NCBI GenBank assembly: GCA_946405145.1
Contig: CAMJGE010000004.1
Span: 116,642 to 180,641 of the forward strand
From: an uncultured Prevotella sp.
GTDB lineage: Bacteria; Bacteroidota; Bacteroidia; Bacteroidales; Bacteroidaceae
Direction: 5' to 3'
DNA length: 64,000 bases
The translations under genes were made by a program, and so were the position numbers. The notes under the pieces were generated by a model that was not told the DNA's origin, did no database searches, and saw nothing but the letters and a program-made list of their open reading frames with translations. Position 1 is the stretch's first letter, and each line of letters starts with the position of its first letter. Of the stretch, positions 1 through 64,000 are shown piece by piece.

Positions 1-1
1 C

Positions 2-502
2 AAGCCTCGTATCATGCGTGCTGACCTCTGTGGTGGAGCCCTACTCGACCTCGGCGTCTATGCCCTCAACTTTGTGCGAATGTTCTTCCCTGCCGATATC
101 GTGAATATAGAGAGTACCTGTGTGAAGAGCAAGACAGGCATGGACCTCACCAATGCCATGACCCTGACACTGGGCGACGGCATGCTCTGCAACCTCCAGT
201 CGAGTGCTGCCTGCGTAGGCGATAATATCGGTGTTATTGCAGGTACTGATGGCAATCTCATCATCGACAATATCAATAATCCACAGAAGATAACTGTCAA
301 CACCCACGATCGTGAGTTTGTAGAAGACATACACGTACCCCAGCAGATTACAGGTTACGAGTATCAGTTCATCGCCTGCAGACAAGCCCTGATCGACGGA
401 CTTCTGGAACCCAAGGAGATGCCGTTGGAAGAGACGCTCTACATCATGCAGCTCATGGACGACTTCCGCCAGAAGTGGGGTGTTCGCTATCCGATGGATT
501 AA
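2..502 (+). CDS. Gfo/Idh/MocA-family oxidoreductase, C-terminal part (5' end outside window)
   Basis: Open frame continues upstream of the 14..502 ORF; GGALLDLGVYALNF and C-terminal layout typical of the family. Confidence 0.75.
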   Translation, partial: KPRIMRADLCGGALLDLGVYALNFVRMFFPADIVNIESTCVKSKTGMDLTNAMTLTLGDGMLCNLQSSAACVGDNIGVIAGTDGNLIIDNINNPQKITVNTHDREFVEDIHVPQQITGYEYQFIACRQALIDGLLEPKEMPLEETLYIMQLMDDFRQKWGVRYPMD

Positions 503-1314
503 TAGGCGTAAACTAATCCGTATTTCTCATGCAGCAGGCGCAGCGTGCCGTCAGCCTTCATCCGCTGGATGGTTTTGTTCACCTGCTGCAATAAATCTTC
601 TTGTCCTTGCCGCATTAGCACCCCTATCTCCCCTTTCGTAAAAGGTTCGTTCAACAGCGGAGCAGCCAGTCGGCTGTCGGTCTGCACATAATAAGGTGCC
701 TCTGTGATCTCCGTGATCATCACGTCAGCCTCTCCCTCGGCTATCAGTGAAGGTATCTCCTCATTCTTCTGATGAACGATGATGGTGGCATGTGTCAGCT
801 TCTCGTTAGCAAACTTCTCATTCAGTCCACCGGGATTCACCATCACTCGCACATCCTCCTTGTCAAGGTCTGCTAAGGTATGGAAACGATCGGCATCCGT
901 CGCTCTACAGAGGATGGTCTTGCCGTTAGCCAGATAGCCCTCACTCATCAGCATCGTCTCCTTTCTGGTGTCAGTGATGGTGATTCCTCCCATAGCCAGG
1001 TCGAAGGTCTGAGGCTCTGCCAACACATCAGCCGTCAGTGTAGGCCACGAGGTCTTAACGAACTTCGTCTCGACACCCAGACCTTTGGCAATCTCCCTTG
1101 CTACCTCGATGCCGAAGCCCCAGTAGGTGCCATCGGCTTCACAGAACGACAGCGGCCTGTAGTCACCAGTGGTTCCAACAAGCAAGGTGTCTCGCGCCAC
1201 AATCTCAGCTACCTTTCCACCGACAGGTGCATTAGGGGAGTCGATGTTCGAGCAGGCAACTAGAAACGTTGTGCTGCAAAGGGTCAGTATAACGGTAAAT
1301 AATATCTTCTTCAT
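499..1314 (-). CDS. Transporter substrate-binding domain lipoprotein (SBP_bac_3-like)
   Basis: Signal peptide with lipobox MKKILFTVILTLCSTTFLVAC; LLVGTTGDYRPLSF...GFGIEVAREIAKGLG motif; internal ATG preferred over the ORF start at 1341. Confidence 0.8.
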   Translation of the reverse strand: MKKILFTVILTLCSTTFLVACSNIDSPNAPVGGKVAEIVARDTLLVGTTGDYRPLSFCEADGTYWGFGIEVAREIAKGLGVETKFVKTSWPTLTADVLAEPQTFDLAMGGITITDTRKETMLMSEGYLANGKTILCRATDADRFHTLADLDKEDVRVMVNPGGLNEKFANEKLTHATIIVHQKNEEIPSLIAEGEADVMITEITEAPYYVQTDSRLAAPLLNEPFTKGEIGVLMRQGQEDLLQQVNKTIQRMKADGTLRLLHEKYGLVYAY

Positions 1315-1568
1315 ATCGTTAAGTATTTTCCTATTTCTCAAAACCTATTCCTTAATCGTAATTTCTGCGGTTATACTATGAAAAACTATCCCGTGCACTA
1401 AGAAAAATTTTCTCTATAGTTATGCCGCAAATTTTGTTGCCTGATGCCTGTTTTTAAGGAACGATGCAAAGGTAATGATTTTTGGTGAATTATACATATT
1501 TTCAAGCGATTATTTTGGCTCACCGGTAAATAAATTCATAAAGGCATACGATTTTGGCTTATTTTTTG

Positions 1569-1576
1569 TACCTTTG
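1569..1576 (+). promoter_or_regulatory. Bacteroidetes-type -7 element TACCTTTG
   Basis: TAnnTTTG immediately upstream of the 1585 start codon. Confidence 0.6.
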
Positions 1577-1584
1577 CAGTCAGA

Positions 1585-2553
1585 ATGAAAGATGTAAAAG
1601 ACAGATACAGGCGATTTAAGGAATGGGAGCAGCAGCCTCACCAGGTGGCTCCGCTCTCAGAAGAGCAACACAAGTGTGCTACCTGTGGCACACACTATAC
1701 AGGCAACTACTGTCCCCGATGCGGCCAGTCGGCTAAGATAGGCCGCTACTCCTTCAAGAATGCGTTTCTGTTGCTTCTTGATGTGTGGGGTTTGGGCAAT
1801 CGGGGCATGTTCCGTAGCATCCGTGACCTGATACTACGCCCTGGCTACATGATCCGCGACTACCTCAGAGGTATGCAGATGGCCTATTTCCCTCCCTTCA
1901 AGATGTTCTTTCTGCTCCTCACCCTGTCGTTCCTGATAGACACGGGCATGAACTTTCAGGGCGAGAACCGCTTCCAGCTACAGCAGGAGCAATATGAGAA
2001 GACCATAAAAGAGGCTAAGACTGAGCAAAAACAGGCGGAGGCAAAAAAGGGGAAGGCAGAAGAAGAGACCGACAAGACACTCACTGCCGAGGAAAGGGCA
2101 AGGCAGCAAAAGAAGAAAAAGGTATTAAACATGTTTGACACTGAAGAGATAAACTTAATTACCTGGGAGTGGTGCAACAAACATGTCTCGCTGGTGTGGC
2201 TCACTGGTCTGCTACTCTTCACCGTGCCCCTCTACATGATGTTCCGCCATAGTCCTGCCATACCAGACTTACGATTTTCGGAGTGCTTCGTGGCAATGAT
2301 CTACATCACCAATATGCTTCTGATCTACAGCATCGTCCCCTCATTACTGTTGGCCCTCGGTTCAAAGACAGATGAGGTGATCAGTACGCTGCTCCTACTA
2401 CTGGCCATCATCCCCATCAAGCAATTTTCGGGCTACAGCTACTGGAGCACCATCTGGCGACTGCTCGTTGCCCTCATCCCCTTCACGATCATCGTCGTCC
2501 TACTGACCATTGTCATCTTCTTTACATACGCCTACATCTATATCCATTATTAG
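1585..2553 (+). CDS. DUF3667-like membrane protein with N-terminal zinc ribbon
   Basis: CATCGTHYTGNYCPRCGQ zinc ribbon followed by several transmembrane segments. Confidence 0.8.
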   Translation: MKDVKDRYRRFKEWEQQPHQVAPLSEEQHKCATCGTHYTGNYCPRCGQSAKIGRYSFKNAFLLLLDVWGLGNRGMFRSIRDLILRPGYMIRDYLRGMQMAYFPPFKMFFLLLTLSFLIDTGMNFQGENRFQLQQEQYEKTIKEAKTEQKQAEAKKGKAEEETDKTLTAEERARQQKKKKVLNMFDTEEINLITWEWCNKHVSLVWLTGLLLFTVPLYMMFRHSPAIPDLRFSECFVAMIYITNMLLIYSIVPSLLLALGSKTDEVISTLLLLLAIIPIKQFSGYSYWSTIWRLLVALIPFTIIVVLLTIVIFFTYAYIYIHY

Positions 2554-2579
2554 AGGGAAAACCTTATAACACAAGGAAT

Positions 2580-4091
2580 TCACTTCCTGTAACGATCGTA
2601 TTTGTCATTATAAGGTGGATTATGGATAGGCATCATGGGATTCTTCATCAGCCAGCGGCTCCAGCCAGTACGACGTTCGAACTCAGTAGGAAGGATGGAG
2701 TTCGCCCACACCAACTGCGGGTTGGACATTCCCCATTCGATAGTGATATACTTATTGCTGCTGGCCTGCCAGAGCACGGGCTGTCCCTCGTTGTCATAAC
2801 ACAGATAGCCCAAAAGGTCGTCAATGCGCTGCTCTTCGTAATTGGCAGTTAGTTTGCCCAGTGCACCCAGTGTGACGCTATAGCTCAGTGGGTAGTCAAC
2901 TTTCAGGCCGGTATGGTCTAATGCATAGGCGTGATGTACCTGAGCCGCCTGTATGGCGCGTTTCAGATCGGCATAGATGGCACGCAGCTCCTGGCTGTCT
3001 TTATAAGGACCCTCCACCAGCTGGCGGCAATAGTCGAGCAGATCGTACATCGGCTCATCGTTGAAATACTGATAGCACTTCGAACTAGGCGTTACGTAGT
3101 CGGCTGAGTTGTTAGTCAGATGCGTGCAGAGGAAATTGACAAAGCGGCGCATCGGATCCCATACTGCGGGCAGTTTCCTCATGTCGGTAAGCACGAAATC
3201 CTTGTTCAACGGCACCTTCGTGAGCTTATCTTCAGGCAGATAGTCGTTGTGCTGTGCAGCCACGCTGTCGAGATAGGCACTCATCTCGCTCTCGAAGCCC
3301 TTCCCCTGGGCAATGTTCTCCAGCGCTGTCAGCAGGTGCTCGTAACTGCCGCCTCGGTTGGAGTGGCCTGACGCCATCACATAGTCAGTGACACCCGTCA
3401 GTTCCGAGAGGAACTCGATGTTGTTCAGCATGCAGCAGTCGAGGTAGAGCAATTTCAGATGGATGCCTGCGCGCTCCAGTCCCTGACGTAGTTCCCGGGC
3501 GGTCATGGCGCGGTCCTGCAGATTATCATCGAGCAGCACGCCGATATGGCTCATGCAGATGTTTGGATACAGATCGTCGGGATCACCGACAGCCCATCCG
3601 CTGCCATGCCCCGTCAGTATGAGGATATAGTTGTCGGCGGGAGCCTCTTTCTTGCAGAATCTGACGAACGAGGCCAGGCTGTCGGGTTGGAACATTTCTG
3701 CCTCGCTGCCGCCCCACAGGTCGTTGTCGGTCAGGTCGAGAAAATTTTTAATGTTCTTCTGCGCATCGGGCAGTTGGTCATTGGTAAGTTCGTAGCGATA
3801 CACAAAGCCAGGTCTGCCGCCAGGCACATAATTATATTCGTACTTATTCTTCATCCTCGATGTCTCCTGTTTGAGACCTTCAGGCGATGAGTATTTCATC
3901 TGGACGAAGACGTTCGCATCCGTCGATCCAGCATCGGGATCGGGCAAAAGATCCTTGAGCTCCCCCTCGATATTATCATCCAGATTGCCGCCGCCAATGG
4001 CATAGACCATCAGGTTGAAGGGTTGCCGATCTTGGCCCTTGGCAGACATAACGACGATGAGAGTCAACAAGAGAAAAAACATTCTACTCAT
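2580..4091 (-). CDS. Clostripain-related (C11-like) cysteine peptidase, secreted
   Basis: Signal peptide; LILTGHGSGW and LLYLDCCMLNNIE motifs typical of clostripain-related proteins. Confidence 0.8.
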   Translation of the reverse strand: MSRMFFLLLTLIVVMSAKGQDRQPFNLMVYAIGGGNLDDNIEGELKDLLPDPDAGSTDANVFVQMKYSSPEGLKQETSRMKNKYEYNYVPGGRPGFVYRYELTNDQLPDAQKNIKNFLDLTDNDLWGGSEAEMFQPDSLASFVRFCKKEAPADNYILILTGHGSGWAVGDPDDLYPNICMSHIGVLLDDNLQDRAMTARELRQGLERAGIHLKLLYLDCCMLNNIEFLSELTGVTDYVMASGHSNRGGSYEHLLTALENIAQGKGFESEMSAYLDSVAAQHNDYLPEDKLTKVPLNKDFVLTDMRKLPAVWDPMRRFVNFLCTHLTNNSADYVTPSSKCYQYFNDEPMYDLLDYCRQLVEGPYKDSQELRAIYADLKRAIQAAQVHHAYALDHTGLKVDYPLSYSVTLGALGKLTANYEEQRIDDLLGYLCYDNEGQPVLWQASSNKYITIEWGMSNPQLVWANSILPTEFERRTGWSRWLMKNPMMPIHNPPYNDKYDRYRK

Positions 4092-4162
4092 ATTTGAAAG
4101 AGATTAGTAGTTAATAAATAAAGGTTCAGAATCTTTCGATCCTCAGCCTCTTTTACTTTTTG

Positions 4163-4230
4163 TCGGGATTACTGGACTCGAACCAGCGACCTCGCGCCCC
4201 CAGTAGCTAGCCAACTGGCGCTAAATCCCA
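4163..4230 (-). pseudogene. tRNA-Pro-like remnant (duplicated 3' part, damaged D and anticodon arms)
   Basis: 41 bp (4161-4201) identical to 5013-5053 of the intact tRNA-Pro; only 68 nt; anticodon stem lost. Confidence 0.8.
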
Positions 4231-4267
4231 CTGAAAATCAACGATTTCTGCTATTCTTCTATCTTAC

Positions 4268-4291
4268 GGTTTACATCTGGGTTTACTTTTG
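4268..4291 (+). repeat. Arm-site-like repeat, left copy (GGTTTAC twice, 12-bp period)
   Basis: GGTTTACATCTGGGTTTACTTTTG. Confidence 0.6.
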
Positions 4292-4377
4292 TACACCGTT
4301 TGATTAGACATTAAATAATTTCAATTCTCGCTTTGATCCACTTGGAATCGGTTACAAAATTACAGCAAAAAGAGGAT

Positions 4378-4404
4378 AAATGCAAATAATATTGCATTTT
4401 TTTT
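4378..4404 (+). terminator. Terminator-like hairpin
   Basis: AAATGCAA-ATAATA-TTGCATTT followed by a T tract. Confidence 0.5.
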
Positions 4405-4723
4405 CTAAATCGCAGTCATTTTGTTAGAGAAATAAGATTCCTCCATATTTCCAATTCTGACAGAAACTCATATATTTAGCAAAGTTTATTTGACATAATC
4501 AGCTATTAGACTCTTATTCTTTTCGGTGGCGAAGTTACGAATAGTTTTTCAGATAGCAAGCAAACTCCCAATAAAAAAGTGACAATTTAACAAAAAAGAG
4601 GCATAAATCACCTTGTATAGATGAAATATGCCTCTGTGTTTATTAGAATCGGAAATCAAAAATAGAATCTCCAAATCGGTAGCCATTCACCTTTTTACCA
4701 TCTCCCTAGTTAGGAAACAAAAA

Positions 4724-4783
4724 TTCCCAGCCTGGGAATGAAATGTTCCCAAACTGGGAACAAAGTATTCCCATTAGGGGGAA
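4724..4783. repeat. Three TTCCC-N5/6-GGGAA palindromes at exact 22-bp spacing
   Basis: Palindromes start at 4724, 4746 and 4768: TTCCCAGCCTGGGAA, TTCCCAAACTGGGAA, TTCCCATTAGGGGGAA. Confidence 0.85.
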
Positions 4784-4895
4784 TATTTCGCAGCAATAAG
4801 GGGCACTTATTTCAAGATAAGTGGCGGTTATTCCTGAATAAATATTAGGTATCGTAAAAAAAACTATCACTTCATTTGTCTGATGAACCATCCTT

Positions 4896-4919
4896 GGTTT
4901 ACTTCTCGGTTTACTTTTG
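4896..4919 (+). repeat. Arm-site-like repeat, right copy
   Basis: GGTTTACTTCTCGGTTTACTTTTG; 22/24 identical to 4268-4291. Confidence 0.6.
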
Positions 4920-4967
4920 AAGTAAACCAGCACGTCAACCGCATTCACGCCGTTTTGAACGGAATAA

Positions 4968-5006
4968 AAGAAAAGAGCCCGAAAATCTACTGATTCTCAG
5001 GCTCTT
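4968..5006 (-). terminator. Intrinsic terminator of tRNA-Pro
   Basis: Minus strand AAGAGCC...GGCTCTT stem followed by TTCTTTT. Confidence 0.6.
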
Positions 5007-5014
5007 AACCTCTG

Positions 5015-5087
5015 TCGGGATTACTGGACTCGAACCAGCGACCTCGCGCCCCCCAGACGTGTGCGCTACCAACTGCGCTAAATCCCG
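5015..5087 (-). tRNA. tRNA-Pro (GGG)
   Basis: Minus strand CGGGATTTAGCGCAGTTGGTAGCGCACACGTCTGGGGGGCGCGAGGTCGCTGGTTCGAGTCCAGTAATCCCGA; acceptor stem pairs; loop CTGGGGG. Confidence 0.9.
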
Positions 5088-5276
5088 ATCATAAAAATAA
5101 TGCTTAGCACTGACTTTTGTCGAATGCGGGTGCAAAGGTACATACTTTTTGCGAAACAACCAAATTTTTAACCAACTTTTTTCTTTTAAGATATATTATC
5201 ATAATTTTGGAGGCTGTTATTTGTATATACCGATTATTATAAGTAACTTTGCATTCGCAAAACATGAATCGTACAA

Positions 5277-6530
5277 ATGGAACAATATAGACTTACAGCT
5301 CCACAACGGCTTGACGTCACCGTCGAGCTGCCAGCCTCTAAGAGTATTTCTAACAGAGCACTGATTATCTACGCGCTCAGCGGAGGCACCCAGCTGCCTG
5401 AGAATCTCAGTGACTGCGACGATACAGAAGTAATCATCAAGGCACTCCAAGAGATGCCTGAAGAGATTAACATCAAAGCCGCTGGTACTGCCATGCGGTT
5501 TATGACAGCCTACCTGAGTGTGGCTGGTGGTACGCATGTGCTGACAGGAACGGAGCGTATGAAGCACCGTCCGATAGGGATCCTCGTGGACGCCCTCCGG
5601 TTATTGGGTGCAGACATCACGTATGTGGGCGAAGAGGGTTTTCCACCACTCCGCATCAACGGTAAGAAGCTGGAGGGCGGACTGCTGGAGATACCTGGCA
5701 ACGTGAGTTCACAGTACATCTCTGCCCTGTTAATGATCGGACCGAGTCTGAAAAAAGGACTCACCCTGAGACTCACAGGTAACATCATCTCAAGACCTTA
5801 TATCGACTTGACACTGTGGACCATGCGTGAGTTTGGGGCTGATGCCGACTGGAGTACAGTGGATACCATCACAGTGAAACCAACGCCTTATCAGAGTCGT
5901 CCCTACTTCATCGAGAACGACTGGAGCGGTGCCAGCTACTGGTATGAGATTATGTCGCTGATACAGGATCAGGATGCTGAGTTAAGGCTTTCAGGACTGA
6001 TGGACGGTTCGAAACAGGGCGACTCTGTGACACGGTATATCTTCAGCCTGCTGGGCGTGAAGAATAAGTTTGAGACGAAGAAGGTGGGTATCCCCCAGAC
6101 AGTGACAGTGGCAAAGAACGGCCGTTGCGTGTCGAAGTTGGAATACGATTTCGTGAACTCGCCCGATCTGGCGCAAACCTTCGTGGTGACCTGTGCCGCC
6201 AAAGGCATCCCCTTCCACTTTACAGGTCTCTCTACCTTGAAGATCAAAGAGACGGACCGTATTGAGGCCCTGAAGAAGGAGATGCGGAAGCTGGGCTTTG
6301 TGTTGAAAGACAGAAACGACAGTGAGCTGATCTGGGACGGTGAGCGCTGTGAACCAGACTTCGAACAAGGCATCGACACCTATGAGGATCATCGTATGGC
6401 ACTCTCTATAGCCCCTTTTGCCTGTATCCATCCAGGACTGATCATCAACAATCCGCAGGTGGTGACTAAGTCGTACCCCCATTTCTGGGATGACCTGAAG
6501 AAGGCTGGATTTGAGATTGAGAGATTATGA
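5277..6530 (+). CDS. aroA: 3-phosphoshikimate 1-carboxyvinyltransferase (EPSP synthase)
   Basis: LPASKSISNRALI, GTAMRFMTAYL, KETDRIEAL and DHRMALS motifs. Confidence 0.95.
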   Translation: MEQYRLTAPQRLDVTVELPASKSISNRALIIYALSGGTQLPENLSDCDDTEVIIKALQEMPEEINIKAAGTAMRFMTAYLSVAGGTHVLTGTERMKHRPIGILVDALRLLGADITYVGEEGFPPLRINGKKLEGGLLEIPGNVSSQYISALLMIGPSLKKGLTLRLTGNIISRPYIDLTLWTMREFGADADWSTVDTITVKPTPYQSRPYFIENDWSGASYWYEIMSLIQDQDAELRLSGLMDGSKQGDSVTRYIFSLLGVKNKFETKKVGIPQTVTVAKNGRCVSKLEYDFVNSPDLAQTFVVTCAAKGIPFHFTGLSTLKIKETDRIEALKKEMRKLGFVLKDRNDSELIWDGERCEPDFEQGIDTYEDHRMALSIAPFACIHPGLIINNPQVVTKSYPHFWDDLKKAGFEIERL

Positions 6531-6751
6531 GTTTCGCTTTAGTATGTATCAGCATGATTGCGGTGATCGGACTGATAGCCGCCATCGCCTCCCATTTCGA
6601 CAGGAGTGACGACACCATTGCCGTAGCCCACGACTGCGCCACCTGTACGGCTGCTCAGGAAGGCAACTGCAAGATTCACTGCCTGATAGAGGAGAAAAAG
6701 CGCAAGGAAGCTGAAGAGAAAGAAGGCACATGCACTGGAGATGGCACATAG
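6527..6751 (+). CDS. Small Cys-rich membrane protein, function unknown
   Basis: ATGA overlap with aroA; N-terminal TM helix then CATCTAAQEGNCKIHC. Confidence 0.5.
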   Translation: MSFALVCISMIAVIGLIAAIASHFDRSDDTIAVAHDCATCTAAQEGNCKIHCLIEEKKRKEAEEKEGTCTGDGT

Positions 6752-9627
6752 CACTCATCGTATTCTTCGTTGCAGCTGTTATTGGCTGCTCGACCAAGAA
6801 AAACACCGTCGGCTCACGTCGATGGCATGCATTTAACGCGCGCTATAACACCTATTTTAATGGCTCTCAGGCTTTCATCGAGGGAAACTTAGAGAAGGAA
6901 AAGGGACATCAGGACAACTTCACAGAGATGCTGCCACTCTACCCTGTGGGCAAGCGTGAGAGTCGGGAGTTAGGAAAAGCTATGTATGAACGTGCCATTG
7001 AGAAATGCGAAAAGGCCATCCGTCAGCATAGTATCAAGGCAAAACCAGAGTGGAACAGCAATCGCAGGAAGACTGCCAAGGATCGTGAGTGGCTGGGCAG
7101 AAGGGAATATAACCCTTTTCTCTGGCGGGCATGGCTATTGCTGGGCAAGGCGCAGTTTCAGGAGGGAGCCTTCGAGGAGGCTGCCGCCACCTTCACCTAC
7201 ATGACGAGGATCTACCACACCCAACCCATGCAGAACGGACTGGCCAGAGCATGGCTCGCCAAATGCTACACGGAGCTGGGATGGATGTACGACGCAGAGG
7301 ACGTGATCAGGAACATGAGTCGTGACTCGATGGACTTCAGGGCAGTGAAAGACTGGGACTATACCTACGCCAACTACTATATCTCTCAAGGCGACTACCA
7401 GAAGGCGGTGCCCTATCTGCGGAAGGTGATCAGCCATGAGAAGCGCCGCGTGCAGAGAGCCAGAGAGTGGTACCTGATGGGACAGATAGAGACCCAGCTT
7501 GGTCATCGCGACAAGGCATTCGACGCTTTCCAGCACGTGATCAGAAACCACCCACCCTACCAACTGGAGTTTAATGCCCGCATCGCCCAGACAGAAGTGA
7601 TGCCCCAGGGAAGCAGACAGAAGATCAGTAAGCTGAGACGGATGGCGCGCAACGACAACAATAAGGAGTATCTGGATCAGGTTTATTACGCCATCGGCAA
7701 TGTGTATCTCACAGAACGCGACACTATGCAGGCCATCGCTGCTTACGAGAAGGGCAATAAGGCCTCTGTGAGAAACGGCATTGAGAAGGGCGTGCTGCTA
7801 TTGACATTAGGTAATCTCTACTGGGACAAGGAGCGTTACAACGATGCACAGCGCTGTTATGGCGAAGCCATCGGCCTGCTAGACAGAGAGCGTCCTGACT
7901 ATGAACAGCTGTCGCTGCGCTCGAAGGTGCTCGACGAACTGGTGCCCTATACAGATGCCATCCACCTGCAGGACTCGCTGTTGCTGTTGTCGGAGATGCC
8001 AGAGGCAGACCGCATGAAAGCCATCAACCGTGTGATTGAGGCCCTGAAGCAACAGGAGAAGGAAGCGCGTGACGCCCTGTTGGCGGAAGAAGCCGAACAG
8101 CAACAAGGCACACAGGCTGGATTCAACCAGCCTCAACTACCGACACCACAGGCACCACAACAGGGCAACGGACAGTGGTATTTCTATAATCCTGTAGCCG
8201 TCAGTCAGGGTAAGGCTTCGTTCCAGAGGCTCTGGGGCAAGCGTGAGAACAAGGACAACTGGCAGCGCAGCAACCAGACTGTCGTCAGCCTAGAGGAGAA
8301 AAAGAATCTAGAGGATCCAGATAGCCTAGGAACCCTAGAAACCCTAGAAACCCTAGATAGCCTAGGAACCCCAGATAATCCCGAACAGCTCGATCCGCAT
8401 GATCCTATCTACTATCTGGCACAGATATCTTTCACACCGGAAGAGAAAGCTGCTGCTCACGAGATTCTGAAAGATGCCCTCTTCCATGCAGGTATCATCT
8501 TCAAGGATAAGCTCGACAACCTGAGACTCAGCGAGAAGATGCTAGTAAGACTCACCAACGAGTATCAGGACTACCCACAGATGGACGAGGCGCTATATCA
8601 CCTGTTCCTGCTCTATTCACGACAAGGGCGCACCCTGCAGGCCACAAACTGTCTCAGCAGACTGAAAGCCGACTACCCCGACAGCGAATGGACCATCCTG
8701 CTCTCCGACCCTTACTTTAAGGAGAATGCCCGTTTTGGTGAGCACATCGAGGACTCTCTCTATGCCGCTACCTATGAGGCCTTTAAACAAGACAGGCTGG
8801 AGGTCGTGAAACATAACGCCAAACTCTCGGAAGAACGGTTTCCATTGGGTGCCAACCGTGCGAAGTTCATTTTCATCGATGGTATGACTCGCCTGAACGA
8901 TGGTGACGGCGACGGCTGTCTTGAGCGCATGCGCCAGGTGGTGGAGCAATATCCTGAGAGTGAGGTCAGTGAACTGGCAGGTATGATTATCAAGGGTGTG
9001 CAGGAGGGTCGACGCCTCTATGGCGGCAAGTTCGACATTGGTGAAATATGGTCCAGAAGAGACATCACGATGCAGGCAGACTCCACGAAAGCTGACACCC
9101 TAAGTGCTGCGCGCGACGAACGGTTTATGTTTATCCTAGCCTATGAACCTGACTCCGTGAACGAGAACCAGCTGCTGTTCGAGATGGCTCGCTATAACTT
9201 CACTAATTTTCTAGTGCGCAGCTTCGATATCACCATCGACGAGGATGAGGGGCTGCATCGTATGCATATCAGCGGCTTCCTGAGCTACGACGAGGCGATG
9301 CAATATGCCCGTCAGCTCTATGCCGACAAGGTGATGGCTGACAAGCTGAAGGGCTGTCGCAGTATGATTATCAGTGAGAGCAACTTCGCCCTGATAGGCA
9401 TACGGTTCAGCTACGACGACTACCTGCAGTTCTATGAGGACACCTTCGTACCCATGAAGGTCAGTGAAAAGAAACTGCTGATAGAGCCGGCAGAGGTTGA
9501 ACGGATTGACGCTGAGGATGTGGTGACACCTGAGGAGCAAACCACAGAGGAGCAAGACGACCTGTTCCCCACAGAGAGACCTCAGCCGCAAGTACAGGAT
9601 TTTGAATTTGAAGATGACTTTTGGTAA
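6730..9627 (+). CDS. porW: TPR lipoprotein, PorW/SprE-like (type IX secretion/gliding)
   Basis: Lipobox VIGCSTKK; RWHAFNARYNTYFNGSQAFIEG N-terminus; multiple TPRs; adjacent to a PorX-like gene. Confidence 0.8.
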   Translation: MHWRWHIALIVFFVAAVIGCSTKKNTVGSRRWHAFNARYNTYFNGSQAFIEGNLEKEKGHQDNFTEMLPLYPVGKRESRELGKAMYERAIEKCEKAIRQHSIKAKPEWNSNRRKTAKDREWLGRREYNPFLWRAWLLLGKAQFQEGAFEEAAATFTYMTRIYHTQPMQNGLARAWLAKCYTELGWMYDAEDVIRNMSRDSMDFRAVKDWDYTYANYYISQGDYQKAVPYLRKVISHEKRRVQRAREWYLMGQIETQLGHRDKAFDAFQHVIRNHPPYQLEFNARIAQTEVMPQGSRQKISKLRRMARNDNNKEYLDQVYYAIGNVYLTERDTMQAIAAYEKGNKASVRNGIEKGVLLLTLGNLYWDKERYNDAQRCYGEAIGLLDRERPDYEQLSLRSKVLDELVPYTDAIHLQDSLLLLSEMPEADRMKAINRVIEALKQQEKEARDALLAEEAEQQQGTQAGFNQPQLPTPQAPQQGNGQWYFYNPVAVSQGKASFQRLWGKRENKDNWQRSNQTVVSLEEKKNLEDPDSLGTLETLETLDSLGTPDNPEQLDPHDPIYYLAQISFTPEEKAAAHEILKDALFHAGIIFKDKLDNLRLSEKMLVRLTNEYQDYPQMDEALYHLFLLYSRQGRTLQATNCLSRLKADYPDSEWTILLSDPYFKENARFGEHIEDSLYAATYEAFKQDRLEVVKHNAKLSEERFPLGANRAKFIFIDGMTRLNDGDGDGCLERMRQVVEQYPESEVSELAGMIIKGVQEGRRLYGGKFDIGEIWSRRDITMQADSTKADTLSAARDERFMFILAYEPDSVNENQLLFEMARYNFTNFLVRSFDITIDEDEGLHRMHISGFLSYDEAMQYARQLYADKVMADKLKGCRSMIISESNFALIGIRFSYDDYLQFYEDTFVPMKVSEKKLLIEPAEVERIDAEDVVTPEEQTTEEQDDLFPTERPQPQVQDFEFEDDFW
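8298..8374 (+). repeat. CTAG-rich tandem repeat inside the porW-like gene
   Basis: cctaggaaccctagaaaccctagaaaccctagatagcctaggaacc; seven CTAG in about 80 bp. Confidence 0.8.
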
Positions 9628-9655
9628 AGGTAAAAAGTAAAAAAGTAAAAAAGTG
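9627..9655 (+). repeat. (GTAAAAAA)n-like tract between the porW- and porX-like genes
   Basis: ggtaaaaagtaaaaaagtaaaaaagtg. Confidence 0.7.
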
Positions 9656-9659
9656 AAGC

Positions 9660-11216
9660 ATGACGAACGGATTGTTACTTTGGGTAGATGATGAGATTGA
9701 GCTGTTGAAGGCGCACCTTCTATTTCTGGAGAAGAAAGGCTACGGGGTGATGACTGTTACCAACGGCAGCGATGCCATCGACCTGTGCAAGGAGAAGAAC
9801 TTCGACCTGGTGTTGCTCGACGAACAGATGCCAGGATTGAGTGGACTGGAGACGCTGCGACGCATCAAGGAGCTGCAGCCCTCGCTACCTGTTGTCATGG
9901 TGACAAAGAGTGAGGAGGAAAATATCATGGAACAGGCCATCGGACAGAAGATTGCCGACTATCTTATCAAACCCGTGAATCCTAACCAGATTCTGCTGAC
10001 ACTGAAGAAGAACATTCATCGCAAGGAGATAGTGACAGAGGTGACCCAGAGCCAGTATCAGCAGAACTTTCAACAAATTGCGATGCAGATTCTGGACTGT
10101 AAGTCGTGGAAAGACTGGGCTGACGTGTATCGCCGACTCGTGCATTGGGAACTGGAACTGACTGCTGCTGACAGCACCATGACAGAGATGCTGCACATGC
10201 AGAAGGAAGATGCCAACAATGGCTTTGCCAAGTTTATCAAGGCAAATTACCTTTCGTGGCTAAGTGGGCGCGAGGGCGCTCCTATCCTCTCCCCCGATAT
10301 CTTCAAGACCAAGGTGTTTCCACTGCTCAACGAGGGGCAGAAAGTGTTTCTCGTGGTGATCGACAACTTCCGCTATGACCAGTGGCGCATGCTTGAGAAG
10401 GAGTTCTGTGAGAACTTCGACATCGACGAGGATGTGTATTGCAGCATACTGCCTACTGCCACCCAATATGCACGCAACGCCATTTTCAGCGGACTCATGC
10501 CCAACGAGATTGAGAAGATGTTTCCCGACCTCTGGGTGGATGAAGACGAGGAGGAAGGCAAGAACCTGAACGAGGAGCCCCTTGTAAGGACTCAGTTGGA
10601 ACGATTTCGCAGGAAAAACACGTTCTCGTATCACAAGGTGAACAGTTCCAGCGATGCCGACAAGCTGCTGCAACAGTTCAATACCCTCATGAAGAATGAC
10701 CTGAACGTGATCGTGTTCAATTTTATCGACATGCTGAGTCATGCCCGTACAGAGTCGAAGATGGTGCGTGAGCTTGCCAACAATGAGAGTGCCTATCGCA
10801 GCATTACCCTCTCCTGGTTCCGCCACTCCGTGATAGCCGACTTCTTCAAGCTATTGGCACAGACTGACTGTCAGGTGATACTGACCACTGATCATGGCAG
10901 CATCCGCTGTACGCAGCCTGTGAAGATTGTTGGCGACAGAAACACGAACACTAACCTGCGCTATAAGTTAGGCAAGAATCTGGCTTACGACGACAAGAGC
11001 CTCTTCGTGATCAAAGAGCCCCAGAAAGCGCTGTTGCCTGCCCCTAACCTATCGACAAGCTATGTCTTCGCTACAGGCGACTCGTTTTTCGCCTATCCGA
11101 ACAACTACAACTATTACGTGACCTACTATCGTGACACCTTCCAGCATGGTGGTATCTCGATGGAGGAGATGATTATACCGATTGTAACGATGAATAGTAA
11201 AAAAGTAAAAAGGTAA
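9660..11216 (+). CDS. porX: PorX-like response regulator with alkaline-phosphatase-like (PglZ) output domain
   Basis: Receiver domain LLWVDDEIELLKAH...LVLLDEQMPG...DYLIKPVNP, then VVIDNFRYDQW...FIDMLSHAR...LTTDHGS. Confidence 0.9.
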   Translation: MTNGLLLWVDDEIELLKAHLLFLEKKGYGVMTVTNGSDAIDLCKEKNFDLVLLDEQMPGLSGLETLRRIKELQPSLPVVMVTKSEEENIMEQAIGQKIADYLIKPVNPNQILLTLKKNIHRKEIVTEVTQSQYQQNFQQIAMQILDCKSWKDWADVYRRLVHWELELTAADSTMTEMLHMQKEDANNGFAKFIKANYLSWLSGREGAPILSPDIFKTKVFPLLNEGQKVFLVVIDNFRYDQWRMLEKEFCENFDIDEDVYCSILPTATQYARNAIFSGLMPNEIEKMFPDLWVDEDEEEGKNLNEEPLVRTQLERFRRKNTFSYHKVNSSSDADKLLQQFNTLMKNDLNVIVFNFIDMLSHARTESKMVRELANNESAYRSITLSWFRHSVIADFFKLLAQTDCQVILTTDHGSIRCTQPVKIVGDRNTNTNLRYKLGKNLAYDDKSLFVIKEPQKALLPAPNLSTSYVFATGDSFFAYPNNYNYYVTYYRDTFQHGGISMEEMIIPIVTMNSKKVKR

Positions 11217-11217
11217 G
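11197..11217 (+). repeat. GTAAAAAAGTAAAAAG tract forming the end of the porX-like gene
   Basis: agtaaaaaagtaaaaaggtaag encodes SKKVKR-stop. Confidence 0.7.
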
Positions 11218-11227
11218 AAAAAGAGAT

Positions 11228-11635
11228 ATGGATATCAAAATCAATGATTTAGGCAGTATTCATGAGGCTGCACGCCAGTTTATCGCCCAGATTGGCGAAC
11301 ACAAGGTTTTTGCCTTCTATGGCAATATGGGCGCAGGGAAAACCACATTTGTAAAGGCGATCTGCGAAGAACTAGGAGTGGATGATGTCATCACCAGTCC
11401 TACATTTGCGATCATCAACGAGTATCATGCAGAAAAGGGTATCATCTACCACTTTGACTTCTATCGCATCAAGAAACTCGAAGAGGTGTATGACATGGGA
11501 TATGAGGACTATTTCTACAGTGGGGCACTCTGTTTCATCGAGTGGCCAGAACTGATAGAGGAGCTACTGCCAGAGGACGCTGTGAGGGTGAGCATCACAG
11601 AAAATGCCGATGGCACACGAACCGTCAAGATATAA
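11228..11635 (+). CDS. tsaE: tRNA threonylcarbamoyladenosine biosynthesis protein TsaE
   Basis: Walker A GNMGAGKTTFVKAI; TSPTFAIINEY; IYHFDFYRI; FIEWPE. Confidence 0.95.
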   Translation: MDIKINDLGSIHEAARQFIAQIGEHKVFAFYGNMGAGKTTFVKAICEELGVDDVITSPTFAIINEYHAEKGIIYHFDFYRIKKLEEVYDMGYEDYFYSGALCFIEWPELIEELLPEDAVRVSITENADGTRTVKI

Positions 11636-11672
11636 ATAGAAAGAGGTGAGCCTGTGCCCACCTCTTTTCTAT
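11636..11672. terminator. Bidirectional terminator between convergent genes
   Basis: ATAGAAAGAGGTG...CACCTCTTTTCTAT inverted repeat. Confidence 0.7.
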
Positions 11673-11995
11673 GATACGTTCTGTTCCTGGAAATCCAGGT
11701 CTGCCTGTACGATGAAAAACACTTCTTTAGGATTGAACGTGGCACAGAAGCCCTCGTCCTTAGCCCGCTTACACACATAAGAAGCTATCTCCTCGAGGTC
11801 GATATCCACTTCCTCCTCCTCGCTCTCCAAGATACCACTTGTATAATAATAGTCAACAATGAGATCCATCATATAGAGGATATCCTTGTCGCTATAGAAC
11901 TTCTTGATATCTGAGGGCAGCTGTGTGCGAATATAAGCCAGTTCCCGTCTGTTCTCCTCTTCGTCGAGACGGATTTCTTCGTCAAAACTTGCCAT
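11669..11995 (-). CDS. Conserved hypothetical acidic protein
   Basis: 108-aa ORF directly downstream of trxA on the same strand. Confidence 0.6.
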   Translation of the reverse strand: MASFDEEIRLDEEENRRELAYIRTQLPSDIKKFYSDKDILYMMDLIVDYYYTSGILESEEEEVDIDLEEIASYVCKRAKDEGFCATFNPKEVFFIVQADLDFQEQNVS

Positions 11996-11997
11996 CC

Positions 11998-12312
11998 TTA
12001 CAGCAGTGCTTGGAATTTCTCCTCAATCTTTGCCTTTGGCTGTGCACCAACCATTTTGTCAACCACTTCACCATTCTTGAAGAAGAGGATAGTGGGGATG
12101 TTACGGATGCCGAACTCAGCAGCCAGATCATCGTTCTCCTCTACATCGCACTTGCCCACTACGATCTTACCATCGAAGGTCTGAGCCAGTTCTGAAATAA
12201 TGGGAGAGACCATACGGCAGGGGCCACACCATGTAGCCCAGAAATCCACTACCAGTGGCAGATTGCCACTCTTCAGACTCGCAAAATTCTCATTTGTGAT
12301 TGTTACTTCCAT
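11998..12312 (-). CDS. trxA: Thioredoxin
   Basis: DFWATWCGPCRM active site. Confidence 0.95.
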   Translation of the reverse strand: MEVTITNENFASLKSGNLPLVVDFWATWCGPCRMVSPIISELAQTFDGKIVVGKCDVEENDDLAAEFGIRNIPTILFFKNGEVVDKMVGAQPKAKIEEKFQALL

Positions 12313-12372
12313 TGTTTTCTTTATTTAAAAGTGAATACTAAGTTTATAATAACTTCTGCAAATTATATGCCA

Positions 12373-15300
12373 TTAATTAATACGATAGTCGAGACCATCT
12401 ACCTTGTCGATATAGTCGATCAGTGAATGACGCACATCAACCCCATGACTCTTACTGCGCAACAGCACATGATTAGCACCTCGCGAGTCGCGCAACTGGA
12501 AGAAGAGCTGCGTCTTTCCAGGGTTATTGCCAATAATCTCGTTGAGATCGGCCACTACCTGGGTATCGAGCATGTCAGTCACCATCGAGATGGTGATACG
12601 CTCCACGGCTTTCTCCTTCACACGCTGCAGATACTCCACGTTCTGCACCTTGAACTCCATCTGGTTGCTGTGCATGAAACGGGGCTGCAACTTAGCTGTG
12701 ACATAGACTGAAGCTCCTTCTGTAAACATGCCGTTCCAGCGCCCCCAATCCTGTCCGAACAACGGTATTTCGCCAGAACCTTCAAAGTCCTCAATAGTAA
12801 CGAAGCCACAGGGCTCACCACTCTTTGTAAACTTCTGACGCACAGCTGTCACGATGCCACCCAACAGGATATCCTCTCGCCCGTTCAGCTTTGTCAGATC
12901 TGCCAAATCGGCACATTTCGCATTACAAAGGTTGTCGAGGATGATCTTATACTCATCGAGCGGATGAGCCGAGAGATAAATGCCCACCAGCTCACGCTCC
13001 TTATTCAGACGCTCTATGTCGCTCCAGCGGATATCGTTCTTGGGAGGCTGTGGCTGTGCAATCTCCACCTCCTCGCCCATCATCCCAAACAGCGAGTTCT
13101 TCATCTCTGCCATCTCCTGCTGATAGAGCTGTCCATAGCGACAAAGTGTCTCAATAAACATCTCACCTTTATTGTTGGTAGCAAAGTAATCCTCACGACG
13201 GATGCCAAAGCTGTCGAAGCCACCACTCAATGCCAGCGATTCAAAAGCCTTACGATTGACAGCTGAGAAGTTGACACGCTGGGCAAAATCGTAGATATTC
13301 TTATAGGGGCCGTTCTTCTCGCGCTCCTCGATAATCGACAGTGCTGCAGAGTCGCCCATACCCTTGATGGCACCCATTCCAAAGCGGATCTCTCCATGAT
13401 GGTTTACACCAAACTTCTCATACGACTCGTTCACATCAGGGCCTAAGGTGGCAATGCCCATCGCCTTGCATTCATCCATCAGTTTTGTAATCTCCGTAAT
13501 CTGATCCCTGCGGCGACTCATGATGGCAGCCATGAACTCAGCAGGATAGTTGGCCTTGAGGTAAGCCGTCTGATAAGCTACCCATGAATAGCAGGCTGCA
13601 TGCGACTTGTTGAAGGCGTAGGAAGCAAACTTCTCCCAGTCAGCCCATATCTTCTCCAATATCTTCGGATCATGCCCATTCTTCTGTCCACCCTCGATGA
13701 ACTTTGGCTTCATGGCATCTACGATATCCTTTTTCTTCTTACCCATCGCCTTACGCAGGGCGTCACTCTCACCACGGGTAAAGTCAGCCAGCTGGCGCGA
13801 CAGCAGCATCACCTGCTCCTGATATACCGTGATTCCATAGGTATCTTTCAGGTACTTCTCCATGCAGGGAATGTCGTATTTGATTTCCTCTCGTCCGTTC
13901 TTACGCGCAATAAAAGAAGGAATATAATCCATAGGACCGGGACGATAGAGGGCATTCATGGCGATGAGGTCTTCAAACACAGTCGGATGCAGTTCACGCA
14001 GATATTTCTGCATGCCTTGCGACTCAAACTGGAAGGTACCGATCGTGCGACCTTGCTGATAGAGCTCATAGGTCTTGGGATCATCGATGGGGATGGTGTC
14101 GAGATCCACGTCGATACCACGTGTGCGCTTGATGTTAGCACAAGCCTCTTTCAACTCCGAGAGAGTCTTCAGCCCTAAGAAGTCCATCTTGATGAGACCT
14201 GTCGATTCAATCACGTGTCCGTCATACTGCGTGCAGTTCGTCTTCGTACCCTTGAAGTCCGGATCGTCTGCCGTTGAGACTGGCACATGATCAGAAATAG
14301 GGTCGCGACAAATAATGAAGCCACAGGCATGAATACCTGTGCCACGCACTGTTCCCTCGAGCATCTTCGCATACTTGATGGTGTTTGCCATCTGCGGATT
14401 GTTAGAAGCCTCAGCCTCCTGCAACTCTCTTGTACACTTGATGGCATTGGGCAGATTCATCTTCATACCATCAGGCAGACGATCTGGTATCGCCTTACAC
14501 AAGGCATTCGAATCAGCCAAAGGCAACTTTTCCACACGTGCCACATCCTTGATGGAGTTCTTCGTGGCCATCGTGGCGTATGTGATGATATGGGCACAGT
14601 TCTCATGACCATACTTGTCCATCACCCACTTCAGCACCTTGCCTCGTCCATCGTCATCGAAGTCAGTATCGATATCAGGCAGTGAGATACGGTCAGGATT
14701 CAGGAAACGCTCAAACAGCAGGTCGTACTTCAAGGGGTCGATCTTCGTGATACCCAGACAATAGGCGACCACAGAGCCTGCTGCAGAACCACGTCCCGGC
14801 CCTACCATCACACCCAGTTCATCACGGGCAGAGTTGATGAAGTCCTGCACAATCAGGAAGTAACCGGGGAATCCCATCGTCTTCATGATATGCAACTCGA
14901 ACTTCACACGTTCCACCACTTCGTCAGGTATCGGACTGCCATAGCGCCTCACAGCACCTTCGTAGGCAAGCTTTGCCAGATAGTCGGCCTCAAACTTGAT
15001 ACGGTAGATCTTATCATAGCCTCCCAGTTTCTTGATTTTCTTCTCTCCTTCCTCTGGGAGCAACTGGTTCTCGCCGTTCTCATCGCTCGTAAACTCATCG
15101 TAGAGCTGCTGTTCGGTGAATTTCTGTCGCCACTCCTCCTCTGTACCAAAACTCTCTGGGATGGGGAAGAACGGCATGATGGGATCGGCATCCAGACTAT
15201 AGGTCTCCACCTTATTTAATAATTCTACAGTGTTACTCAATGCTTCAGGCACGTCGCTGAAGATATCATTCATTTCTTGACGTGTCTTAAACCACTCCTG

Positions 15301-16086
15301 CTTGGAGTAGAGCATACGGGTGGGATCGTCAAGATCCTTGCCTGTTGACAAGCAGAGCAGGTGATCATGCGCTTCCGCATTCTCCCTGTCCACGAAGTGG
15401 GCATCGTTCGTGCACACCAGCTTCACGCCATACTCACGTGCCAGTTCTATCAGCACCTTGTTGGCCTGTTGCTGCAAGGGGAAGGTCTCGCGATTCGCAC
15501 GGATACTGGGATCAGTCACCTCATGACGCTGAAGTTCCAGATAGTAGTCGTCGCCCCAAAGACGCTTATGCCATTCAATAGCCTCACGTGCCCCGGCAAT
15601 GTCGCCTTTCAGGATCTTGGCAGGAACCTCACCAGCGATACAGGCCGAGCAAACAATCAGATCCTCATGATATTTCTCCAATTCATGCCTATCTGTACGC
15701 GGACGACTGTAGAAGCCTTCCACCCACGAGTTGCTCACGAGCTTGATCAGATTCTTATAGCCGTTGGCATTCTTTGCCAGTACAATGAGGTGGTAACCAC
15801 CCTGATCCTCTCGTGTCTCTTTCAGATGCATATCGCCACGACGTGACACATACATCTCACAGCCGAAGATGGGCTTGAAGGGTTCGAGCCCTTCTTTTTT
15901 GCGCTGTTTATTCACGCCATTGCAGATGTCGTGAAATTCCTTAATGCCGAACATATCGCCGTGATCAGTGATAGCCATACCCTTCATGCCATCATTGACC
16001 GCTTTATCTACTAACTTCTTGATACTCGACTGACCATCGAGGATCGAGTAGTAGGTATGTACATGTAGATGTACGAAATCTTCCAT
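12373..16086 (-). CDS. dnaE: DNA polymerase III subunit alpha
   Basis: PHP domain FVHLHVHTYYSILDG; PDIDTDFDDDGR; GPGRGSAAGSVVAYCLGIT. Confidence 0.97.
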   Translation of the reverse strand: MEDFVHLHVHTYYSILDGQSSIKKLVDKAVNDGMKGMAITDHGDMFGIKEFHDICNGVNKQRKKEGLEPFKPIFGCEMYVSRRGDMHLKETREDQGGYHLIVLAKNANGYKNLIKLVSNSWVEGFYSRPRTDRHELEKYHEDLIVCSACIAGEVPAKILKGDIAGAREAIEWHKRLWGDDYYLELQRHEVTDPSIRANRETFPLQQQANKVLIELAREYGVKLVCTNDAHFVDRENAEAHDHLLCLSTGKDLDDPTRMLYSKQEWFKTRQEMNDIFSDVPEALSNTVELLNKVETYSLDADPIMPFFPIPESFGTEEEWRQKFTEQQLYDEFTSDENGENQLLPEEGEKKIKKLGGYDKIYRIKFEADYLAKLAYEGAVRRYGSPIPDEVVERVKFELHIMKTMGFPGYFLIVQDFINSARDELGVMVGPGRGSAAGSVVAYCLGITKIDPLKYDLLFERFLNPDRISLPDIDTDFDDDGRGKVLKWVMDKYGHENCAHIITYATMATKNSIKDVARVEKLPLADSNALCKAIPDRLPDGMKMNLPNAIKCTRELQEAEASNNPQMANTIKYAKMLEGTVRGTGIHACGFIICRDPISDHVPVSTADDPDFKGTKTNCTQYDGHVIESTGLIKMDFLGLKTLSELKEACANIKRTRGIDVDLDTIPIDDPKTYELYQQGRTIGTFQFESQGMQKYLRELHPTVFEDLIAMNALYRPGPMDYIPSFIARKNGREEIKYDIPCMEKYLKDTYGITVYQEQVMLLSRQLADFTRGESDALRKAMGKKKKDIVDAMKPKFIEGGQKNGHDPKILEKIWADWEKFASYAFNKSHAACYSWVAYQTAYLKANYPAEFMAAIMSRRRDQITEITKLMDECKAMGIATLGPDVNESYEKFGVNHHGEIRFGMGAIKGMGDSAALSIIEEREKNGPYKNIYDFAQRVNFSAVNRKAFESLALSGGFDSFGIRREDYFATNNKGEMFIETLCRYGQLYQQEMAEMKNSLFGMMGEEVEIAQPQPPKNDIRWSDIERLNKERELVGIYLSAHPLDEYKIILDNLCNAKCADLADLTKLNGREDILLGGIVTAVRQKFTKSGEPCGFVTIEDFEGSGEIPLFGQDWGRWNGMFTEGASVYVTAKLQPRFMHSNQMEFKVQNVEYLQRVKEKAVERITISMVTDMLDTQVVADLNEIIGNNPGKTQLFFQLRDSRGANHVLLRSKSHGVDVRHSLIDYIDKVDGLDYRIN

Positions 16087-16189
16087 TTCTTAGTCTTTAT
16101 CTTGTTGTTTCGAGCTCCAAAGTTACGGCTAAAAAATGGAAATACCAAAAGAAAAACGTGAAAAGTTTGTAACTTACGTAAAAAATACG

Positions 16190-16197
16190 TACCTTTG
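16190..16197 (+). promoter_or_regulatory. -7 element TACCTTTG
   Basis: TAnnTTTG motif upstream of psd. Confidence 0.6.
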
Positions 16198-16227
16198 CAG
16201 GCGAGTATTACAACAATCAATGATCCG

Positions 16228-16917
16228 ATGGGAGAAAAAATAAAGAAACTAAAAAAGATAAGAATTCATCGAGAAGGAACCAATGAATTGACTCTCAGCG
16301 CTTTAGCTATAGCAGCTATTGCTTGGTTAATTTGGTATGGCTTCCACTCGCACATTTTTTTATGGGCATTCCTCATCGTCTTCGGCACTGCGTGGCTGAT
16401 TGCGCTCAACTTCTATCGTTGTCCGATCCGCTACTTCAATGGCGATTCTGAGAAATTAGTGGTGGCGCCTGCTGACGGTAAAATTGTAGTGGTAGAAGAG
16501 GCTGAAGAGAACACCTACTTCCACGACAAGCGTCTGATGATTTCTATCTTCATGAGTCCGCTGAATGTACATGCCAACTGGTTCCCTGTAGATGGTAAGG
16601 TGAAGTTTGTAAAACACTTCAACGGCAACTACCACAAAGCCTGGCTACCTAAAGCCAGTGAGGAGAATGAGCATGCCGACATCATGATTACCACACCTGA
16701 CGGACAGGATATCCTGGTACGCCAAATTGCCGGTGCCCTCGCCCGCCGCATCGTCACCTATGCCAAGGCCGAAGAGGAGTGCTATATTGATGAGCACTTA
16801 GGCTTTATCAAATTAGGGTCACGTGTCGATGTTTTCCTTCCACTCACAGCAAAGCCTTGTATCACGATGGATCAGCCCACTACAGGCGACCAAACTGTGA
16901 TTGCCAAACTGGCATAA
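16228..16917 (+). CDS. psd: Phosphatidylserine decarboxylase family protein
   Basis: [17 protein letters not shown]-terminal [10 protein letters not shown]; start set at MGEKIKK downstream of the promoter. Confidence 0.9.
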
Positions 16918-16941
16918 CAGTTATTTAATGGTTATTGTTTA

Positions 16942-17619
16942 ATGATTAAAAAGCACATTCCAAACACGATTACTTGTTGCAACCTCATTTCTGGTTGTGC
17001 GGCTACTTATTTTGCCTTCATGGGTGATGCCCGTATGGCTTTGTTGATGATTGTCGCAGGTGCTGTGTTTGACTTCTTCGACGGAATGGTAGCACGTCTG
17101 CTCCATGTGTCCTCCCCCATCGGAAAAGAGCTCGACTCGCTGGCCGACGATATCACCTTCGGCTTTGCACCATCCGCCATCATCTTCGACTACCTCGCAT
17201 CGTTCCACCTCCACATGCCCATCATGCCGTTCTTTGCCTTTATCATGGCAGCCTTCTCTGCCCTCCGCCTGGCGAAGTTCAATCTCGATGAGCGTCAGGC
17301 CTTAGGATTTATTGGTCTGCCCACCCCAGCCAACGCGCTGTTCTGGGGTTCGCTCATCGTAGGTCTGCAACAATATGAGGTGAACTTCGAGGGACTTGAA
17401 TGGATCATTCTTATCGGCACCATCCTCAGCTGCTATCTGCTGATTGCCGAGATTCCTATGTTTGCACTGAAATTCAAGCACTGGGGATGGAAGGGTAACG
17501 AGATCAAATATATCTTCATCCTCTCCTGCATCCCGCTGCTTCTACTCTTGGGCACTATCGGACTTGCAGCCATCATCGCATGGTATGTCATCCTCTCGAT
17601 TGCCACTTCCAAGAAATAA
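16942..17619 (+). CDS. pssA: CDP-diacylglycerol--serine O-phosphatidyltransferase
   Basis: CDP-alcohol phosphotransferase motif DFFDGMVARLLHVSSPIGKELDSLADD. Confidence 0.92.
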   Translation: MIKKHIPNTITCCNLISGCAATYFAFMGDARMALLMIVAGAVFDFFDGMVARLLHVSSPIGKELDSLADDITFGFAPSAIIFDYLASFHLHMPIMPFFAFIMAAFSALRLAKFNLDERQALGFIGLPTPANALFWGSLIVGLQQYEVNFEGLEWIILIGTILSCYLLIAEIPMFALKFKHWGWKGNEIKYIFILSCIPLLLLLGTIGLAAIIAWYVILSIATSKK

Positions 17620-17667
17620 CAGAGAGATAAGAGATACCTAAAACAATTCTAAAAAACTATTTGTAAC

Positions 17668-18072
17668 ATGAAAATCCTAATTGGTGCTATTGTCTTCGGA
17701 CTGATTATCATCTCCATCATCGTGATGTTGGTGATCAACTTCACCTATAAGGGCTTGAAGAAAATGAAAGAGGAAGTTGTGGACGACTACTACCAGCATC
17801 AGAAAGAAAAGGAGCAGAAAGAGAAACATCCTTTTGGCAAAGATTACTTCAAGAGTGCTTCTACAAAGAAAAATCAGCAAACCGGCAAGCAGAGCAATGC
17901 CAATGCTGAGAAATCACAACAGAAGCCCCAGCAGGAGCAAAAGAAAACTACCCACAGGACAGCTGCAGGTAGTAATGTAACGATTATCGATGATCGTGAA
18001 ACAAGCGACAAGCGCAAGATCTTCGACGACCAAGATGGTGAATATGTGGAGTTCGAGGAAGTCAGCGACTAA
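17668..18072 (+). CDS. DUF4834-like small membrane protein
   Basis: N-terminal TM helix, charged low-complexity tail; position after pssA. Confidence 0.6.
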   Translation: MKILIGAIVFGLIIISIIVMLVINFTYKGLKKMKEEVVDDYYQHQKEKEQKEKHPFGKDYFKSASTKKNQQTGKQSNANAEKSQQKPQQEQKKTTHRTAAGSNVTIIDDRETSDKRKIFDDQDGEYVEFEEVSD

Positions 18073-18089
18073 ATGCCCACCTCACCCAC

Positions 18090-18800
18090 TCAATTGTGAA
18101 CCAGCGTACCAATAGGCTGGCCATCCATCACCTTCTTCAGGTTACCCACCACATCCATATTAAACACATAGATAGGCAGATTGTTGTCCTGACACATGCA
18201 GATAGCTGTCAGGTCCATCACTTTCAGACCACGAGCCAGCACCTCCTTATAGGTAATCTCATCAAACTTCGTAGCTGTAGGATCTTTCTCTGGGTCAGCG
18301 GTATAGACACCGTCCACACGTGTACCCTTCAGCATCACATCAGCCTCGATCTCAATGCCACGCAGACTGGAGCCCGTATCAGTTGTAAAGTAAGGTGAGC
18401 CCGTACCAGCAGAGAAGATGCACACATAGCCAGCCTCCATCGCCTCGATAGCCTTCCACTTTGTATAGAACTCACCGATCGGCTCCATACGGATAGCTGT
18501 CAGCACCTTGTTCTTCACACCCACAGCACCTAATGCGCTGCTCAATGCCAGCGAATTGATCACAGTGGCGCACATACCCATCTGGTCACCCTTCACACGG
18601 TCGAAGCCCTTCTGTGAACCCGAGAGTCCACGGAAGATATTACCACCACCAATCACGATACCGATCTGGACACCCATCTCACTGATCTCCTTGATCTGGT
18701 TTGCATAATCACTCAGGCGCTCAGGGTCTATACCATAACCCTGTTTGCCCATCAGACTCTCACCTGAGAGTTTCAAAAGGATTCTTTTAAATCTTGCCAT
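18090..18800 (-). CDS. pyrH: UMP kinase
   Basis: RILLKLSGESLMG; IVIGGGNIFRG; VDGVYTADPEKDP. Confidence 0.96.
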   Translation of the reverse strand: MARFKRILLKLSGESLMGKQGYGIDPERLSDYANQIKEISEMGVQIGIVIGGGNIFRGLSGSQKGFDRVKGDQMGMCATVINSLALSSALGAVGVKNKVLTAIRMEPIGEFYTKWKAIEAMEAGYVCIFSAGTGSPYFTTDTGSSLRGIEIEADVMLKGTRVDGVYTADPEKDPTATKFDEITYKEVLARGLKVMDLTAICMCQDNNLPIYVFNMDVVGNLKKVMDGQPIGTLVHN

Positions 18801-18835
18801 CTCTGTAATTTACAATTTAACGATTTACTATTTTA

Positions 18836-19537
18836 CTATTTATTGATAAGAAACTGCACTTCCTTAAACGCATATCGGCGCACCAGCCCTGCTTCGTCCC
18901 TTATCAGCAGATGTCCATCTGGCTCCACATCCACAATCGTACCTTCAAAGCGCCCCGTCTTATCAGCAAAGGCAGCTTTCTGTCCTAAGCGAAACAAACG
19001 TTTCCGATAGGTCGAGGCATTGTTCTTGCGAGTTGAAACTTCATTGAAGGTATGCAGAAAGTCATTCAACAGGATCTCCCGATTGGTATCACAGCCCGTC
19101 AGTTGCTTGATAGACACCGGGTTGGGGGCATCACTCACAAACGTCTGCTGATTCACATTCAGTCCGATACCTATGATCGAGTCCTTCATCTCACTACCCT
19201 GCAGGCGATTTTCTATCAGGATGCCACATATCTTCCGTTCACCCACATAGATGTCATTGGGCCATTTGATGCTCGCCTCCATCCCGATTGTCTCACACAA
19301 CGCTACCGACACCATCTCTGTAATACGGAACTGCTCACTGGCAGGAATATCTGTCGGATGTATCAGTATCGAGAATGTGAGGTTCTTCCCCCGTTCCGAC
19401 TCCCAGCTGTTGCTACCACAGCCTTTACCCGCTGTCTGATAATCCGCCACCACACAGAGGTTAGATTCATCCCCATATGTCTTCAGCCAACGGTTAGTAG
19501 AGTCCGTTTCTTCGATATGTATCACCTTAAATTCCAT
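18836..19537 (-). CDS. birA: Biotin--[acetyl-CoA-carboxylase] ligase
   Basis: IEETDSTNRWLK; QTAGKGCGSNSWESERGKNLTFS; IKWPNDIYV; ORF-track start at 19558 precedes the predicted -7 element. Confidence 0.92.
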   Translation of the reverse strand: MEFKVIHIEETDSTNRWLKTYGDESNLCVVADYQTAGKGCGSNSWESERGKNLTFSILIHPTDIPASEQFRITEMVSVALCETIGMEASIKWPNDIYVGERKICGILIENRLQGSEMKDSIIGIGLNVNQQTFVSDAPNPVSIKQLTGCDTNREILLNDFLHTFNEVSTRKNNASTYRKRLFRLGQKAAFADKTGRFEGTIVDVEPDGHLLIRDEAGLVRRYAFKEVQFLINK

Positions 19538-19547
19538 AATCCGCTTG

Positions 19548-19555
19548 CAAAGATA
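19548..19555 (-). promoter_or_regulatory. -7 element TATCTTTG for birA
   Basis: CAAAGATA on the plus strand, about 10 nt from the birA ATG. Confidence 0.55.
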
Positions 19556-19567
19556 CAACTTTTTTTA

Positions 19568-19575
19568 TAACTTTG
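19568..19575 (+). promoter_or_regulatory. -7 element TAACTTTG for tadA
   Basis: 4 nt before the ATG at 19580. Confidence 0.6.
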
Positions 19576-19579
19576 CACC

Positions 19580-20032
19580 ATGATTTCAGAAGAACAGCAA
19601 AAAAAAGACGAACGCTATATGCGTATGGCTCTTGATGAAGCGCAGACGGCCTTTGAAGCAGGCGAGATTCCCATCGGTGCCGTTGTGGTTTGTAAAGACC
19701 GTGTCATCTCCCGTACCCACAACCTCACAGAGACGCTCTGCGACGTAACGGCTCACGCCGAGATGCAGGCTATCACCGCTGCCGCCAACACCTTGGGCGG
19801 CAAGTATCTCACTGACTGCACACTCTATGTCACCGTGGAGCCTTGTGTGATGTGTGCAGGTGCCATCGGATGGGCACAGATCCCTCGTATTGTCTATGGT
19901 TGTATCGACGACAAACGGGGCTATCACGAGTATGCACCTCACGCCATGCATCCCAAGGCTACGATTACAGGGGGCGTGCTGGAAGAGGAATGCCGCACGC
20001 TGATGCAGGACTTCTTCAAGTCTAAGCGGTAG
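19580..20032 (+). CDS. tadA: Nucleoside deaminase (TadA-like)
   Basis: HAEMQAI and PCVMCAGAI zinc motifs. Confidence 0.9.
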   Translation: MISEEQQKKDERYMRMALDEAQTAFEAGEIPIGAVVVCKDRVISRTHNLTETLCDVTAHAEMQAITAAANTLGGKYLTDCTLYVTVEPCVMCAGAIGWAQIPRIVYGCIDDKRGYHEYAPHAMHPKATITGGVLEEECRTLMQDFFKSKR

Positions 20033-20041
20033 AAGGATGCT

Positions 20042-21814
20042 TTACTGCTTCGGCAGTTCAAAGACGAACCGTGAACCCTCCTTATAGTTCTCATCGAGCC
20101 ATATCTTACCGCCCAACAGTTTCACAATAGCCTGACAGATAGAAAGCCCAAGGCCTTGTAACTTCTGATTATCGCCCATCTCTCGGAAAGTATCAAACAC
20201 ATGAGGTCTACGCTCAGCCGGAATACCTCTACCTGTATCAGTCACACTCGTGCGCAACGTATTCTCAAATTCCATCGTAGCCACTGTTATCACACCTTGA
20301 TCAGTGTACTGGATGGCATTCTCTATCAGATGGCGCAACAGTGCCTCTACAGCTTCTTGATTCGTCTGTACAGCATAGTCGTCAGAGATTTCCGTTTCGT
20401 AGAACATGCGCACGCCACGCTTGCATTGAGGGCGAAGTGCATCGACCATGTGACGACACAGGTGATTAGGCGACATCGAATAATTCATAGGCAGTGCCTT
20501 CTTACTCTCATAGAGCGACAACTCTGCCAGCTCGTCAATGAGTTTGGTAATAGTCTTCGAACTGTCCTTAATCATATTACTGAGTTCCTCACGCTCCTCG
20601 GGCTGCAGCTCATAGTCTGTTGTGCCAAGGATGTGAGAGAATCCCTCGATGGGGTTCAGCGGTGCACGCAACTCATTCGTGATATTTGTGATAAAGGCGT
20701 TCTTCATGTCGAAGGCTTCCACCGCCTGCTGATGTTTCTCTTTAAGATGTTTGTTTTCCTTCACCAGGAGCTTGATACGCCTGCGATGCTCCCACACCGC
20801 AATAGCGAGAATCAAGATCATAGCCACGATAGCTGTCAGGATGATCCATTGCCTCAGTTGGGCGTTCTCTTCCTCCAACAGCTTCTGCTCCAGCTTCAGG
20901 CGCTCATTATTCATCTGCACATAACAGCTGGCCATGACATTGCCGTGAGACACCAGTACGATCGAGTCGTTGATCTTCTTAAATTTTGCCATCTGCTCAT
21001 AGGCCTTATTATTATCTCCCATACGGTGATAGATCACTGCCATGCGCTCAGCCTGTGTCTCAGGTGCCAACTGCTTACAGAGGCGCAGTGCCTCTGCATA
21101 GTTGCCATTAATAATCTCATGGTTCACCTCCACCACTGGCTCTATCGTTCCGATACCGTCAGACTGTTTCAGCGCCATCAGCTCGTTATAGATGCTGTCG
21201 TAAAGTTCTCTGTTATTCTTGTTAAAGGCAAACTGACTCAGGCGGAACAGTGCCCTGCCCTTGTGGATAGGTGCCACATTCGGCTCTGCCAGAATCTGGC
21301 GGGCATATTTCAGACCAGCCTTCTGATCCTTACGATGGTTGGCAATCTTCATCAGCTCCTGCAGATCGTCACCAGCACTCTCGTTGGGGAAATACTTATG
21401 ACGGAACTCCACAGCTTTCAGGAAACCTGACTCTGCTTCATCGTAGTGCTGCATCTGCAGGGCATTCACCGCCTTTACATGCAGCACGATGTACTTACCC
21501 CAGTGACTGCTCTGCGCTTCGGCATAGTCAGCAATCTTATTAGCGATTGACTCTGCCGCAGGGTAGTTCTGGTGAGTCGCCTCATAGGTGGACTGATTAC
21601 CCCATGTGATGTAAAACAGACGTTCGTTGCCCTGCTGCTGACAAATATTTTTCAGAGTTTCTGTTACTTCAGTGAACTTATCCTTGTCAGGTGTACTGAT
21701 AAGTCGCAGCATCTCCGCGTGCAGTTTTGTCAACTGCGTATCGTCCTTAGCCTCAACTGGGAGGCTGATCAGGAAGACAAATACCAACATTATAAAGTTA
21801 ATTCTCTCTCGCAT
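20042..21814 (-). CDS. TPR-containing membrane sensor histidine kinase
   Basis: N-terminal TPR-like repeats, TM helix, ITNELRAPLNPIEGFSHIL H-box variant, HATPase DTGRGIP...GLGLSICQAIV. Confidence 0.88.
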   Translation of the reverse strand: MRERINFIMLVFVFLISLPVEAKDDTQLTKLHAEMLRLISTPDKDKFTEVTETLKNICQQQGNERLFYITWGNQSTYEATHQNYPAAESIANKIADYAEAQSSHWGKYIVLHVKAVNALQMQHYDEAESGFLKAVEFRHKYFPNESAGDDLQELMKIANHRKDQKAGLKYARQILAEPNVAPIHKGRALFRLSQFAFNKNNRELYDSIYNELMALKQSDGIGTIEPVVEVNHEIINGNYAEALRLCKQLAPETQAERMAVIYHRMGDNNKAYEQMAKFKKINDSIVLVSHGNVMASCYVQMNNERLKLEQKLLEEENAQLRQWIILTAIVAMILILAIAVWEHRRRIKLLVKENKHLKEKHQQAVEAFDMKNAFITNITNELRAPLNPIEGFSHILGTTDYELQPEEREELSNMIKDSSKTITKLIDELAELSLYESKKALPMNYSMSPNHLCRHMVDALRPQCKRGVRMFYETEISDDYAVQTNQEAVEALLRHLIENAIQYTDQGVITVATMEFENTLRTSVTDTGRGIPAERRPHVFDTFREMGDNQKLQGLGLSICQAIVKLLGGKIWLDENYKEGSRFVFELPKQ

Positions 21815-21921
21815 ATATATCCGTTTTTTTTTACGTTAAAATCAATAGATTGACTAATCCTTCTGGTTGCAAAGATACAAAATTTATTCGGAAATTGTTT
21901 GTTTTTCACAAAAAAAATGCA

Positions 21922-21929
21922 TACCTTTG
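21922..21929 (+). promoter_or_regulatory. -7 element TACCTTTG
   Basis: Upstream of the 21961 gene. Confidence 0.6.
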
Positions 21930-21960
21930 CAATTAGAATATTTTAAAAACCTATATTCGC

Positions 21961-23625
21961 ATGATCATGAAAGAGAGATATTTGTGGGAAAGCTGGCAAA
22001 TAAAACGTTGGTTGCTGCTATTCATTTTCTGCATATCAAACTCCGTCTTTCAGGCTGTCGCACAGACTGAGAGTCCAAGAATTTATACCGAAGAAGATCC
22101 ACTGATCTACGAAGATGCCCGTGATCTGTGGCCCTATTCCTATATCAATGACGAAGGAGAACCTGAAGGCTTTAACATCGACCTGATCGACAAGTTGATG
22201 AAGGCACTCAACATCCCTTATGTCGTGAAGCTCAAGTCACAACAGGAAGCCTTCGACGACCTGAAGGCTGGACGCTCCGACCTGACGCTCGGATTGGCTA
22301 CCGGTTTCCATGATGCCTACGGACATTATGGTCGCCATGCCGTCACACTCTTTACCCAGAGCGTTGCCTCCCCAAAGAAGAACAAAGTGGAGATCAAGAC
22401 CTTCCGTGACCTAAGCAAAGACGGTCTGCAGGTGATTGTCAACGACTCCAGCCTCTGCCACCACCTGATGCTCGACTACGGCTGGGCAGACCACGTCATC
22501 ACCACACGCGATCCTAAGAAAACCATTCAGGACATCAGTACCAACGAGGAAGGACAGATGGTGTGGAACACGCTCTCCCTGAGATGGCTCATCAAGCGCT
22601 TCCATCTGGATAACCTGGAAGTTACTCCAGTGAATATGCCTCACGGCGAATATAAGTTCATGTCGAACGATCAGCACCTGCTCAATCTGCTCGACGACAC
22701 CTATGCCAATCTCAACCTCAACAACGAGATATCCCCTATCGAGAATAAATGGTTCTATCCCGAGCATGTGGAGCCTCAGACACCAGTATGGGTGTGGTAT
22801 TTCGTGGCGATAGCCGCACTGCTGTTTATCATAGCCCTGGTGTTTATGGCAATCTATCAGATACAGGCTCGCCGTATCATCAAAGAGAACCGTAAACTGA
22901 ACCGCCGCCTGGCCCTCATCATCGAGACCAGCGGGGTGCGTATCTGGACCTACGATGTGAAGCAACATGAGTTTGCCTGGCGTAGCGACAACGGTAAGAT
23001 TGCCTATACCTACTCCGTGGGAGAATTCGCACAGCGTTACAGCGAGAGCGATTGTACAAAACTGAAGGATGCGCTCAACCGTCTCGTCACCCAGCATAAA
23101 GACGAGAGAGGTCACAAGGAAGAGGAAATTACCCTCGAACTGAAAGCGAAAGACATGGAAGACGGCGACAACGAACTGCGCGACTTCATCGTGGTACTCT
23201 CTGTCCTGGAGCGCGATAAGGATGGTAAGCCTACCATGATTATCGGCACCAAGAAAGATGTCACAGGGGCCCATCGTCTGAAGCGCATCGAAGACGAGCG
23301 CACCCTGCGCTACTGGTCGATCTTCTACAGCGAGGATGCAGCCATCTTCCAGTTCGACAAGCATGGCACCATCGTGGATGCAAGTCCTAAAGCCTGTGAA
23401 CTCTGTCACTGTAACAGCGACGAGCTCGTCAAGCAGCACATACATATCAACGACTTCTTCAAGACCAGCTTTACCGACCTGACGAAGACTGACGACTTCC
23501 ACGCCATCCAGATCATCAATGGCGAGAAGATTGAATACAAGATGAAGGTCTGCAACAACGACAACAACAAGCTGATAGGCATCTTCGTCTTCTGCCAGGC
23601 TTACCAAACCGATTTCAACTTCTAA
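21961..23625 (+). CDS. Substrate-binding domain + TM + PAS sensor protein without kinase domain
   Basis: SBP motif DLWPYSYINDEGEPEGFNIDLIDKLM; TM helix near residue 280; PAS-like region; stops with no H-box or HATPase. Confidence 0.75.
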   Translation: MIMKERYLWESWQIKRWLLLFIFCISNSVFQAVAQTESPRIYTEEDPLIYEDARDLWPYSYINDEGEPEGFNIDLIDKLMKALNIPYVVKLKSQQEAFDDLKAGRSDLTLGLATGFHDAYGHYGRHAVTLFTQSVASPKKNKVEIKTFRDLSKDGLQVIVNDSSLCHHLMLDYGWADHVITTRDPKKTIQDISTNEEGQMVWNTLSLRWLIKRFHLDNLEVTPVNMPHGEYKFMSNDQHLLNLLDDTYANLNLNNEISPIENKWFYPEHVEPQTPVWVWYFVAIAALLFIIALVFMAIYQIQARRIIKENRKLNRRLALIIETSGVRIWTYDVKQHEFAWRSDNGKIAYTYSVGEFAQRYSESDCTKLKDALNRLVTQHKDERGHKEEEITLELKAKDMEDGDNELRDFIVVLSVLERDKDGKPTMIIGTKKDVTGAHRLKRIEDERTLRYWSIFYSEDAAIFQFDKHGTIVDASPKACELCHCNSDELVKQHIHINDFFKTSFTDLTKTDDFHAIQIINGEKIEYKMKVCNNDNNKLIGIFVFCQAYQTDFNF

Positions 23626-24941
23626 TGCATCGTCTTATGAAAAGATATATCACCGCTACACTTCTGTTGCTGGCCGTTGTACTTCAGACGGCTGCACAGG
23701 CCCTGACTGACAGATACACCAGACAGCGTCCTTTGGTCATCACCTGTCACTGGGACACCCCGCCCTACGAATTCCTGAACGATGACGGCCTGCCCGCAGG
23801 CATCAACGTCGAAATCGTCGAGTACGTGATGAACAGGCTCGATATCCCTTGCATCTTCATCATGAAGGACTGGGGTATTGCCAAGAATATCTTCCAGACA
23901 GGCGAAGCCGACCTCATCCTGAGCGATGACCGCTCTTTCCACGACGCCTCCTACCGTGTTTCTAAAGAGGTGCTTAACTACCAGCGTTCGCGAGACGGTG
24001 CTGTGAGCGAGGTTCACTTCATCAGCCGAGACCGCCAGCTCATAGACCAGATCGACGACCAGTACCAGCGTATGAAACAGAACGGTGAGTTGGCTAACAT
24101 TATGGACCGTTGGCAGAAGCCAGGACAACGACAGACAAGCTCGACCTCCATAATTCTCAGCATCGCAGGAGCCATCCTACTCTTTACAGCCATCCTCTAC
24201 CTGTTCGACTTCCTGTCAAAGCGCTACGTAGAGAAAATAACCCGTTACTCCACCGACCTCAACGGCATGATAACGAAAGCCCTGCACATGGGCAGCTACG
24301 ATGTCATGGTGTATGACATCGCCAAAAACCATGTCAGCAACCAGTACGGCACCATTTTGCCGAAAGAAGGCTGTCCGCTGGAGGAGTACGTACAGCGCAT
24401 CCACCACGACCAGCGCGAAGAGTTCACCCACAAGCTGAAAAGTCTTGTAGAAGGTCGCGAACGCCATTTCGAGCTTAATAAACGCTGGAACAAAGGCACC
24501 GACCTGAGTCCGCATTACCTGAACTTTCAGGGGCATGCCATCTGTGAACTCGATAATAACGGTCAGCCCGCCTATATCATCAATGCCGTCAACGACGTGA
24601 CTCGCGAGAGGCAGATTTACGAAGCAACTCGCGACATCGAGCACAAATACGAGACCATCCTCAACGATCCTTTCGTAGCCATGTCTTTCTATGACAGCAG
24701 AGGCATCCTCATCGACCATAATGAGGCCATGAAGAACCTGCTGCATGGTATCGATAGCAGTCTGTTCAAAGAGATCTCACGCCCTCAGGATCGTAAAGAT
24801 ATGCGTGTCACCCGACACCTGTATTATCCTGAATATGGCATTGATAAATATATAGAGTGCCATATCAAGGCACTCTATAATGCAAAGGGTGAGGTAGCCA
24901 ACTTCCTGGTAACAACCAATGAGCAGAAAGTTACTTCTTAA
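23625..24941 (+). CDS. Paralogous (shortened SBP) + TM + PAS sensor protein without kinase domain
   Basis: CHWDTPPYEFLNDDGLPAGINVEIVEYVM; TM helix; PAS-like region; TAATG overlap with the preceding gene. Confidence 0.72.
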   Translation: MHRLMKRYITATLLLLAVVLQTAAQALTDRYTRQRPLVITCHWDTPPYEFLNDDGLPAGINVEIVEYVMNRLDIPCIFIMKDWGIAKNIFQTGEADLILSDDRSFHDASYRVSKEVLNYQRSRDGAVSEVHFISRDRQLIDQIDDQYQRMKQNGELANIMDRWQKPGQRQTSSTSIILSIAGAILLFTAILYLFDFLSKRYVEKITRYSTDLNGMITKALHMGSYDVMVYDIAKNHVSNQYGTILPKEGCPLEEYVQRIHHDQREEFTHKLKSLVEGRERHFELNKRWNKGTDLSPHYLNFQGHAICELDNNGQPAYIINAVNDVTRERQIYEATRDIEHKYETILNDPFVAMSFYDSRGILIDHNEAMKNLLHGIDSSLFKEISRPQDRKDMRVTRHLYYPEYGIDKYIECHIKALYNAKGEVANFLVTTNEQKVTS

Positions 24942-25239
24942 ACTGGAACAGATGTACGAACCCTGTTGTCATGAACACGTCATACACGCGTTCCTGTAAG
25001 CCTTTTATATAAATCTCACAATGATTTGCACGACAGCGCTGATTGATAGCCATCAACATGCGCAGTCCACTCGATGAGATGTAGTCCAATCGGCTACAGT
25101 CGATCACGATTTCACAGTGTTTAAACTCAAACAGAGGTTCTATTTCCCTTTCCGTCTCCTGTGTCACTGACGTGTCTAACCGTCCGTCAAGAATCAAGGT
25201 CACTTGATGTTCATCGTCTTTTCTGATTGTTGCTTCCAT
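24931..25239 (-). CDS. STAS domain protein (anti-sigma factor antagonist-like)
   Basis: GRLDTSVTQETE; VIDCSRLDYISSSGLRMLM phosphoacceptor-like region. Confidence 0.88.
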   Translation of the reverse strand: MEATIRKDDEHQVTLILDGRLDTSVTQETEREIEPLFEFKHCEIVIDCSRLDYISSSGLRMLMAINQRCRANHCEIYIKGLQERVYDVFMTTGFVHLFQFKK

Positions 25240-25254
25240 TTTTCGATTTTTTAT

Positions 25255-27642
25255 TTATTTCTCTCTACTTAATTTCTCACCTTTAAGAAACTTCTTCATA
25301 GTCAGCACATTCTGACTATTCTGACGCTCATAGCTGATAACGTCCATGTAGTGGCGCATCAGGTGAATACCCAGACCACCCATCTTCTGCTGCTTTGTCG
25401 CCTCTACCACGTCACCAGTCTCTGCCATCGTAGGATCGAAAGGCATTCCGTCATCACGCAACTCAAAGGTTACCGCATCATCATCGGCTGTCACCTCCAG
25501 CAAAATCGTAGAGCGCTTACCTTCAGGGAAGGCATAGTTCATCACATTCACCACGGCCTCCTCTACAGCCAGGTTCACACCTGCTGTCGTAAGCTCGTCG
25601 AAGCGCATGTCTTCGCAGATGCTGCCGATGAAGATGGCAAGCGCCGGCACCTCCTGTACATTGTTCACCAACGAGATACCACGGCGATAAATAGTCTTGT
25701 CATGACTGCCCTGATATTTGATGGCTAACAGTGAGATGTCGTCACTCTGTGGGACATAGTTCACAAACACGCGCTCAGCCTTACGGATGGTCTGAACGAA
25801 GGTACGCGAGTCGAGATGCTCCGCCGACAGGCGCAGGGCTTCATCACACATACGTTTCCTGCCAAATTGCTCATGATCCTCTGTTTCGGCCTCGGTATAG
25901 CCGTCGGTATAGAGGAACAAAGTGGTACCTTTATCCACTAGCGACCGCTGCTCTGTATATTCCCAATCAGGCCGCAAGCCCAACGGGATGTTATTGTCCA
26001 CATTCACAAACCGGGTATGGGCACCGCCCACCAGAACAGGAGGCTCATGTCCGGCATTCGTGTATGACAGTCTGCCAGTGTTCAAATCGAGTACACCCAT
26101 GAAAAGCGTCACAAACATAAAAGAGTCGTTGCTCTGACACACCGAACGGTTGATCGACTCCACAATCAGCTTAGGCGACGTATGCGTCATCGAGGCACTG
26201 CGGAACATCGAGCGCGCCACAGCCATCACCAGAGCTGCCGGAACACCCTTGCCTGCCACATCGCCAATACTGAAGTAGAGCTTCTCGTCACGGATAAAGA
26301 AGTCAAACAGGTCTCCGCCCACCTTCTTGGCTGTCACCACCTCACCATAGATATCGATGTCTGTACGTTCCGGGAACGGTGGATACACCTTTGGCAGCAT
26401 GCGCTGCTGAATATCACTGGCAATCCTCAGTTCCTGTTCCATAGCGGCATTCGAGGCAGCAGAGTTCTTCAACTCATCCACATAGTTTGTCAGGGAGTCC
26501 TGCATATCTTTAAAAGCGGTGCGCAGCGCATCCACCTCACGTGTCTTCACCTCAGGTAATGCCACATCGAAGTCGCCCTCTGCCACCTGACGGGCTGCCA
26601 TCACAAAGCGGGTCAAGGGTTTCATACCTTTCTTGATATATTCGTGGCACAGAATGTATATTAACACCAAACCGATGAACAAGACCGCTAAGATGATCGT
26701 GGCCAGCAGATTGCCTTTATAATGGATGATCGGCTCTGGCACCACGATGGCAATGGTCCAGTCGGCATACTTCACATACGAGTAGAACACCCAGCAGTCC
26801 AGACCGTCGCTTTTCAACTCACAGGTACCGCTCTCACGGTTGATCATCTTACGAGCCAGTGCATCGTCAAGGGTATCAGGCGTCAAAGCTGCCACATCCT
26901 GAAACTTCATCTTCAGCACACGGCTTTCGTCTGGATTCACCAGATAGGTACCATCACAGTCGATGATAAAGCTGTAGGAGTGCTCCTTGAATCCTTTCTC
27001 GTAACGTTCATGATTGGCACTGTCTTCCTGCTTGATACGTTCTCTGAGCCATTCCAGCGACACGTCGGCTCCCAGCATACCCACCTTGCGCCTAGCAGGG
27101 TTACGCAGGTGTACCATATAGGTGGTGGTGAGCTGTTGCGATGCTGCACGATCGAAATATGGGGGTGTCCAGTCGCCTTCAAACTTATCGAAGGCTTCCT
27201 GATACCACGAGTGTATCAGGAAATCAGGGTGATACTCGTTCATCTGCTTTCCTTTGAACACCCCCATCGAATCACGCCAGGCGTAGATCTCAAAGTGATG
27301 TCCCTTCTGAGGAAAGTAGTCGGGTTCGAATATCAGACGGCAGCTCGACATATAGGGATTGCGCCCCAGCATCTTCTCCAGGTGTGTCTGCAGCGCATCG
27401 GGGTCATCAAGGTCACGCTCAATGTTCTCAATACTGTTGATGGCACCCACATACACGTCGGAGAGCACGCCACGTATCTTCTCGTTCTGGTGAAGCACCA
27501 CGCTCTCATAGCGCGCCTCTACCTCACGGGCCATCGAGTCCTTCGTAATCACGAAGATCGCAATCATGATAATCGTCGATATCACGATCAGCACTGCCAT
27601 GATACCGAAGCTCAACCGATTTGTGAACGAGCTCTTTGCCAT
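25255..27642 (-). CDS. Cache/HAMP membrane SpoIIE-type PP2C phosphatase fused to C-terminal HATPase
   Basis: Two TM helices; GGDLFDFF...GDVAGKGVPAALVMA...YTNAGHEPP...YTDGYTEAE; C-terminal ATPase LAVEEAVVNVMNYAFP...LGIHLMRHYMD. Confidence 0.9.
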   Translation of the reverse strand: MAKSSFTNRLSFGIMAVLIVISTIIMIAIFVITKDSMAREVEARYESVVLHQNEKIRGVLSDVYVGAINSIENIERDLDDPDALQTHLEKMLGRNPYMSSCRLIFEPDYFPQKGHHFEIYAWRDSMGVFKGKQMNEYHPDFLIHSWYQEAFDKFEGDWTPPYFDRAASQQLTTTYMVHLRNPARRKVGMLGADVSLEWLRERIKQEDSANHERYEKGFKEHSYSFIIDCDGTYLVNPDESRVLKMKFQDVAALTPDTLDDALARKMINRESGTCELKSDGLDCWVFYSYVKYADWTIAIVVPEPIIHYKGNLLATIILAVLFIGLVLIYILCHEYIKKGMKPLTRFVMAARQVAEGDFDVALPEVKTREVDALRTAFKDMQDSLTNYVDELKNSAASNAAMEQELRIASDIQQRMLPKVYPPFPERTDIDIYGEVVTAKKVGGDLFDFFIRDEKLYFSIGDVAGKGVPAALVMAVARSMFRSASMTHTSPKLIVESINRSVCQSNDSFMFVTLFMGVLDLNTGRLSYTNAGHEPPVLVGGAHTRFVNVDNNIPLGLRPDWEYTEQRSLVDKGTTLFLYTDGYTEAETEDHEQFGRKRMCDEALRLSAEHLDSRTFVQTIRKAERVFVNYVPQSDDISLLAIKYQGSHDKTIYRRGISLVNNVQEVPALAIFIGSICEDMRFDELTTAGVNLAVEEAVVNVMNYAFPEGKRSTILLEVTADDDAVTFELRDDGMPFDPTMAETGDVVEATKQQKMGGLGIHLMRHYMDVISYERQNSQNVLTMKKFLKGEKLSREK

Positions 27643-27733
27643 TACTATTAAGGTAATCAGTTATTTCATCTGCAAAGATAGCAGTTTTATCCGAAACAAC
27701 CAAATTATTTGATCAAAAAACTATGTTATTTAC

Positions 27734-30700
27734 TTATCTGGTGAGGGAGAACTTGAGGGAGAGACCGAAGTCACGGGTGGTGGTAGGATAGGCACTGCTG
27801 GCAAGCAGGGGTGTGTTTGTCTGCTGATCGAAATAGGCAGTGATGGTCATCAGGCGACTCAGGGTATAGTCCGCCATAAACGACAGTTTGAAGGCGCTGT
27901 TGCCACTGGAAGCCGAAGAGGTTCCTGTGGCGATGTCACGGGTGATGGCAGCCTGGCTACGGAAAGAGATGTCGAGGCGCAGGTTCAGGTCGTGGTTCAC
28001 ACCGGATTTGGAGCTGGATTTACCAGAGTTACCAGCCGGACTGGACTGACTCGATTTAGTAGGAGTCTTCGACCGCTTCTGAGTTCTGCCCACCTTACGG
28101 CTGAAACCATCGGTGAAGAGACGGAAGTCCTGTATCTTATAGCCGAAACCTATCACCCAGTCACGACTCAGCGCCTCGTTGAGCTGCACACTGGTCATCG
28201 AGAGACTGAGCACACGGGTGGTGCGGTACTCAACCTTTGCCGTGAGGTTATTATGGAAGGTGGCATCGATACCCAACAGGGGTGAGAAGGCCTCGTTGAT
28301 GCTCACTGTGGATACGTTATACATCGATGAGGGCTGGAGGGCACCCGTGGCCTGATCCTTGATAAAACCTAACCCGTTCATATACTCCTGCCAAGAGCTG
28401 TACGAGGCATAACTACCCACGCTATACACACTTTTATAAGCGTGATTCAGGGTGAGACTCTTCAGATACTCCTGCACGAACGGGAGTCTTGACAGACCTG
28501 TATAACGCACTGTCCAGTTGGGCAGCAGACGGGTGATGGCAGGGAAGATGCTAAGCGACTTACCAGCTCCCATCGTATAGGCAGAGAGGAAGGCAGGCAC
28601 CATCACGTCGGCACCATAGGGGTTCACATCCTGGTGTTTATGGGGGGCATCGGCATACTGCGCCTGTACCCTGCTCCGGAACTCCGGCAACAGCGAACGG
28701 AAGTGGTCGAAGGCATCGGAGTGATAGCCGTTGCTGGCATCGCCCATTCCTGCAAGGGAGCCCGTCAACGAGATGGTGGTCATATTAAACGAGCCACTAT
28801 GGGTGGTGGGCTTGCCTGGATACATAAACTGGATGCTGCGGGCACGGTTGTCGGTCCAAGAGGCATTGAGGTCGATCTTCAGGTCGCGGATGGGTTCCAG
28901 CACGGCCCTTATCTGCAGGTCATTGGTGCTGTTGACGGTAGCCGGTGTGGAGATACTGTCGTTTTTCATCAGCCACCCGTTTTCCAGGGCCTTGTCGATA
29001 TAGCTGTCGCCAATCATACCAAAGGCAAAATCAAGACCTGGTGACAGGAGTCCGTCGGCACGCTGTCCGAACATATCGCCAATCATGGGCAGGAACCCAG
29101 GCAACAGCATGGAGTACTGGTTGCGGTAGCTCACGTTGACGGAGCGCACCATCATCAGGAAGCGGGCAGCAGCCTGAGTGGGCTTATACCACCACTCGTT
29201 TTCTCTCGATGGTTTAGCCACGATACTGAGTTTCAGCTGAACGGTATCTTGGTTCTTGATGAGGATCTTATTCTGATCGATCACCTTGTATTTGATGTGA
29301 TAGGGCTTACCATCACGCGTGCGAGCCGTCACATCCAACCTACGGGTATTCTTGTTGTGGGCCACGGTGATGGTGGTATCGGGGCTCAGGGTGATCTCGC
29401 GCTGGTAGGCGTTTCTATGCAGAGGTAGCACCTTCTCATCAGGAGTAGGCTCGCTGGGCTGGCTAGGATTCCTAGGCAGCCTAGCCGGCCTAGGTTGCCT
29501 AGCCGGCCTAGCCTTTCCAAAGCGCTCATCGGCTTTCTTCAGGAAGGGGAAATAATGATAAAACGTCTCGAGATTGAAGGCCCCGTTGATATTTACGTTT
29601 CGATTGCTGTTCACAGTATTACCCAGCGACACACCATCGTTACGCTTCGTTCCGCGCACCCAGGTATAGCGGGCATTATAGGAGGCATCGCTGTTGATCC
29701 ACTCAAGATACGGCAACTTGTTCAGCGGCAGCTGATAGCTGGCAGTGACCTGTTGCTGGTAGTCGAGCGGTGTTCCCAAGTTCTTGATGCTGCGCCACAC
29801 GGAGTCCTTCCATGCCGAATAGCGGTCAGGGAAGAGGTCTTTGTTCACAGGGGTATAGGGTTCCTCAATCTCCGCATGGGTGGCCGACTGGAAATTGAAG
29901 TGCAGGTTCTTCGTAAAGTCCCAGCGCATGGCGAAGTCACGATTCCAGAGGAACTGCGAGTTGAAGGTCAACGGCAGACTCTGGTTGCTGAGATTCTCCA
30001 TGTCCCGTTCCTGCAACTCATAGTAACTGCGTGTAATCTCAGAGTTCAAGGCAATGCTCTGCGGCAGGTAGTTCAGACCGAACACCTTAGGGAAGTTGAG
30101 CCACTTCGACTTGCCCTGCAGCTTCTTAAACGGTTCCCACGTCTTATACACAGGCGAGTAGCTGTAGTTCAGTGCACCGCGCCACTGGTCTTCTTTCTCA
30201 TAGACGGTGGTCTTACCTGAGGTGTAACGGTGGGCATGACTGTAACTGAACGAGAAGTTGGCAGGATCATAAGGCATCGGATGGCGTTTCGACTTCAGTC
30301 CCCAACGCATGTTGGAGATGGAGAAGTTGGAGTTAGTGGTACGTGTCAGGGCGATACTCTCAATACTGTCGCGCTCCTCCTTCGTGGGAGCAGCGTCGAG
30401 CGCCTCATCAAGCCGCAGGTCACTGTCGAGCGGGTTGTAACGCGGCTTCACCGTCTCCTTGGTAACAGAGTAATAGAGGGGCACCGACACCTTCGCCTTA
30501 TCAGGAAAGAACTTACCCAGTTCGAGCGAGGTGGTGACACTATATTGCTTCTGCGTATCAGTGGAGCGCTGCATCACCCCTTCCTCCAAGCCACCGAAGC
30601 CGTCGCTGATATAACGGCCTGTGAGGTTCACCATGCCAAAGTCGGAGAGCTGCACATTCATCGTACCAGACACAGCCCAACCACCCTCGTTGTTCGAATC

Positions 30701-33700
30701 CAGCAGACGGAGCTCATTGACCCACACCTCACCCGACTTTACATCTCTCGAGAGGTTGCGCACGCCTATCATCATCACTTTCACCTCGCCGAGTGTGGGG
30801 TTTCCTAAGATACTGACCTTGTTAGCCGGTTTAGCTGGATCGGAAACCGTATAGAGCTGATTATAGGAGGTCATGCCTGTGGCCCTCATCTGGTTACGCT
30901 GTTTCTTCAGGTTCGTAAACACATCGAAGGAGATATCAAGCATATTCTCCAGTGGCCACACCATGCGGCGATCAGCAGTGGAGTATTTGCTATAGTCGTT
31001 GCGATCGGGTGTGAGCACCAGTGGTATCTGGTATTCGTAGTAGTTGTTCTTGTAGTCACTGCCCAGACGGATGAACACCGCCAGCTGTTTATCCTCAAGG
31101 TTGGTCAGGTCTGGCACAAGGTGGTTGGCGTGTACGAACATCTGCATCCGCTTGTATTGGCGCAAGTCGATGACGGTTTTCTTATAGACGGCCTTCGACT
31201 CGTTATATTGCAGATCAGTGGCAATCATCTGCAGTGCCTGCTCATTGCTCTCCACCAACTGAGGCTGTGAGGGATCGGTCACACGGTTGATACCTGGTGG
31301 CAACACGTAATTCACGGGTTTCTTGTCGTTGTTCTCCTCGATGTTTACCGCACTCACGTTAAGGGTGCCACCCTCTGCCCCACTCGTTCCAAGGCTCTGC
31401 TTGTAGAGGCGCCATTCGCCACGCACAAGGTTCAGACTACCGAAACGGAGCACGACAGGCTTCTGGAAACCTGTCATGAACATACGCATGAAGCGGATGC
31501 TGGTAAAGTCGCTGATGCCACCTTCCCTATGCTCATAATCCACCAGGGGCACACGGAACTGATACCAGTTCACCTCTTCAGTATTACCATTGCGCAGCTT
31601 CACGCTACTGGTGCGCATATCCGAGATAAAACAGTCTTCCGGTGCCACGCCGTTCCGATAGGCCTCCAAGATCTCCGGGCTGATGCGCACCTTGTACTGG
31701 TAGTAGCGTTCAAACTCGTTGAGGGTGAAGTCGAGGTTGATATCCTCCACATCGGGATTGCTCTTATAGCTGGTGTCGTACGACTCCGTCTGGTTGTCAG
31801 TATCAGGCGAGTTGCCCTGCGGGTTGTTGATACGCTTATAGCGATCGAGAATGCTTTTCTTCTCATCATCGTAGTCAGAGCCACGGAAGTAATGGTAGTT
31901 GTCACCGGCAGGGTCGTTCCGCCAAGCCTGGATGATACTGTCCTTCGTGACCACCCCACTGCCGATCACGGCATCGATCCACTCCTTATAGGCCCCGTAG
32001 CCACGCTCCTCGTTATCGTTAAGGCCATTGAAGCCCACATCCTGCAGATTACGCGAACCAGCCGTCGTGGCAAAGGCATAGGTCTGGGTGGCCTGCACGG
32101 GGATCTTACCCCACTGGGTAGTGACAAAGGCATTGGAGCCATCGACAGGCATGCCGCTCTCGTAGAACTTCCTACCATCGCGCAGCACGTCCTCACTGAT
32201 TTCACCCAGGTCGATGTAGAGGTCGCCGGCATAGTCGGAGGCCTCGCCCTTCTCACGGGTGTAGATGAAGGGGTCAAGCAACCAAAACTCGATATACTCG
32301 ATGTTGGCCTGCTCAAAGTCGTTGGTGTCGAGTTTGCGCATCATGCCGCCCCACTTCGTCTCAGGCTGGCGCAGCGTACCGTCTGCATTCAGGTCACGCG
32401 TCAGATTATAGGGTCCGCGCTCCTGGGGATAGTAGGCCAGGTTCAGGATCGGCAACGTCGAGGTGGCACCGTTATAGGTGCTCTGCTGACGGTTGGGATA
32501 GAGCTCCTTCACATAGACCTCACGCACATAGTGGTTTGACAACTGTTCCAGATCGCTCTTGATATGGGCAGGCGTGAGCGTTGAGGAGCGACGGGTGAAG
32601 AGCGGGTCAATGTTATACCAGGCCAGAAGGGCACGGTTAAAGCCGCTGGTCACGTCGGTCCTGTCCCTCGACTCCATGAAGAGGGAAGGCACACTGGAGA
32701 GGTTCCAGGCTTTCGGATTGCTCACGTCGATATAGTTCTTCGAGTTCTCAAAGTCGTCGATATAAGAGGCATCGTCCTGAATGCCGCTGGCCGTACCGGC
32801 GATGAGGTGGGCAAACTCACCCGTGAAGTTGATGTGCGACGGCTCCTTCACATGCAGGAAGGGAATCTTGTTAAGCATCGAGGTGAGCCAGTGGCTCTCC
32901 TGCTTCCAGTTCACATTCAGGCCCCACAAGGTGTTGTTCAAGGGCTCCGATCCCATCGTCACCTTCGAGGTGAGCGCCTGTTCGGAGAGATGCATCAGCG
33001 TACCGCCTATCTGGAAGATCTTCGAGAACTCATATTCCCAGTTGACACCCATCATCGACTTGCGCTGCATGCCGTAGTCGGTGTTCGACTCCAACGACAC
33101 GTTCACGTTGGTTCCGGCATCGATGATACTCTGGTTCAGGATCGTCACCTCACCAGCCGAATAATCCACCGTATAGTCAGAACCTTCCGTCAGCACCACA
33201 CCGCCAGCCGTCACCACCACCGATCCCTGAGGCACATTATAGGCTCCCAAGGAGATGACACTACCCGAAGAGCCCTTATACTGGCCTGTCATGATATACT
33301 TGTCCTTCTCGGCATTCTGCTTGGCTGTCGTCTTGGTGGAGTCGTAAAGCTGACTGAACACATATTTCTCCGCCGTCTGGGCATCGATGCCGGCACGCCT
33401 CAGCTGCGTTCGCAGATAACTGCCGAAAGGCTCTGCCGAGGGCAGGAACACACGTCCGTTGCTCACGGTATAGCCCTCAATGAAGTCGAAGTAGCCGTTG
33501 GGGTTGGGCTTATTGTTATTGTCCAGACGGTCACAGCCCAACAGGCGCAACAGTGTCTGGTTCTTCACCTGCGGTTCCGGGATATACGTGAGATAGACGC
33601 CCGCCGTATCACTCTGGAACTTGATGTCGAGACGGAACTTGGTTTTCTCCACCGTCGAGGCGAGGTAATACACGTTTTTCATCATCAGGTGCCAGTTGCC

Positions 33701-35170
33701 CTGATGGGGATTATTCGAGGTGTTCTTCAGCGACTTCACGAAGAGCGCCTTTGAGGCATCCGTCAGGTCGCTGGCAAACTCACCCACCTGATAGGTCACA
33801 CCCCCGTAAGTAAACTCATAGGCTATTGCCAGCACCTGATCCGTCTGCAGACCAGCGCGGAGCGACACGTAGCCGAGGGCCTTGTTGACGGTATATTCAG
33901 AGCTTGACAGCAGTCGTGCACTCGCCAGGGTCTCGAAGTCAGCCCCCGAGAGGAAGCCGGGGATGCCAGAGAGCACACTGTTGGTCTGTTCGATATCACG
34001 GGCTGCCGCATATTGCGTCGTCAGGGTGTTGTACTCCGTATTGGCGTTGTTGCCCGGCACTGTCTGCCCTGTCAGCTCCCACCTGGGATTGCTCACCTTC
34101 GTATCACCCAGATCGGTCAGTGCCACAATGTTACGGGTGTTGGTGGTGAGTGCGGTCTTATTGGTGACCCAGATCTCCACACGGTTGATCTCGATCCCCG
34201 TCAGCACGTTGGGCAGGTTCGCCATCGCCTCGTCATAGTGCTGACGGAAGTAATGTGCGAGGAAGAAGTGGCGGTTCTCCTCATAGTCAGCCACATCGAA
34301 TTCAAAGGGTGTCGTCTGCGTGCCCCCCTTCGAGGATACACTCTTCGTCGATGATTTCTTCTGCGAGAGCACCGTCTGCAGCTTCAGTCGTCCGAACTGC
34401 ATATCGGCACGGATACCAAACAGGCTCGATGCACCCTTTACGAGTGAGTTGTTCGAGGGGAACGTCACGTTACCAGCCTCTACCAGTTTGATGATCTCGT
34501 CTTCCTTGCCCTCGTATTTCAGTTTCAGGTTCTGCGTGTCGAAATCGAAGGTGGCATCCGTGTTGTAGTTCAGGTTCATGTTAACCTTGTCGCCCACCCT
34601 GCCGTTCACGGAGAGGTTGATCTTCTCGTCGAAGTCGAAGCCGGTGGTCCTGCGGTTTCGGATGGGCAGCGATGGGTTGTCGATGCTTTTCATGTTCACA
34701 CCGATCTTCAACTCTGCCGTTCCCTGGGTCCTGATACGCACACCACCGGGACCGAAGATCTTCTCCGCCGGTCCGAGGTCGAAGTGCATGTCGGCAAACG
34801 AGAACTTGTCCTTGCCCTTGTTCTCCACGTTCTCCGTGTTCTTCTTGCGGAAGAAGTTCTGCATCGCCCTTTTCTCACTCCAACGGCGATACTCTTCGGG
34901 GGTCATCAGGATGGGGGCGTTCAGGTAGGTGTCGCCGATCTTCGAGCCGAGATAATACACGTTGGCAGAGTCATCATACTCCACCGTCTGACGGATGTTG
35001 TCAGGACGCTTCAGGTCGATGGCGGAAGAGTCGAGGTCAGCCACCAGCACGGGAGCCGTCTTCTGGATACGCCAGCGAGCCTGTAGCGAATCAGCCTCCT
35101 GCGCCTGCGCATACACGCACGCGAACAAAAAGCCCATCACTATCCCGACTATCCTGCGCATCATTTTCAT
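27734..35170 (-). CDS. sprA: T9SS outer-membrane translocon SprA/Sov
   Basis: 2478 aa; FSFADMHFDLGPAEKIFGPGGVRIRTQGTAELKIG; many beta-barrel strands; adjacent to ruvA. Confidence 0.93.
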   Translation of the reverse strand: MKMMRRIVGIVMGFLFACVYAQAQEADSLQARWRIQKTAPVLVADLDSSAIDLKRPDNIRQTVEYDDSANVYYLGSKIGDTYLNAPILMTPEEYRRWSEKRAMQNFFRKKNTENVENKGKDKFSFADMHFDLGPAEKIFGPGGVRIRTQGTAELKIGVNMKSIDNPSLPIRNRRTTGFDFDEKINLSVNGRVGDKVNMNLNYNTDATFDFDTQNLKLKYEGKEDEIIKLVEAGNVTFPSNNSLVKGASSLFGIRADMQFGRLKLQTVLSQKKSSTKSVSSKGGTQTTPFEFDVADYEENRHFFLAHYFRQHYDEAMANLPNVLTGIEINRVEIWVTNKTALTTNTRNIVALTDLGDTKVSNPRWELTGQTVPGNNANTEYNTLTTQYAAARDIEQTNSVLSGIPGFLSGADFETLASARLLSSSEYTVNKALGYVSLRAGLQTDQVLAIAYEFTYGGVTYQVGEFASDLTDASKALFVKSLKNTSNNPHQGNWHLMMKNVYYLASTVEKTKFRLDIKFQSDTAGVYLTYIPEPQVKNQTLLRLLGCDRLDNNNKPNPNGYFDFIEGYTVSNGRVFLPSAEPFGSYLRTQLRRAGIDAQTAEKYVFSQLYDSTKTTAKQNAEKDKYIMTGQYKGSSGSVISLGAYNVPQGSVVVTAGGVVLTEGSDYTVDYSAGEVTILNQSIIDAGTNVNVSLESNTDYGMQRKSMMGVNWEYEFSKIFQIGGTLMHLSEQALTSKVTMGSEPLNNTLWGLNVNWKQESHWLTSMLNKIPFLHVKEPSHINFTGEFAHLIAGTASGIQDDASYIDDFENSKNYIDVSNPKAWNLSSVPSLFMESRDRTDVTSGFNRALLAWYNIDPLFTRRSSTLTPAHIKSDLEQLSNHYVREVYVKELYPNRQQSTYNGATSTLPILNLAYYPQERGPYNLTRDLNADGTLRQPETKWGGMMRKLDTNDFEQANIEYIEFWLLDPFIYTREKGEASDYAGDLYIDLGEISEDVLRDGRKFYESGMPVDGSNAFVTTQWGKIPVQATQTYAFATTAGSRNLQDVGFNGLNDNEERGYGAYKEWIDAVIGSGVVTKDSIIQAWRNDPAGDNYHYFRGSDYDDEKKSILDRYKRINNPQGNSPDTDNQTESYDTSYKSNPDVEDINLDFTLNEFERYYQYKVRISPEILEAYRNGVAPEDCFISDMRTSSVKLRNGNTEEVNWYQFRVPLVDYEHREGGISDFTSIRFMRMFMTGFQKPVVLRFGSLNLVRGEWRLYKQSLGTSGAEGGTLNVSAVNIEENNDKKPVNYVLPPGINRVTDPSQPQLVESNEQALQMIATDLQYNESKAVYKKTVIDLRQYKRMQMFVHANHLVPDLTNLEDKQLAVFIRLGSDYKNNYYEYQIPLVLTPDRNDYSKYSTADRRMVWPLENMLDISFDVFTNLKKQRNQMRATGMTSYNQLYTVSDPAKPANKVSILGNPTLGEVKVMMIGVRNLSRDVKSGEVWVNELRLLDSNNEGGWAVSGTMNVQLSDFGMVNLTGRYISDGFGGLEEGVMQRSTDTQKQYSVTTSLELGKFFPDKAKVSVPLYYSVTKETVKPRYNPLDSDLRLDEALDAAPTKEERDSIESIALTRTTNSNFSISNMRWGLKSKRHPMPYDPANFSFSYSHAHRYTSGKTTVYEKEDQWRGALNYSYSPVYKTWEPFKKLQGKSKWLNFPKVFGLNYLPQSIALNSEITRSYYELQERDMENLSNQSLPLTFNSQFLWNRDFAMRWDFTKNLHFNFQSATHAEIEEPYTPVNKDLFPDRYSAWKDSVWRSIKNLGTPLDYQQQVTASYQLPLNKLPYLEWINSDASYNARYTWVRGTKRNDGVSLGNTVNSNRNVNINGAFNLETFYHYFPFLKKADERFGKARPARQPRPARLPRNPSQPSEPTPDEKVLPLHRNAYQREITLSPDTTITVAHNKNTRRLDVTARTRDGKPYHIKYKVIDQNKILIKNQDTVQLKLSIVAKPSRENEWWYKPTQAAARFLMMVRSVNVSYRNQYSMLLPGFLPMIGDMFGQRADGLLSPGLDFAFGMIGDSYIDKALENGWLMKNDSISTPATVNSTNDLQIRAVLEPIRDLKIDLNASWTDNRARSIQFMYPGKPTTHSGSFNMTTISLTGSLAGMGDASNGYHSDAFDHFRSLLPEFRSRVQAQYADAPHKHQDVNPYGADVMVPAFLSAYTMGAGKSLSIFPAITRLLPNWTVRYTGLSRLPFVQEYLKSLTLNHAYKSVYSVGSYASYSSWQEYMNGLGFIKDQATGALQPSSMYNVSTVSINEAFSPLLGIDATFHNNLTAKVEYRTTRVLSLSMTSVQLNEALSRDWVIGFGYKIQDFRLFTDGFSRKVGRTQKRSKTPTKSSQSSPAGNSGKSSSKSGVNHDLNLRLDISFRSQAAITRDIATGTSSASSGNSAFKLSFMADYTLSRLMTITAYFDQQTNTPLLASSAYPTTTRDFGLSLKFSLTR
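29467..29513 (-). repeat. CTAG-rich repeat inside sprA
   Basis: ctaggattcctaggcagcctagccggcctaggttgcctagccggcctag; encodes ARPARQPRPARLPRNPSQP. Confidence 0.8.
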
Positions 35171-35171
35171 G

Positions 35172-35233
35172 GCAACGGACTACACGACTAACAGGGCTCT
35201 CAATAAAAGTCCTTCAGTCCTGTAGTCCGTTGC
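35172..35233 (-). repeat. 18-bp inverted repeat abutting the sprA start codon
   Basis: gcaacggactacacgact / agtcctgtagtccgttgc, 17/18 complementary. Confidence 0.85.
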
Positions 35234-35244
35234 TAAAATTTATA

Positions 35245-35847
35245 TTATTTGATTTGCTTGAGAGCAAGCTTCACGACGGTCTCTACAGGGGCATTGGGCT
35301 GCTCCTGCAGGATCTGAACGACCACCTTCTGACTCGGTGCGGGTGCGAATCCCAGCATCGTCAGGGCTGAAACGGCCTCATCCTTCACCTCATTGTTCAC
35401 AGGTGCCGCCGTCGCACCACCCGCAGGTATCTCCTCAGCAATGCCCAAGGCCACGATCTTATCCCGCAGATCCACGATGATACGCTGCGCCGTCATCTTG
35501 CCGATACCCTTGATACCCTGTATCAGTTTGGCGTTGCCCGTCGAGATGGCGTTACACAACTCTGCTACACTCATCCCCGACAGCATCATCCGTGCCGTAT
35601 TGGCACCTACCCCACTCACCGTGATCAGCAGCAGGAACATCTCCCGCTCCTTTTTGTTCACGAACCCGAAAAGCAGATGGGCATCTTCGCGAATGGCCTC
35701 ATACACATAGAGTTTCACCTCCTTCTTTCCCTGAATCGCACTGAAGGTGTTCAGCGAAATGTTCAGTCCGTAACCGACGCCGCCAGTCTCGATCGTCGCC
35801 AGTGCAGGCGTCAACTCGGTCAGTTCTCCTTTGATATACTCAATCAT
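35245..35847 (-). CDS. ruvA: Holliday junction branch migration protein RuvA
   Basis: [29 protein letters not shown]. Confidence 0.95.
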
Positions 35848-35856
35848 AGTCTTCTA

Positions 35857-35926
35857 TTTTTTACCTTTTTCTTTTTCCTTTTTACTTTTTTACCTTTTTA
35901 CTTTTTTACTTTTTACTTTTAAAATA
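35857..35926 (-). repeat. (GTAAAAAA/GTAAAAAG)n tract upstream of ruvA
   Basis: Plus strand ttttttacctttttctttttcctttttacttttttacctttttacttttttactttttactttt. Confidence 0.8.
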
Positions 35927-36041
35927 ACGTTCTCCCGCTCATTTTATTATATTTCTTGCATAAAACCTTGCATTCTGTCACAATTAGAAAGTTTTTATGC
36001 AATTTTCCAAGCAAATTGCTATTTGTTTCGGATAAAATGAG

Positions 36042-36049
36042 TACTTTTG
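36042..36049 (+). promoter_or_regulatory. -7 element TACTTTTG
   Basis: Upstream of ddh. Confidence 0.5.
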
Positions 36050-36089
36050 CCACCGAAAAGATTGAAATAACCAACAAACACATTAAAAT

Positions 36090-36989
36090 ATGAAGAAAAT
36101 CAGAGCAGCCGTCGTCGGTTACGGCAACATTGGTAAGTATGCACTTGAGGCCCTGGAAACAGCCCCAGATTTCGAAGTAGCAGGTATCGTACGTCGCAAT
36201 GGCGCAGAGAACAAGCCCGCAGAACTCGCACAGTATGATGTGGTAAAGGATATCCGCGAACTGAAGGATGTGGATGTAGCCATCCTCGCCACACCTACCC
36301 GCAGTTGTGAGGAGTATGCCAACCAGATTCTGCCCCTCGGCATCAACACAGTCGATTCATTCGATATCCACACACAGATCCGTGGCTACCGTGAGCGTCT
36401 GATGAAACTCAACAAGGAGACCAACACCGTGAGTGTGATTGCAGCAGGCTGGGATCCGGGCAGCGACTCTATCGTACGCACCCTGATGCAGAGCCTGGCT
36501 CCGAAGGGCCTCTCTTACACCAACTTCGGTCCTGGTATGTCGATGGGCCACAGCGTCTGCGTACGCTCAAAGGCTGGTGTGAAGAACGCTTTGAGTATGA
36601 CCATCCCCCTCGGTGAGGGCATCCATCGCCGTATGGTGTATGTAGAACTCGAGGACGGTGCCAAGCTCGACGAGGTGACTGCTGCCATCAAGGCTGATCC
36701 TTACTTCGCCAGCGACGAGACGCATGTGTTCCAGGTAGAGAGCGTCGACGACGTGCGTGATATGGGGCATGGTGTGAACCTTGTGCGCAAGGGTGTGAGT
36801 GGTAAGACTCAGAACCAGCGTCTGGAGTTCAATATGAGCATCAACAACCCCGCCCTCACAGGTCAGGTACTGGTCAACGTAGCCCGTGCTTCCATGCGTC
36901 TGCAGCCAGGCTGCTACACGATGGTCGAGATTCCTGTGATCGACATGCTCCCAGGCGACCGCGCAGATTTAATTGAACATTTAGTATAA
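36090..36989 (+). CDS. ddh: meso-diaminopimelate D-dehydrogenase
   Basis: IRAAVVGYGNIGKYALEAL; AAGWDPGSDSIVRTL; FGPGMSMGHSV. Confidence 0.92.
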   Translation: MKKIRAAVVGYGNIGKYALEALETAPDFEVAGIVRRNGAENKPAELAQYDVVKDIRELKDVDVAILATPTRSCEEYANQILPLGINTVDSFDIHTQIRGYRERLMKLNKETNTVSVIAAGWDPGSDSIVRTLMQSLAPKGLSYTNFGPGMSMGHSVCVRSKAGVKNALSMTIPLGEGIHRRMVYVELEDGAKLDEVTAAIKADPYFASDETHVFQVESVDDVRDMGHGVNLVRKGVSGKTQNQRLEFNMSINNPALTGQVLVNVARASMRLQPGCYTMVEIPVIDMLPGDRADLIEHLV

Positions 36990-37567
36990 TGAACATAGCA
37001 ATCTTTGCTTCGGGAAGCGGAACGAACTGTGAGAATCTGATCCATCACTTTGCCGACTCAGCGTTGGTGAAGGTGGCCTTGGTCGTCAGCAACAAGCCCG
37101 ACGCCTTTGTCCTCGAAAGGGCTGAGCGCCTCGGTGTACCTACGGCTGTCACCCCCAAGACCGATCTGCACAGCCCCGACATCATGTTGCCCCTGCTTCG
37201 CAAATACGACATCGGCTTCATCGTCCTGGCAGGTTGGCTACCCCTGATTCCCGATTTCCTGATCGACGCTTTCCCCCACAAGATCATCAATATCCACCCT
37301 GCCCTGCTGCCGAAATACGGTGGCAAGGGCATGTGGGGACACCACGTTCACGAGGCCGTGAAGGCTGCAGGCGAGACGGAGACAGGCATGACCGTCCATT
37401 GGGTCACCCCCGTCTGCGATGCAGGCGAGATCATCGCCCAGTTCCGGGTCGCCCTTTCCCCCGATGACACCGTAGAGATCATCGCCGAGAAAGAGCACAT
37501 GCTCGAAATGGAACATTTCCCCAAAGTGGTAGAAGACATCATCAAAAAAAGCGCTGCAGACAATTAA
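36989..37567 (+). CDS. purN: Phosphoribosylglycinamide formyltransferase
   Basis: IAIFASGSGTNCENLI; INIHPALLPKYGGKGMWGHHVHEAV. Confidence 0.94.
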   Translation: MNIAIFASGSGTNCENLIHHFADSALVKVALVVSNKPDAFVLERAERLGVPTAVTPKTDLHSPDIMLPLLRKYDIGFIVLAGWLPLIPDFLIDAFPHKIINIHPALLPKYGGKGMWGHHVHEAVKAAGETETGMTVHWVTPVCDAGEIIAQFRVALSPDDTVEIIAEKEHMLEMEHFPKVVEDIIKKSAADN

Positions 37568-37581
37568 TCTGCAGCGCTTTT
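37547..37581 (+). terminator. Intrinsic terminator with the purN stop codon in its loop
   Basis: AAAAGCGCTGCAGA-CAATTAA-TCTGCAGCGCTTTT. Confidence 0.85.
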
Positions 37582-37582
37582 A

Positions 37583-37631
37583 GTTCGACAAGCTCACCAA
37601 CCCTATACGGTCCCTGAGCCTGTCGAGGGGT
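37583..37631. repeat. Inverted pair of the GTTCGACAGGCTCAGG-type repeat
   Basis: gttcgacaagctcacc...ggtccctgagcctgtcgagg. Confidence 0.7.
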
Positions 37632-39019
37632 CAATTTTTCATTTTCTCCTTCAGGTGTTCTTCGTATTCCGCCAACTCTCGCTCGCCGATATGCGCCAGT
37701 CCGTAGTGCTCGTCGTGCTGCGAGAAATCGAGACCCACCTTTTCACTAAAGGCAGACACACGCATGGGGATCAGACTGTCGATAAGCGTGTAACCCAACC
37801 AACTCATGGCGAAGGTATAGACGAACACGATGACGATGGCGAGCAGGTGGTAGAGGAAGATCACAAAACCTTCCCATGTGCCTGCAATGAGACCCTCCTG
37901 AATGAAGATACCAGTCAGCACCGTACCGAAGATACCACCCGTGCCGTGCGTGGGGAACACGTCGAGGGCATCGTCGATGTTGGAGTGCGAACGCCAATAG
38001 ACAGCGATGTTACAGATCAGCGTGATGACAAAGGCGATGAAGATGCTTTGTCCCACGGTGACGTAGCCTGCCGATGGCGTGATGGCCACCAGACCGACAA
38101 CACAACCCACGGCAGCACCCATGGCCGACGGTTTACGACCACGCAGACAGTCGAAGAAAATCCACGTCATCATGGCCGTAGCCGAGGCGGTATTCGTATT
38201 CAGGAACGCCTTGATGGCCTGTCCGTCGGCATGCAGCGAAGAACCCGCATTGAAGCCAAACCAACCCAGCCACAACATGGCAGCACCCAGAAGTACAAAG
38301 GGGATGTTGGCTGGTTCGCTCTTACGGGTCTCCGCCTTGCGCCGTCCTAAATAGATCGCTCCTGCGAGGGCAGCCACACCACTGGAGGCGTGTACCACGA
38401 TACCACCCGCAAAGTCAACGACACCCCACTTCATAAACAAACCCTCGGGATGCCACGTCATGTGAGCCAACGGACAATAGATGATGAAAAAGAAAAACAT
38501 CATGAAGAACATATAGGCCGAAAACCTCACACGCTCTGCAAACGAACCCGTAATCAACGACGGGGTGATGATGGCAAACTTCATCTGGAACAGGGCAAAC
38601 AGCGCCAACGGAATCGTGGCACCGCCCAACACGTTGCCTGCAGGAGTGGTATAGACGGCTCCGCCTACGTTATGAAACATGGGAAATGTGAAAGGATTGC
38701 CGATCACGCCGCCGATGTCGTCGCCAAAGCACAGCGAGAAGCCGATCACCACCCACAGCACCGAAATCAGTCCCATGGCGATAAACGACTGCAACATCGT
38801 CGAGATGACGTTCTTCGCACCCACCATGCCGCCATAGAAGAACGACAGTCCAGGTGTCATCATCAGCACAAAAATAGTGGCGGTAATCAACCACGCCACA
38901 TCAGCCGCGGAGATGACCGACCAGTCACATTCAAACGTAGGCTCCCCTACGAATAGTCCTGCAACGGCAATCAACGTCATCGCCGTCATCAGGATGATCC
39001 AACGCTTTTTAATTTTCAT
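37631..39019 (-). CDS. amtB: Ammonium transporter
   Basis: Amt family motifs FFYGGMVGAKNVISTMLQS, FAGGIVVHASSGVAALAGA, DALDVFPTHGTGGIFG. Confidence 0.95.
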   Translation of the reverse strand: MKIKKRWIILMTAMTLIAVAGLFVGEPTFECDWSVISAADVAWLITATIFVLMMTPGLSFFYGGMVGAKNVISTMLQSFIAMGLISVLWVVIGFSLCFGDDIGGVIGNPFTFPMFHNVGGAVYTTPAGNVLGGATIPLALFALFQMKFAIITPSLITGSFAERVRFSAYMFFMMFFFFIIYCPLAHMTWHPEGLFMKWGVVDFAGGIVVHASSGVAALAGAIYLGRRKAETRKSEPANIPFVLLGAAMLWLGWFGFNAGSSLHADGQAIKAFLNTNTASATAMMTWIFFDCLRGRKPSAMGAAVGCVVGLVAITPSAGYVTVGQSIFIAFVITLICNIAVYWRSHSNIDDALDVFPTHGTGGIFGTVLTGIFIQEGLIAGTWEGFVIFLYHLLAIVIVFVYTFAMSWLGYTLIDSLIPMRVSAFSEKVGLDFSQHDEHYGLAHIGERELAEYEEHLKEKMKN

Positions 39020-39243
39020 ATCTCTTTACCTTAGTTAATAATATGCACTGTTTGTAAGTTTGCGGGTGCAAAATTACTGCTTTATGTCGTGAAAACGCGC
39101 AAAACACTTTCCTTTTGTTTGTTAAAAACTAAACACGCTAACACTTTGTAAAGAATAAATTCACTTTTGCTTTCCATTTGCTATCACTTTGCACCCAAAA
39201 CCTGTCATTTCGTTACAAAGTGAAAGATCTAGCAAACATGAAA

Positions 39244-39432
39244 ATCTAACAATCTAACATCTAACATTTATTTTTTCAGAAGTGGTATTTCTGAGAGGAT
39301 ATAGGAGGGAATGGGATAATTATTACTATAATTATTAATTATATTATATATATTATAAATAATATATATAATATAAAAGTTCTGTTAGACAAAAACTACA
39401 AAACTTTAATGTTAGATGTTAGATTGTTAGAT
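39244..39432. repeat. Perfect 25-bp inverted repeat enclosing a perfect 18-bp A/T-only hairpin
   Basis: ATCTAACAATCTAACATCTAACATT (39244-39268) vs complement at 39408-39432; inner arms 39339-39356 / 39359-39376. Confidence 0.9.
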
Positions 39433-39535
39433 GTCAGACTTTGTGTCAAATGTTTTCACGTTCTGTTTGTTTTCAAGGGTAATAGGGCTCTCGGAGTCCG
39501 CCCAAGGCGGACGGGAAGAAAGGCTTGGGCAGACT

Positions 39536-39567
39536 ATCAAAAACCCTCAGGCGGACGGCCTGAGGGT
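39536..39567 (-). terminator. Intrinsic terminator of the 39607 gene
   Basis: Minus strand ACCCTCAGGC-CGTCC-GCCTGAGGGT then TTTTT. Confidence 0.75.
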
Positions 39568-39606
39568 CTATAGATACTAATTTTAGTGTAAAGTATTATT
39601 CTTTAT

Positions 39607-40455
39607 TTATAATCGCTCCTCGGTCAGTTTCGAGGTGATGTCGGTGCCATTCACGCTGATGGTATGCGATTTGTAAACGTCATGTTTGATCGTCCAGAAC
39701 TTAAAGGTGTTCTTCGCGTAGTTGAATTTGATTTCGAGATCAAATTCAGGGGAAAGCCAGGATGTGTCTTTTGCAGAGAAAAAGAGTTCGTTGCCATCAA
39801 TCTTCAGGCTACCTGAGATCTCCTTAGTAGTGGGACCGGAGAGGACGCAGGAGAACTTTCCACCTTCGTTGGTGAAAGTGAAGATCGTTGAGGTATCTTC
39901 CCACTTGTATACAATCTCCACCTTTGCTCCTTTCACGAGTGCGTCGGTCAGGGTAACACCTTCGCCTTTCTCCTTCAGCAGATTGGTAATCTCGACGTTG
40001 GAGACCTTCATCTTTACACCAGTTATCTTGTACTTCGGATCGCCTGGTATCACCTCCATGGTACTCGTATTGATGTCGATGACAGCGGTCAGCACGAGAC
40101 CTGAAGTCGTTTTCTCCTTAACTGTGAAATTGATCACGTTGTTAGCCTTGTCGTGTACCATCGTAAAGTCACATTCCTTCTCAGTGATGGTTGGTTCTTC
40201 ACCACGTGTCAGCGCCTTGTCAAAGTCGAGCAACTCATAGGTATCACCCACCCTCACGAAAGCGACGTAGAAGTCCTCACCGTTCAGGTTGAAAGCCATG
40301 GCTACGATCGTTCCATCCTTCAGGGCATCCTCGAGGGTGACCTCCGGCTGAACAGGATTGTCGGATTCGGAACTGCACGAGGTCAGGCCACTGCCTCCCA
40401 TCACGATAGCGATCAGAAGGATCGCACAGGTTAGATATTTTTTCATTGTCTTCAT
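39607..40455 (-). CDS. Putative lipoprotein, function unknown
   Basis: Lipobox GLTSCSSESD; two related segments beginning TLEDAL / TLTDAL. Confidence 0.65.
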   Translation of the reverse strand: MKTMKKYLTCAILLIAIVMGGSGLTSCSSESDNPVQPEVTLEDALKDGTIVAMAFNLNGEDFYVAFVRVGDTYELLDFDKALTRGEEPTITEKECDFTMVHDKANNVINFTVKEKTTSGLVLTAVIDINTSTMEVIPGDPKYKITGVKMKVSNVEITNLLKEKGEGVTLTDALVKGAKVEIVYKWEDTSTIFTFTNEGGKFSCVLSGPTTKEISGSLKIDGNELFFSAKDTSWLSPEFDLEIKFNYAKNTFKFWTIKHDVYKSHTISVNGTDITSKLTEERL

Positions 40456-40489
40456 TTTGTGTATAAATTAGTAGTGAATCATTTTAGGA

Positions 40490-41755
40490 TCAAGCCTCTG
40501 CGGCGGATTTGAGGATCTCCGAGAGGGTCGGATGGATGTGCACCATGTCGGCGAGTTCGCTGAGCGTGGTATGTTTACACATCAGGACAGAGACCTCCTG
40601 AACGATGTCGGCTGCGTGGGCGCCATAGGCGTGACAACCTAATATCACGCCGTCAGCATCGCAGAAGAGCTTCAGCATTCCCTCCGTGGCGTTCATCGCG
40701 AGGGCCTTGCCGTTGGCGCGCCAGAAGGACTTCTTGCAGGTGTAGGCGGTGCCGGAGGCCTTGAGTTGGTCTTCGGTAGGTCCGACACAGGCGGCTTCGG
40801 GTTCGGTGAAGATGGCAGCGGGCATGATGTCGAAGCGGATGTTGTCCTGCTTGCCGAGGATATGGTTCACGGCTCGGATGGCCTGCATCTCAGCGGCATG
40901 GGCGAGCATCTGACGGCCGTTGACGTCGCCGATGGCGTATAGTCCTTCGACAGGCTCAGGAACCGTCCGTTCGGCAGGCTCAGGAACCGTCCGTTCGACA
41001 GGCTCAGCCCCTTCGGCAGGCTCAGGGACCGTGAGAACCTGGAAGTTCTCATCGACATTTGTATAGCCCTCGGTGCGGGGCTTGCGGCCTGTGGCCATCA
41101 GGATCACGTCGGCATCGATGTCGGCGATGTTTTCTACGGCGGTCTTCATCTTGAAGGTGATGCCTTGTTTCTCCAGATACTTACGCAAGCGTTTGGCGAT
41201 GTCACTGTCAAGGGCTGGCAGGCACTCCTTCAGATACTCGATCACCGTTACCTCAGAACCGAAACGATGGAAGACGCTGGCGAACTCCATGCCGATGACG
41301 CCTGCACCGATGATGGCGAGGCGCTTGGGGAGGGTGTCGAGCTGCAGCAGTCCTGTGGAATCTACGACACGAGGATCCGTCTGAGCACCTTCGATGGGGA
41401 GCCATTTCGTTTCGGAGCCTGTGGCGATGATGACATGAGGGGCTGTATAGTCGCCAACTGTATGAGCATCCACAAACACACCTTTTTCACGAACCAGCGT
41501 GATGTTGGGATGCGAGAGGATGGTCTCGACACCAGCACGGAGCTGGGGCACCACCTCGCCCATACGCTGACGAGCCTCGTCGAAGGTGGCACTATGCACA
41601 TAGGTCTTGGTGGGGATGCAGCCTACATTCAGACAGGTGCCTCCCACCTCAGAGCCTTCGAAGATCACGACCTTCAGACCTTGTTGGGCGGCATATTCAG
41701 CGGCGCGGTAACCACCAGGTCCTGCGCCGATAATAATCAAATCAGTCTTAGACAT
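40490..41755 (-). CDS. lpdA: Dihydrolipoyl dehydrogenase with in-frame repeat insertion
   Basis: IIIGAGPGGYRAAEYAAQ; GGTCLNVGCIPTK; LYAIGDVNG; HIHPTLSEIL. Confidence 0.93.
   Translation of the reverse strand: MSKTDLIIIGAGPGGYRAAEYAAQQGLKVVIFEGSEVGGTCLNVGCIPTKTYVHSATFDEARQRMGEVVPQLRAGVETILSHPNITLVREKGVFVDAHTVGDYTAPHVIIATGSETKWLPIEGAQTDPRVVDSTGLLQLDTLPKRLAIIGAGVIGMEFASVFHRFGSEVTVIEYLKECLPALDSDIAKRLRKYLEKQGITFKMKTAVENIADIDADVILMATGRKPRTEGYTNVDENFQVLTVPEPAEGAEPVERTVPEPAERTVPEPVEGLYAIGDVNGRQMLAHAAEMQAIRAVNHILGKQDNIRFDIMPAAIFTEPEAACVGPTEDQLKASGTAYTCKKSFWRANGKALAMNATEGMLKLFCDADGVILGCHAYGAHAADIVQEVSVLMCKHTTLSELADMVHIHPTLSEILKSAAEA
40945..41033 (-). repeat. Four-copy GTTCGACAGGCTCAGGAACC-type repeat inside lpdA
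   Basis: Four CCKTTCGRCAGGCTCAG units in 89 bp; encodes TVPEPAEGAEPVERTVPEPAERTVPEPVEG. Confidence 0.88.
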
Positions 41756-41776
41756 ATAAACTTTATTTTAGATAAA

Positions 41777-41830
41777 AAGAACATAAGAACATAAATATTA
41801 CTGCCTAAAACTTATGTTTCTTATGTTCTT
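41777..41830 (-). terminator. Terminator-like inverted repeat between gcvPB and lpdA
   Basis: AAGAACATAAGAACATAA / TTATGTTTCTTATGTTCTT; minus-strand exit followed by T tract. Confidence 0.65.
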
Positions 41831-41843
41831 CTGTCTGAAAAAA

Positions 41844-43247
41844 TTATTCTTTAATCATCTGACGATAGGTGGTGACGGGATGCTTGGCGGCGAGGACATC
41901 ATCCACACGGCCGATGGGTGTGGTGTGTGGTGCCGACTTCACCAGATCCGGATCGGTCTTGGCCTCCTCGGCAATCTGTCGCATCACGGCGATGAAACCA
42001 TCGAGTGTCTCCTTCGATTCGTTCTCCGTGGGCTCGATCATCAGCGACTCGTGGAAGAGTAGCGGGAAGTAGATCGTAGGTGCATGATAGCCATAGTCGA
42101 GCAGGCGCTTGGCGACATCCATCGTGGTGACGCCTGTGGCTTTATCCTTCAAACCGTCGAACACGAACTCATGACAGCAGAGGCCAGATATGGGCAGTTC
42201 ATAGACATCCTTCAGCGACTCCTTGATGTAGTTGGCATTGAGGGTGGCCAAAGGACCGACCATCTTTACGTTTTCACGTCCCAAGGAGAGGATATAGGCA
42301 TAGGCGCGCATCATGACGGCATAGTTGCCCTGATAGGGCGACACGCAGGGGAAGAACGCCTGCAGGCCTTCACGCACACCAACGGGACCTGAACCTGGTC
42401 CGCCTCCGCCATGAGGGGTGGAGAACGTCTTATGCAGGTTGATGTGCATCACATCGAAGCCCATGTCGCCTGGGCGACAGGCTCCCAACATCGGGTTGAG
42501 GTTGGCACCGTCGTAGTACATCAGACCGCCACAGCCATGGATGAGCGTTGCGATCTCAGGGATACGTGTCTCGAAAAGGCCGAGGGTGTTGGGGTTGGTC
42601 ATCATCATGGCTGCGATCTCTGAGCCCTGCTCTGCGACGATGCGCTGCAGATCCGAGAAATCCACCTGACCATTCGCCAATGATTTCACCTCGACGATCT
42701 CCAGTCCGCAGACGGCTGCAGAGGCGGGATTCGTGCCATGGGCAGAATCGGGTACGATGACCTTCTTACGCGCCTGATCGCCACGCGAACGATGATAGTT
42801 GTCGATAGTCATCAGACCCGTCAGTTCTCCGTGGGCGCCCGCATAGGGCTTGAAGGTGAAGTGAGCCAGTCCCGTGAGGGCACAGAGCGACTTTTCCAAG
42901 AGGGTCACCAGTGCCTGGGCTCCCGTGACCGTATGGGCGGGCTGCGAAGGATGGAGGTTCTGGAACTGCGGCAGGGCTGCCATCTCCTCGTTGATCTTCG
43001 GATTGTACTTCATCGTACAGGAGCCGAGGGGATAGAAGCCTGTATCGACACCGAAGTTATTATTAGAGAGGTTCGTGTAGTGGCGCACCACCGTGAGTTC
43101 ATCGCATTCTGGCAGCGCAGCATCTTCTGCACGACAGATCTCTTTCGGAATCTCATAGGAACCGAAGTTGTTTTTCGGAAGCGAGTAGCCTCTACGACCT
43201 GACTTCGAGAGTTCGAAGATCAGATTTCCATATAATTGATGATTCAT
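41844..43247 (-). CDS. gcvPB: Glycine dehydrogenase (decarboxylating) subunit 2
   Basis: PLGSCTMKYNPK; PDSAHGTNPASAA; NLHKTFSTPHGGGGPGSGP. Confidence 0.95.
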   Translation of the reverse strand: MNHQLYGNLIFELSKSGRRGYSLPKNNFGSYEIPKEICRAEDAALPECDELTVVRHYTNLSNNNFGVDTGFYPLGSCTMKYNPKINEEMAALPQFQNLHPSQPAHTVTGAQALVTLLEKSLCALTGLAHFTFKPYAGAHGELTGLMTIDNYHRSRGDQARKKVIVPDSAHGTNPASAAVCGLEIVEVKSLANGQVDFSDLQRIVAEQGSEIAAMMMTNPNTLGLFETRIPEIATLIHGCGGLMYYDGANLNPMLGACRPGDMGFDVMHINLHKTFSTPHGGGGPGSGPVGVREGLQAFFPCVSPYQGNYAVMMRAYAYILSLGRENVKMVGPLATLNANYIKESLKDVYELPISGLCCHEFVFDGLKDKATGVTTMDVAKRLLDYGYHAPTIYFPLLFHESLMIEPTENESKETLDGFIAVMRQIAEEAKTDPDLVKSAPHTTPIGRVDDVLAAKHPVTTYRQMIKE

Positions 43248-44560
43248 AGGGCAGCGATCTTTACAAGGTTATCGATTTCTTCTTTCGTACGCTTCTCGGT
43301 GACGGCAAAGAGGAATCCTTCCTCATAACGCACGCCGCCGAGGATTCCTGCCTCGATGAAACGCTGATAGAGCGTATCGGCATCGCCGTCGTACTTCACA
43401 TAGAACTCATTGAAGAAGGGCTGATCGTAAGCCAACGTGAAACGTCCCGTCTTCAACAGTTCGTCGCAGAGATAGTGTGCCCCCGCATAAGAGAGTTGGG
43501 CGGAGTCTTTCAGTCCCTGCTTGCCCATCAGCGACATATAGATCGTGACGAAGAGCGCCATCAGCGACTGGTTGGAACAGATGTTAGAGGTGGCCTTTTG
43601 GCGACGGATATGTTGCTCGCGTGCCTGCAAGGTGAGTACGAAGGCTCGCTGATCGCGGTTGTCCTTCGTCATACCAACGATACGACCTGGCATCTTGCGG
43701 ATGAGTTTCTCCGTGCAGCACATATAGCCGACGTAGGGACCACCAAACTGCATGGGGATACCCAGCGACTGTCCATCGCCCACTGCGATGTCGGCACCCC
43801 ACTCGCCCGGGGTCTTCAGTACGGCAAGGTCGGCTGCCACACTGTCGATCACGAAGAGGGCCTTCTGTTCATGACATGCCTCAGCAAAGCCAGTGAAGTC
43901 CTCTACGATGCCATAGACATTAGGCTGTTGGACGATGACACCAGCGACACCGTCGTTAGTTGACAATTGAGAGCGGAGAGCGGATAGTTTGGTGATTCCG
44001 TCTTCGAGGGGGATGGTCACCAGTTCGATGCCCTGATGCAGGGCATAGGTATCCAACACCTCACGCGTCTTGGGGTTGAGACCTGCAGACACCAACACCT
44101 TATTCTGTTTCTTACCTGCTGCCACTGTCATCATCATCGCCTCAGCACAGGCGGTAGTGCCATCGTACATCGAGGCATTGGAGATGGCCATCCCCGTGAG
44201 TTCTGCCATCATCGACTGATATTCGAAGATGTAATGCAGGGTGCCTTGGGAGATCTCTGCCTGGTAAGGGGTATAGGAGGTAAGGAACTCGGAGCGCTGT
44301 AACAGACTCGGTATGACGGAGGGCGTGTAGTGGTCGTAGACCCCATAGCCTGCAAAGCAGGTGAGTTGTTTGTTCTGCGAACCCAGTTTTTCAAAGAGTT
44401 CGCGCACCTCCATCTCACTCATCTCCGAGGGCAACTGGTAGTCGCCCTTGAAACGAATGGCATCGGGGATCTGGGCATAGAGGTCGTCGAGGGTCCGTAC
44501 CCCGACTTTCTCCATCATCGCCTGCAGATCGTCTTCCGTTTGAGGAAAGTATTTATACAT
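43244..44560 (-). CDS. gcvPA: Glycine dehydrogenase (decarboxylating) subunit 1
   Basis: FAGYGVYDHYTPSVIPSLLQRSEFLTSYTPYQAEISQGTL. Confidence 0.95.
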   Translation of the reverse strand: MYKYFPQTEDDLQAMMEKVGVRTLDDLYAQIPDAIRFKGDYQLPSEMSEMEVRELFEKLGSQNKQLTCFAGYGVYDHYTPSVIPSLLQRSEFLTSYTPYQAEISQGTLHYIFEYQSMMAELTGMAISNASMYDGTTACAEAMMMTVAAGKKQNKVLVSAGLNPKTREVLDTYALHQGIELVTIPLEDGITKLSALRSQLSTNDGVAGVIVQQPNVYGIVEDFTGFAEACHEQKALFVIDSVAADLAVLKTPGEWGADIAVGDGQSLGIPMQFGGPYVGYMCCTEKLIRKMPGRIVGMTKDNRDQRAFVLTLQAREQHIRRQKATSNICSNQSLMALFVTIYMSLMGKQGLKDSAQLSYAGAHYLCDELLKTGRFTLAYDQPFFNEFYVKYDGDADTLYQRFIEAGILGGVRYEEGFLFAVTEKRTKEEIDNLVKIAAL

Positions 44561-44569
44561 CTTTACGTG

Positions 44570-44681
44570 CCCCCTAAGTTAGGGGGTTGGGGGTCTGAAC
44601 AAGCGTAAATCAGACCTTTCTAATTGTTATTAATTGGAGTCTGCGCTTGTTCAGACCCCTATAATCCCCTAACTTAGGGGA
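44570..44681. repeat. About 110-bp inverted repeat between gcvH and gcvPA
   Basis: CCCCTAAGTTAGGGGGTTGGGGGTCTGAACAAGCG vs CGCTTGTTCAGACCCCTATAATCCCCTAACTTAGGGG. Confidence 0.88.
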
Positions 44682-44682
44682 C

Positions 44683-45060
44683 TCAGCCGCAGAAGGCAGC
44701 ATATGCCTTACCATCCATCAGGTTGTCGAGGTCGGCCTTGTCAGAAAGTTGCACCTTGATGATCCAGTTCTCGAAAGCATCCTCGTTGATGAGTTCGGGC
44801 TGATCGTCGAGGGCTTCGTTGACCTCTACGACGGTTCCGCTGACAGGTGAGATCAGGTCGCTGGCAGCCTTGACACTCTCCACAGCGCCAAACTCCTCAC
44901 CAGCCGTTACCTCGTCATCAACCTCAGGCATATCCACATAGACCACATTGCCTAATGCGTTCTGGGCATAATCCGTGATTCCTACGAAACCATAGTCACC
45001 TTCTACTCTCACAAATTCGTGTGACTCCGAGTAGTAGAGTCCTTCAATTACTTTAGCCAT
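44683..45060 (-). CDS. gcvH: Glycine cleavage system protein H
   Basis: GITDYAQNALGNVVYVDMPEVDDEV; GAVESVKAASDLISPVSG. Confidence 0.96.
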   Translation of the reverse strand: MAKVIEGLYYSESHEFVRVEGDYGFVGITDYAQNALGNVVYVDMPEVDDEVTAGEEFGAVESVKAASDLISPVSGTVVEVNEALDDQPELINEDAFENWIIKVQLSDKADLDNLMDGKAYAAFCG

Positions 45061-45074
45061 AATTCTTTATAGTT

Positions 45075-46178
45075 TTATTTCTTATAGTTTTTATTATAGA
45101 ACTGCTTTTTGATCACTTTACCGGGGAACACCTTCTTACGGATCTGGATCTGTACCTCGGTGTCGAGTTTGGAGTAGGCGGCATCAATCAAAGCCATGCA
45201 GACACTCTTATCGGTAGAGAGCGTGTGATAGCCTGTGGTCACCTCTCCGATGGGTTCGCCCTGCATATTCAGCACGGGATAACCATGACGGGGGATGGCT
45301 TTGTCGAAGAGTTCGATGCCGACCAATTTCTTCGCAGGGCCCTCTGCCTTCTGTTTGGCGAGTGCCTCCTTGCCGATGAATTCGGGCTTATCCAATTTTA
45401 CGAACATTGTCAGACCTGCCATCACAGGGGTGATATCCTCTGAGAGTTCATCGCCATAGAGGGGCAGTCCCACCTCAAAGCGCAGGGTGTCGCGACAACC
45501 CAATCCGCAAGGTTGTACGCCTGCAGCAATCATCTTATCCCAGCAAGAGCGGATATAGTCGGGCGCGGCATAGATCTCAAAGCCGTCCTCACCTGTATAG
45601 CCTGTACGACTGACGATGACATCGCCAATCATCTTGACAGTATAGAACGTCAGTTCCTTACAGGGCAGGCCCAACACCGTCTCCATGATATGCTCCGACT
45701 CGGGGCCCTGAACAGCCAACTGTCCATAGTCGTCTGAAGCATTGCGCAGCGAGATGTCGAAGCCCTCGGCATGCTGTTGCATCCAAGCCCAGTCCTTATC
45801 GATATTGGCGGCATTGATCACGAGGAAGAAATCATTCTCTCCCAACTTATATACCAAAAGGTCATCGACTGTTCCGCCGTTCTCATAGCACATCATGCCG
45901 TAAAGGATCTTGCCGACTGGCATCGCTGTGACATCGTTGGTAAAGATGTGGTTCACATAACGTTCGGCATCCGAGCCGCGTACGATGACTTCTCCCATAT
46001 GGGAGACATCAAACAGTCCCACCTTCTCACGTACTGCATAATGCTCCGGGGCGATACCTGCATACTGGATAGGCATTTCAAAGCCACCGAAGGGCGACAT
46101 AAAGGCACCCAACGACAAATGCTTGTCGTGGAGACAGGTGCGTTTCTCCCGTTTTTCTAATTCTTGTTTTATTGCCAT
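45075..46178 (-). CDS. gcvT: Aminomethyltransferase (glycine cleavage T protein)
   Basis: GLFDVSHMGEVIVRG; RTGYTGEDGFEIY. Confidence 0.95.
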   Translation of the reverse strand: MAIKQELEKREKRTCLHDKHLSLGAFMSPFGGFEMPIQYAGIAPEHYAVREKVGLFDVSHMGEVIVRGSDAERYVNHIFTNDVTAMPVGKILYGMMCYENGGTVDDLLVYKLGENDFFLVINAANIDKDWAWMQQHAEGFDISLRNASDDYGQLAVQGPESEHIMETVLGLPCKELTFYTVKMIGDVIVSRTGYTGEDGFEIYAAPDYIRSCWDKMIAAGVQPCGLGCRDTLRFEVGLPLYGDELSEDITPVMAGLTMFVKLDKPEFIGKEALAKQKAEGPAKKLVGIELFDKAIPRHGYPVLNMQGEPIGEVTTGYHTLSTDKSVCMALIDAAYSKLDTEVQIQIRKKVFPGKVIKKQFYNKNYKK

Positions 46179-46181
46179 AGA

Positions 46182-46892
46182 TTATTGTAATATTTTAATA
46201 AACTCATTGTTTAAATAGCTTTGTTCCAGCTGTTCGATGTCCGCCACCTCATTTGCCGTCAGCTGACGTTTATCTGAACAGAGTGTGTTACGTATCAGGA
46301 TCTTGATCTCGTCGAGGCTCATAGTGGTATGATCCTTCAACAAGGTGATGCGCTGGCGCACACTCTCTATCCCCTTCTTCTGCAGTTTCTCACGACTGGG
46401 CGTGATGGCGTTCAGCATGTGCTCCATATTCGTGTCGTAAAGCATCGTACTATGTACAATACTCTTGCCACCCACATGGTAACAGGCTGTGCCACACACC
46501 TTATATCCACCTATCAGTACGTCGTTATGACTGGTTCCCGTAGCCTCAACCCCCATCTTTCTCAGTACCAGCAGTACCATATTGATGAACCGGTTGAAGG
46601 CGAAGTTCACATTCTCATCCGCTGAGACGTACGACAGCATCAGATTGTCCATATCGGCATACACACAACCGCCCCCACTCTTCCTGCGATACATGCTGAT
46701 GCCGTGCGCCCGACAGTAATCGACATTCACCTCATTCTCCACCACCTGATTGCGTCCAAAAATCACACTGGGCTGCACCTGCCACATAAAGAAACAGTCG
46801 GACTCATCCATCCGACGAGCCACATACTCCTCCATAGCCAGATAGAAAGCCAGGCTGCGGTCTTTTGTTTCAGGTAGTAAGAGATATTTCAT
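46182..46892 (-). CDS. lplA: Lipoate--protein ligase family protein
   Basis: FFMWQVQPSVIFGRNQVVENEVN; RRKSGGGCVYAD. Confidence 0.85.
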   Translation of the reverse strand: MKYLLLPETKDRSLAFYLAMEEYVARRMDESDCFFMWQVQPSVIFGRNQVVENEVNVDYCRAHGISMYRRKSGGGCVYADMDNLMLSYVSADENVNFAFNRFINMVLLVLRKMGVEATGTSHNDVLIGGYKVCGTACYHVGGKSIVHSTMLYDTNMEHMLNAITPSREKLQKKGIESVRQRITLLKDHTTMSLDEIKILIRNTLCSDKRQLTANEVADIEQLEQSYLNNEFIKILQ

Positions 46893-46895
46893 GGG

Positions 46896-47798
46896 TCAGT
46901 TCTGTAAGAACCTTAATTCAGCCTCAAGCATCTCCAGCTTCGGCATACGGTAGCCGGCATTTCTGGCGATCTCGATAGGGCGAGTATATAAATAATGAAT
47001 CTCCATAGGTCGGTGGAAATCGAAATCGAGCTTCATGGAAGGAGAGTAAGGCGTCATGGCATCTGTGGTCTCTATCATCTTCTCGGCAAAGGCCTCTGTG
47101 ACACCAGAAACCCCTAAGTGTTGGGCAGCCCCCACCACCTCCATCATCAGATCGCGAATAAGCTGACGGGTGGAAGGGTTCTTCAGAAGCAGATCCGTAC
47201 GGGTGTTCAAGGCTACCGTCATACCATTGAAAGGCATGTTCCACACAGCTTTCTTCCATCGCGCCTCTTCGTATGGCACAGAAGCAGCCTGGATACCAGC
47301 CTGTTTGAAATCGTCCAGAATATTCTGAAAGCGAGCCTCATCCTTACAGGAATAATTGCCCAGATTGATACTGCCATAACACTGGTGGCTCACACGTCCC
47401 GGCTCTGTCTTGGCTGAGCATATAAAAGCCAAACCGGCTACAATCTGCACACCTGGGAACATCGCTTGCACGTCAGCTTCCACGCCAATACCATTCTGTA
47501 TCAGCACCACCACCGTCTGCTCATGCAACAAAGGGGTAAGCAACTCTGGAAGCAGATGATTGTTAGTGGTTTTCAGACCAACGATCACCACATCGCACTT
47601 CGGCATATCCGCTGAATACTGATAGACGTTGACATGATCGAGATGGAAAGAGCCGTCGCAGGAATCCACCTGCATACCACGTTCCTTCACAAACTGGTAA
47701 TCACTATGCGACAGGAAATGCACCTCCTGTCCACTATATGCCAATTTGCTGCCATAATAACCACCTATGGCACCTACGCCAATTATTCCGTATCTCAT
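46896..47798 (-). CDS. panE: Ketopantoate reductase family protein
   Basis: MRYGIIGVGAIGGYYGSKLAYSG; KTTNNHLL; start corrected from 47915. Confidence 0.85.
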   Translation of the reverse strand: MRYGIIGVGAIGGYYGSKLAYSGQEVHFLSHSDYQFVKERGMQVDSCDGSFHLDHVNVYQYSADMPKCDVVIVGLKTTNNHLLPELLTPLLHEQTVVVLIQNGIGVEADVQAMFPGVQIVAGLAFICSAKTEPGRVSHQCYGSINLGNYSCKDEARFQNILDDFKQAGIQAASVPYEEARWKKAVWNMPFNGMTVALNTRTDLLLKNPSTRQLIRDLMMEVVGAAQHLGVSGVTEAFAEKMIETTDAMTPYSPSMKLDFDFHRPMEIHYLYTRPIEIARNAGYRMPKLEMLEAELRFLQN

Positions 47799-47904
47799 TC
47801 TCGTATTTTTTCTGCAAAAATACAACTTTTTACCTAACCAACAAAACAAAAGCACATAAACTGAATATTTTTGAGAAAAATTTTGTTTTTTACAAATTTT
47901 AGCG

Positions 47905-47912
47905 TACCTTTG
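47905..47912 (+). promoter_or_regulatory. -7 element TACCTTTG
   Basis: Upstream of dxs. Confidence 0.6.
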
Positions 47913-47933
47913 CACGCATAATCAAATGAAACT

Positions 47934-49823
47934 GTGGACAAGAAAGAGTTTACTTTACTAAATAAGATCCAATACCCTGAGGATTTGCGCAAGTTATCTG
48001 TTGATGAATTGCCCCAAGTCTGCGAAGAGTTGCGCGAAGATATCGTGCAGGAAGTGGCCGTTAATCCAGGTCATCTGGCTTCGAGTCTTGGTGTAGCGGA
48101 AATCACGGTTGCACTGCATTATGTCTATAATACCCCGGAAGACAGAATCGTATGGGACGTAGGTCATCAGGCTTATGGCCATAAGATACTGACGGGTCGT
48201 CGCGAGAAGTTCTGTACAAACCGCAAGCTGGGAGGCATCAAGCCCTTCCCCTCTCCTTCTGAGAGTGAATACGACACGTTTGCCTGCGGTCATGCCAGCA
48301 ACTCGATATCTGCAGCATTGGGTATGGCAGTGGCAGCCAAGCTGGAGGGTAATAGCCAGCGTCATGTGGTGGCAGTAATTGGTGATGGTGCCCTCTCTGG
48401 AGGACTGGCCTTCGAGGGACTGAACAATGTATCATCGTCGCCCAACGACCTGTTAATCATCCTCAACGACAACAATATGAGTATCGACCGTTCGGTAGGT
48501 GGTATGAAACAATACCTGCTTGGACTGAACACCAACGAGACCTATAATGCTGTTAAATTCAAGGCCACCCGCTGGCTTTATAAGAAAGGGCTGATGACGG
48601 ATGATCGCAAGAAGGGCATCCAGCGCCTGTCGAATGCCGTGAAGAGTGCCATTGCGCATCAGCAGAACATCTTCGACGGTATGGACATCCGCTACTTCGG
48701 ACCGTTTGATGGCCATAACGTGAAAGAGCTGGTACGTATCCTGCGCCTCATCAAGGAGATGAAGGGACCGAAGCTGTTGCATCTGCACACCCAAAAGGGG
48801 CATGGCTATGCACCTGCAGAGAAGGATGTGACCATCTGGCATGCGCCAGGCAAATTCGACCCAGAGACAGGTGAACGCATCATCGACAAGGATCCCAACA
48901 AGCCTCAGAAGTATCAGGATGTATTTGGTCATACCCTATTGGAACTGGCCAAGCAGAATCCTAAGATTGTGGGAGTGACACCAGCTATGCCTTCTGGTTG
49001 TTCAATGAATATCATGATGAAGGAGATGCCTGACCGCACCTTCGACGTGGGTATCGCGGAAGGACATGCCGTGACCTTCTCCGGTGGTATGGCGAAAGAC
49101 GGCCTGCTGCCTTTCTGTAATATCTATAGCGCCTTTGCACAGCGTGCCTTCGACAATATCATCCATGATGTGGCACTGTTGAACCTGAACATGGTGTTCT
49201 GTTTCGATCGTGCCGGATTAGTAGGTGAAGACGGACCGACGCATCATGGTGCCTTTGACCTGGCAGCCCTGCGCCCGATACCCAATCTGACAATCTCGTC
49301 ACCAATGGATGAGCATGAGTTGCGACGTCTGATGTACACGGCACAGTTGCCCGACAAGGGTCCGTTCGTGATCCGTTATCCAAGAGGCGGCGGCGTGTTG
49401 CAAGACTGGCGCTGTCCGCTGGAGGAAGTCAAGGTGGGTACAGGTCGGAAAATGCACGAAGGCAGTGACGTGGCAGTATTGAGTATCGGTCCGATAGGCA
49501 ACAACGTGACAGAAGCTATCGAGCAGCTTGGCGACAAAGTCAGCGTAGCTCACTATGACATGCGGTTCCTAAAGCCGATAGACGAAGATATCCTTGAGGA
49601 AGTGGGACGAAAGTTCAAGCATGTCATCACCGTTGAAAATGGCGTCAAGAAAGGTGGACTGGGCTCTGCCGTATTGGAATGGATGAACGAGCACGGCTAT
49701 CAGCCCAAGGTTACTCTTCTGGGAATGCCAGACACATTTGTTGAGCATGGTACAGTGGCTGAACTCCAAAAGATTGTGGGGATTGACGCAGAGGGTATTA
49801 TCAAAGCCATTACAGAAGTATGA
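47934..49823 (+). CDS. dxs: 1-deoxy-D-xylulose-5-phosphate synthase (GTG start)
   Basis: [44 protein letters not shown]. Confidence 0.95.
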
Positions 49824-51175
49824 AAGTTGTGATTGTTGGTGCAGGTTCAGTAGGCACTCATCTGGCGAAACTATTATCAGGTGAGCATGTGGATTGTGTA
49901 CTGATTGATGCTGACAGTGAGCGTTTGTCCGGACTGAACGAATTTGACGTGATGACCTATCAGGCATCGCCTACCAGCATCAAAGCGATGAAAGAGGCAG
50001 GCGTGCAGCATGCTGACCTCTTTGTAGGTGTAACACCTGAGGAAAGCGTCAACATGAATGCCTGTATCTTGGCACATGCCCTTGGCGCCAAGAAGACTGT
50101 AGCCCGTATTGACAACTACGAATATCTCTCTCCCGACCTGCAGCCATTTTTCAAGAATCTGGGTATCGACTCACTGATTTATCCTGAGGTGCTGGCAGCA
50201 GGCGATATCATCAACAGTCTGAAACTCTCATGGGTCAGACAGCGCTGGGACGTACACGATGGTGCCTTGACTTTATTGGGCATCAAACTCAGAGATTCGG
50301 CAGAGATTCTCAACCGTCCCCTCCGCGAGCTTTGCGGACCAGACGATCCTTACCATATTGTAGCCATCAAACGCGATGACGACACCTTGATCCCAAGTGG
50401 TTTGGACGAGTTGCATGCAAACGACCTGGTTTACTTCATGACGACTAAGGACTATATCCCTTATATCCGTAAGATTGTAGGCAAAGAGCATTATACCGAC
50501 GTAAAGAACGTGATTATCATGGGTGGCAGCAAAACAGCTGTACGTGCAGCACTGGCCATTCCTGACTATATGAGTGTGAAGATCATTGAGAAGGATTCAA
50601 AGCGCTGTGAGAAACTGAATGAGCTGTTTGAGAACGAAGAGGCTATGGTGATTCACGGTGATGGTAGAGACCTGGGGCTCCTACAGGAAGAAGGTATCCG
50701 GCACACACAGGCTTTTGTGGCACTGACGGAGAATGCAGAGACCAACATCCTGGCCTGTCTGACAGCTAAGAAACTGGGGGTTAGGAAAACAGTGGCCCTC
50801 GTAGAGAATCTTGACTACGTGAACATGGCTGAGAGTCTGGATATCGGAACCATCATCAATAAGAAAACCATTGCTGCCAGCCATATCTTCCAGATGTTGC
50901 TGGATGCTGACGTAGATAATCTGCGCTCACTGATGCTAGTGGATGCAGAAGTCGCAGAGTTTATTGCAGCAGAAGACTCACGTGTGACCAAGAAGCCTGT
51001 TAAGGACTTAGGACTCCCCTTCGGCGTGACGATTGGCGGTTTGGTGCGCAAGGGTACGGGTATGCTAGTAAATGGTAACTCACAGATCGAGGCTGGCGAC
51101 TCTGTCATGGTGTTCTGCCATGAAGCTAAACTGCATAACATCGAGAAATACTTCAAAAGCAATCCGATATGGTAA
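49820..51175 (+). CDS. trkA: Trk system potassium uptake protein TrkA
   Basis: [21 protein letters not shown]; two RCK_N/RCK_C repeats. Confidence 0.93.
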
Positions 51176-52626
51176 ACTTCCGTATCATCAGTAAGATTAT
51201 CGGCTCTCTTCTGTTTATCGAAGCCTTCTTCATGTCATGGTGTGCCATCGTGGCGATTATCTTCCATGAAGACGATCAGGTGGCATTCTTGATGTCGATA
51301 CTGATTACATTGGGATGCGGTTTCATCTTCTTGTTTATGGGCAGGAACGCAGAGAACTCCCTGAGCCGTCGCGATGCTTATTTGCTGGTAACGGCTGTGT
51401 GGTTGATATTCTCCTTTTTTGGCATGTTCCCCTTCCTGATTCATGGTAGCATCACGAATCTGACGGATGCCTACTTTGAGACCATTTCCGGGTTTACAAC
51501 CACAGGTGCCTCTATTCTTGATGATGTGGAATATCTGCCTCACGGCATCCTTTTCTGGCGTTCTCTGACACAGTGGGTAGGTGGCTTGGGAATTGTATTC
51601 TTCACCATCGCCATTCTCCCCTCGCTGGTAGCAGGTAGCGTAAAGGTGTTTGCGGCAGAGACAACGGGTCCCGTGAAAGCCAAGATGCACCCCAGACTAT
51701 CTACTACTGCCAAATGGATCTGGTCCATCTATCTGCTCCTGACCATTGGCTGTGGTATCTCATTTTGGATGGCAGGCATGAACTGGTATGAAGCCCTCAA
51801 CTATTCGATGACGACTACAGCCACTGGCGGATTCTCCATCCATAATGATGGTACCAATGTTTTCAACTCACCTGAGATCGACTACATCTCCATCATCTTC
51901 CAGTTTCTGGCAGGTATCAACTTCACCTTATTATATATAAGCATCTTCAAGTCTCGTTTGACAAGCCTGATCAAAGATTCTGAATTCAAGCTATATGTTT
52001 CTTTGGTAGCCATCGCCACACTGGTTATTATGTCGATGCTTATAGTAGATCTGGGTTATGGTTACGAACAGGCGTTCCGCGAGTCCCTCTACCAGGTCGT
52101 ATCTTTCATGACGACAACAGGTGTATATAGCGACAATGTGGCAACATGGCCTCACCTCACTTGGATCATCATCTGCTGTGTGATGCTGATAGGTGCCTGT
52201 GCAGGCAGCACCAGCGGTGGTTTCAAGTGCATCCGTGGCGTCATGCTGTTGAAAGTGGTCTTTAACAATTTCCGCCAGAGCCTTCACCCGAATGCAGTGT
52301 TACCAGTCAGGATCAATGGTCAGAACGTGCCACAATCAAGACTGATTGCCCTCTCTGCCTTCTTTGTGCTTGTGGTCTTGATGTTGCTAATCACAACTAC
52401 CATCATGATTGTATCTGGCATTGACACCATTAATTCCATTATCATCGGACTAAGTTGTGTAAGTAACGTAGGACCATCACTTGCCAATGACATCGGAGCG
52501 AATATCACTTGGTCTGGTATGGCGGACCATATCAAATGGATCCTCTGTCTGCTGATGCTAATGGGACGTCTTGAGATTATGACAGTGCTTGTGCTGTTTA
52601 CCCGCAGCTTCTGGAAAGAGAACTAA
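51169..52626 (+). CDS. trkH: Trk potassium uptake protein TrkH
   Basis: SGFTTTGASIL, STSGGFKCIR; multiple TM helices; follows trkA. Confidence 0.93.
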   Translation: MVNFRIISKIIGSLLFIEAFFMSWCAIVAIIFHEDDQVAFLMSILITLGCGFIFLFMGRNAENSLSRRDAYLLVTAVWLIFSFFGMFPFLIHGSITNLTDAYFETISGFTTTGASILDDVEYLPHGILFWRSLTQWVGGLGIVFFTIAILPSLVAGSVKVFAAETTGPVKAKMHPRLSTTAKWIWSIYLLLTIGCGISFWMAGMNWYEALNYSMTTTATGGFSIHNDGTNVFNSPEIDYISIIFQFLAGINFTLLYISIFKSRLTSLIKDSEFKLYVSLVAIATLVIMSMLIVDLGYGYEQAFRESLYQVVSFMTTTGVYSDNVATWPHLTWIIICCVMLIGACAGSTSGGFKCIRGVMLLKVVFNNFRQSLHPNAVLPVRINGQNVPQSRLIALSAFFVLVVLMLLITTTIMIVSGIDTINSIIIGLSCVSNVGPSLANDIGANITWSGMADHIKWILCLLMLMGRLEIMTVLVLFTRSFWKEN

Positions 52627-52627
52627 T

Positions 52628-52655
52628 AAAAAAGGTCTTCGTTTGAAGACCTTTT
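52628..52655. terminator. Bidirectional terminator
   Basis: AAAAAAGGTCTTC-GTTT-GAAGACCTTTT. Confidence 0.85.
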
Positions 52656-52661
52656 CTATTA

Positions 52662-53531
52662 CTATTTCACCAATACGACCAAATACTTGCTCGTGCCCCA
52701 GAAGGTTTCGGGGTTATTAATCCGGAGAACAAACTGTTTATTGGCATCACGCTGCATCGTATAAGATCCAGCAGGATGTGAGGTCAGAATCTCAGCAGAT
52801 TTACTATAGAGCTTGATCTCCTTGTCAATACGGATATCAATCTTGGTGAAGTAATCCTTGTTGAAGTCTTTCTCAAGCAGTTTTGTCTTACTGAACAGGC
52901 CGTCCTTCGTGAGAATCCGCTGCTCTTTGAGTTCATCCTTAGTACCAAATACAAACCAAGCCGTATGGAGAGCCTTATCCTGTGTGGTGATGGTCTGTTC
53001 CTTCTTTGTGTTATCCTCCTGCAGAGTGGAGACATCTGTATTCAGGGATGCCACCTTCTCATCAAGCTCTGCAATATGGATATCTTTTCTGTCAAGCTCT
53101 TCACGGAGTGCCTGAAGCTGCTGATCCTTAGTCTCCATCTGCTGAGTCAGATTATCGAGAATCTTCTTCAGTTGTGAGCCTTTCACAGAACTCTCACGAA
53201 CCTGTTGCTTCAGTTTATTAATCAACTCCTTGTTCTGCTTCATCATCGATTGGATAAACTGGAAGTTCTCCTTGATACGCTGCATGGTGTTGGTGCCCTC
53301 ACCTTGTTTGGCAAGTGTCACACGACTCTGAGCCTCAGTAATCTCGCGGAACCCTTCCTCAATATCGCTGAGGGTGGTCATCATGTCATTGATCTCATTA
53401 TCCTTTTGAGAGATAATCTGTTCCAAAGAGTCACGCTGCTGCTGGGCATTCTGCTCAGCTTTTTTTACTGCATCCTGGTTACAGCTGGCAACCGCAAATG
53501 TGCAGACAATAGCATAAACTAGCTTCTTCAT
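52662..53531 (-). CDS. Coiled-coil lipoprotein, function unknown
   Basis: Signal peptide with VASC; long heptad-rich region. Confidence 0.65.
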   Translation of the reverse strand: MKKLVYAIVCTFAVASCNQDAVKKAEQNAQQQRDSLEQIISQKDNEINDMMTTLSDIEEGFREITEAQSRVTLAKQGEGTNTMQRIKENFQFIQSMMKQNKELINKLKQQVRESSVKGSQLKKILDNLTQQMETKDQQLQALREELDRKDIHIAELDEKVASLNTDVSTLQEDNTKKEQTITTQDKALHTAWFVFGTKDELKEQRILTKDGLFSKTKLLEKDFNKDYFTKIDIRIDKEIKLYSKSAEILTSHPAGSYTMQRDANKQFVLRINNPETFWGTSKYLVVLVK

Positions 53532-53534
53532 ACC

Positions 53535-54248
53535 TTATTTATTTTTATCTGATTCACTTTTTAATGTCTTTGACCTCTCGCCACATCCAGCAAGGATAAT
53601 GACAATCTCCCCCTTTGGTTCCTTCTCCTTGAAATGGGCTATTACCTCATCGAGTGTTCCACGGACGCTCTCCTCGTGGATCTTGGAAATCTCACGGCAT
53701 ACACTCACCTGGCGTTCACCACCATAATTCTCAGAAAATTGTTGAAGTGTTTTCACCAAGCGGTAAGGTGACTCATAGAAGATCATTGTACGTTCTTCCT
53801 CTTTCAACGACTCTAGCTTAGTCTGACGTCCTTTCTTCTGCGGCAGGAAACCTTCGAAAGCAAAACGATCACAAGGCAGACCACTCGACACCAGTGCCGG
53901 TACAAAAGCCGTAGCTCCTGGCAGACACTGCACCTCAACACCAGCCCTGACAGCTTCACGCACAAGAAAGAAACCTGGATCACTGATACCTGGTGTACCT
54001 GCATCACTAATCAGCGCCACATTCTCACCAGCCAACAAACGACTGACGACACCTGCCGAAGTGCCGTGTTCATTGAACTTATGATGAGACATGAGGCTAT
54101 TCTTGATATCATAATGCTTTAACAAGATGCCCGAAGTACGGGTATCTTCCGCAAGCACGAGGTCCACCTCCTTGAGGATTCGGACTGCTCTGAAGGTCAT
54201 ATCCTCCATATTGCCTACAGGTGTTGGAACAATGTATAATATGCCCAT
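53535..54248 (-). CDS. rsmI: 16S rRNA (cytidine(1402)-2'-O)-methyltransferase
   Basis: LYIVPTPVGNMEDMTFRAVRIL; ALISDAGTPGISDPG. Confidence 0.95.
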   Translation of the reverse strand: MGILYIVPTPVGNMEDMTFRAVRILKEVDLVLAEDTRTSGILLKHYDIKNSLMSHHKFNEHGTSAGVVSRLLAGENVALISDAGTPGISDPGFFLVREAVRAGVEVQCLPGATAFVPALVSSGLPCDRFAFEGFLPQKKGRQTKLESLKEEERTMIFYESPYRLVKTLQQFSENYGGERQVSVCREISKIHEESVRGTLDEVIAHFKEKEPKGEIVIILAGCGERSKTLKSESDKNK

Positions 54249-54342
54249 AAACGCGACAAAATTAGTTCAAATTATCAGAATAGACAAAAAAAGTAGTAAA
54301 ATCTTTGCAATTTTTAAAAGGATTTGGTAATTTTGTCGGCAA

Positions 54343-55452
54343 ATGACAGACAACATGACAGAAAAGTCGATAAATTATGACCGCCTTCTCAAACAGGCAG
54401 GTCTTTGGCTCTTAGCCATCGCAGTATTTTTGCTGATTGATTATCTCAGCAACATCTTACTACCATTCTTCATCGCCTGGTTCTTCGCTTATTTGCTCTA
54501 TCCAATGGTGTCGTTTGTGGATCGCCGTCTGCACACCCCCCGTGGCTTAAGCATCCTTTTGACCCTCATCGTGGTTATAGCGTTTCTTGCAGGTGTCATC
54601 TTCCTGATCATCCCACCAATGATTGAGCAGTTCGAGAAACTGGGGGGTCTCGCCACCGACTATATCCAGAAGACGGCCCATATCAACTCTATCCCTGATG
54701 CTGTGGCAGAATGGGTTACGAGGAATCAGCAGGATATAGAGAAGTTCTTTAAGAGCAAGGATTTCGCCGACGGACTAAAGGAGATCATGCCAGGTGTCTT
54801 CTCTTTCCTCGGACATACCTATAGTGTCATCATGAGTATCGTTGCCTCTTTCATCACCTTATTATATATGTTCTTTATTCTGCTCGATTACGAGTATCTC
54901 TCCGACAACTGGATCCGCATCTTCCCAGAGAAGAACCGTCCGTTCTGGCAGGAGCTGATGGGTGATGCCAAGCAGGCACTCAACAACTACATCCGTGGCC
55001 AGGGTCTCGTAGCACTCATCATGGGTATTCTCTTCTGTATTGGATTTACCATCATCGACTTCCCAATGGCTATCGGCCTTGGAATCATGATTGGTCTCAT
55101 GGATCTGGTGCCCTATCTGCATACCTTCGCACTTATTCCCACCGTGCTCTTAGCCCTTCTGAAGTCTGCCGACACAGGACAGAGTTTCTGGATTATCTTA
55201 GCTGGAGCCCTGATTGTGTTCATTGTTGTACAGCTCATCTGCGACATGATTGTCACACCTAAAGTCATGGGTAGTGCCATGGGCCTCAACCCCGCCATCC
55301 TATTGCTGAGTCTCTCTGTCTGGGGCGCCTTATTGGGATTCATCGGACTGATTATTGCCTTACCACTGACCACCTTGCTCATCGCATACTACAAGCGATA
55401 TGTGACGAAAGAGGAAGAAAAAGAGGAAATAAATAAAAAATCCCCCGAATAA
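54343..55452 (+). CDS. AI-2E family transporter
   Basis: Multiple TM helices; PYLHTFALIPTVLLALL and C-terminal layout of the family. Confidence 0.88.
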   Translation: MTDNMTEKSINYDRLLKQAGLWLLAIAVFLLIDYLSNILLPFFIAWFFAYLLYPMVSFVDRRLHTPRGLSILLTLIVVIAFLAGVIFLIIPPMIEQFEKLGGLATDYIQKTAHINSIPDAVAEWVTRNQQDIEKFFKSKDFADGLKEIMPGVFSFLGHTYSVIMSIVASFITLLYMFFILLDYEYLSDNWIRIFPEKNRPFWQELMGDAKQALNNYIRGQGLVALIMGILFCIGFTIIDFPMAIGLGIMIGLMDLVPYLHTFALIPTVLLALLKSADTGQSFWIILAGALIVFIVVQLICDMIVTPKVMGSAMGLNPAILLLSLSVWGALLGFIGLIIALPLTTLLIAYYKRYVTKEEEKEEINKKSPE

Positions 55453-55477
55453 ATTTGGCAGATTCAAAAAATCATTG

Positions 55478-55485
55478 TACCTTTG
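55478..55485 (+). promoter_or_regulatory. -7 element TACCTTTG for tRNA-Lys
   Basis: TAnnTTTG upstream of the tRNA. Confidence 0.6.
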
Positions 55486-55518
55486 CACCCGCTTTCGAAA
55501 GATAGCAACAATAAGGTC

Positions 55519-55584
55519 GATCCGTTAGCTCAGTCGGTAGAGCACAACACTTTTAATGTTGGGGTCTTGGGTTCGAGCCCCAAA
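55519..55584 (+). tRNA. tRNA-Lys (TTT), CCA encoded
   Basis: GATCCGTTAGCTCAGTCGGTAGAGCACAACACTTTTAATGTTGGGGTCTTGGGTTCGAGCCCCAAACGGATCACCA. Confidence 0.95.
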
Positions 55585-55661
55585 CGGATCACCAAGAACA
55601 ATCCGCAAGAAACTGAATATCAGTCGCTTGCGGATTTTTATATCTTCAAAGTGTACCACTT

Positions 55662-57281
55662 CTAATTCGCCTCACTTACAAGCTCAGGCTGTTGAGGATC
55701 GTTTTTGGGGGATGTAAACTCCCAGCGGTTGGCAATCTTGTTGCCTAAAGTGACAGTGAGGGTGAGTTTCTGAGGACCTGGAATCGAATTGAAGGGTATG
55801 GTGATGGTGCCCAATTCCACATGTTTTCCCAAGGGGATGCCCTTCTTTGATATCTCGCCACCAGCCAGCACCTGTCGCTGTTCGTTGGTAATGAAATAAG
55901 CTGCACGAATGGGACTGATATCACCAATCGCATTATAGACCTCAACAGGCACGCGAAGGGTGTCGGCAGCAGTGAAATCAGCTTTAGGGAAACGTACCAA
56001 CGGCACGACAGACGAGCAGAACAGATGAAACTGTTTGGCAGAAAGCCGACCGACCTCATCAAAGTCCTGCAGTTCGAATCCTGCATTGTCGTCAGATAAT
56101 AGACTGGCCTCAACCTCTTGCTTATAGTAGTTCAGGCGCAGACTGTCGCTATCCATCCCTGATGCCGGGATTGGATGGATGGCAGGTCGGATGGAGTCAG
56201 GAAAATATTCGGCTCCCATCAGGAGGAACGATGGGTGATGGATATAAGACTCTATCACGCGGTTGATCTCTTCCTTCTGTGCGCCAGGCATATCTGGCTG
56301 AAGATAAAAGCCCAGTCTGTCAGCAGCACTAAACGCAGCCTCTGGAGGGCAATAGCCCTTGAAACGCATCAAGTTAAGTCCGCGCTCCTTACAGGCTCGG
56401 AAGGTATCGAGCCACGGCTCCACATCAGTTGAGGGATAGCCAGTCTGGGGAAACAGTCCTTGATCCACAACACCTCGCAGGTAAATGTTGTGACCATTTA
56501 AGACAGGCTGATGATTCTCTATCAGCGACTCGAACATACCAAATGTTGTCTCGTAATAATCTTCGCCCACAGAAATTCCAATCCGATAAAGGTGGGGATA
56601 AAGCTCATCCCACAAAGCCACCTCTTTTTCAAATGGCATCACAAGGTTGAGATTCCTACTATTCAGTGAGAAGTAACGGTTGACGATTGTAGCAGAATCC
56701 ACATCAGCCCGCTGCATCAGCACTTCCACTACCTCACTGTTCAGGTAGTTGATACGACCACCCAACTGAATATTTATCTGCACAATACCTTGGAAGGGGC
56801 GTGGATATAACTGTACACGTTCAATATAGAGTTCACGTGGCTGAGCACGCAGTTCCATACGTCCTGCCAAACCTTGCCAGCTGCCCTGATTTGCTGGTGT
56901 AGATACTACGATCAGGTTCCGTTGACCAGGAATCAGGAAATTCGTCACGTCATACTGATGGGCAGTAAACCGAGCCTGGATACTCCCCACTTTCTTACCA
57001 TTAACCAGGACTGTGGTTTCGGCACTCGGACGTTCCAGGAGGAGTGTTACATGGCGCTCTTTCCAGCCCGCTGGTATATAAATACTACGTTGATACCAGA
57101 TTCTTTCGGTCTGTTCACCCTTGCCATTTGTCAGCATAGAGCCAGGCAGTTGCACGAAATCCTTATAGACTGCCGAGTCACCAACAGCAAAATCCCATGA
57201 ACCAGTCAGGTCGATTACCTCCTGAGCGCTCATCAGCACACAAGCAAACAGAGAGAACAAAAATACAGAGAGTCGTTGCAT
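55662..57281 (-). CDS. Glycoside hydrolase family 2-like protein, apparently shortened
   Basis: LTGSWDFAVGD...IWYQRSIYIP...VLVNGKKVGS; HNIYLRGVVDQG; HHPSFLLMGAEYFPDS. Confidence 0.75.
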   Translation of the reverse strand: MQRLSVFLFSLFACVLMSAQEVIDLTGSWDFAVGDSAVYKDFVQLPGSMLTNGKGEQTERIWYQRSIYIPAGWKERHVTLLLERPSAETTVLVNGKKVGSIQARFTAHQYDVTNFLIPGQRNLIVVSTPANQGSWQGLAGRMELRAQPRELYIERVQLYPRPFQGIVQINIQLGGRINYLNSEVVEVLMQRADVDSATIVNRYFSLNSRNLNLVMPFEKEVALWDELYPHLYRIGISVGEDYYETTFGMFESLIENHQPVLNGHNIYLRGVVDQGLFPQTGYPSTDVEPWLDTFRACKERGLNLMRFKGYCPPEAAFSAADRLGFYLQPDMPGAQKEEINRVIESYIHHPSFLLMGAEYFPDSIRPAIHPIPASGMDSDSLRLNYYKQEVEASLLSDDNAGFELQDFDEVGRLSAKQFHLFCSSVVPLVRFPKADFTAADTLRVPVEVYNAIGDISPIRAAYFITNEQRQVLAGGEISKKGIPLGKHVELGTITIPFNSIPGPQKLTLTVTLGNKIANRWEFTSPKNDPQQPELVSEAN

Positions 57282-57284
57282 ACC

Positions 57285-57965
57285 TTATTTAGAATTCAAG
57301 AATTGGTTCACTTGATCTGCTATCTGGCGCATTCCCTTCACAGAAGGGTGACCAGAAATCTTATCGATGGCTGTCAGTTCTATCACAGGCACACCATAAT
57401 GTGCGCAGATGGTTTTCACCGACACGTCGATCTCATCGCGAAGATCATCATTCAGCAGAAAATATATCTTAGTATTCAGATAATAATCTGTCATCCATTT
57501 GAGCATACGAGCCAGTGCCGGACGAAAATAATACATATCACCTTCGGTAATACCTTCATATTTGTATTCTCCAACAGGTGATCCAGCCCAACTGTCATTA
57601 GTGGCACCAAATATAAAGATGATATCCGGTGAGCCTAAGTTGTTCATACGGGTGTTGAAAGAGCGGGCCCGATAGTCATTACCGTCATAACCTGTATAGC
57701 TGATAGTGGCACCGCTGTAGGAATTGTTCAGGCACAAACGCCAACCATTCTCCTTGATGACCTGATGCCACCAGGTCTGCCTCACCTCCTTCACATCGGT
57801 CTTTGCCTCACTGTTCTTGGCATAATACCATAGTTCATTAGTGGCAGGTGTCACAAAATCCTCGTAGGTAGAATAAGAATCACCCAAAACCGACACTGAC
57901 ATCGTCTGGGCTGTCACTGTGCCGACCAGAAGTGCACCTAACAGTATAAAAAATAGTTTCCTCAT
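57285..57965 (-). CDS. SGNH/GDSL-like hydrolase
   Basis: VSVLGDSYSTYED; IIFIFGATNDSW; secreted. Confidence 0.82.
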   Translation of the reverse strand: MRKLFFILLGALLVGTVTAQTMSVSVLGDSYSTYEDFVTPATNELWYYAKNSEAKTDVKEVRQTWWHQVIKENGWRLCLNNSYSGATISYTGYDGNDYRARSFNTRMNNLGSPDIIFIFGATNDSWAGSPVGEYKYEGITEGDMYYFRPALARMLKWMTDYYLNTKIYFLLNDDLRDEIDVSVKTICAHYGVPVIELTAIDKISGHPSVKGMRQIADQVNQFLNSK

Positions 57966-58061
57966 GCGAAATGGTTATTTAGTTGCCTGCAAAAATAGTG
58001 AAAATTCTACAAACAGAACTAGTTTTTTCGATTTTCCTTCCGATATTTGTATTTTTTTACT

Positions 58062-58069
58062 TATCTTTG
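58062..58069 (+). promoter_or_regulatory. -7 element TATCTTTG
   Basis: Upstream of the GH53 start at 58109. Confidence 0.5.
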
Positions 58070-58108
58070 TACCCTGAAACAAGGATAAAACCTAAAAAAA
58101 CAACTAAT

Positions 58109-59323
58109 ATGAAACGAATATTTACCTCTTTGCTATTCCTTCTTCCTTTTATAGCAGTTGATGCCCAAGACACCTTTGCGAGAGGAGCAGATGTCAGCTG
58201 GTGTACGGAAATGGAGGCAAGCGGAAAGAAATTCTATAACGCCAATGGGCAGGAGACTGAAATAATGGCCTTGATGAAAGCTATTGGCATGAATGCCATC
58301 CGTCTGCGAGTATGGGTGAATCCACTTGGCTACGGCTATGGTGCCTGGAGCGACAAGGCTGATGTGATCAACAAAGCAGAGAGAGCCCATCAACAAGGTC
58401 TTGCCCTGATGATTGACTTCCATTACAGTGACTTCTTTGCTGATCCTGAACGTCAGGAGAAGCCCAAGGATTGGAATAGTTACACTATCGACCAACTAAA
58501 GACTGCCATAGCTGACCATACAAAAGACGTACTCAATGCGCTCAAGGAAAAAGGCATCGAGCCTAAATGGGTACAGGTGGGCAACGAGACTAACAACGGT
58601 ATGATCTTCGACAGCGGAAAGATAGATTGGGATAACAAAAAAGGCAGTGCTCGCTATAATGATTATGTGGCACTGAGCAATGCCGGTTACGATGCTGTGA
58701 AAGAAGTATTACCCGACACCTACGTCATCATCCATATCGCCAATGCCTACAATGCAGCCGACTACGATGGCTGGTTTTATAAGGAATTCAAGGAAGCTGG
58801 TGGTAAGTTTGACATGATAGGTCTCTCCCACTACCCTGACTGGACAGACTGGAACAGCACGAAGAGCGATGTAGCCAGCAATGCCAATGCAGCCAACAGC
58901 GTAAAGAAGTTAGGCGACCTCTTCAACGTACCTGTGATGATTGTCGAGACGGGATTCAGCAAACAGGATGCCTCAAAAGCTTCAGAAGTGATGACCGACC
59001 TGTTCAACAAGACCAAGAATCTCTCCCAATGCGCCGGCATCTTCTATTGGGAGCCCCAGGTTGATGGTGTCTGGAAACCCGAATATTACAACACCCTTGG
59101 TTGGAAGGCCTACGATATGGGCGCTTTTACTTCCGAAGGCAAACCCACTGCAGCCTTAGACGCTTTCGGTGATGGCGCCACAGGTATTCATCAGATGCCA
59201 ACAGCCCAAAGAAATGAGCCCACCCAGTGGTTCGATCTCACAGGGCATCAGCACACTACTCCCAGCAAAGGCCTCTACATCAAGAAAAACGGGGATGAAA
59301 CTCAAAAGGTGATCATACCATAA
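58109..59323 (+). CDS. Arabinogalactan endo-beta-1,4-galactanase (GH53)
   Basis: FARGADVSWCTEMEASGKKFYN; NAIRLRVWVNP; WVQVGNETNNGM; VMIVETGF; start corrected from 57983. Confidence 0.93.
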   Translation: MKRIFTSLLFLLPFIAVDAQDTFARGADVSWCTEMEASGKKFYNANGQETEIMALMKAIGMNAIRLRVWVNPLGYGYGAWSDKADVINKAERAHQQGLALMIDFHYSDFFADPERQEKPKDWNSYTIDQLKTAIADHTKDVLNALKEKGIEPKWVQVGNETNNGMIFDSGKIDWDNKKGSARYNDYVALSNAGYDAVKEVLPDTYVIIHIANAYNAADYDGWFYKEFKEAGGKFDMIGLSHYPDWTDWNSTKSDVASNANAANSVKKLGDLFNVPVMIVETGFSKQDASKASEVMTDLFNKTKNLSQCAGIFYWEPQVDGVWKPEYYNTLGWKAYDMGAFTSEGKPTAALDAFGDGATGIHQMPTAQRNEPTQWFDLTGHQHTTPSKGLYIKKNGDETQKVIIP

Positions 59324-59324
59324 T

Positions 59325-59359
59325 AAAAAAGAAGACAACCATATCGGCTGTCTTCTTTT
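59325..59359. terminator. Terminator between GH53 and tRNA-Met
   Basis: AAAAGAAGACA...TGTCTTCTTTT. Confidence 0.75.
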
Positions 59360-59361
59360 CG

Positions 59362-59435
59362 TAGCGGGAGCCGGGATTGAACCGGCGACCTCATGATTAT
59401 GAATCATGCGCTCTAACCAGCTGAGCTATCCCGCC
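59362..59435 (-). tRNA. tRNA-Met (CAT)
   Basis: Minus strand GGCGGGATAGCTCAGCTGGTTAGAGCGCATGATTCATAATCATGAGGTCGCCGGTTCAATCCCGGCTCCCGCTA; could be a tRNA-Ile2. Confidence 0.9.
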
Positions 59436-59577
59436 ATCTGCTGTTAAGCGGGTGCAAAGGTACTACTTTTTTGGAAACTACCAAAATTTTTCGGGAAAAT
59501 ATTTTTTATTTCGCAGTTTTTTCGTAATTTTGTGGCGTAGATTTCTCTATTTACCAATAACAATTGACTAAAAGCGT

Positions 59578-59982
59578 ATGGGAAAGCAGCGAATAGACAT
59601 TGAATATCCACTGACTACAAAGTCACCAAACATCATATGGGAACAAATCAGCAGCGCTCACGGGTTTGAACGCTGGATGGCGGATCATGTCACCGAAGAA
59701 AACGGCATCTTCACCTTTACCTGGGGAGAACCCTGGACTCAACAGGACGTTCGGAAGGCACACCTTATAGAATATGTGAAATACGACCATATCAGACTGA
59801 AATGGGATTATGAAGACGAGGCGAACGAAGACACCTATTGGGAGATGCGTATCGGAAAGAGCGACCTGACTCACCACCTCAATCTCTTCATTACCGATTT
59901 TGCTGAAGACGATGATGTGGATGGTTTGAAGATTCTCTGGGAGAGTAATCTGGACAGATTACATCGGGCCAGCGGACTTTGA
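59578..59982 (+). CDS. START-like (AHSA1/SRPBCC-type) domain protein
   Basis: WEQISSAHGFERWMADHV...FTFTWGEPW; small single-domain protein. Confidence 0.75.
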   Translation: MGKQRIDIEYPLTTKSPNIIWEQISSAHGFERWMADHVTEENGIFTFTWGEPWTQQDVRKAHLIEYVKYDHIRLKWDYEDEANEDTYWEMRIGKSDLTHHLNLFITDFAEDDDVDGLKILWESNLDRLHRASGL

Positions 59983-59993
59983 AGGATTGTAAA

Positions 59994-60082
59994 ATTGAAA
60001 GATTGAAAAATTGAAAGATTGGAGAATAGTTAAAAAATAACAAGGAAGTAAACTTCAATTCTTCAATTTTTCAATTCTTCAA
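59994..60082. repeat. Inverted pair of ATTGAAAG/ATTGAAAA 8-bp-period arrays
   Basis: attgaaagattgaaaaattgaaagattgg / cttcaattcttcaatttttcaattcttcaac. Confidence 0.85.
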
Positions 60083-60092
60083 CTCTTTTTAG

Positions 60093-60100
60093 TACCTTTG
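60093..60100 (+). promoter_or_regulatory. -7 element TACCTTTG
   Basis: Directly before the ATG at 60110. Confidence 0.6.
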
Positions 60101-60109
60101 CACGCTGAT

Positions 60110-62029
60110 ATGCCCGGCATTAAGAAATTAGACATATTCATCACCAAGCAGTTCGGTATGCTGTTTATGGGAACATTCTTCATCTGCCAGTTTGTGCTGA
60201 TGATGCAATTCCTGTGGCGCTATGTTGACGAACTGATTGGAAAAGGACTGACACTCGACGTGATGGCACAGTTCTTCTGGTATATGGGACTGATGCTGCT
60301 GCCCCAGGCGCTGCCTCTGGCTATCCTGTTGAGTTCGCTGATAGTATTCGGTAACCTTGGTGAGAGCTCTGAGCTGACAGCCATCAAGGCAGCAGGCATC
60401 TCGCTGATGCAGGCTTTCAGACCCCTGATTGTCATTGTCATCATCATCTCAGGCATCTCCTATTTCTTTCAGGATGTGGTCTATCCCAAATCCAACCTAT
60501 CCTTCTATCAGCTGCTGATCTCGATGAAGCAGAAGAGTCCGGAGCTCGAAATCCCCGAGGGTATCTTCTACGACGGCATCCCGGGATCGAATATCTATGT
60601 GCAGAAAAAGGATCTGAACACAGGTATGCTCTATGGCATCATGATCTACCGCCAGACAGGCAGCTACGAGGATCAGGCAATCATCCTTGCCGACTCAGGC
60701 ATGATGCAAACGACAGCAGAGAAGAAACATCTGATACTGAAGCTCTATAGCGGAGAGTGGTTTGAGAATATGCGTTCCCAGGACCTGGCTAACAGTGCCA
60801 ATATCCCCTACCGCAGAGAGACATTCTCCTCCAAGCGTATCGTACTAGATTTCGACAGCGGCTTCAACCTCGCTGATATGAATGACGTGGCTGGCGATGC
60901 ACGAGCCAAGAGTCTCAGCAAGATCATACACGATCTCGATTCGTTGAAGGAGTTCAACGACAGTGTGGGGCGGGTTTACTATAAGGATGCCAAGAACTAT
61001 TTCTTCCGCCAGCCAAACTATAGGGAGAAGGACTCGCTGAAAATGGTAAAGGCGCTGGAAGCTGACACACGATTATTCGACTCCGTCTATAACAATCAGC
61101 CTGATATGGCCAAGCAGGCTGCTGTGAAAGGTGCCATGAGTGGTGTCCAGCAGGTGCTAACCGACATGGAGATGAAGATGGAGTATGTCAAGTTCCTTCA
61201 CCGCAACTACCGCCAGCATCAGATTGAAGCCATCAAGAAGTTCACGCTGTCGCTCTCCTGCCTGATATTCTTCTTTATCGGAGCCCCCTTGGGTGCCATC
61301 ATCCGAAAAGGAGGACTGGGTGTGCCAGTAGTCGTGTCTGTACTGGTGTTCATCGTGTATTACATCTTCGACAACTCCGGAATGCGTATGGCGCGCGACG
61401 GGCAATGGAACGTATGGTTCGGACAGACTATCTCCACGATGGTACTCACACCGATAGCAGCCTTCTTCACCTATAAGGCCAACAAAGACTCCACCGTCTT
61501 CAACATCGACCTCTACAAGAACCTCGCCATGCGTGTGCTGGGTCTGCGCCAGAAGCGCCACATCACCCGCAAGGAGGTGATCATTGAAGACCCGAAATAC
61601 AAGATGGATACAATGATGCTGCAGAACATCTCAAAGGAGATCGAGGCCTATAGCGAGAACCATAAGCTGTTGCGCTGGCCGAATCCTATCAAGGTGTTCT
61701 TCCATGCAGGTGACGATCAGGAGATCGAGCGTATCAACCATACACTCGAGGTGGCTATTGAGGATCTGGGCTATACGCGCGACAGACAGATACTGGCTCT
61801 GCTCAACAACTACCCGATAATAGCCACGAACGCCCATACCCGTCCGTTCCGCAAGAAGTGGCTGAACATCGTAACAGGCCTGTGCCTGCCTCTGGGTGCG
61901 TTCTTCTACTTCAGGATGATACGTTTCCGTTTCCGTCTGTACAGAGACCTGCGTACCATCCGCCAGACCAGCGACCGCATCATCCCTCGTACACAGGCAT
62001 TGTCGCAAGAACAACCAAAGTTGGTATAA
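60110..62029 (+). CDS. LptF/LptG family permease
   Basis: N-terminal and C-terminal TM blocks; [34 protein letters not shown]; start corrected from 60098, which lies in the promoter. Confidence 0.9.
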
Positions 62030-62060
62030 CATACTATTATATATAATAAGGTGTAACAAT

Positions 62061-63272
62061 ATGGATTCATTTAAACTGAACACAATAGAGGAAGCTGTAG
62101 AAGACTTCGGCAAAGGAAAGTTTGTGATCGTCGTCGATGACGAGGACCGCGAGAATGAAGGTGACCTCATCATCGCCGCAGAGAAGATCACTGCCGAGAA
62201 GGTGAACTTCATGCTGAGGAATGCCCGTGGTGTGCTCTGCGCTCCCATCACCATCGATCGCTGTAAGGAACTTGACCTGCCCCATCAGGTGCAGGACAAC
62301 ACCTCAGTGTTGGGCACCCCCTTCACTGTAACCGTTGACAAGCTGGAAGGCTGCACCACTGGTGTCTCTGCCCACGACCGAGCTGAGACTATCAAGGCAC
62401 TTGCCGACCCCGCCTCACGCCCGGAGACCTTTGGGCGCCCAGGTCACGTAAACCCCCTCTATGCACAGGAGAACGGCGTATTGCGCCGCAGTGGACACAC
62501 CGAAGCCACCATCGACCTCTGCCGCATGGCAGGTCTCTACCCTGCCGGCGCCCTGATGGAGATCATGAACGAAGACGGCACTATGGCTCGTCTGCCCCAA
62601 TTGATGGAACTCGCCAAGGAGTGGGACATGAAGATTATCAGTATTAAAGATATGATTGCCTACCGCCTGAAGAAAGAGTCGCTCATCGAGGTGGGCGAAG
62701 AGGTGGATATGCCTACCGACTACGGACACTTCCGTCTGATACCCTTCCGTCAGAAGAGTACCGGACTGGAGCATCTGGCACTCATCAAGGGCAAGTGGAA
62801 GGAAGATGAGCCTATCCTGGTACGTGTGCACTCCTCATGTATGACAGGTGATATCCTCGGCTCGAAGCGCTGCGACTGCGGCGAACAGCTCCACAAGGCC
62901 ATGCAGGCCATCGAGAAAGAGGGCAAGGGTGTGGTGATCTATATGCAACAGGAAGGCAGAGGCATCGGACTGATGAACAAGATTGCCGCCTATAAGTTGC
63001 AGGAGGAAGGCTACGACACAGTAGATGCCAACGTGCATCTGGGATTCAAGCCCGATGAGCGCGACTATGGTTGCGGTGCACAGATGCTACGCCATCTGGG
63101 CGTACACAAGATGCGCCTGCTGACCAATAATCCAGTGAAACGTGTGGGACTGGAAGCTTACGGCCTCGAAATCATCGAGAATGTACCCATTGAGGTAACA
63201 CCAAATCAGTATAATCTGCGTTATCTGGAGACAAAGAAAACCCGCATGGGACATCTGCTGCACCTGAAATAA
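62061..63272 (+). CDS. ribBA: Bifunctional 3,4-dihydroxy-2-butanone-4-phosphate synthase/GTP cyclohydrolase II
   Basis: [45 protein letters not shown]. Confidence 0.95.
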
Positions 63273-63375
63273 CAGCCAAAGCGTCACAAATTCTGCTAAA
63301 AACACGAAAAAGTGACACAATCCTTGTGATTTCAAATTTATTTTGATTACTTTTGCACACAAATTTGTAACAAAT

Positions 63376-64000
63376 ATGGCACAATTATCAAATCGTTTGC
63401 AGCGCCTGGCCCCTTCAGCCACGCTAGCTATGTCACAGAAGAGTTCCGAAATGAAAGCTCAGGGCATCGATGTCATTAACATGAGTGTTGGTGAACCTGA
63501 CTTCAATACTCCCGACCACATCAAGCAGGCCGCCAAGATGGCTATCGACGAGAATTACTCTCGCTACTCACCAGTTCCTGGCTACCCCGATCTGCGTCAG
63601 GCCATCGCACGGAAACTGGAGCGCGAGAACCATCTACACTATGCACCTTCAGAGATCCTGGTGTCTAACGGAGCCAAGCAGAGCGTCTGCAATGCCGTGA
63701 TGGCGCTGGTGAACGACGGTGAAGAAGTGATCATTCCCGCCCCCTACTGGGTAAGCTATCCCCAGATGGTGAAGCTGGCTGGTGGAGAACCCGTCATCGT
63801 AGAGGCAGGTTTCGACCAGAACTTCAAGATGACACCTGCGCAGCTGGAAGCCGCCATCACCCCAAAGACCCGCATGATCATCCTCTGCTCGCCCAGCAAT
63901 CCTACGGGTAGCGTATATAATAAGGAGGAACTGCAGGCACTGGCAGAAGTGATCCTGAAGCACGACGACCTGTTTGTACTGGCCGACGAGATCTATGAGC
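63376..64000 (+). CDS. Class I/II pyridoxal phosphate aminotransferase (aspartate aminotransferase-like), 3' end outside window
   Basis: Translation MAQLSNRLQRLAPSATLAMSQKSSEMKAQGIDVINMSVGEPDFNTPDHI...LCSPSNPTGSVYN...LADEIYE; frame open to window end. Confidence 0.92.
   Translation, partial: MAQLSNRLQRLAPSATLAMSQKSSEMKAQGIDVINMSVGEPDFNTPDHIKQAAKMAIDENYSRYSPVPGYPDLRQAIARKLERENHLHYAPSEILVSNGAKQSVCNAVMALVNDGEEVIIPAPYWVSYPQMVKLAGGEPVIVEAGFDQNFKMTPAQLEAAITPKTRMIILCSPSNPTGSVYNKEELQALAEVILKHDDLFVLADEIYE

Follow-up and report, generated by a model that had tools for sequence, protein, structure and literature searches.

A probable gutted shell of a tyrosine-recombinase element at tRNA-Pro(GGG) in a rumen Prevotella genome

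Within a window of 64,000 nucleotides, the whole stretch of DNA that we analysed, a 0.85-kb stretch beside tRNA-Pro(GGG) appears to be the gutted shell of an integrative element, with both recombination ends kept and the integrase and a toxin-type cargo gene lost. We favour, with a probability of roughly 0.85, the reading that a tyrosine-recombinase element inserted at tRNA-Pro(GGG) and that its integrase and cargo were then lost, leaving a shell like a cis-mobilizable element (CIME). The stretch is a clear small case of a decayed element of a type already known and not a new system. The host genome is a rumen Prevotella MAG, 85% complete, whose AroA protein has RUG473, RUG14503 and RUG116 as its nearest named genomes, and the element sits far from the ends of a 180-kb contig.

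The ends of the element

The stretch is bounded by an exact 41-bp repeat that reproduces the 3' half of tRNA-Pro and, inside it, by a 24-bp repeat identical at 22 of 24 positions. Both had been described in a sequence-only reading, which took them for attL/attR-like ends with sites resembling integrase arm sites, and both were confirmed. The features of the stretch are as follows.

4161-4201, minus strand: attL core, displaced tRNA-Pro 3' half, identical to 5013-5053
4202-4229, minus strand: element-borne tRNA-derived 5' half, shortened, ending in GCGCTAAATCCC; pattern common to four other elements
4234-4344, no strand: left end of the element, conserved and containing the left arm pair; 95% identity with a stretch in G037
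4268-4291, plus strand: left arm-type repeat pair, two GGTTTAC motifs 12 bp apart
4486-4521, minus strand: zeta-toxin-like gene scar, five initial and six final codons with the stop, in frame (KNKSL joined to IADYVK and stop); start codon changed
4507-4661, minus strand: 5' end of the lost zeta-like gene, upstream region and hairpin, 87% identical to G067 (L093 1257-1411)
4703-4773, no strand: dispersed TTCCCANNNTGGGAA palindrome cluster, within a block at about 4662-4888
4896-4919, plus strand: right arm-type repeat pair; overlaps or abuts the integrase start in G380, G147, G097 and G187
4920-4928, minus strand: third arm motif, inverted (AAGTAAACC)
4973-5006, minus strand: terminator-like hairpin, element-borne, for the restored tRNA-Pro (identified by eye; relatives have similar hairpins there)
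5013-5053, minus strand: attR core, within the restored tRNA-Pro gene
5014-5087, minus strand: intact tRNA-Pro(GGG), the integration target, adjoining aroA (5277-6530)

The two cores are identical across 41 bp. This exact core takes in the tRNA sequence between the anticodon loop and the 3' end, in keeping with tRNA attachment sites of the anticodon-centred class (PMC4383910). The left copy goes beyond a 3' half, with a shortened and altered 5' half adjoining it that terminates in the tRNA's own 12 bp (4218-4229, the same as 5075-5086). As a functional second tRNA this copy was rejected, being several bases short and folding without a proper anticodon arm. On the right, the GGTTTAC pair is about 95-117 bp away from the edge of the core, and on the left about 67-90 bp; the inverted motif GTAAACC follows the right pair at 4922-4928.

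We searched for the same ends in up to 399 congeners and found them in a few. With at most one mismatch, the arm pattern occurred at 10 sites in 8 of the 399 congeners, against a single match for a reversed-pattern control, and nine of these 10 sites fall in tRNA-Pro elements, which argues that the pattern is not due to chance. The tRNA-mimic pattern was present in exactly five of the 399 genomes, and its control gave no match. In G037 (L095 8161-8271), the left arm region of the element stands without tRNA sequence and amid other sequences.

Intact, truncated and emptied relatives

Matching ends at tRNA-Pro enclose, in G380, a 10.1-kb element with a 411-aa tyrosine integrase (domains Arm-DNA-bind_5, Phage_int_SAM_5 and Phage_integrase), whose start overlaps the right arm pair and whose gene reads away from the tRNA. 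An integrase 87% identical to it occupies the corresponding place in G187, where the element is split across two contigs, and in other relatives the gene is truncated beside the arms, with 163 codons left in G147, 87 in G097, at least 24 at locus L189, about 11 in G383, 7 in G171 and 5 in G405. G171 holds a 1.3-kb version of the element with a RelE/HigB-type toxin and an HTH antitoxin (HigBA-like pair) and without an integrase. In G147 (L244 4124-4687) the integrase breaks off at codon 163, and its reading frame continues into the C-terminus of a serine resolvase; this resolvase is one carried by a related element, and the fusion is a deletion joint.

The arm motif agrees between both ends in each two-ended element, being GGTTTAC in the window element and G171 and of the GGTTGAC type in G380 and G187, and this end-to-end match fits a single arm-binding integrase per element, which would bind these repeats. 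Full-length or near full-length relatives of the G380-type integrase, 38-48% identical, are found on Bacteroidales plasmid and short faecal phage records; no close named relative was found. That the integrase came from a phage or plasmid was considered and set aside, the matches being only relatives below 60% identity in unannotated short faecal phage and Bacteroidales plasmid records.

The interior of the window element, about 0.8 kb, contains no credible ORF of 60 aa or more, as the sequence-only reading had judged, and the G380 integrase used as query gave no match in the element interval. Its content can be followed by comparison with G067 (contig C68), where the right end is followed first by a hairpin and an upstream region and then by the zeta-toxin-like gene itself, intact at 191 aa (Pfam Zeta_toxin). 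In the window, the last codons of this gene are kept exactly at 4486-4508 and its middle is deleted in frame. Because the upstream region and the last codons remain and the rest is deleted, the window copy appears to have arisen from a larger element through gene loss. At L164, a zeta-like gene 87% identical to that of G067 lies 141 bp from tRNA-Pro.

Further along the interior, positions 4585-4703 are 99% identical to G323, and the block at about 4662-4888 with its dispersed TTCCC palindromes is missing from G405 and G067 at the corresponding place. The TTCCCANNNTGGGAA palindromes form clusters with a spacing of about 20 bp, noted at 4703-4773 and at L003-L008, and such clusters are present at several further places in the window's own genome and in relatives. 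The hairpins mentioned in the sequence-only reading thus comprise the tRNA terminator, one next to the lost zeta gene, and the dispersed TTCCC palindromes; a reading of them as one structure of the element was discarded in view of these three separate origins.

Taken together with the locus described below, these relatives bear on what the sequence-only reading had proposed. Its attL/attR interpretation is borne out by congeners with the same ends and by empty sites, its comparison with arm sites by an arm-domain integrase that starts at the right arms in G380, its suggestion of a lost integrase by the gene at the corresponding place in G380 and G187, and its decayed-island alternative directly by the gene scars. 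Of the things it had suggested looking for, empty tRNA-Pro sites exist in seven congeners and larger elements with arm repeats and an integrase in G380 and G187; multiple copies did not materialise, the element being single-copy in its own 85% complete MAG. Neither of the findings that the reading had named as refuting it came about.

Decay by itself can account for the window copy. We nevertheless weighed the rather improbable alternative that the shell is a functional miniature non-autonomous element, moved in trans by a helper integrase encoded elsewhere, as MITEs use transposase. The 41-bp cores have stayed identical with no evident tRNA function to preserve the left one, the arms are intact and of matching allele at the two ends, G171 provides another element that has intact ends and no integrase, and several truncated copies have the integrase cut within its first 11 codons and the arms spared; that copies without an integrase have kept their arms hints at continuing use. 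However, only one copy exists in the own genome, where a MITE-like element would be present in several near-identical copies; no cognate helper integrase was found in that genome (85% complete), its best match to the G380 integrase being just 31% identical; the gene scars, and the partly truncated integrases elsewhere, resemble ordinary decay; and the window, G405 and G067 copies may derive from one deletion, so that their breakpoints are not all independent. A more specific version, which we hold to be about as improbable, is that the window and G171 shells are selected miniature integrative elements, made of core and arms, which cognate rumen Prevotella tyrosine integrases move in trans and which exchange toxin-antitoxin or other cargo at tRNA-Pro.

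The tRNA-Pro locus and its empty sites

In the window, as in many congeners, tRNA-Pro(GGG) lies next to aroA. Empty sites were found in seven congeners (L129, L134, L157, L160, L162, L169 and L191), where a conserved block of SPOR, folE and membrane protein X genes, in some cases with a B3/4-type gene, stops some 55-75 bp short of tRNA-Pro and aroA and a single tRNA-Pro is present; the comparison of empty and occupied sites is drawn from rumen Prevotella congeners of other species. The alternative that an old tandem duplication of tRNA-Pro left a decayed left copy with unrelated DNA in between is highly improbable, since, although the left copy covers nearly the whole tRNA and ARAGORN calls its G171 counterpart a tRNA-Pro, the relatives carry an integrase between the ends, the interval contains integrase arms, the 3' half is exact and the 5' half is not, that 5' half shares one pattern across five elements, and the empty sites have one tRNA.

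Returning to the decayed integrative element, the folE block of its own contig (C4) is located to its left, at window coordinates -2827 to -503, and is separated from attL by 4.66 kb with four genes, after which the 0.85-kb element follows. These 4.66 kb are missing from the empty-site relatives and are not accounted for by the element. The region (window -484 to 4091) encodes a Gfo/Idh-type protein, a substrate-binding protein, orf322 and a clostripain-family protein, and at L170 the binding-protein gene is flanked by two tRNA-Pro core copies. The folE block turned out to be the appropriate marker of empty sites; the clostripain gene left of attL was rejected for this use, with no close ortholog beside the tRNA of the relatives.

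In other relatives the interval between the folE block and the tRNA ranges from 0.3 to about 7 kb and holds differing genes, and because of this variation, starting from the 55-75 bp of empty sites, we regard the 3' flank of tRNA-Pro(GGG), with the folE block on one side and aroA on the other, as a hotspot of integration in rumen Prevotella. G323, among the closest relatives, differs in the arm type of its left end and lacks recognisable arms on the right, which indicates that tRNA-Pro loci are mosaics. Its own mosaic island at tRNA-Pro, 20 kb long (L089 1666 to L090 8409), carries genes for a DpnI-type nuclease, an SbcD-like nuclease, WYL proteins, an ADP-ribosylglycohydrolase and a HigBA-like pair, and the arms of its left end are of a third type (GTGACG) that is present beside the tRNA in L125 as well.

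Tandem heptamers near the tRNA were counted at 15 of 60 loci, compared with 24 of 1200 control windows, an excess that suggests that several integrase specificities act at tRNA-Pro. Other tandem heptamers, with 11-bp spacing and a fixed distance of 74-79 bp from tRNA-Pro (L140, L149, L163, L166, L174, L183, L194, L195 and others), point to a possible second class of arm sites for integrases there.

Proposed origin and comparison with known systems

In the proposed sequence of events, a tyrosine-recombinase element would have entered tRNA-Pro(GGG) through a shared core that extends from the anticodon loop as far as the 3' end of the tRNA. At the right end, the element's own 3' half and terminator would have restored the tRNA, and the original 3' half would have been displaced to the far side as attL, beside the tRNA-derived 5' half of the element. 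The parent integrase gene would have started at the right arms and pointed to the left. The window copy would then have been stripped of all integrase coding sequence and of almost the entire zeta-toxin-like cargo gene; it holds a repeat-bearing block inside, and both cores and both arm sets survive. We infer the crossover point and the order of losses in the window copy. Excision would rebuild an attP composed of the core and two arm sets and, with no integrase of its own, would need a helper; in principle, an incoming integrase with matching arm specificity might excise the candidate shell.

The case is a worked example of how an interval without genes or integrase can be traced to a mobile element through its ends, which is possible because stages between the intact element and the shell survive in relatives. 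The arm-site alleles that it yields (GGTTTAC, GGTTGAC and GTGACG) can serve in tests of integrase specificity, and it marks the 3' side of tRNA-Pro(GGG) as a hotspot of integration in rumen Prevotella. Within the literature searched, no paper dealt with Prevotella tRNA-Pro islands of this kind.

Among known systems, CIMEs have lost their integration genes and kept attL and attR (PMC5704250); the term also implies an ICE/IME ancestor whose transfer genes were lost, and mobilisation through accretion with a related element. The window element is probably much like them, since it likewise keeps attL and attR, lacks an integrase and occupies a tRNA site used by many elements. It differs in that it is shorter than 0.9 kb, with no gene left and its arm-type sites also intact, and in that transfer genes were not recognised in its related elements (the window copy has none, and Pfam picked out none among the nine ORFs of the 10-kb G380 element, where no mobilisation genes were recognised either) and no tandem helper element is found in the genome. 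The tRNA-targeted genomic islands catalogued by Islander (PMC4383910) are marked, as here, by a regenerated tRNA and a displaced fragment with a core reaching the anticodon loop, and the window element presents the intact tRNA gene and the displaced fragment in the same orientation; however, Islander demands an integrase gene in the interval, which the window copy lacks. The integrase-less ssrA islands of Dehalococcoides (PMC3146451) offer a similar picture of islands without an integration module beside related ones with it, at a single RNA gene, but those involve serine recombinases and retain genes, whereas the window element would be the empty shell of a tyrosine-integrase element, whose parent-type integrase, that of G380, has the domain make-up of the Bacteroidales Arm-DNA-bind_5 / Phage_int_SAM_5 integrases.
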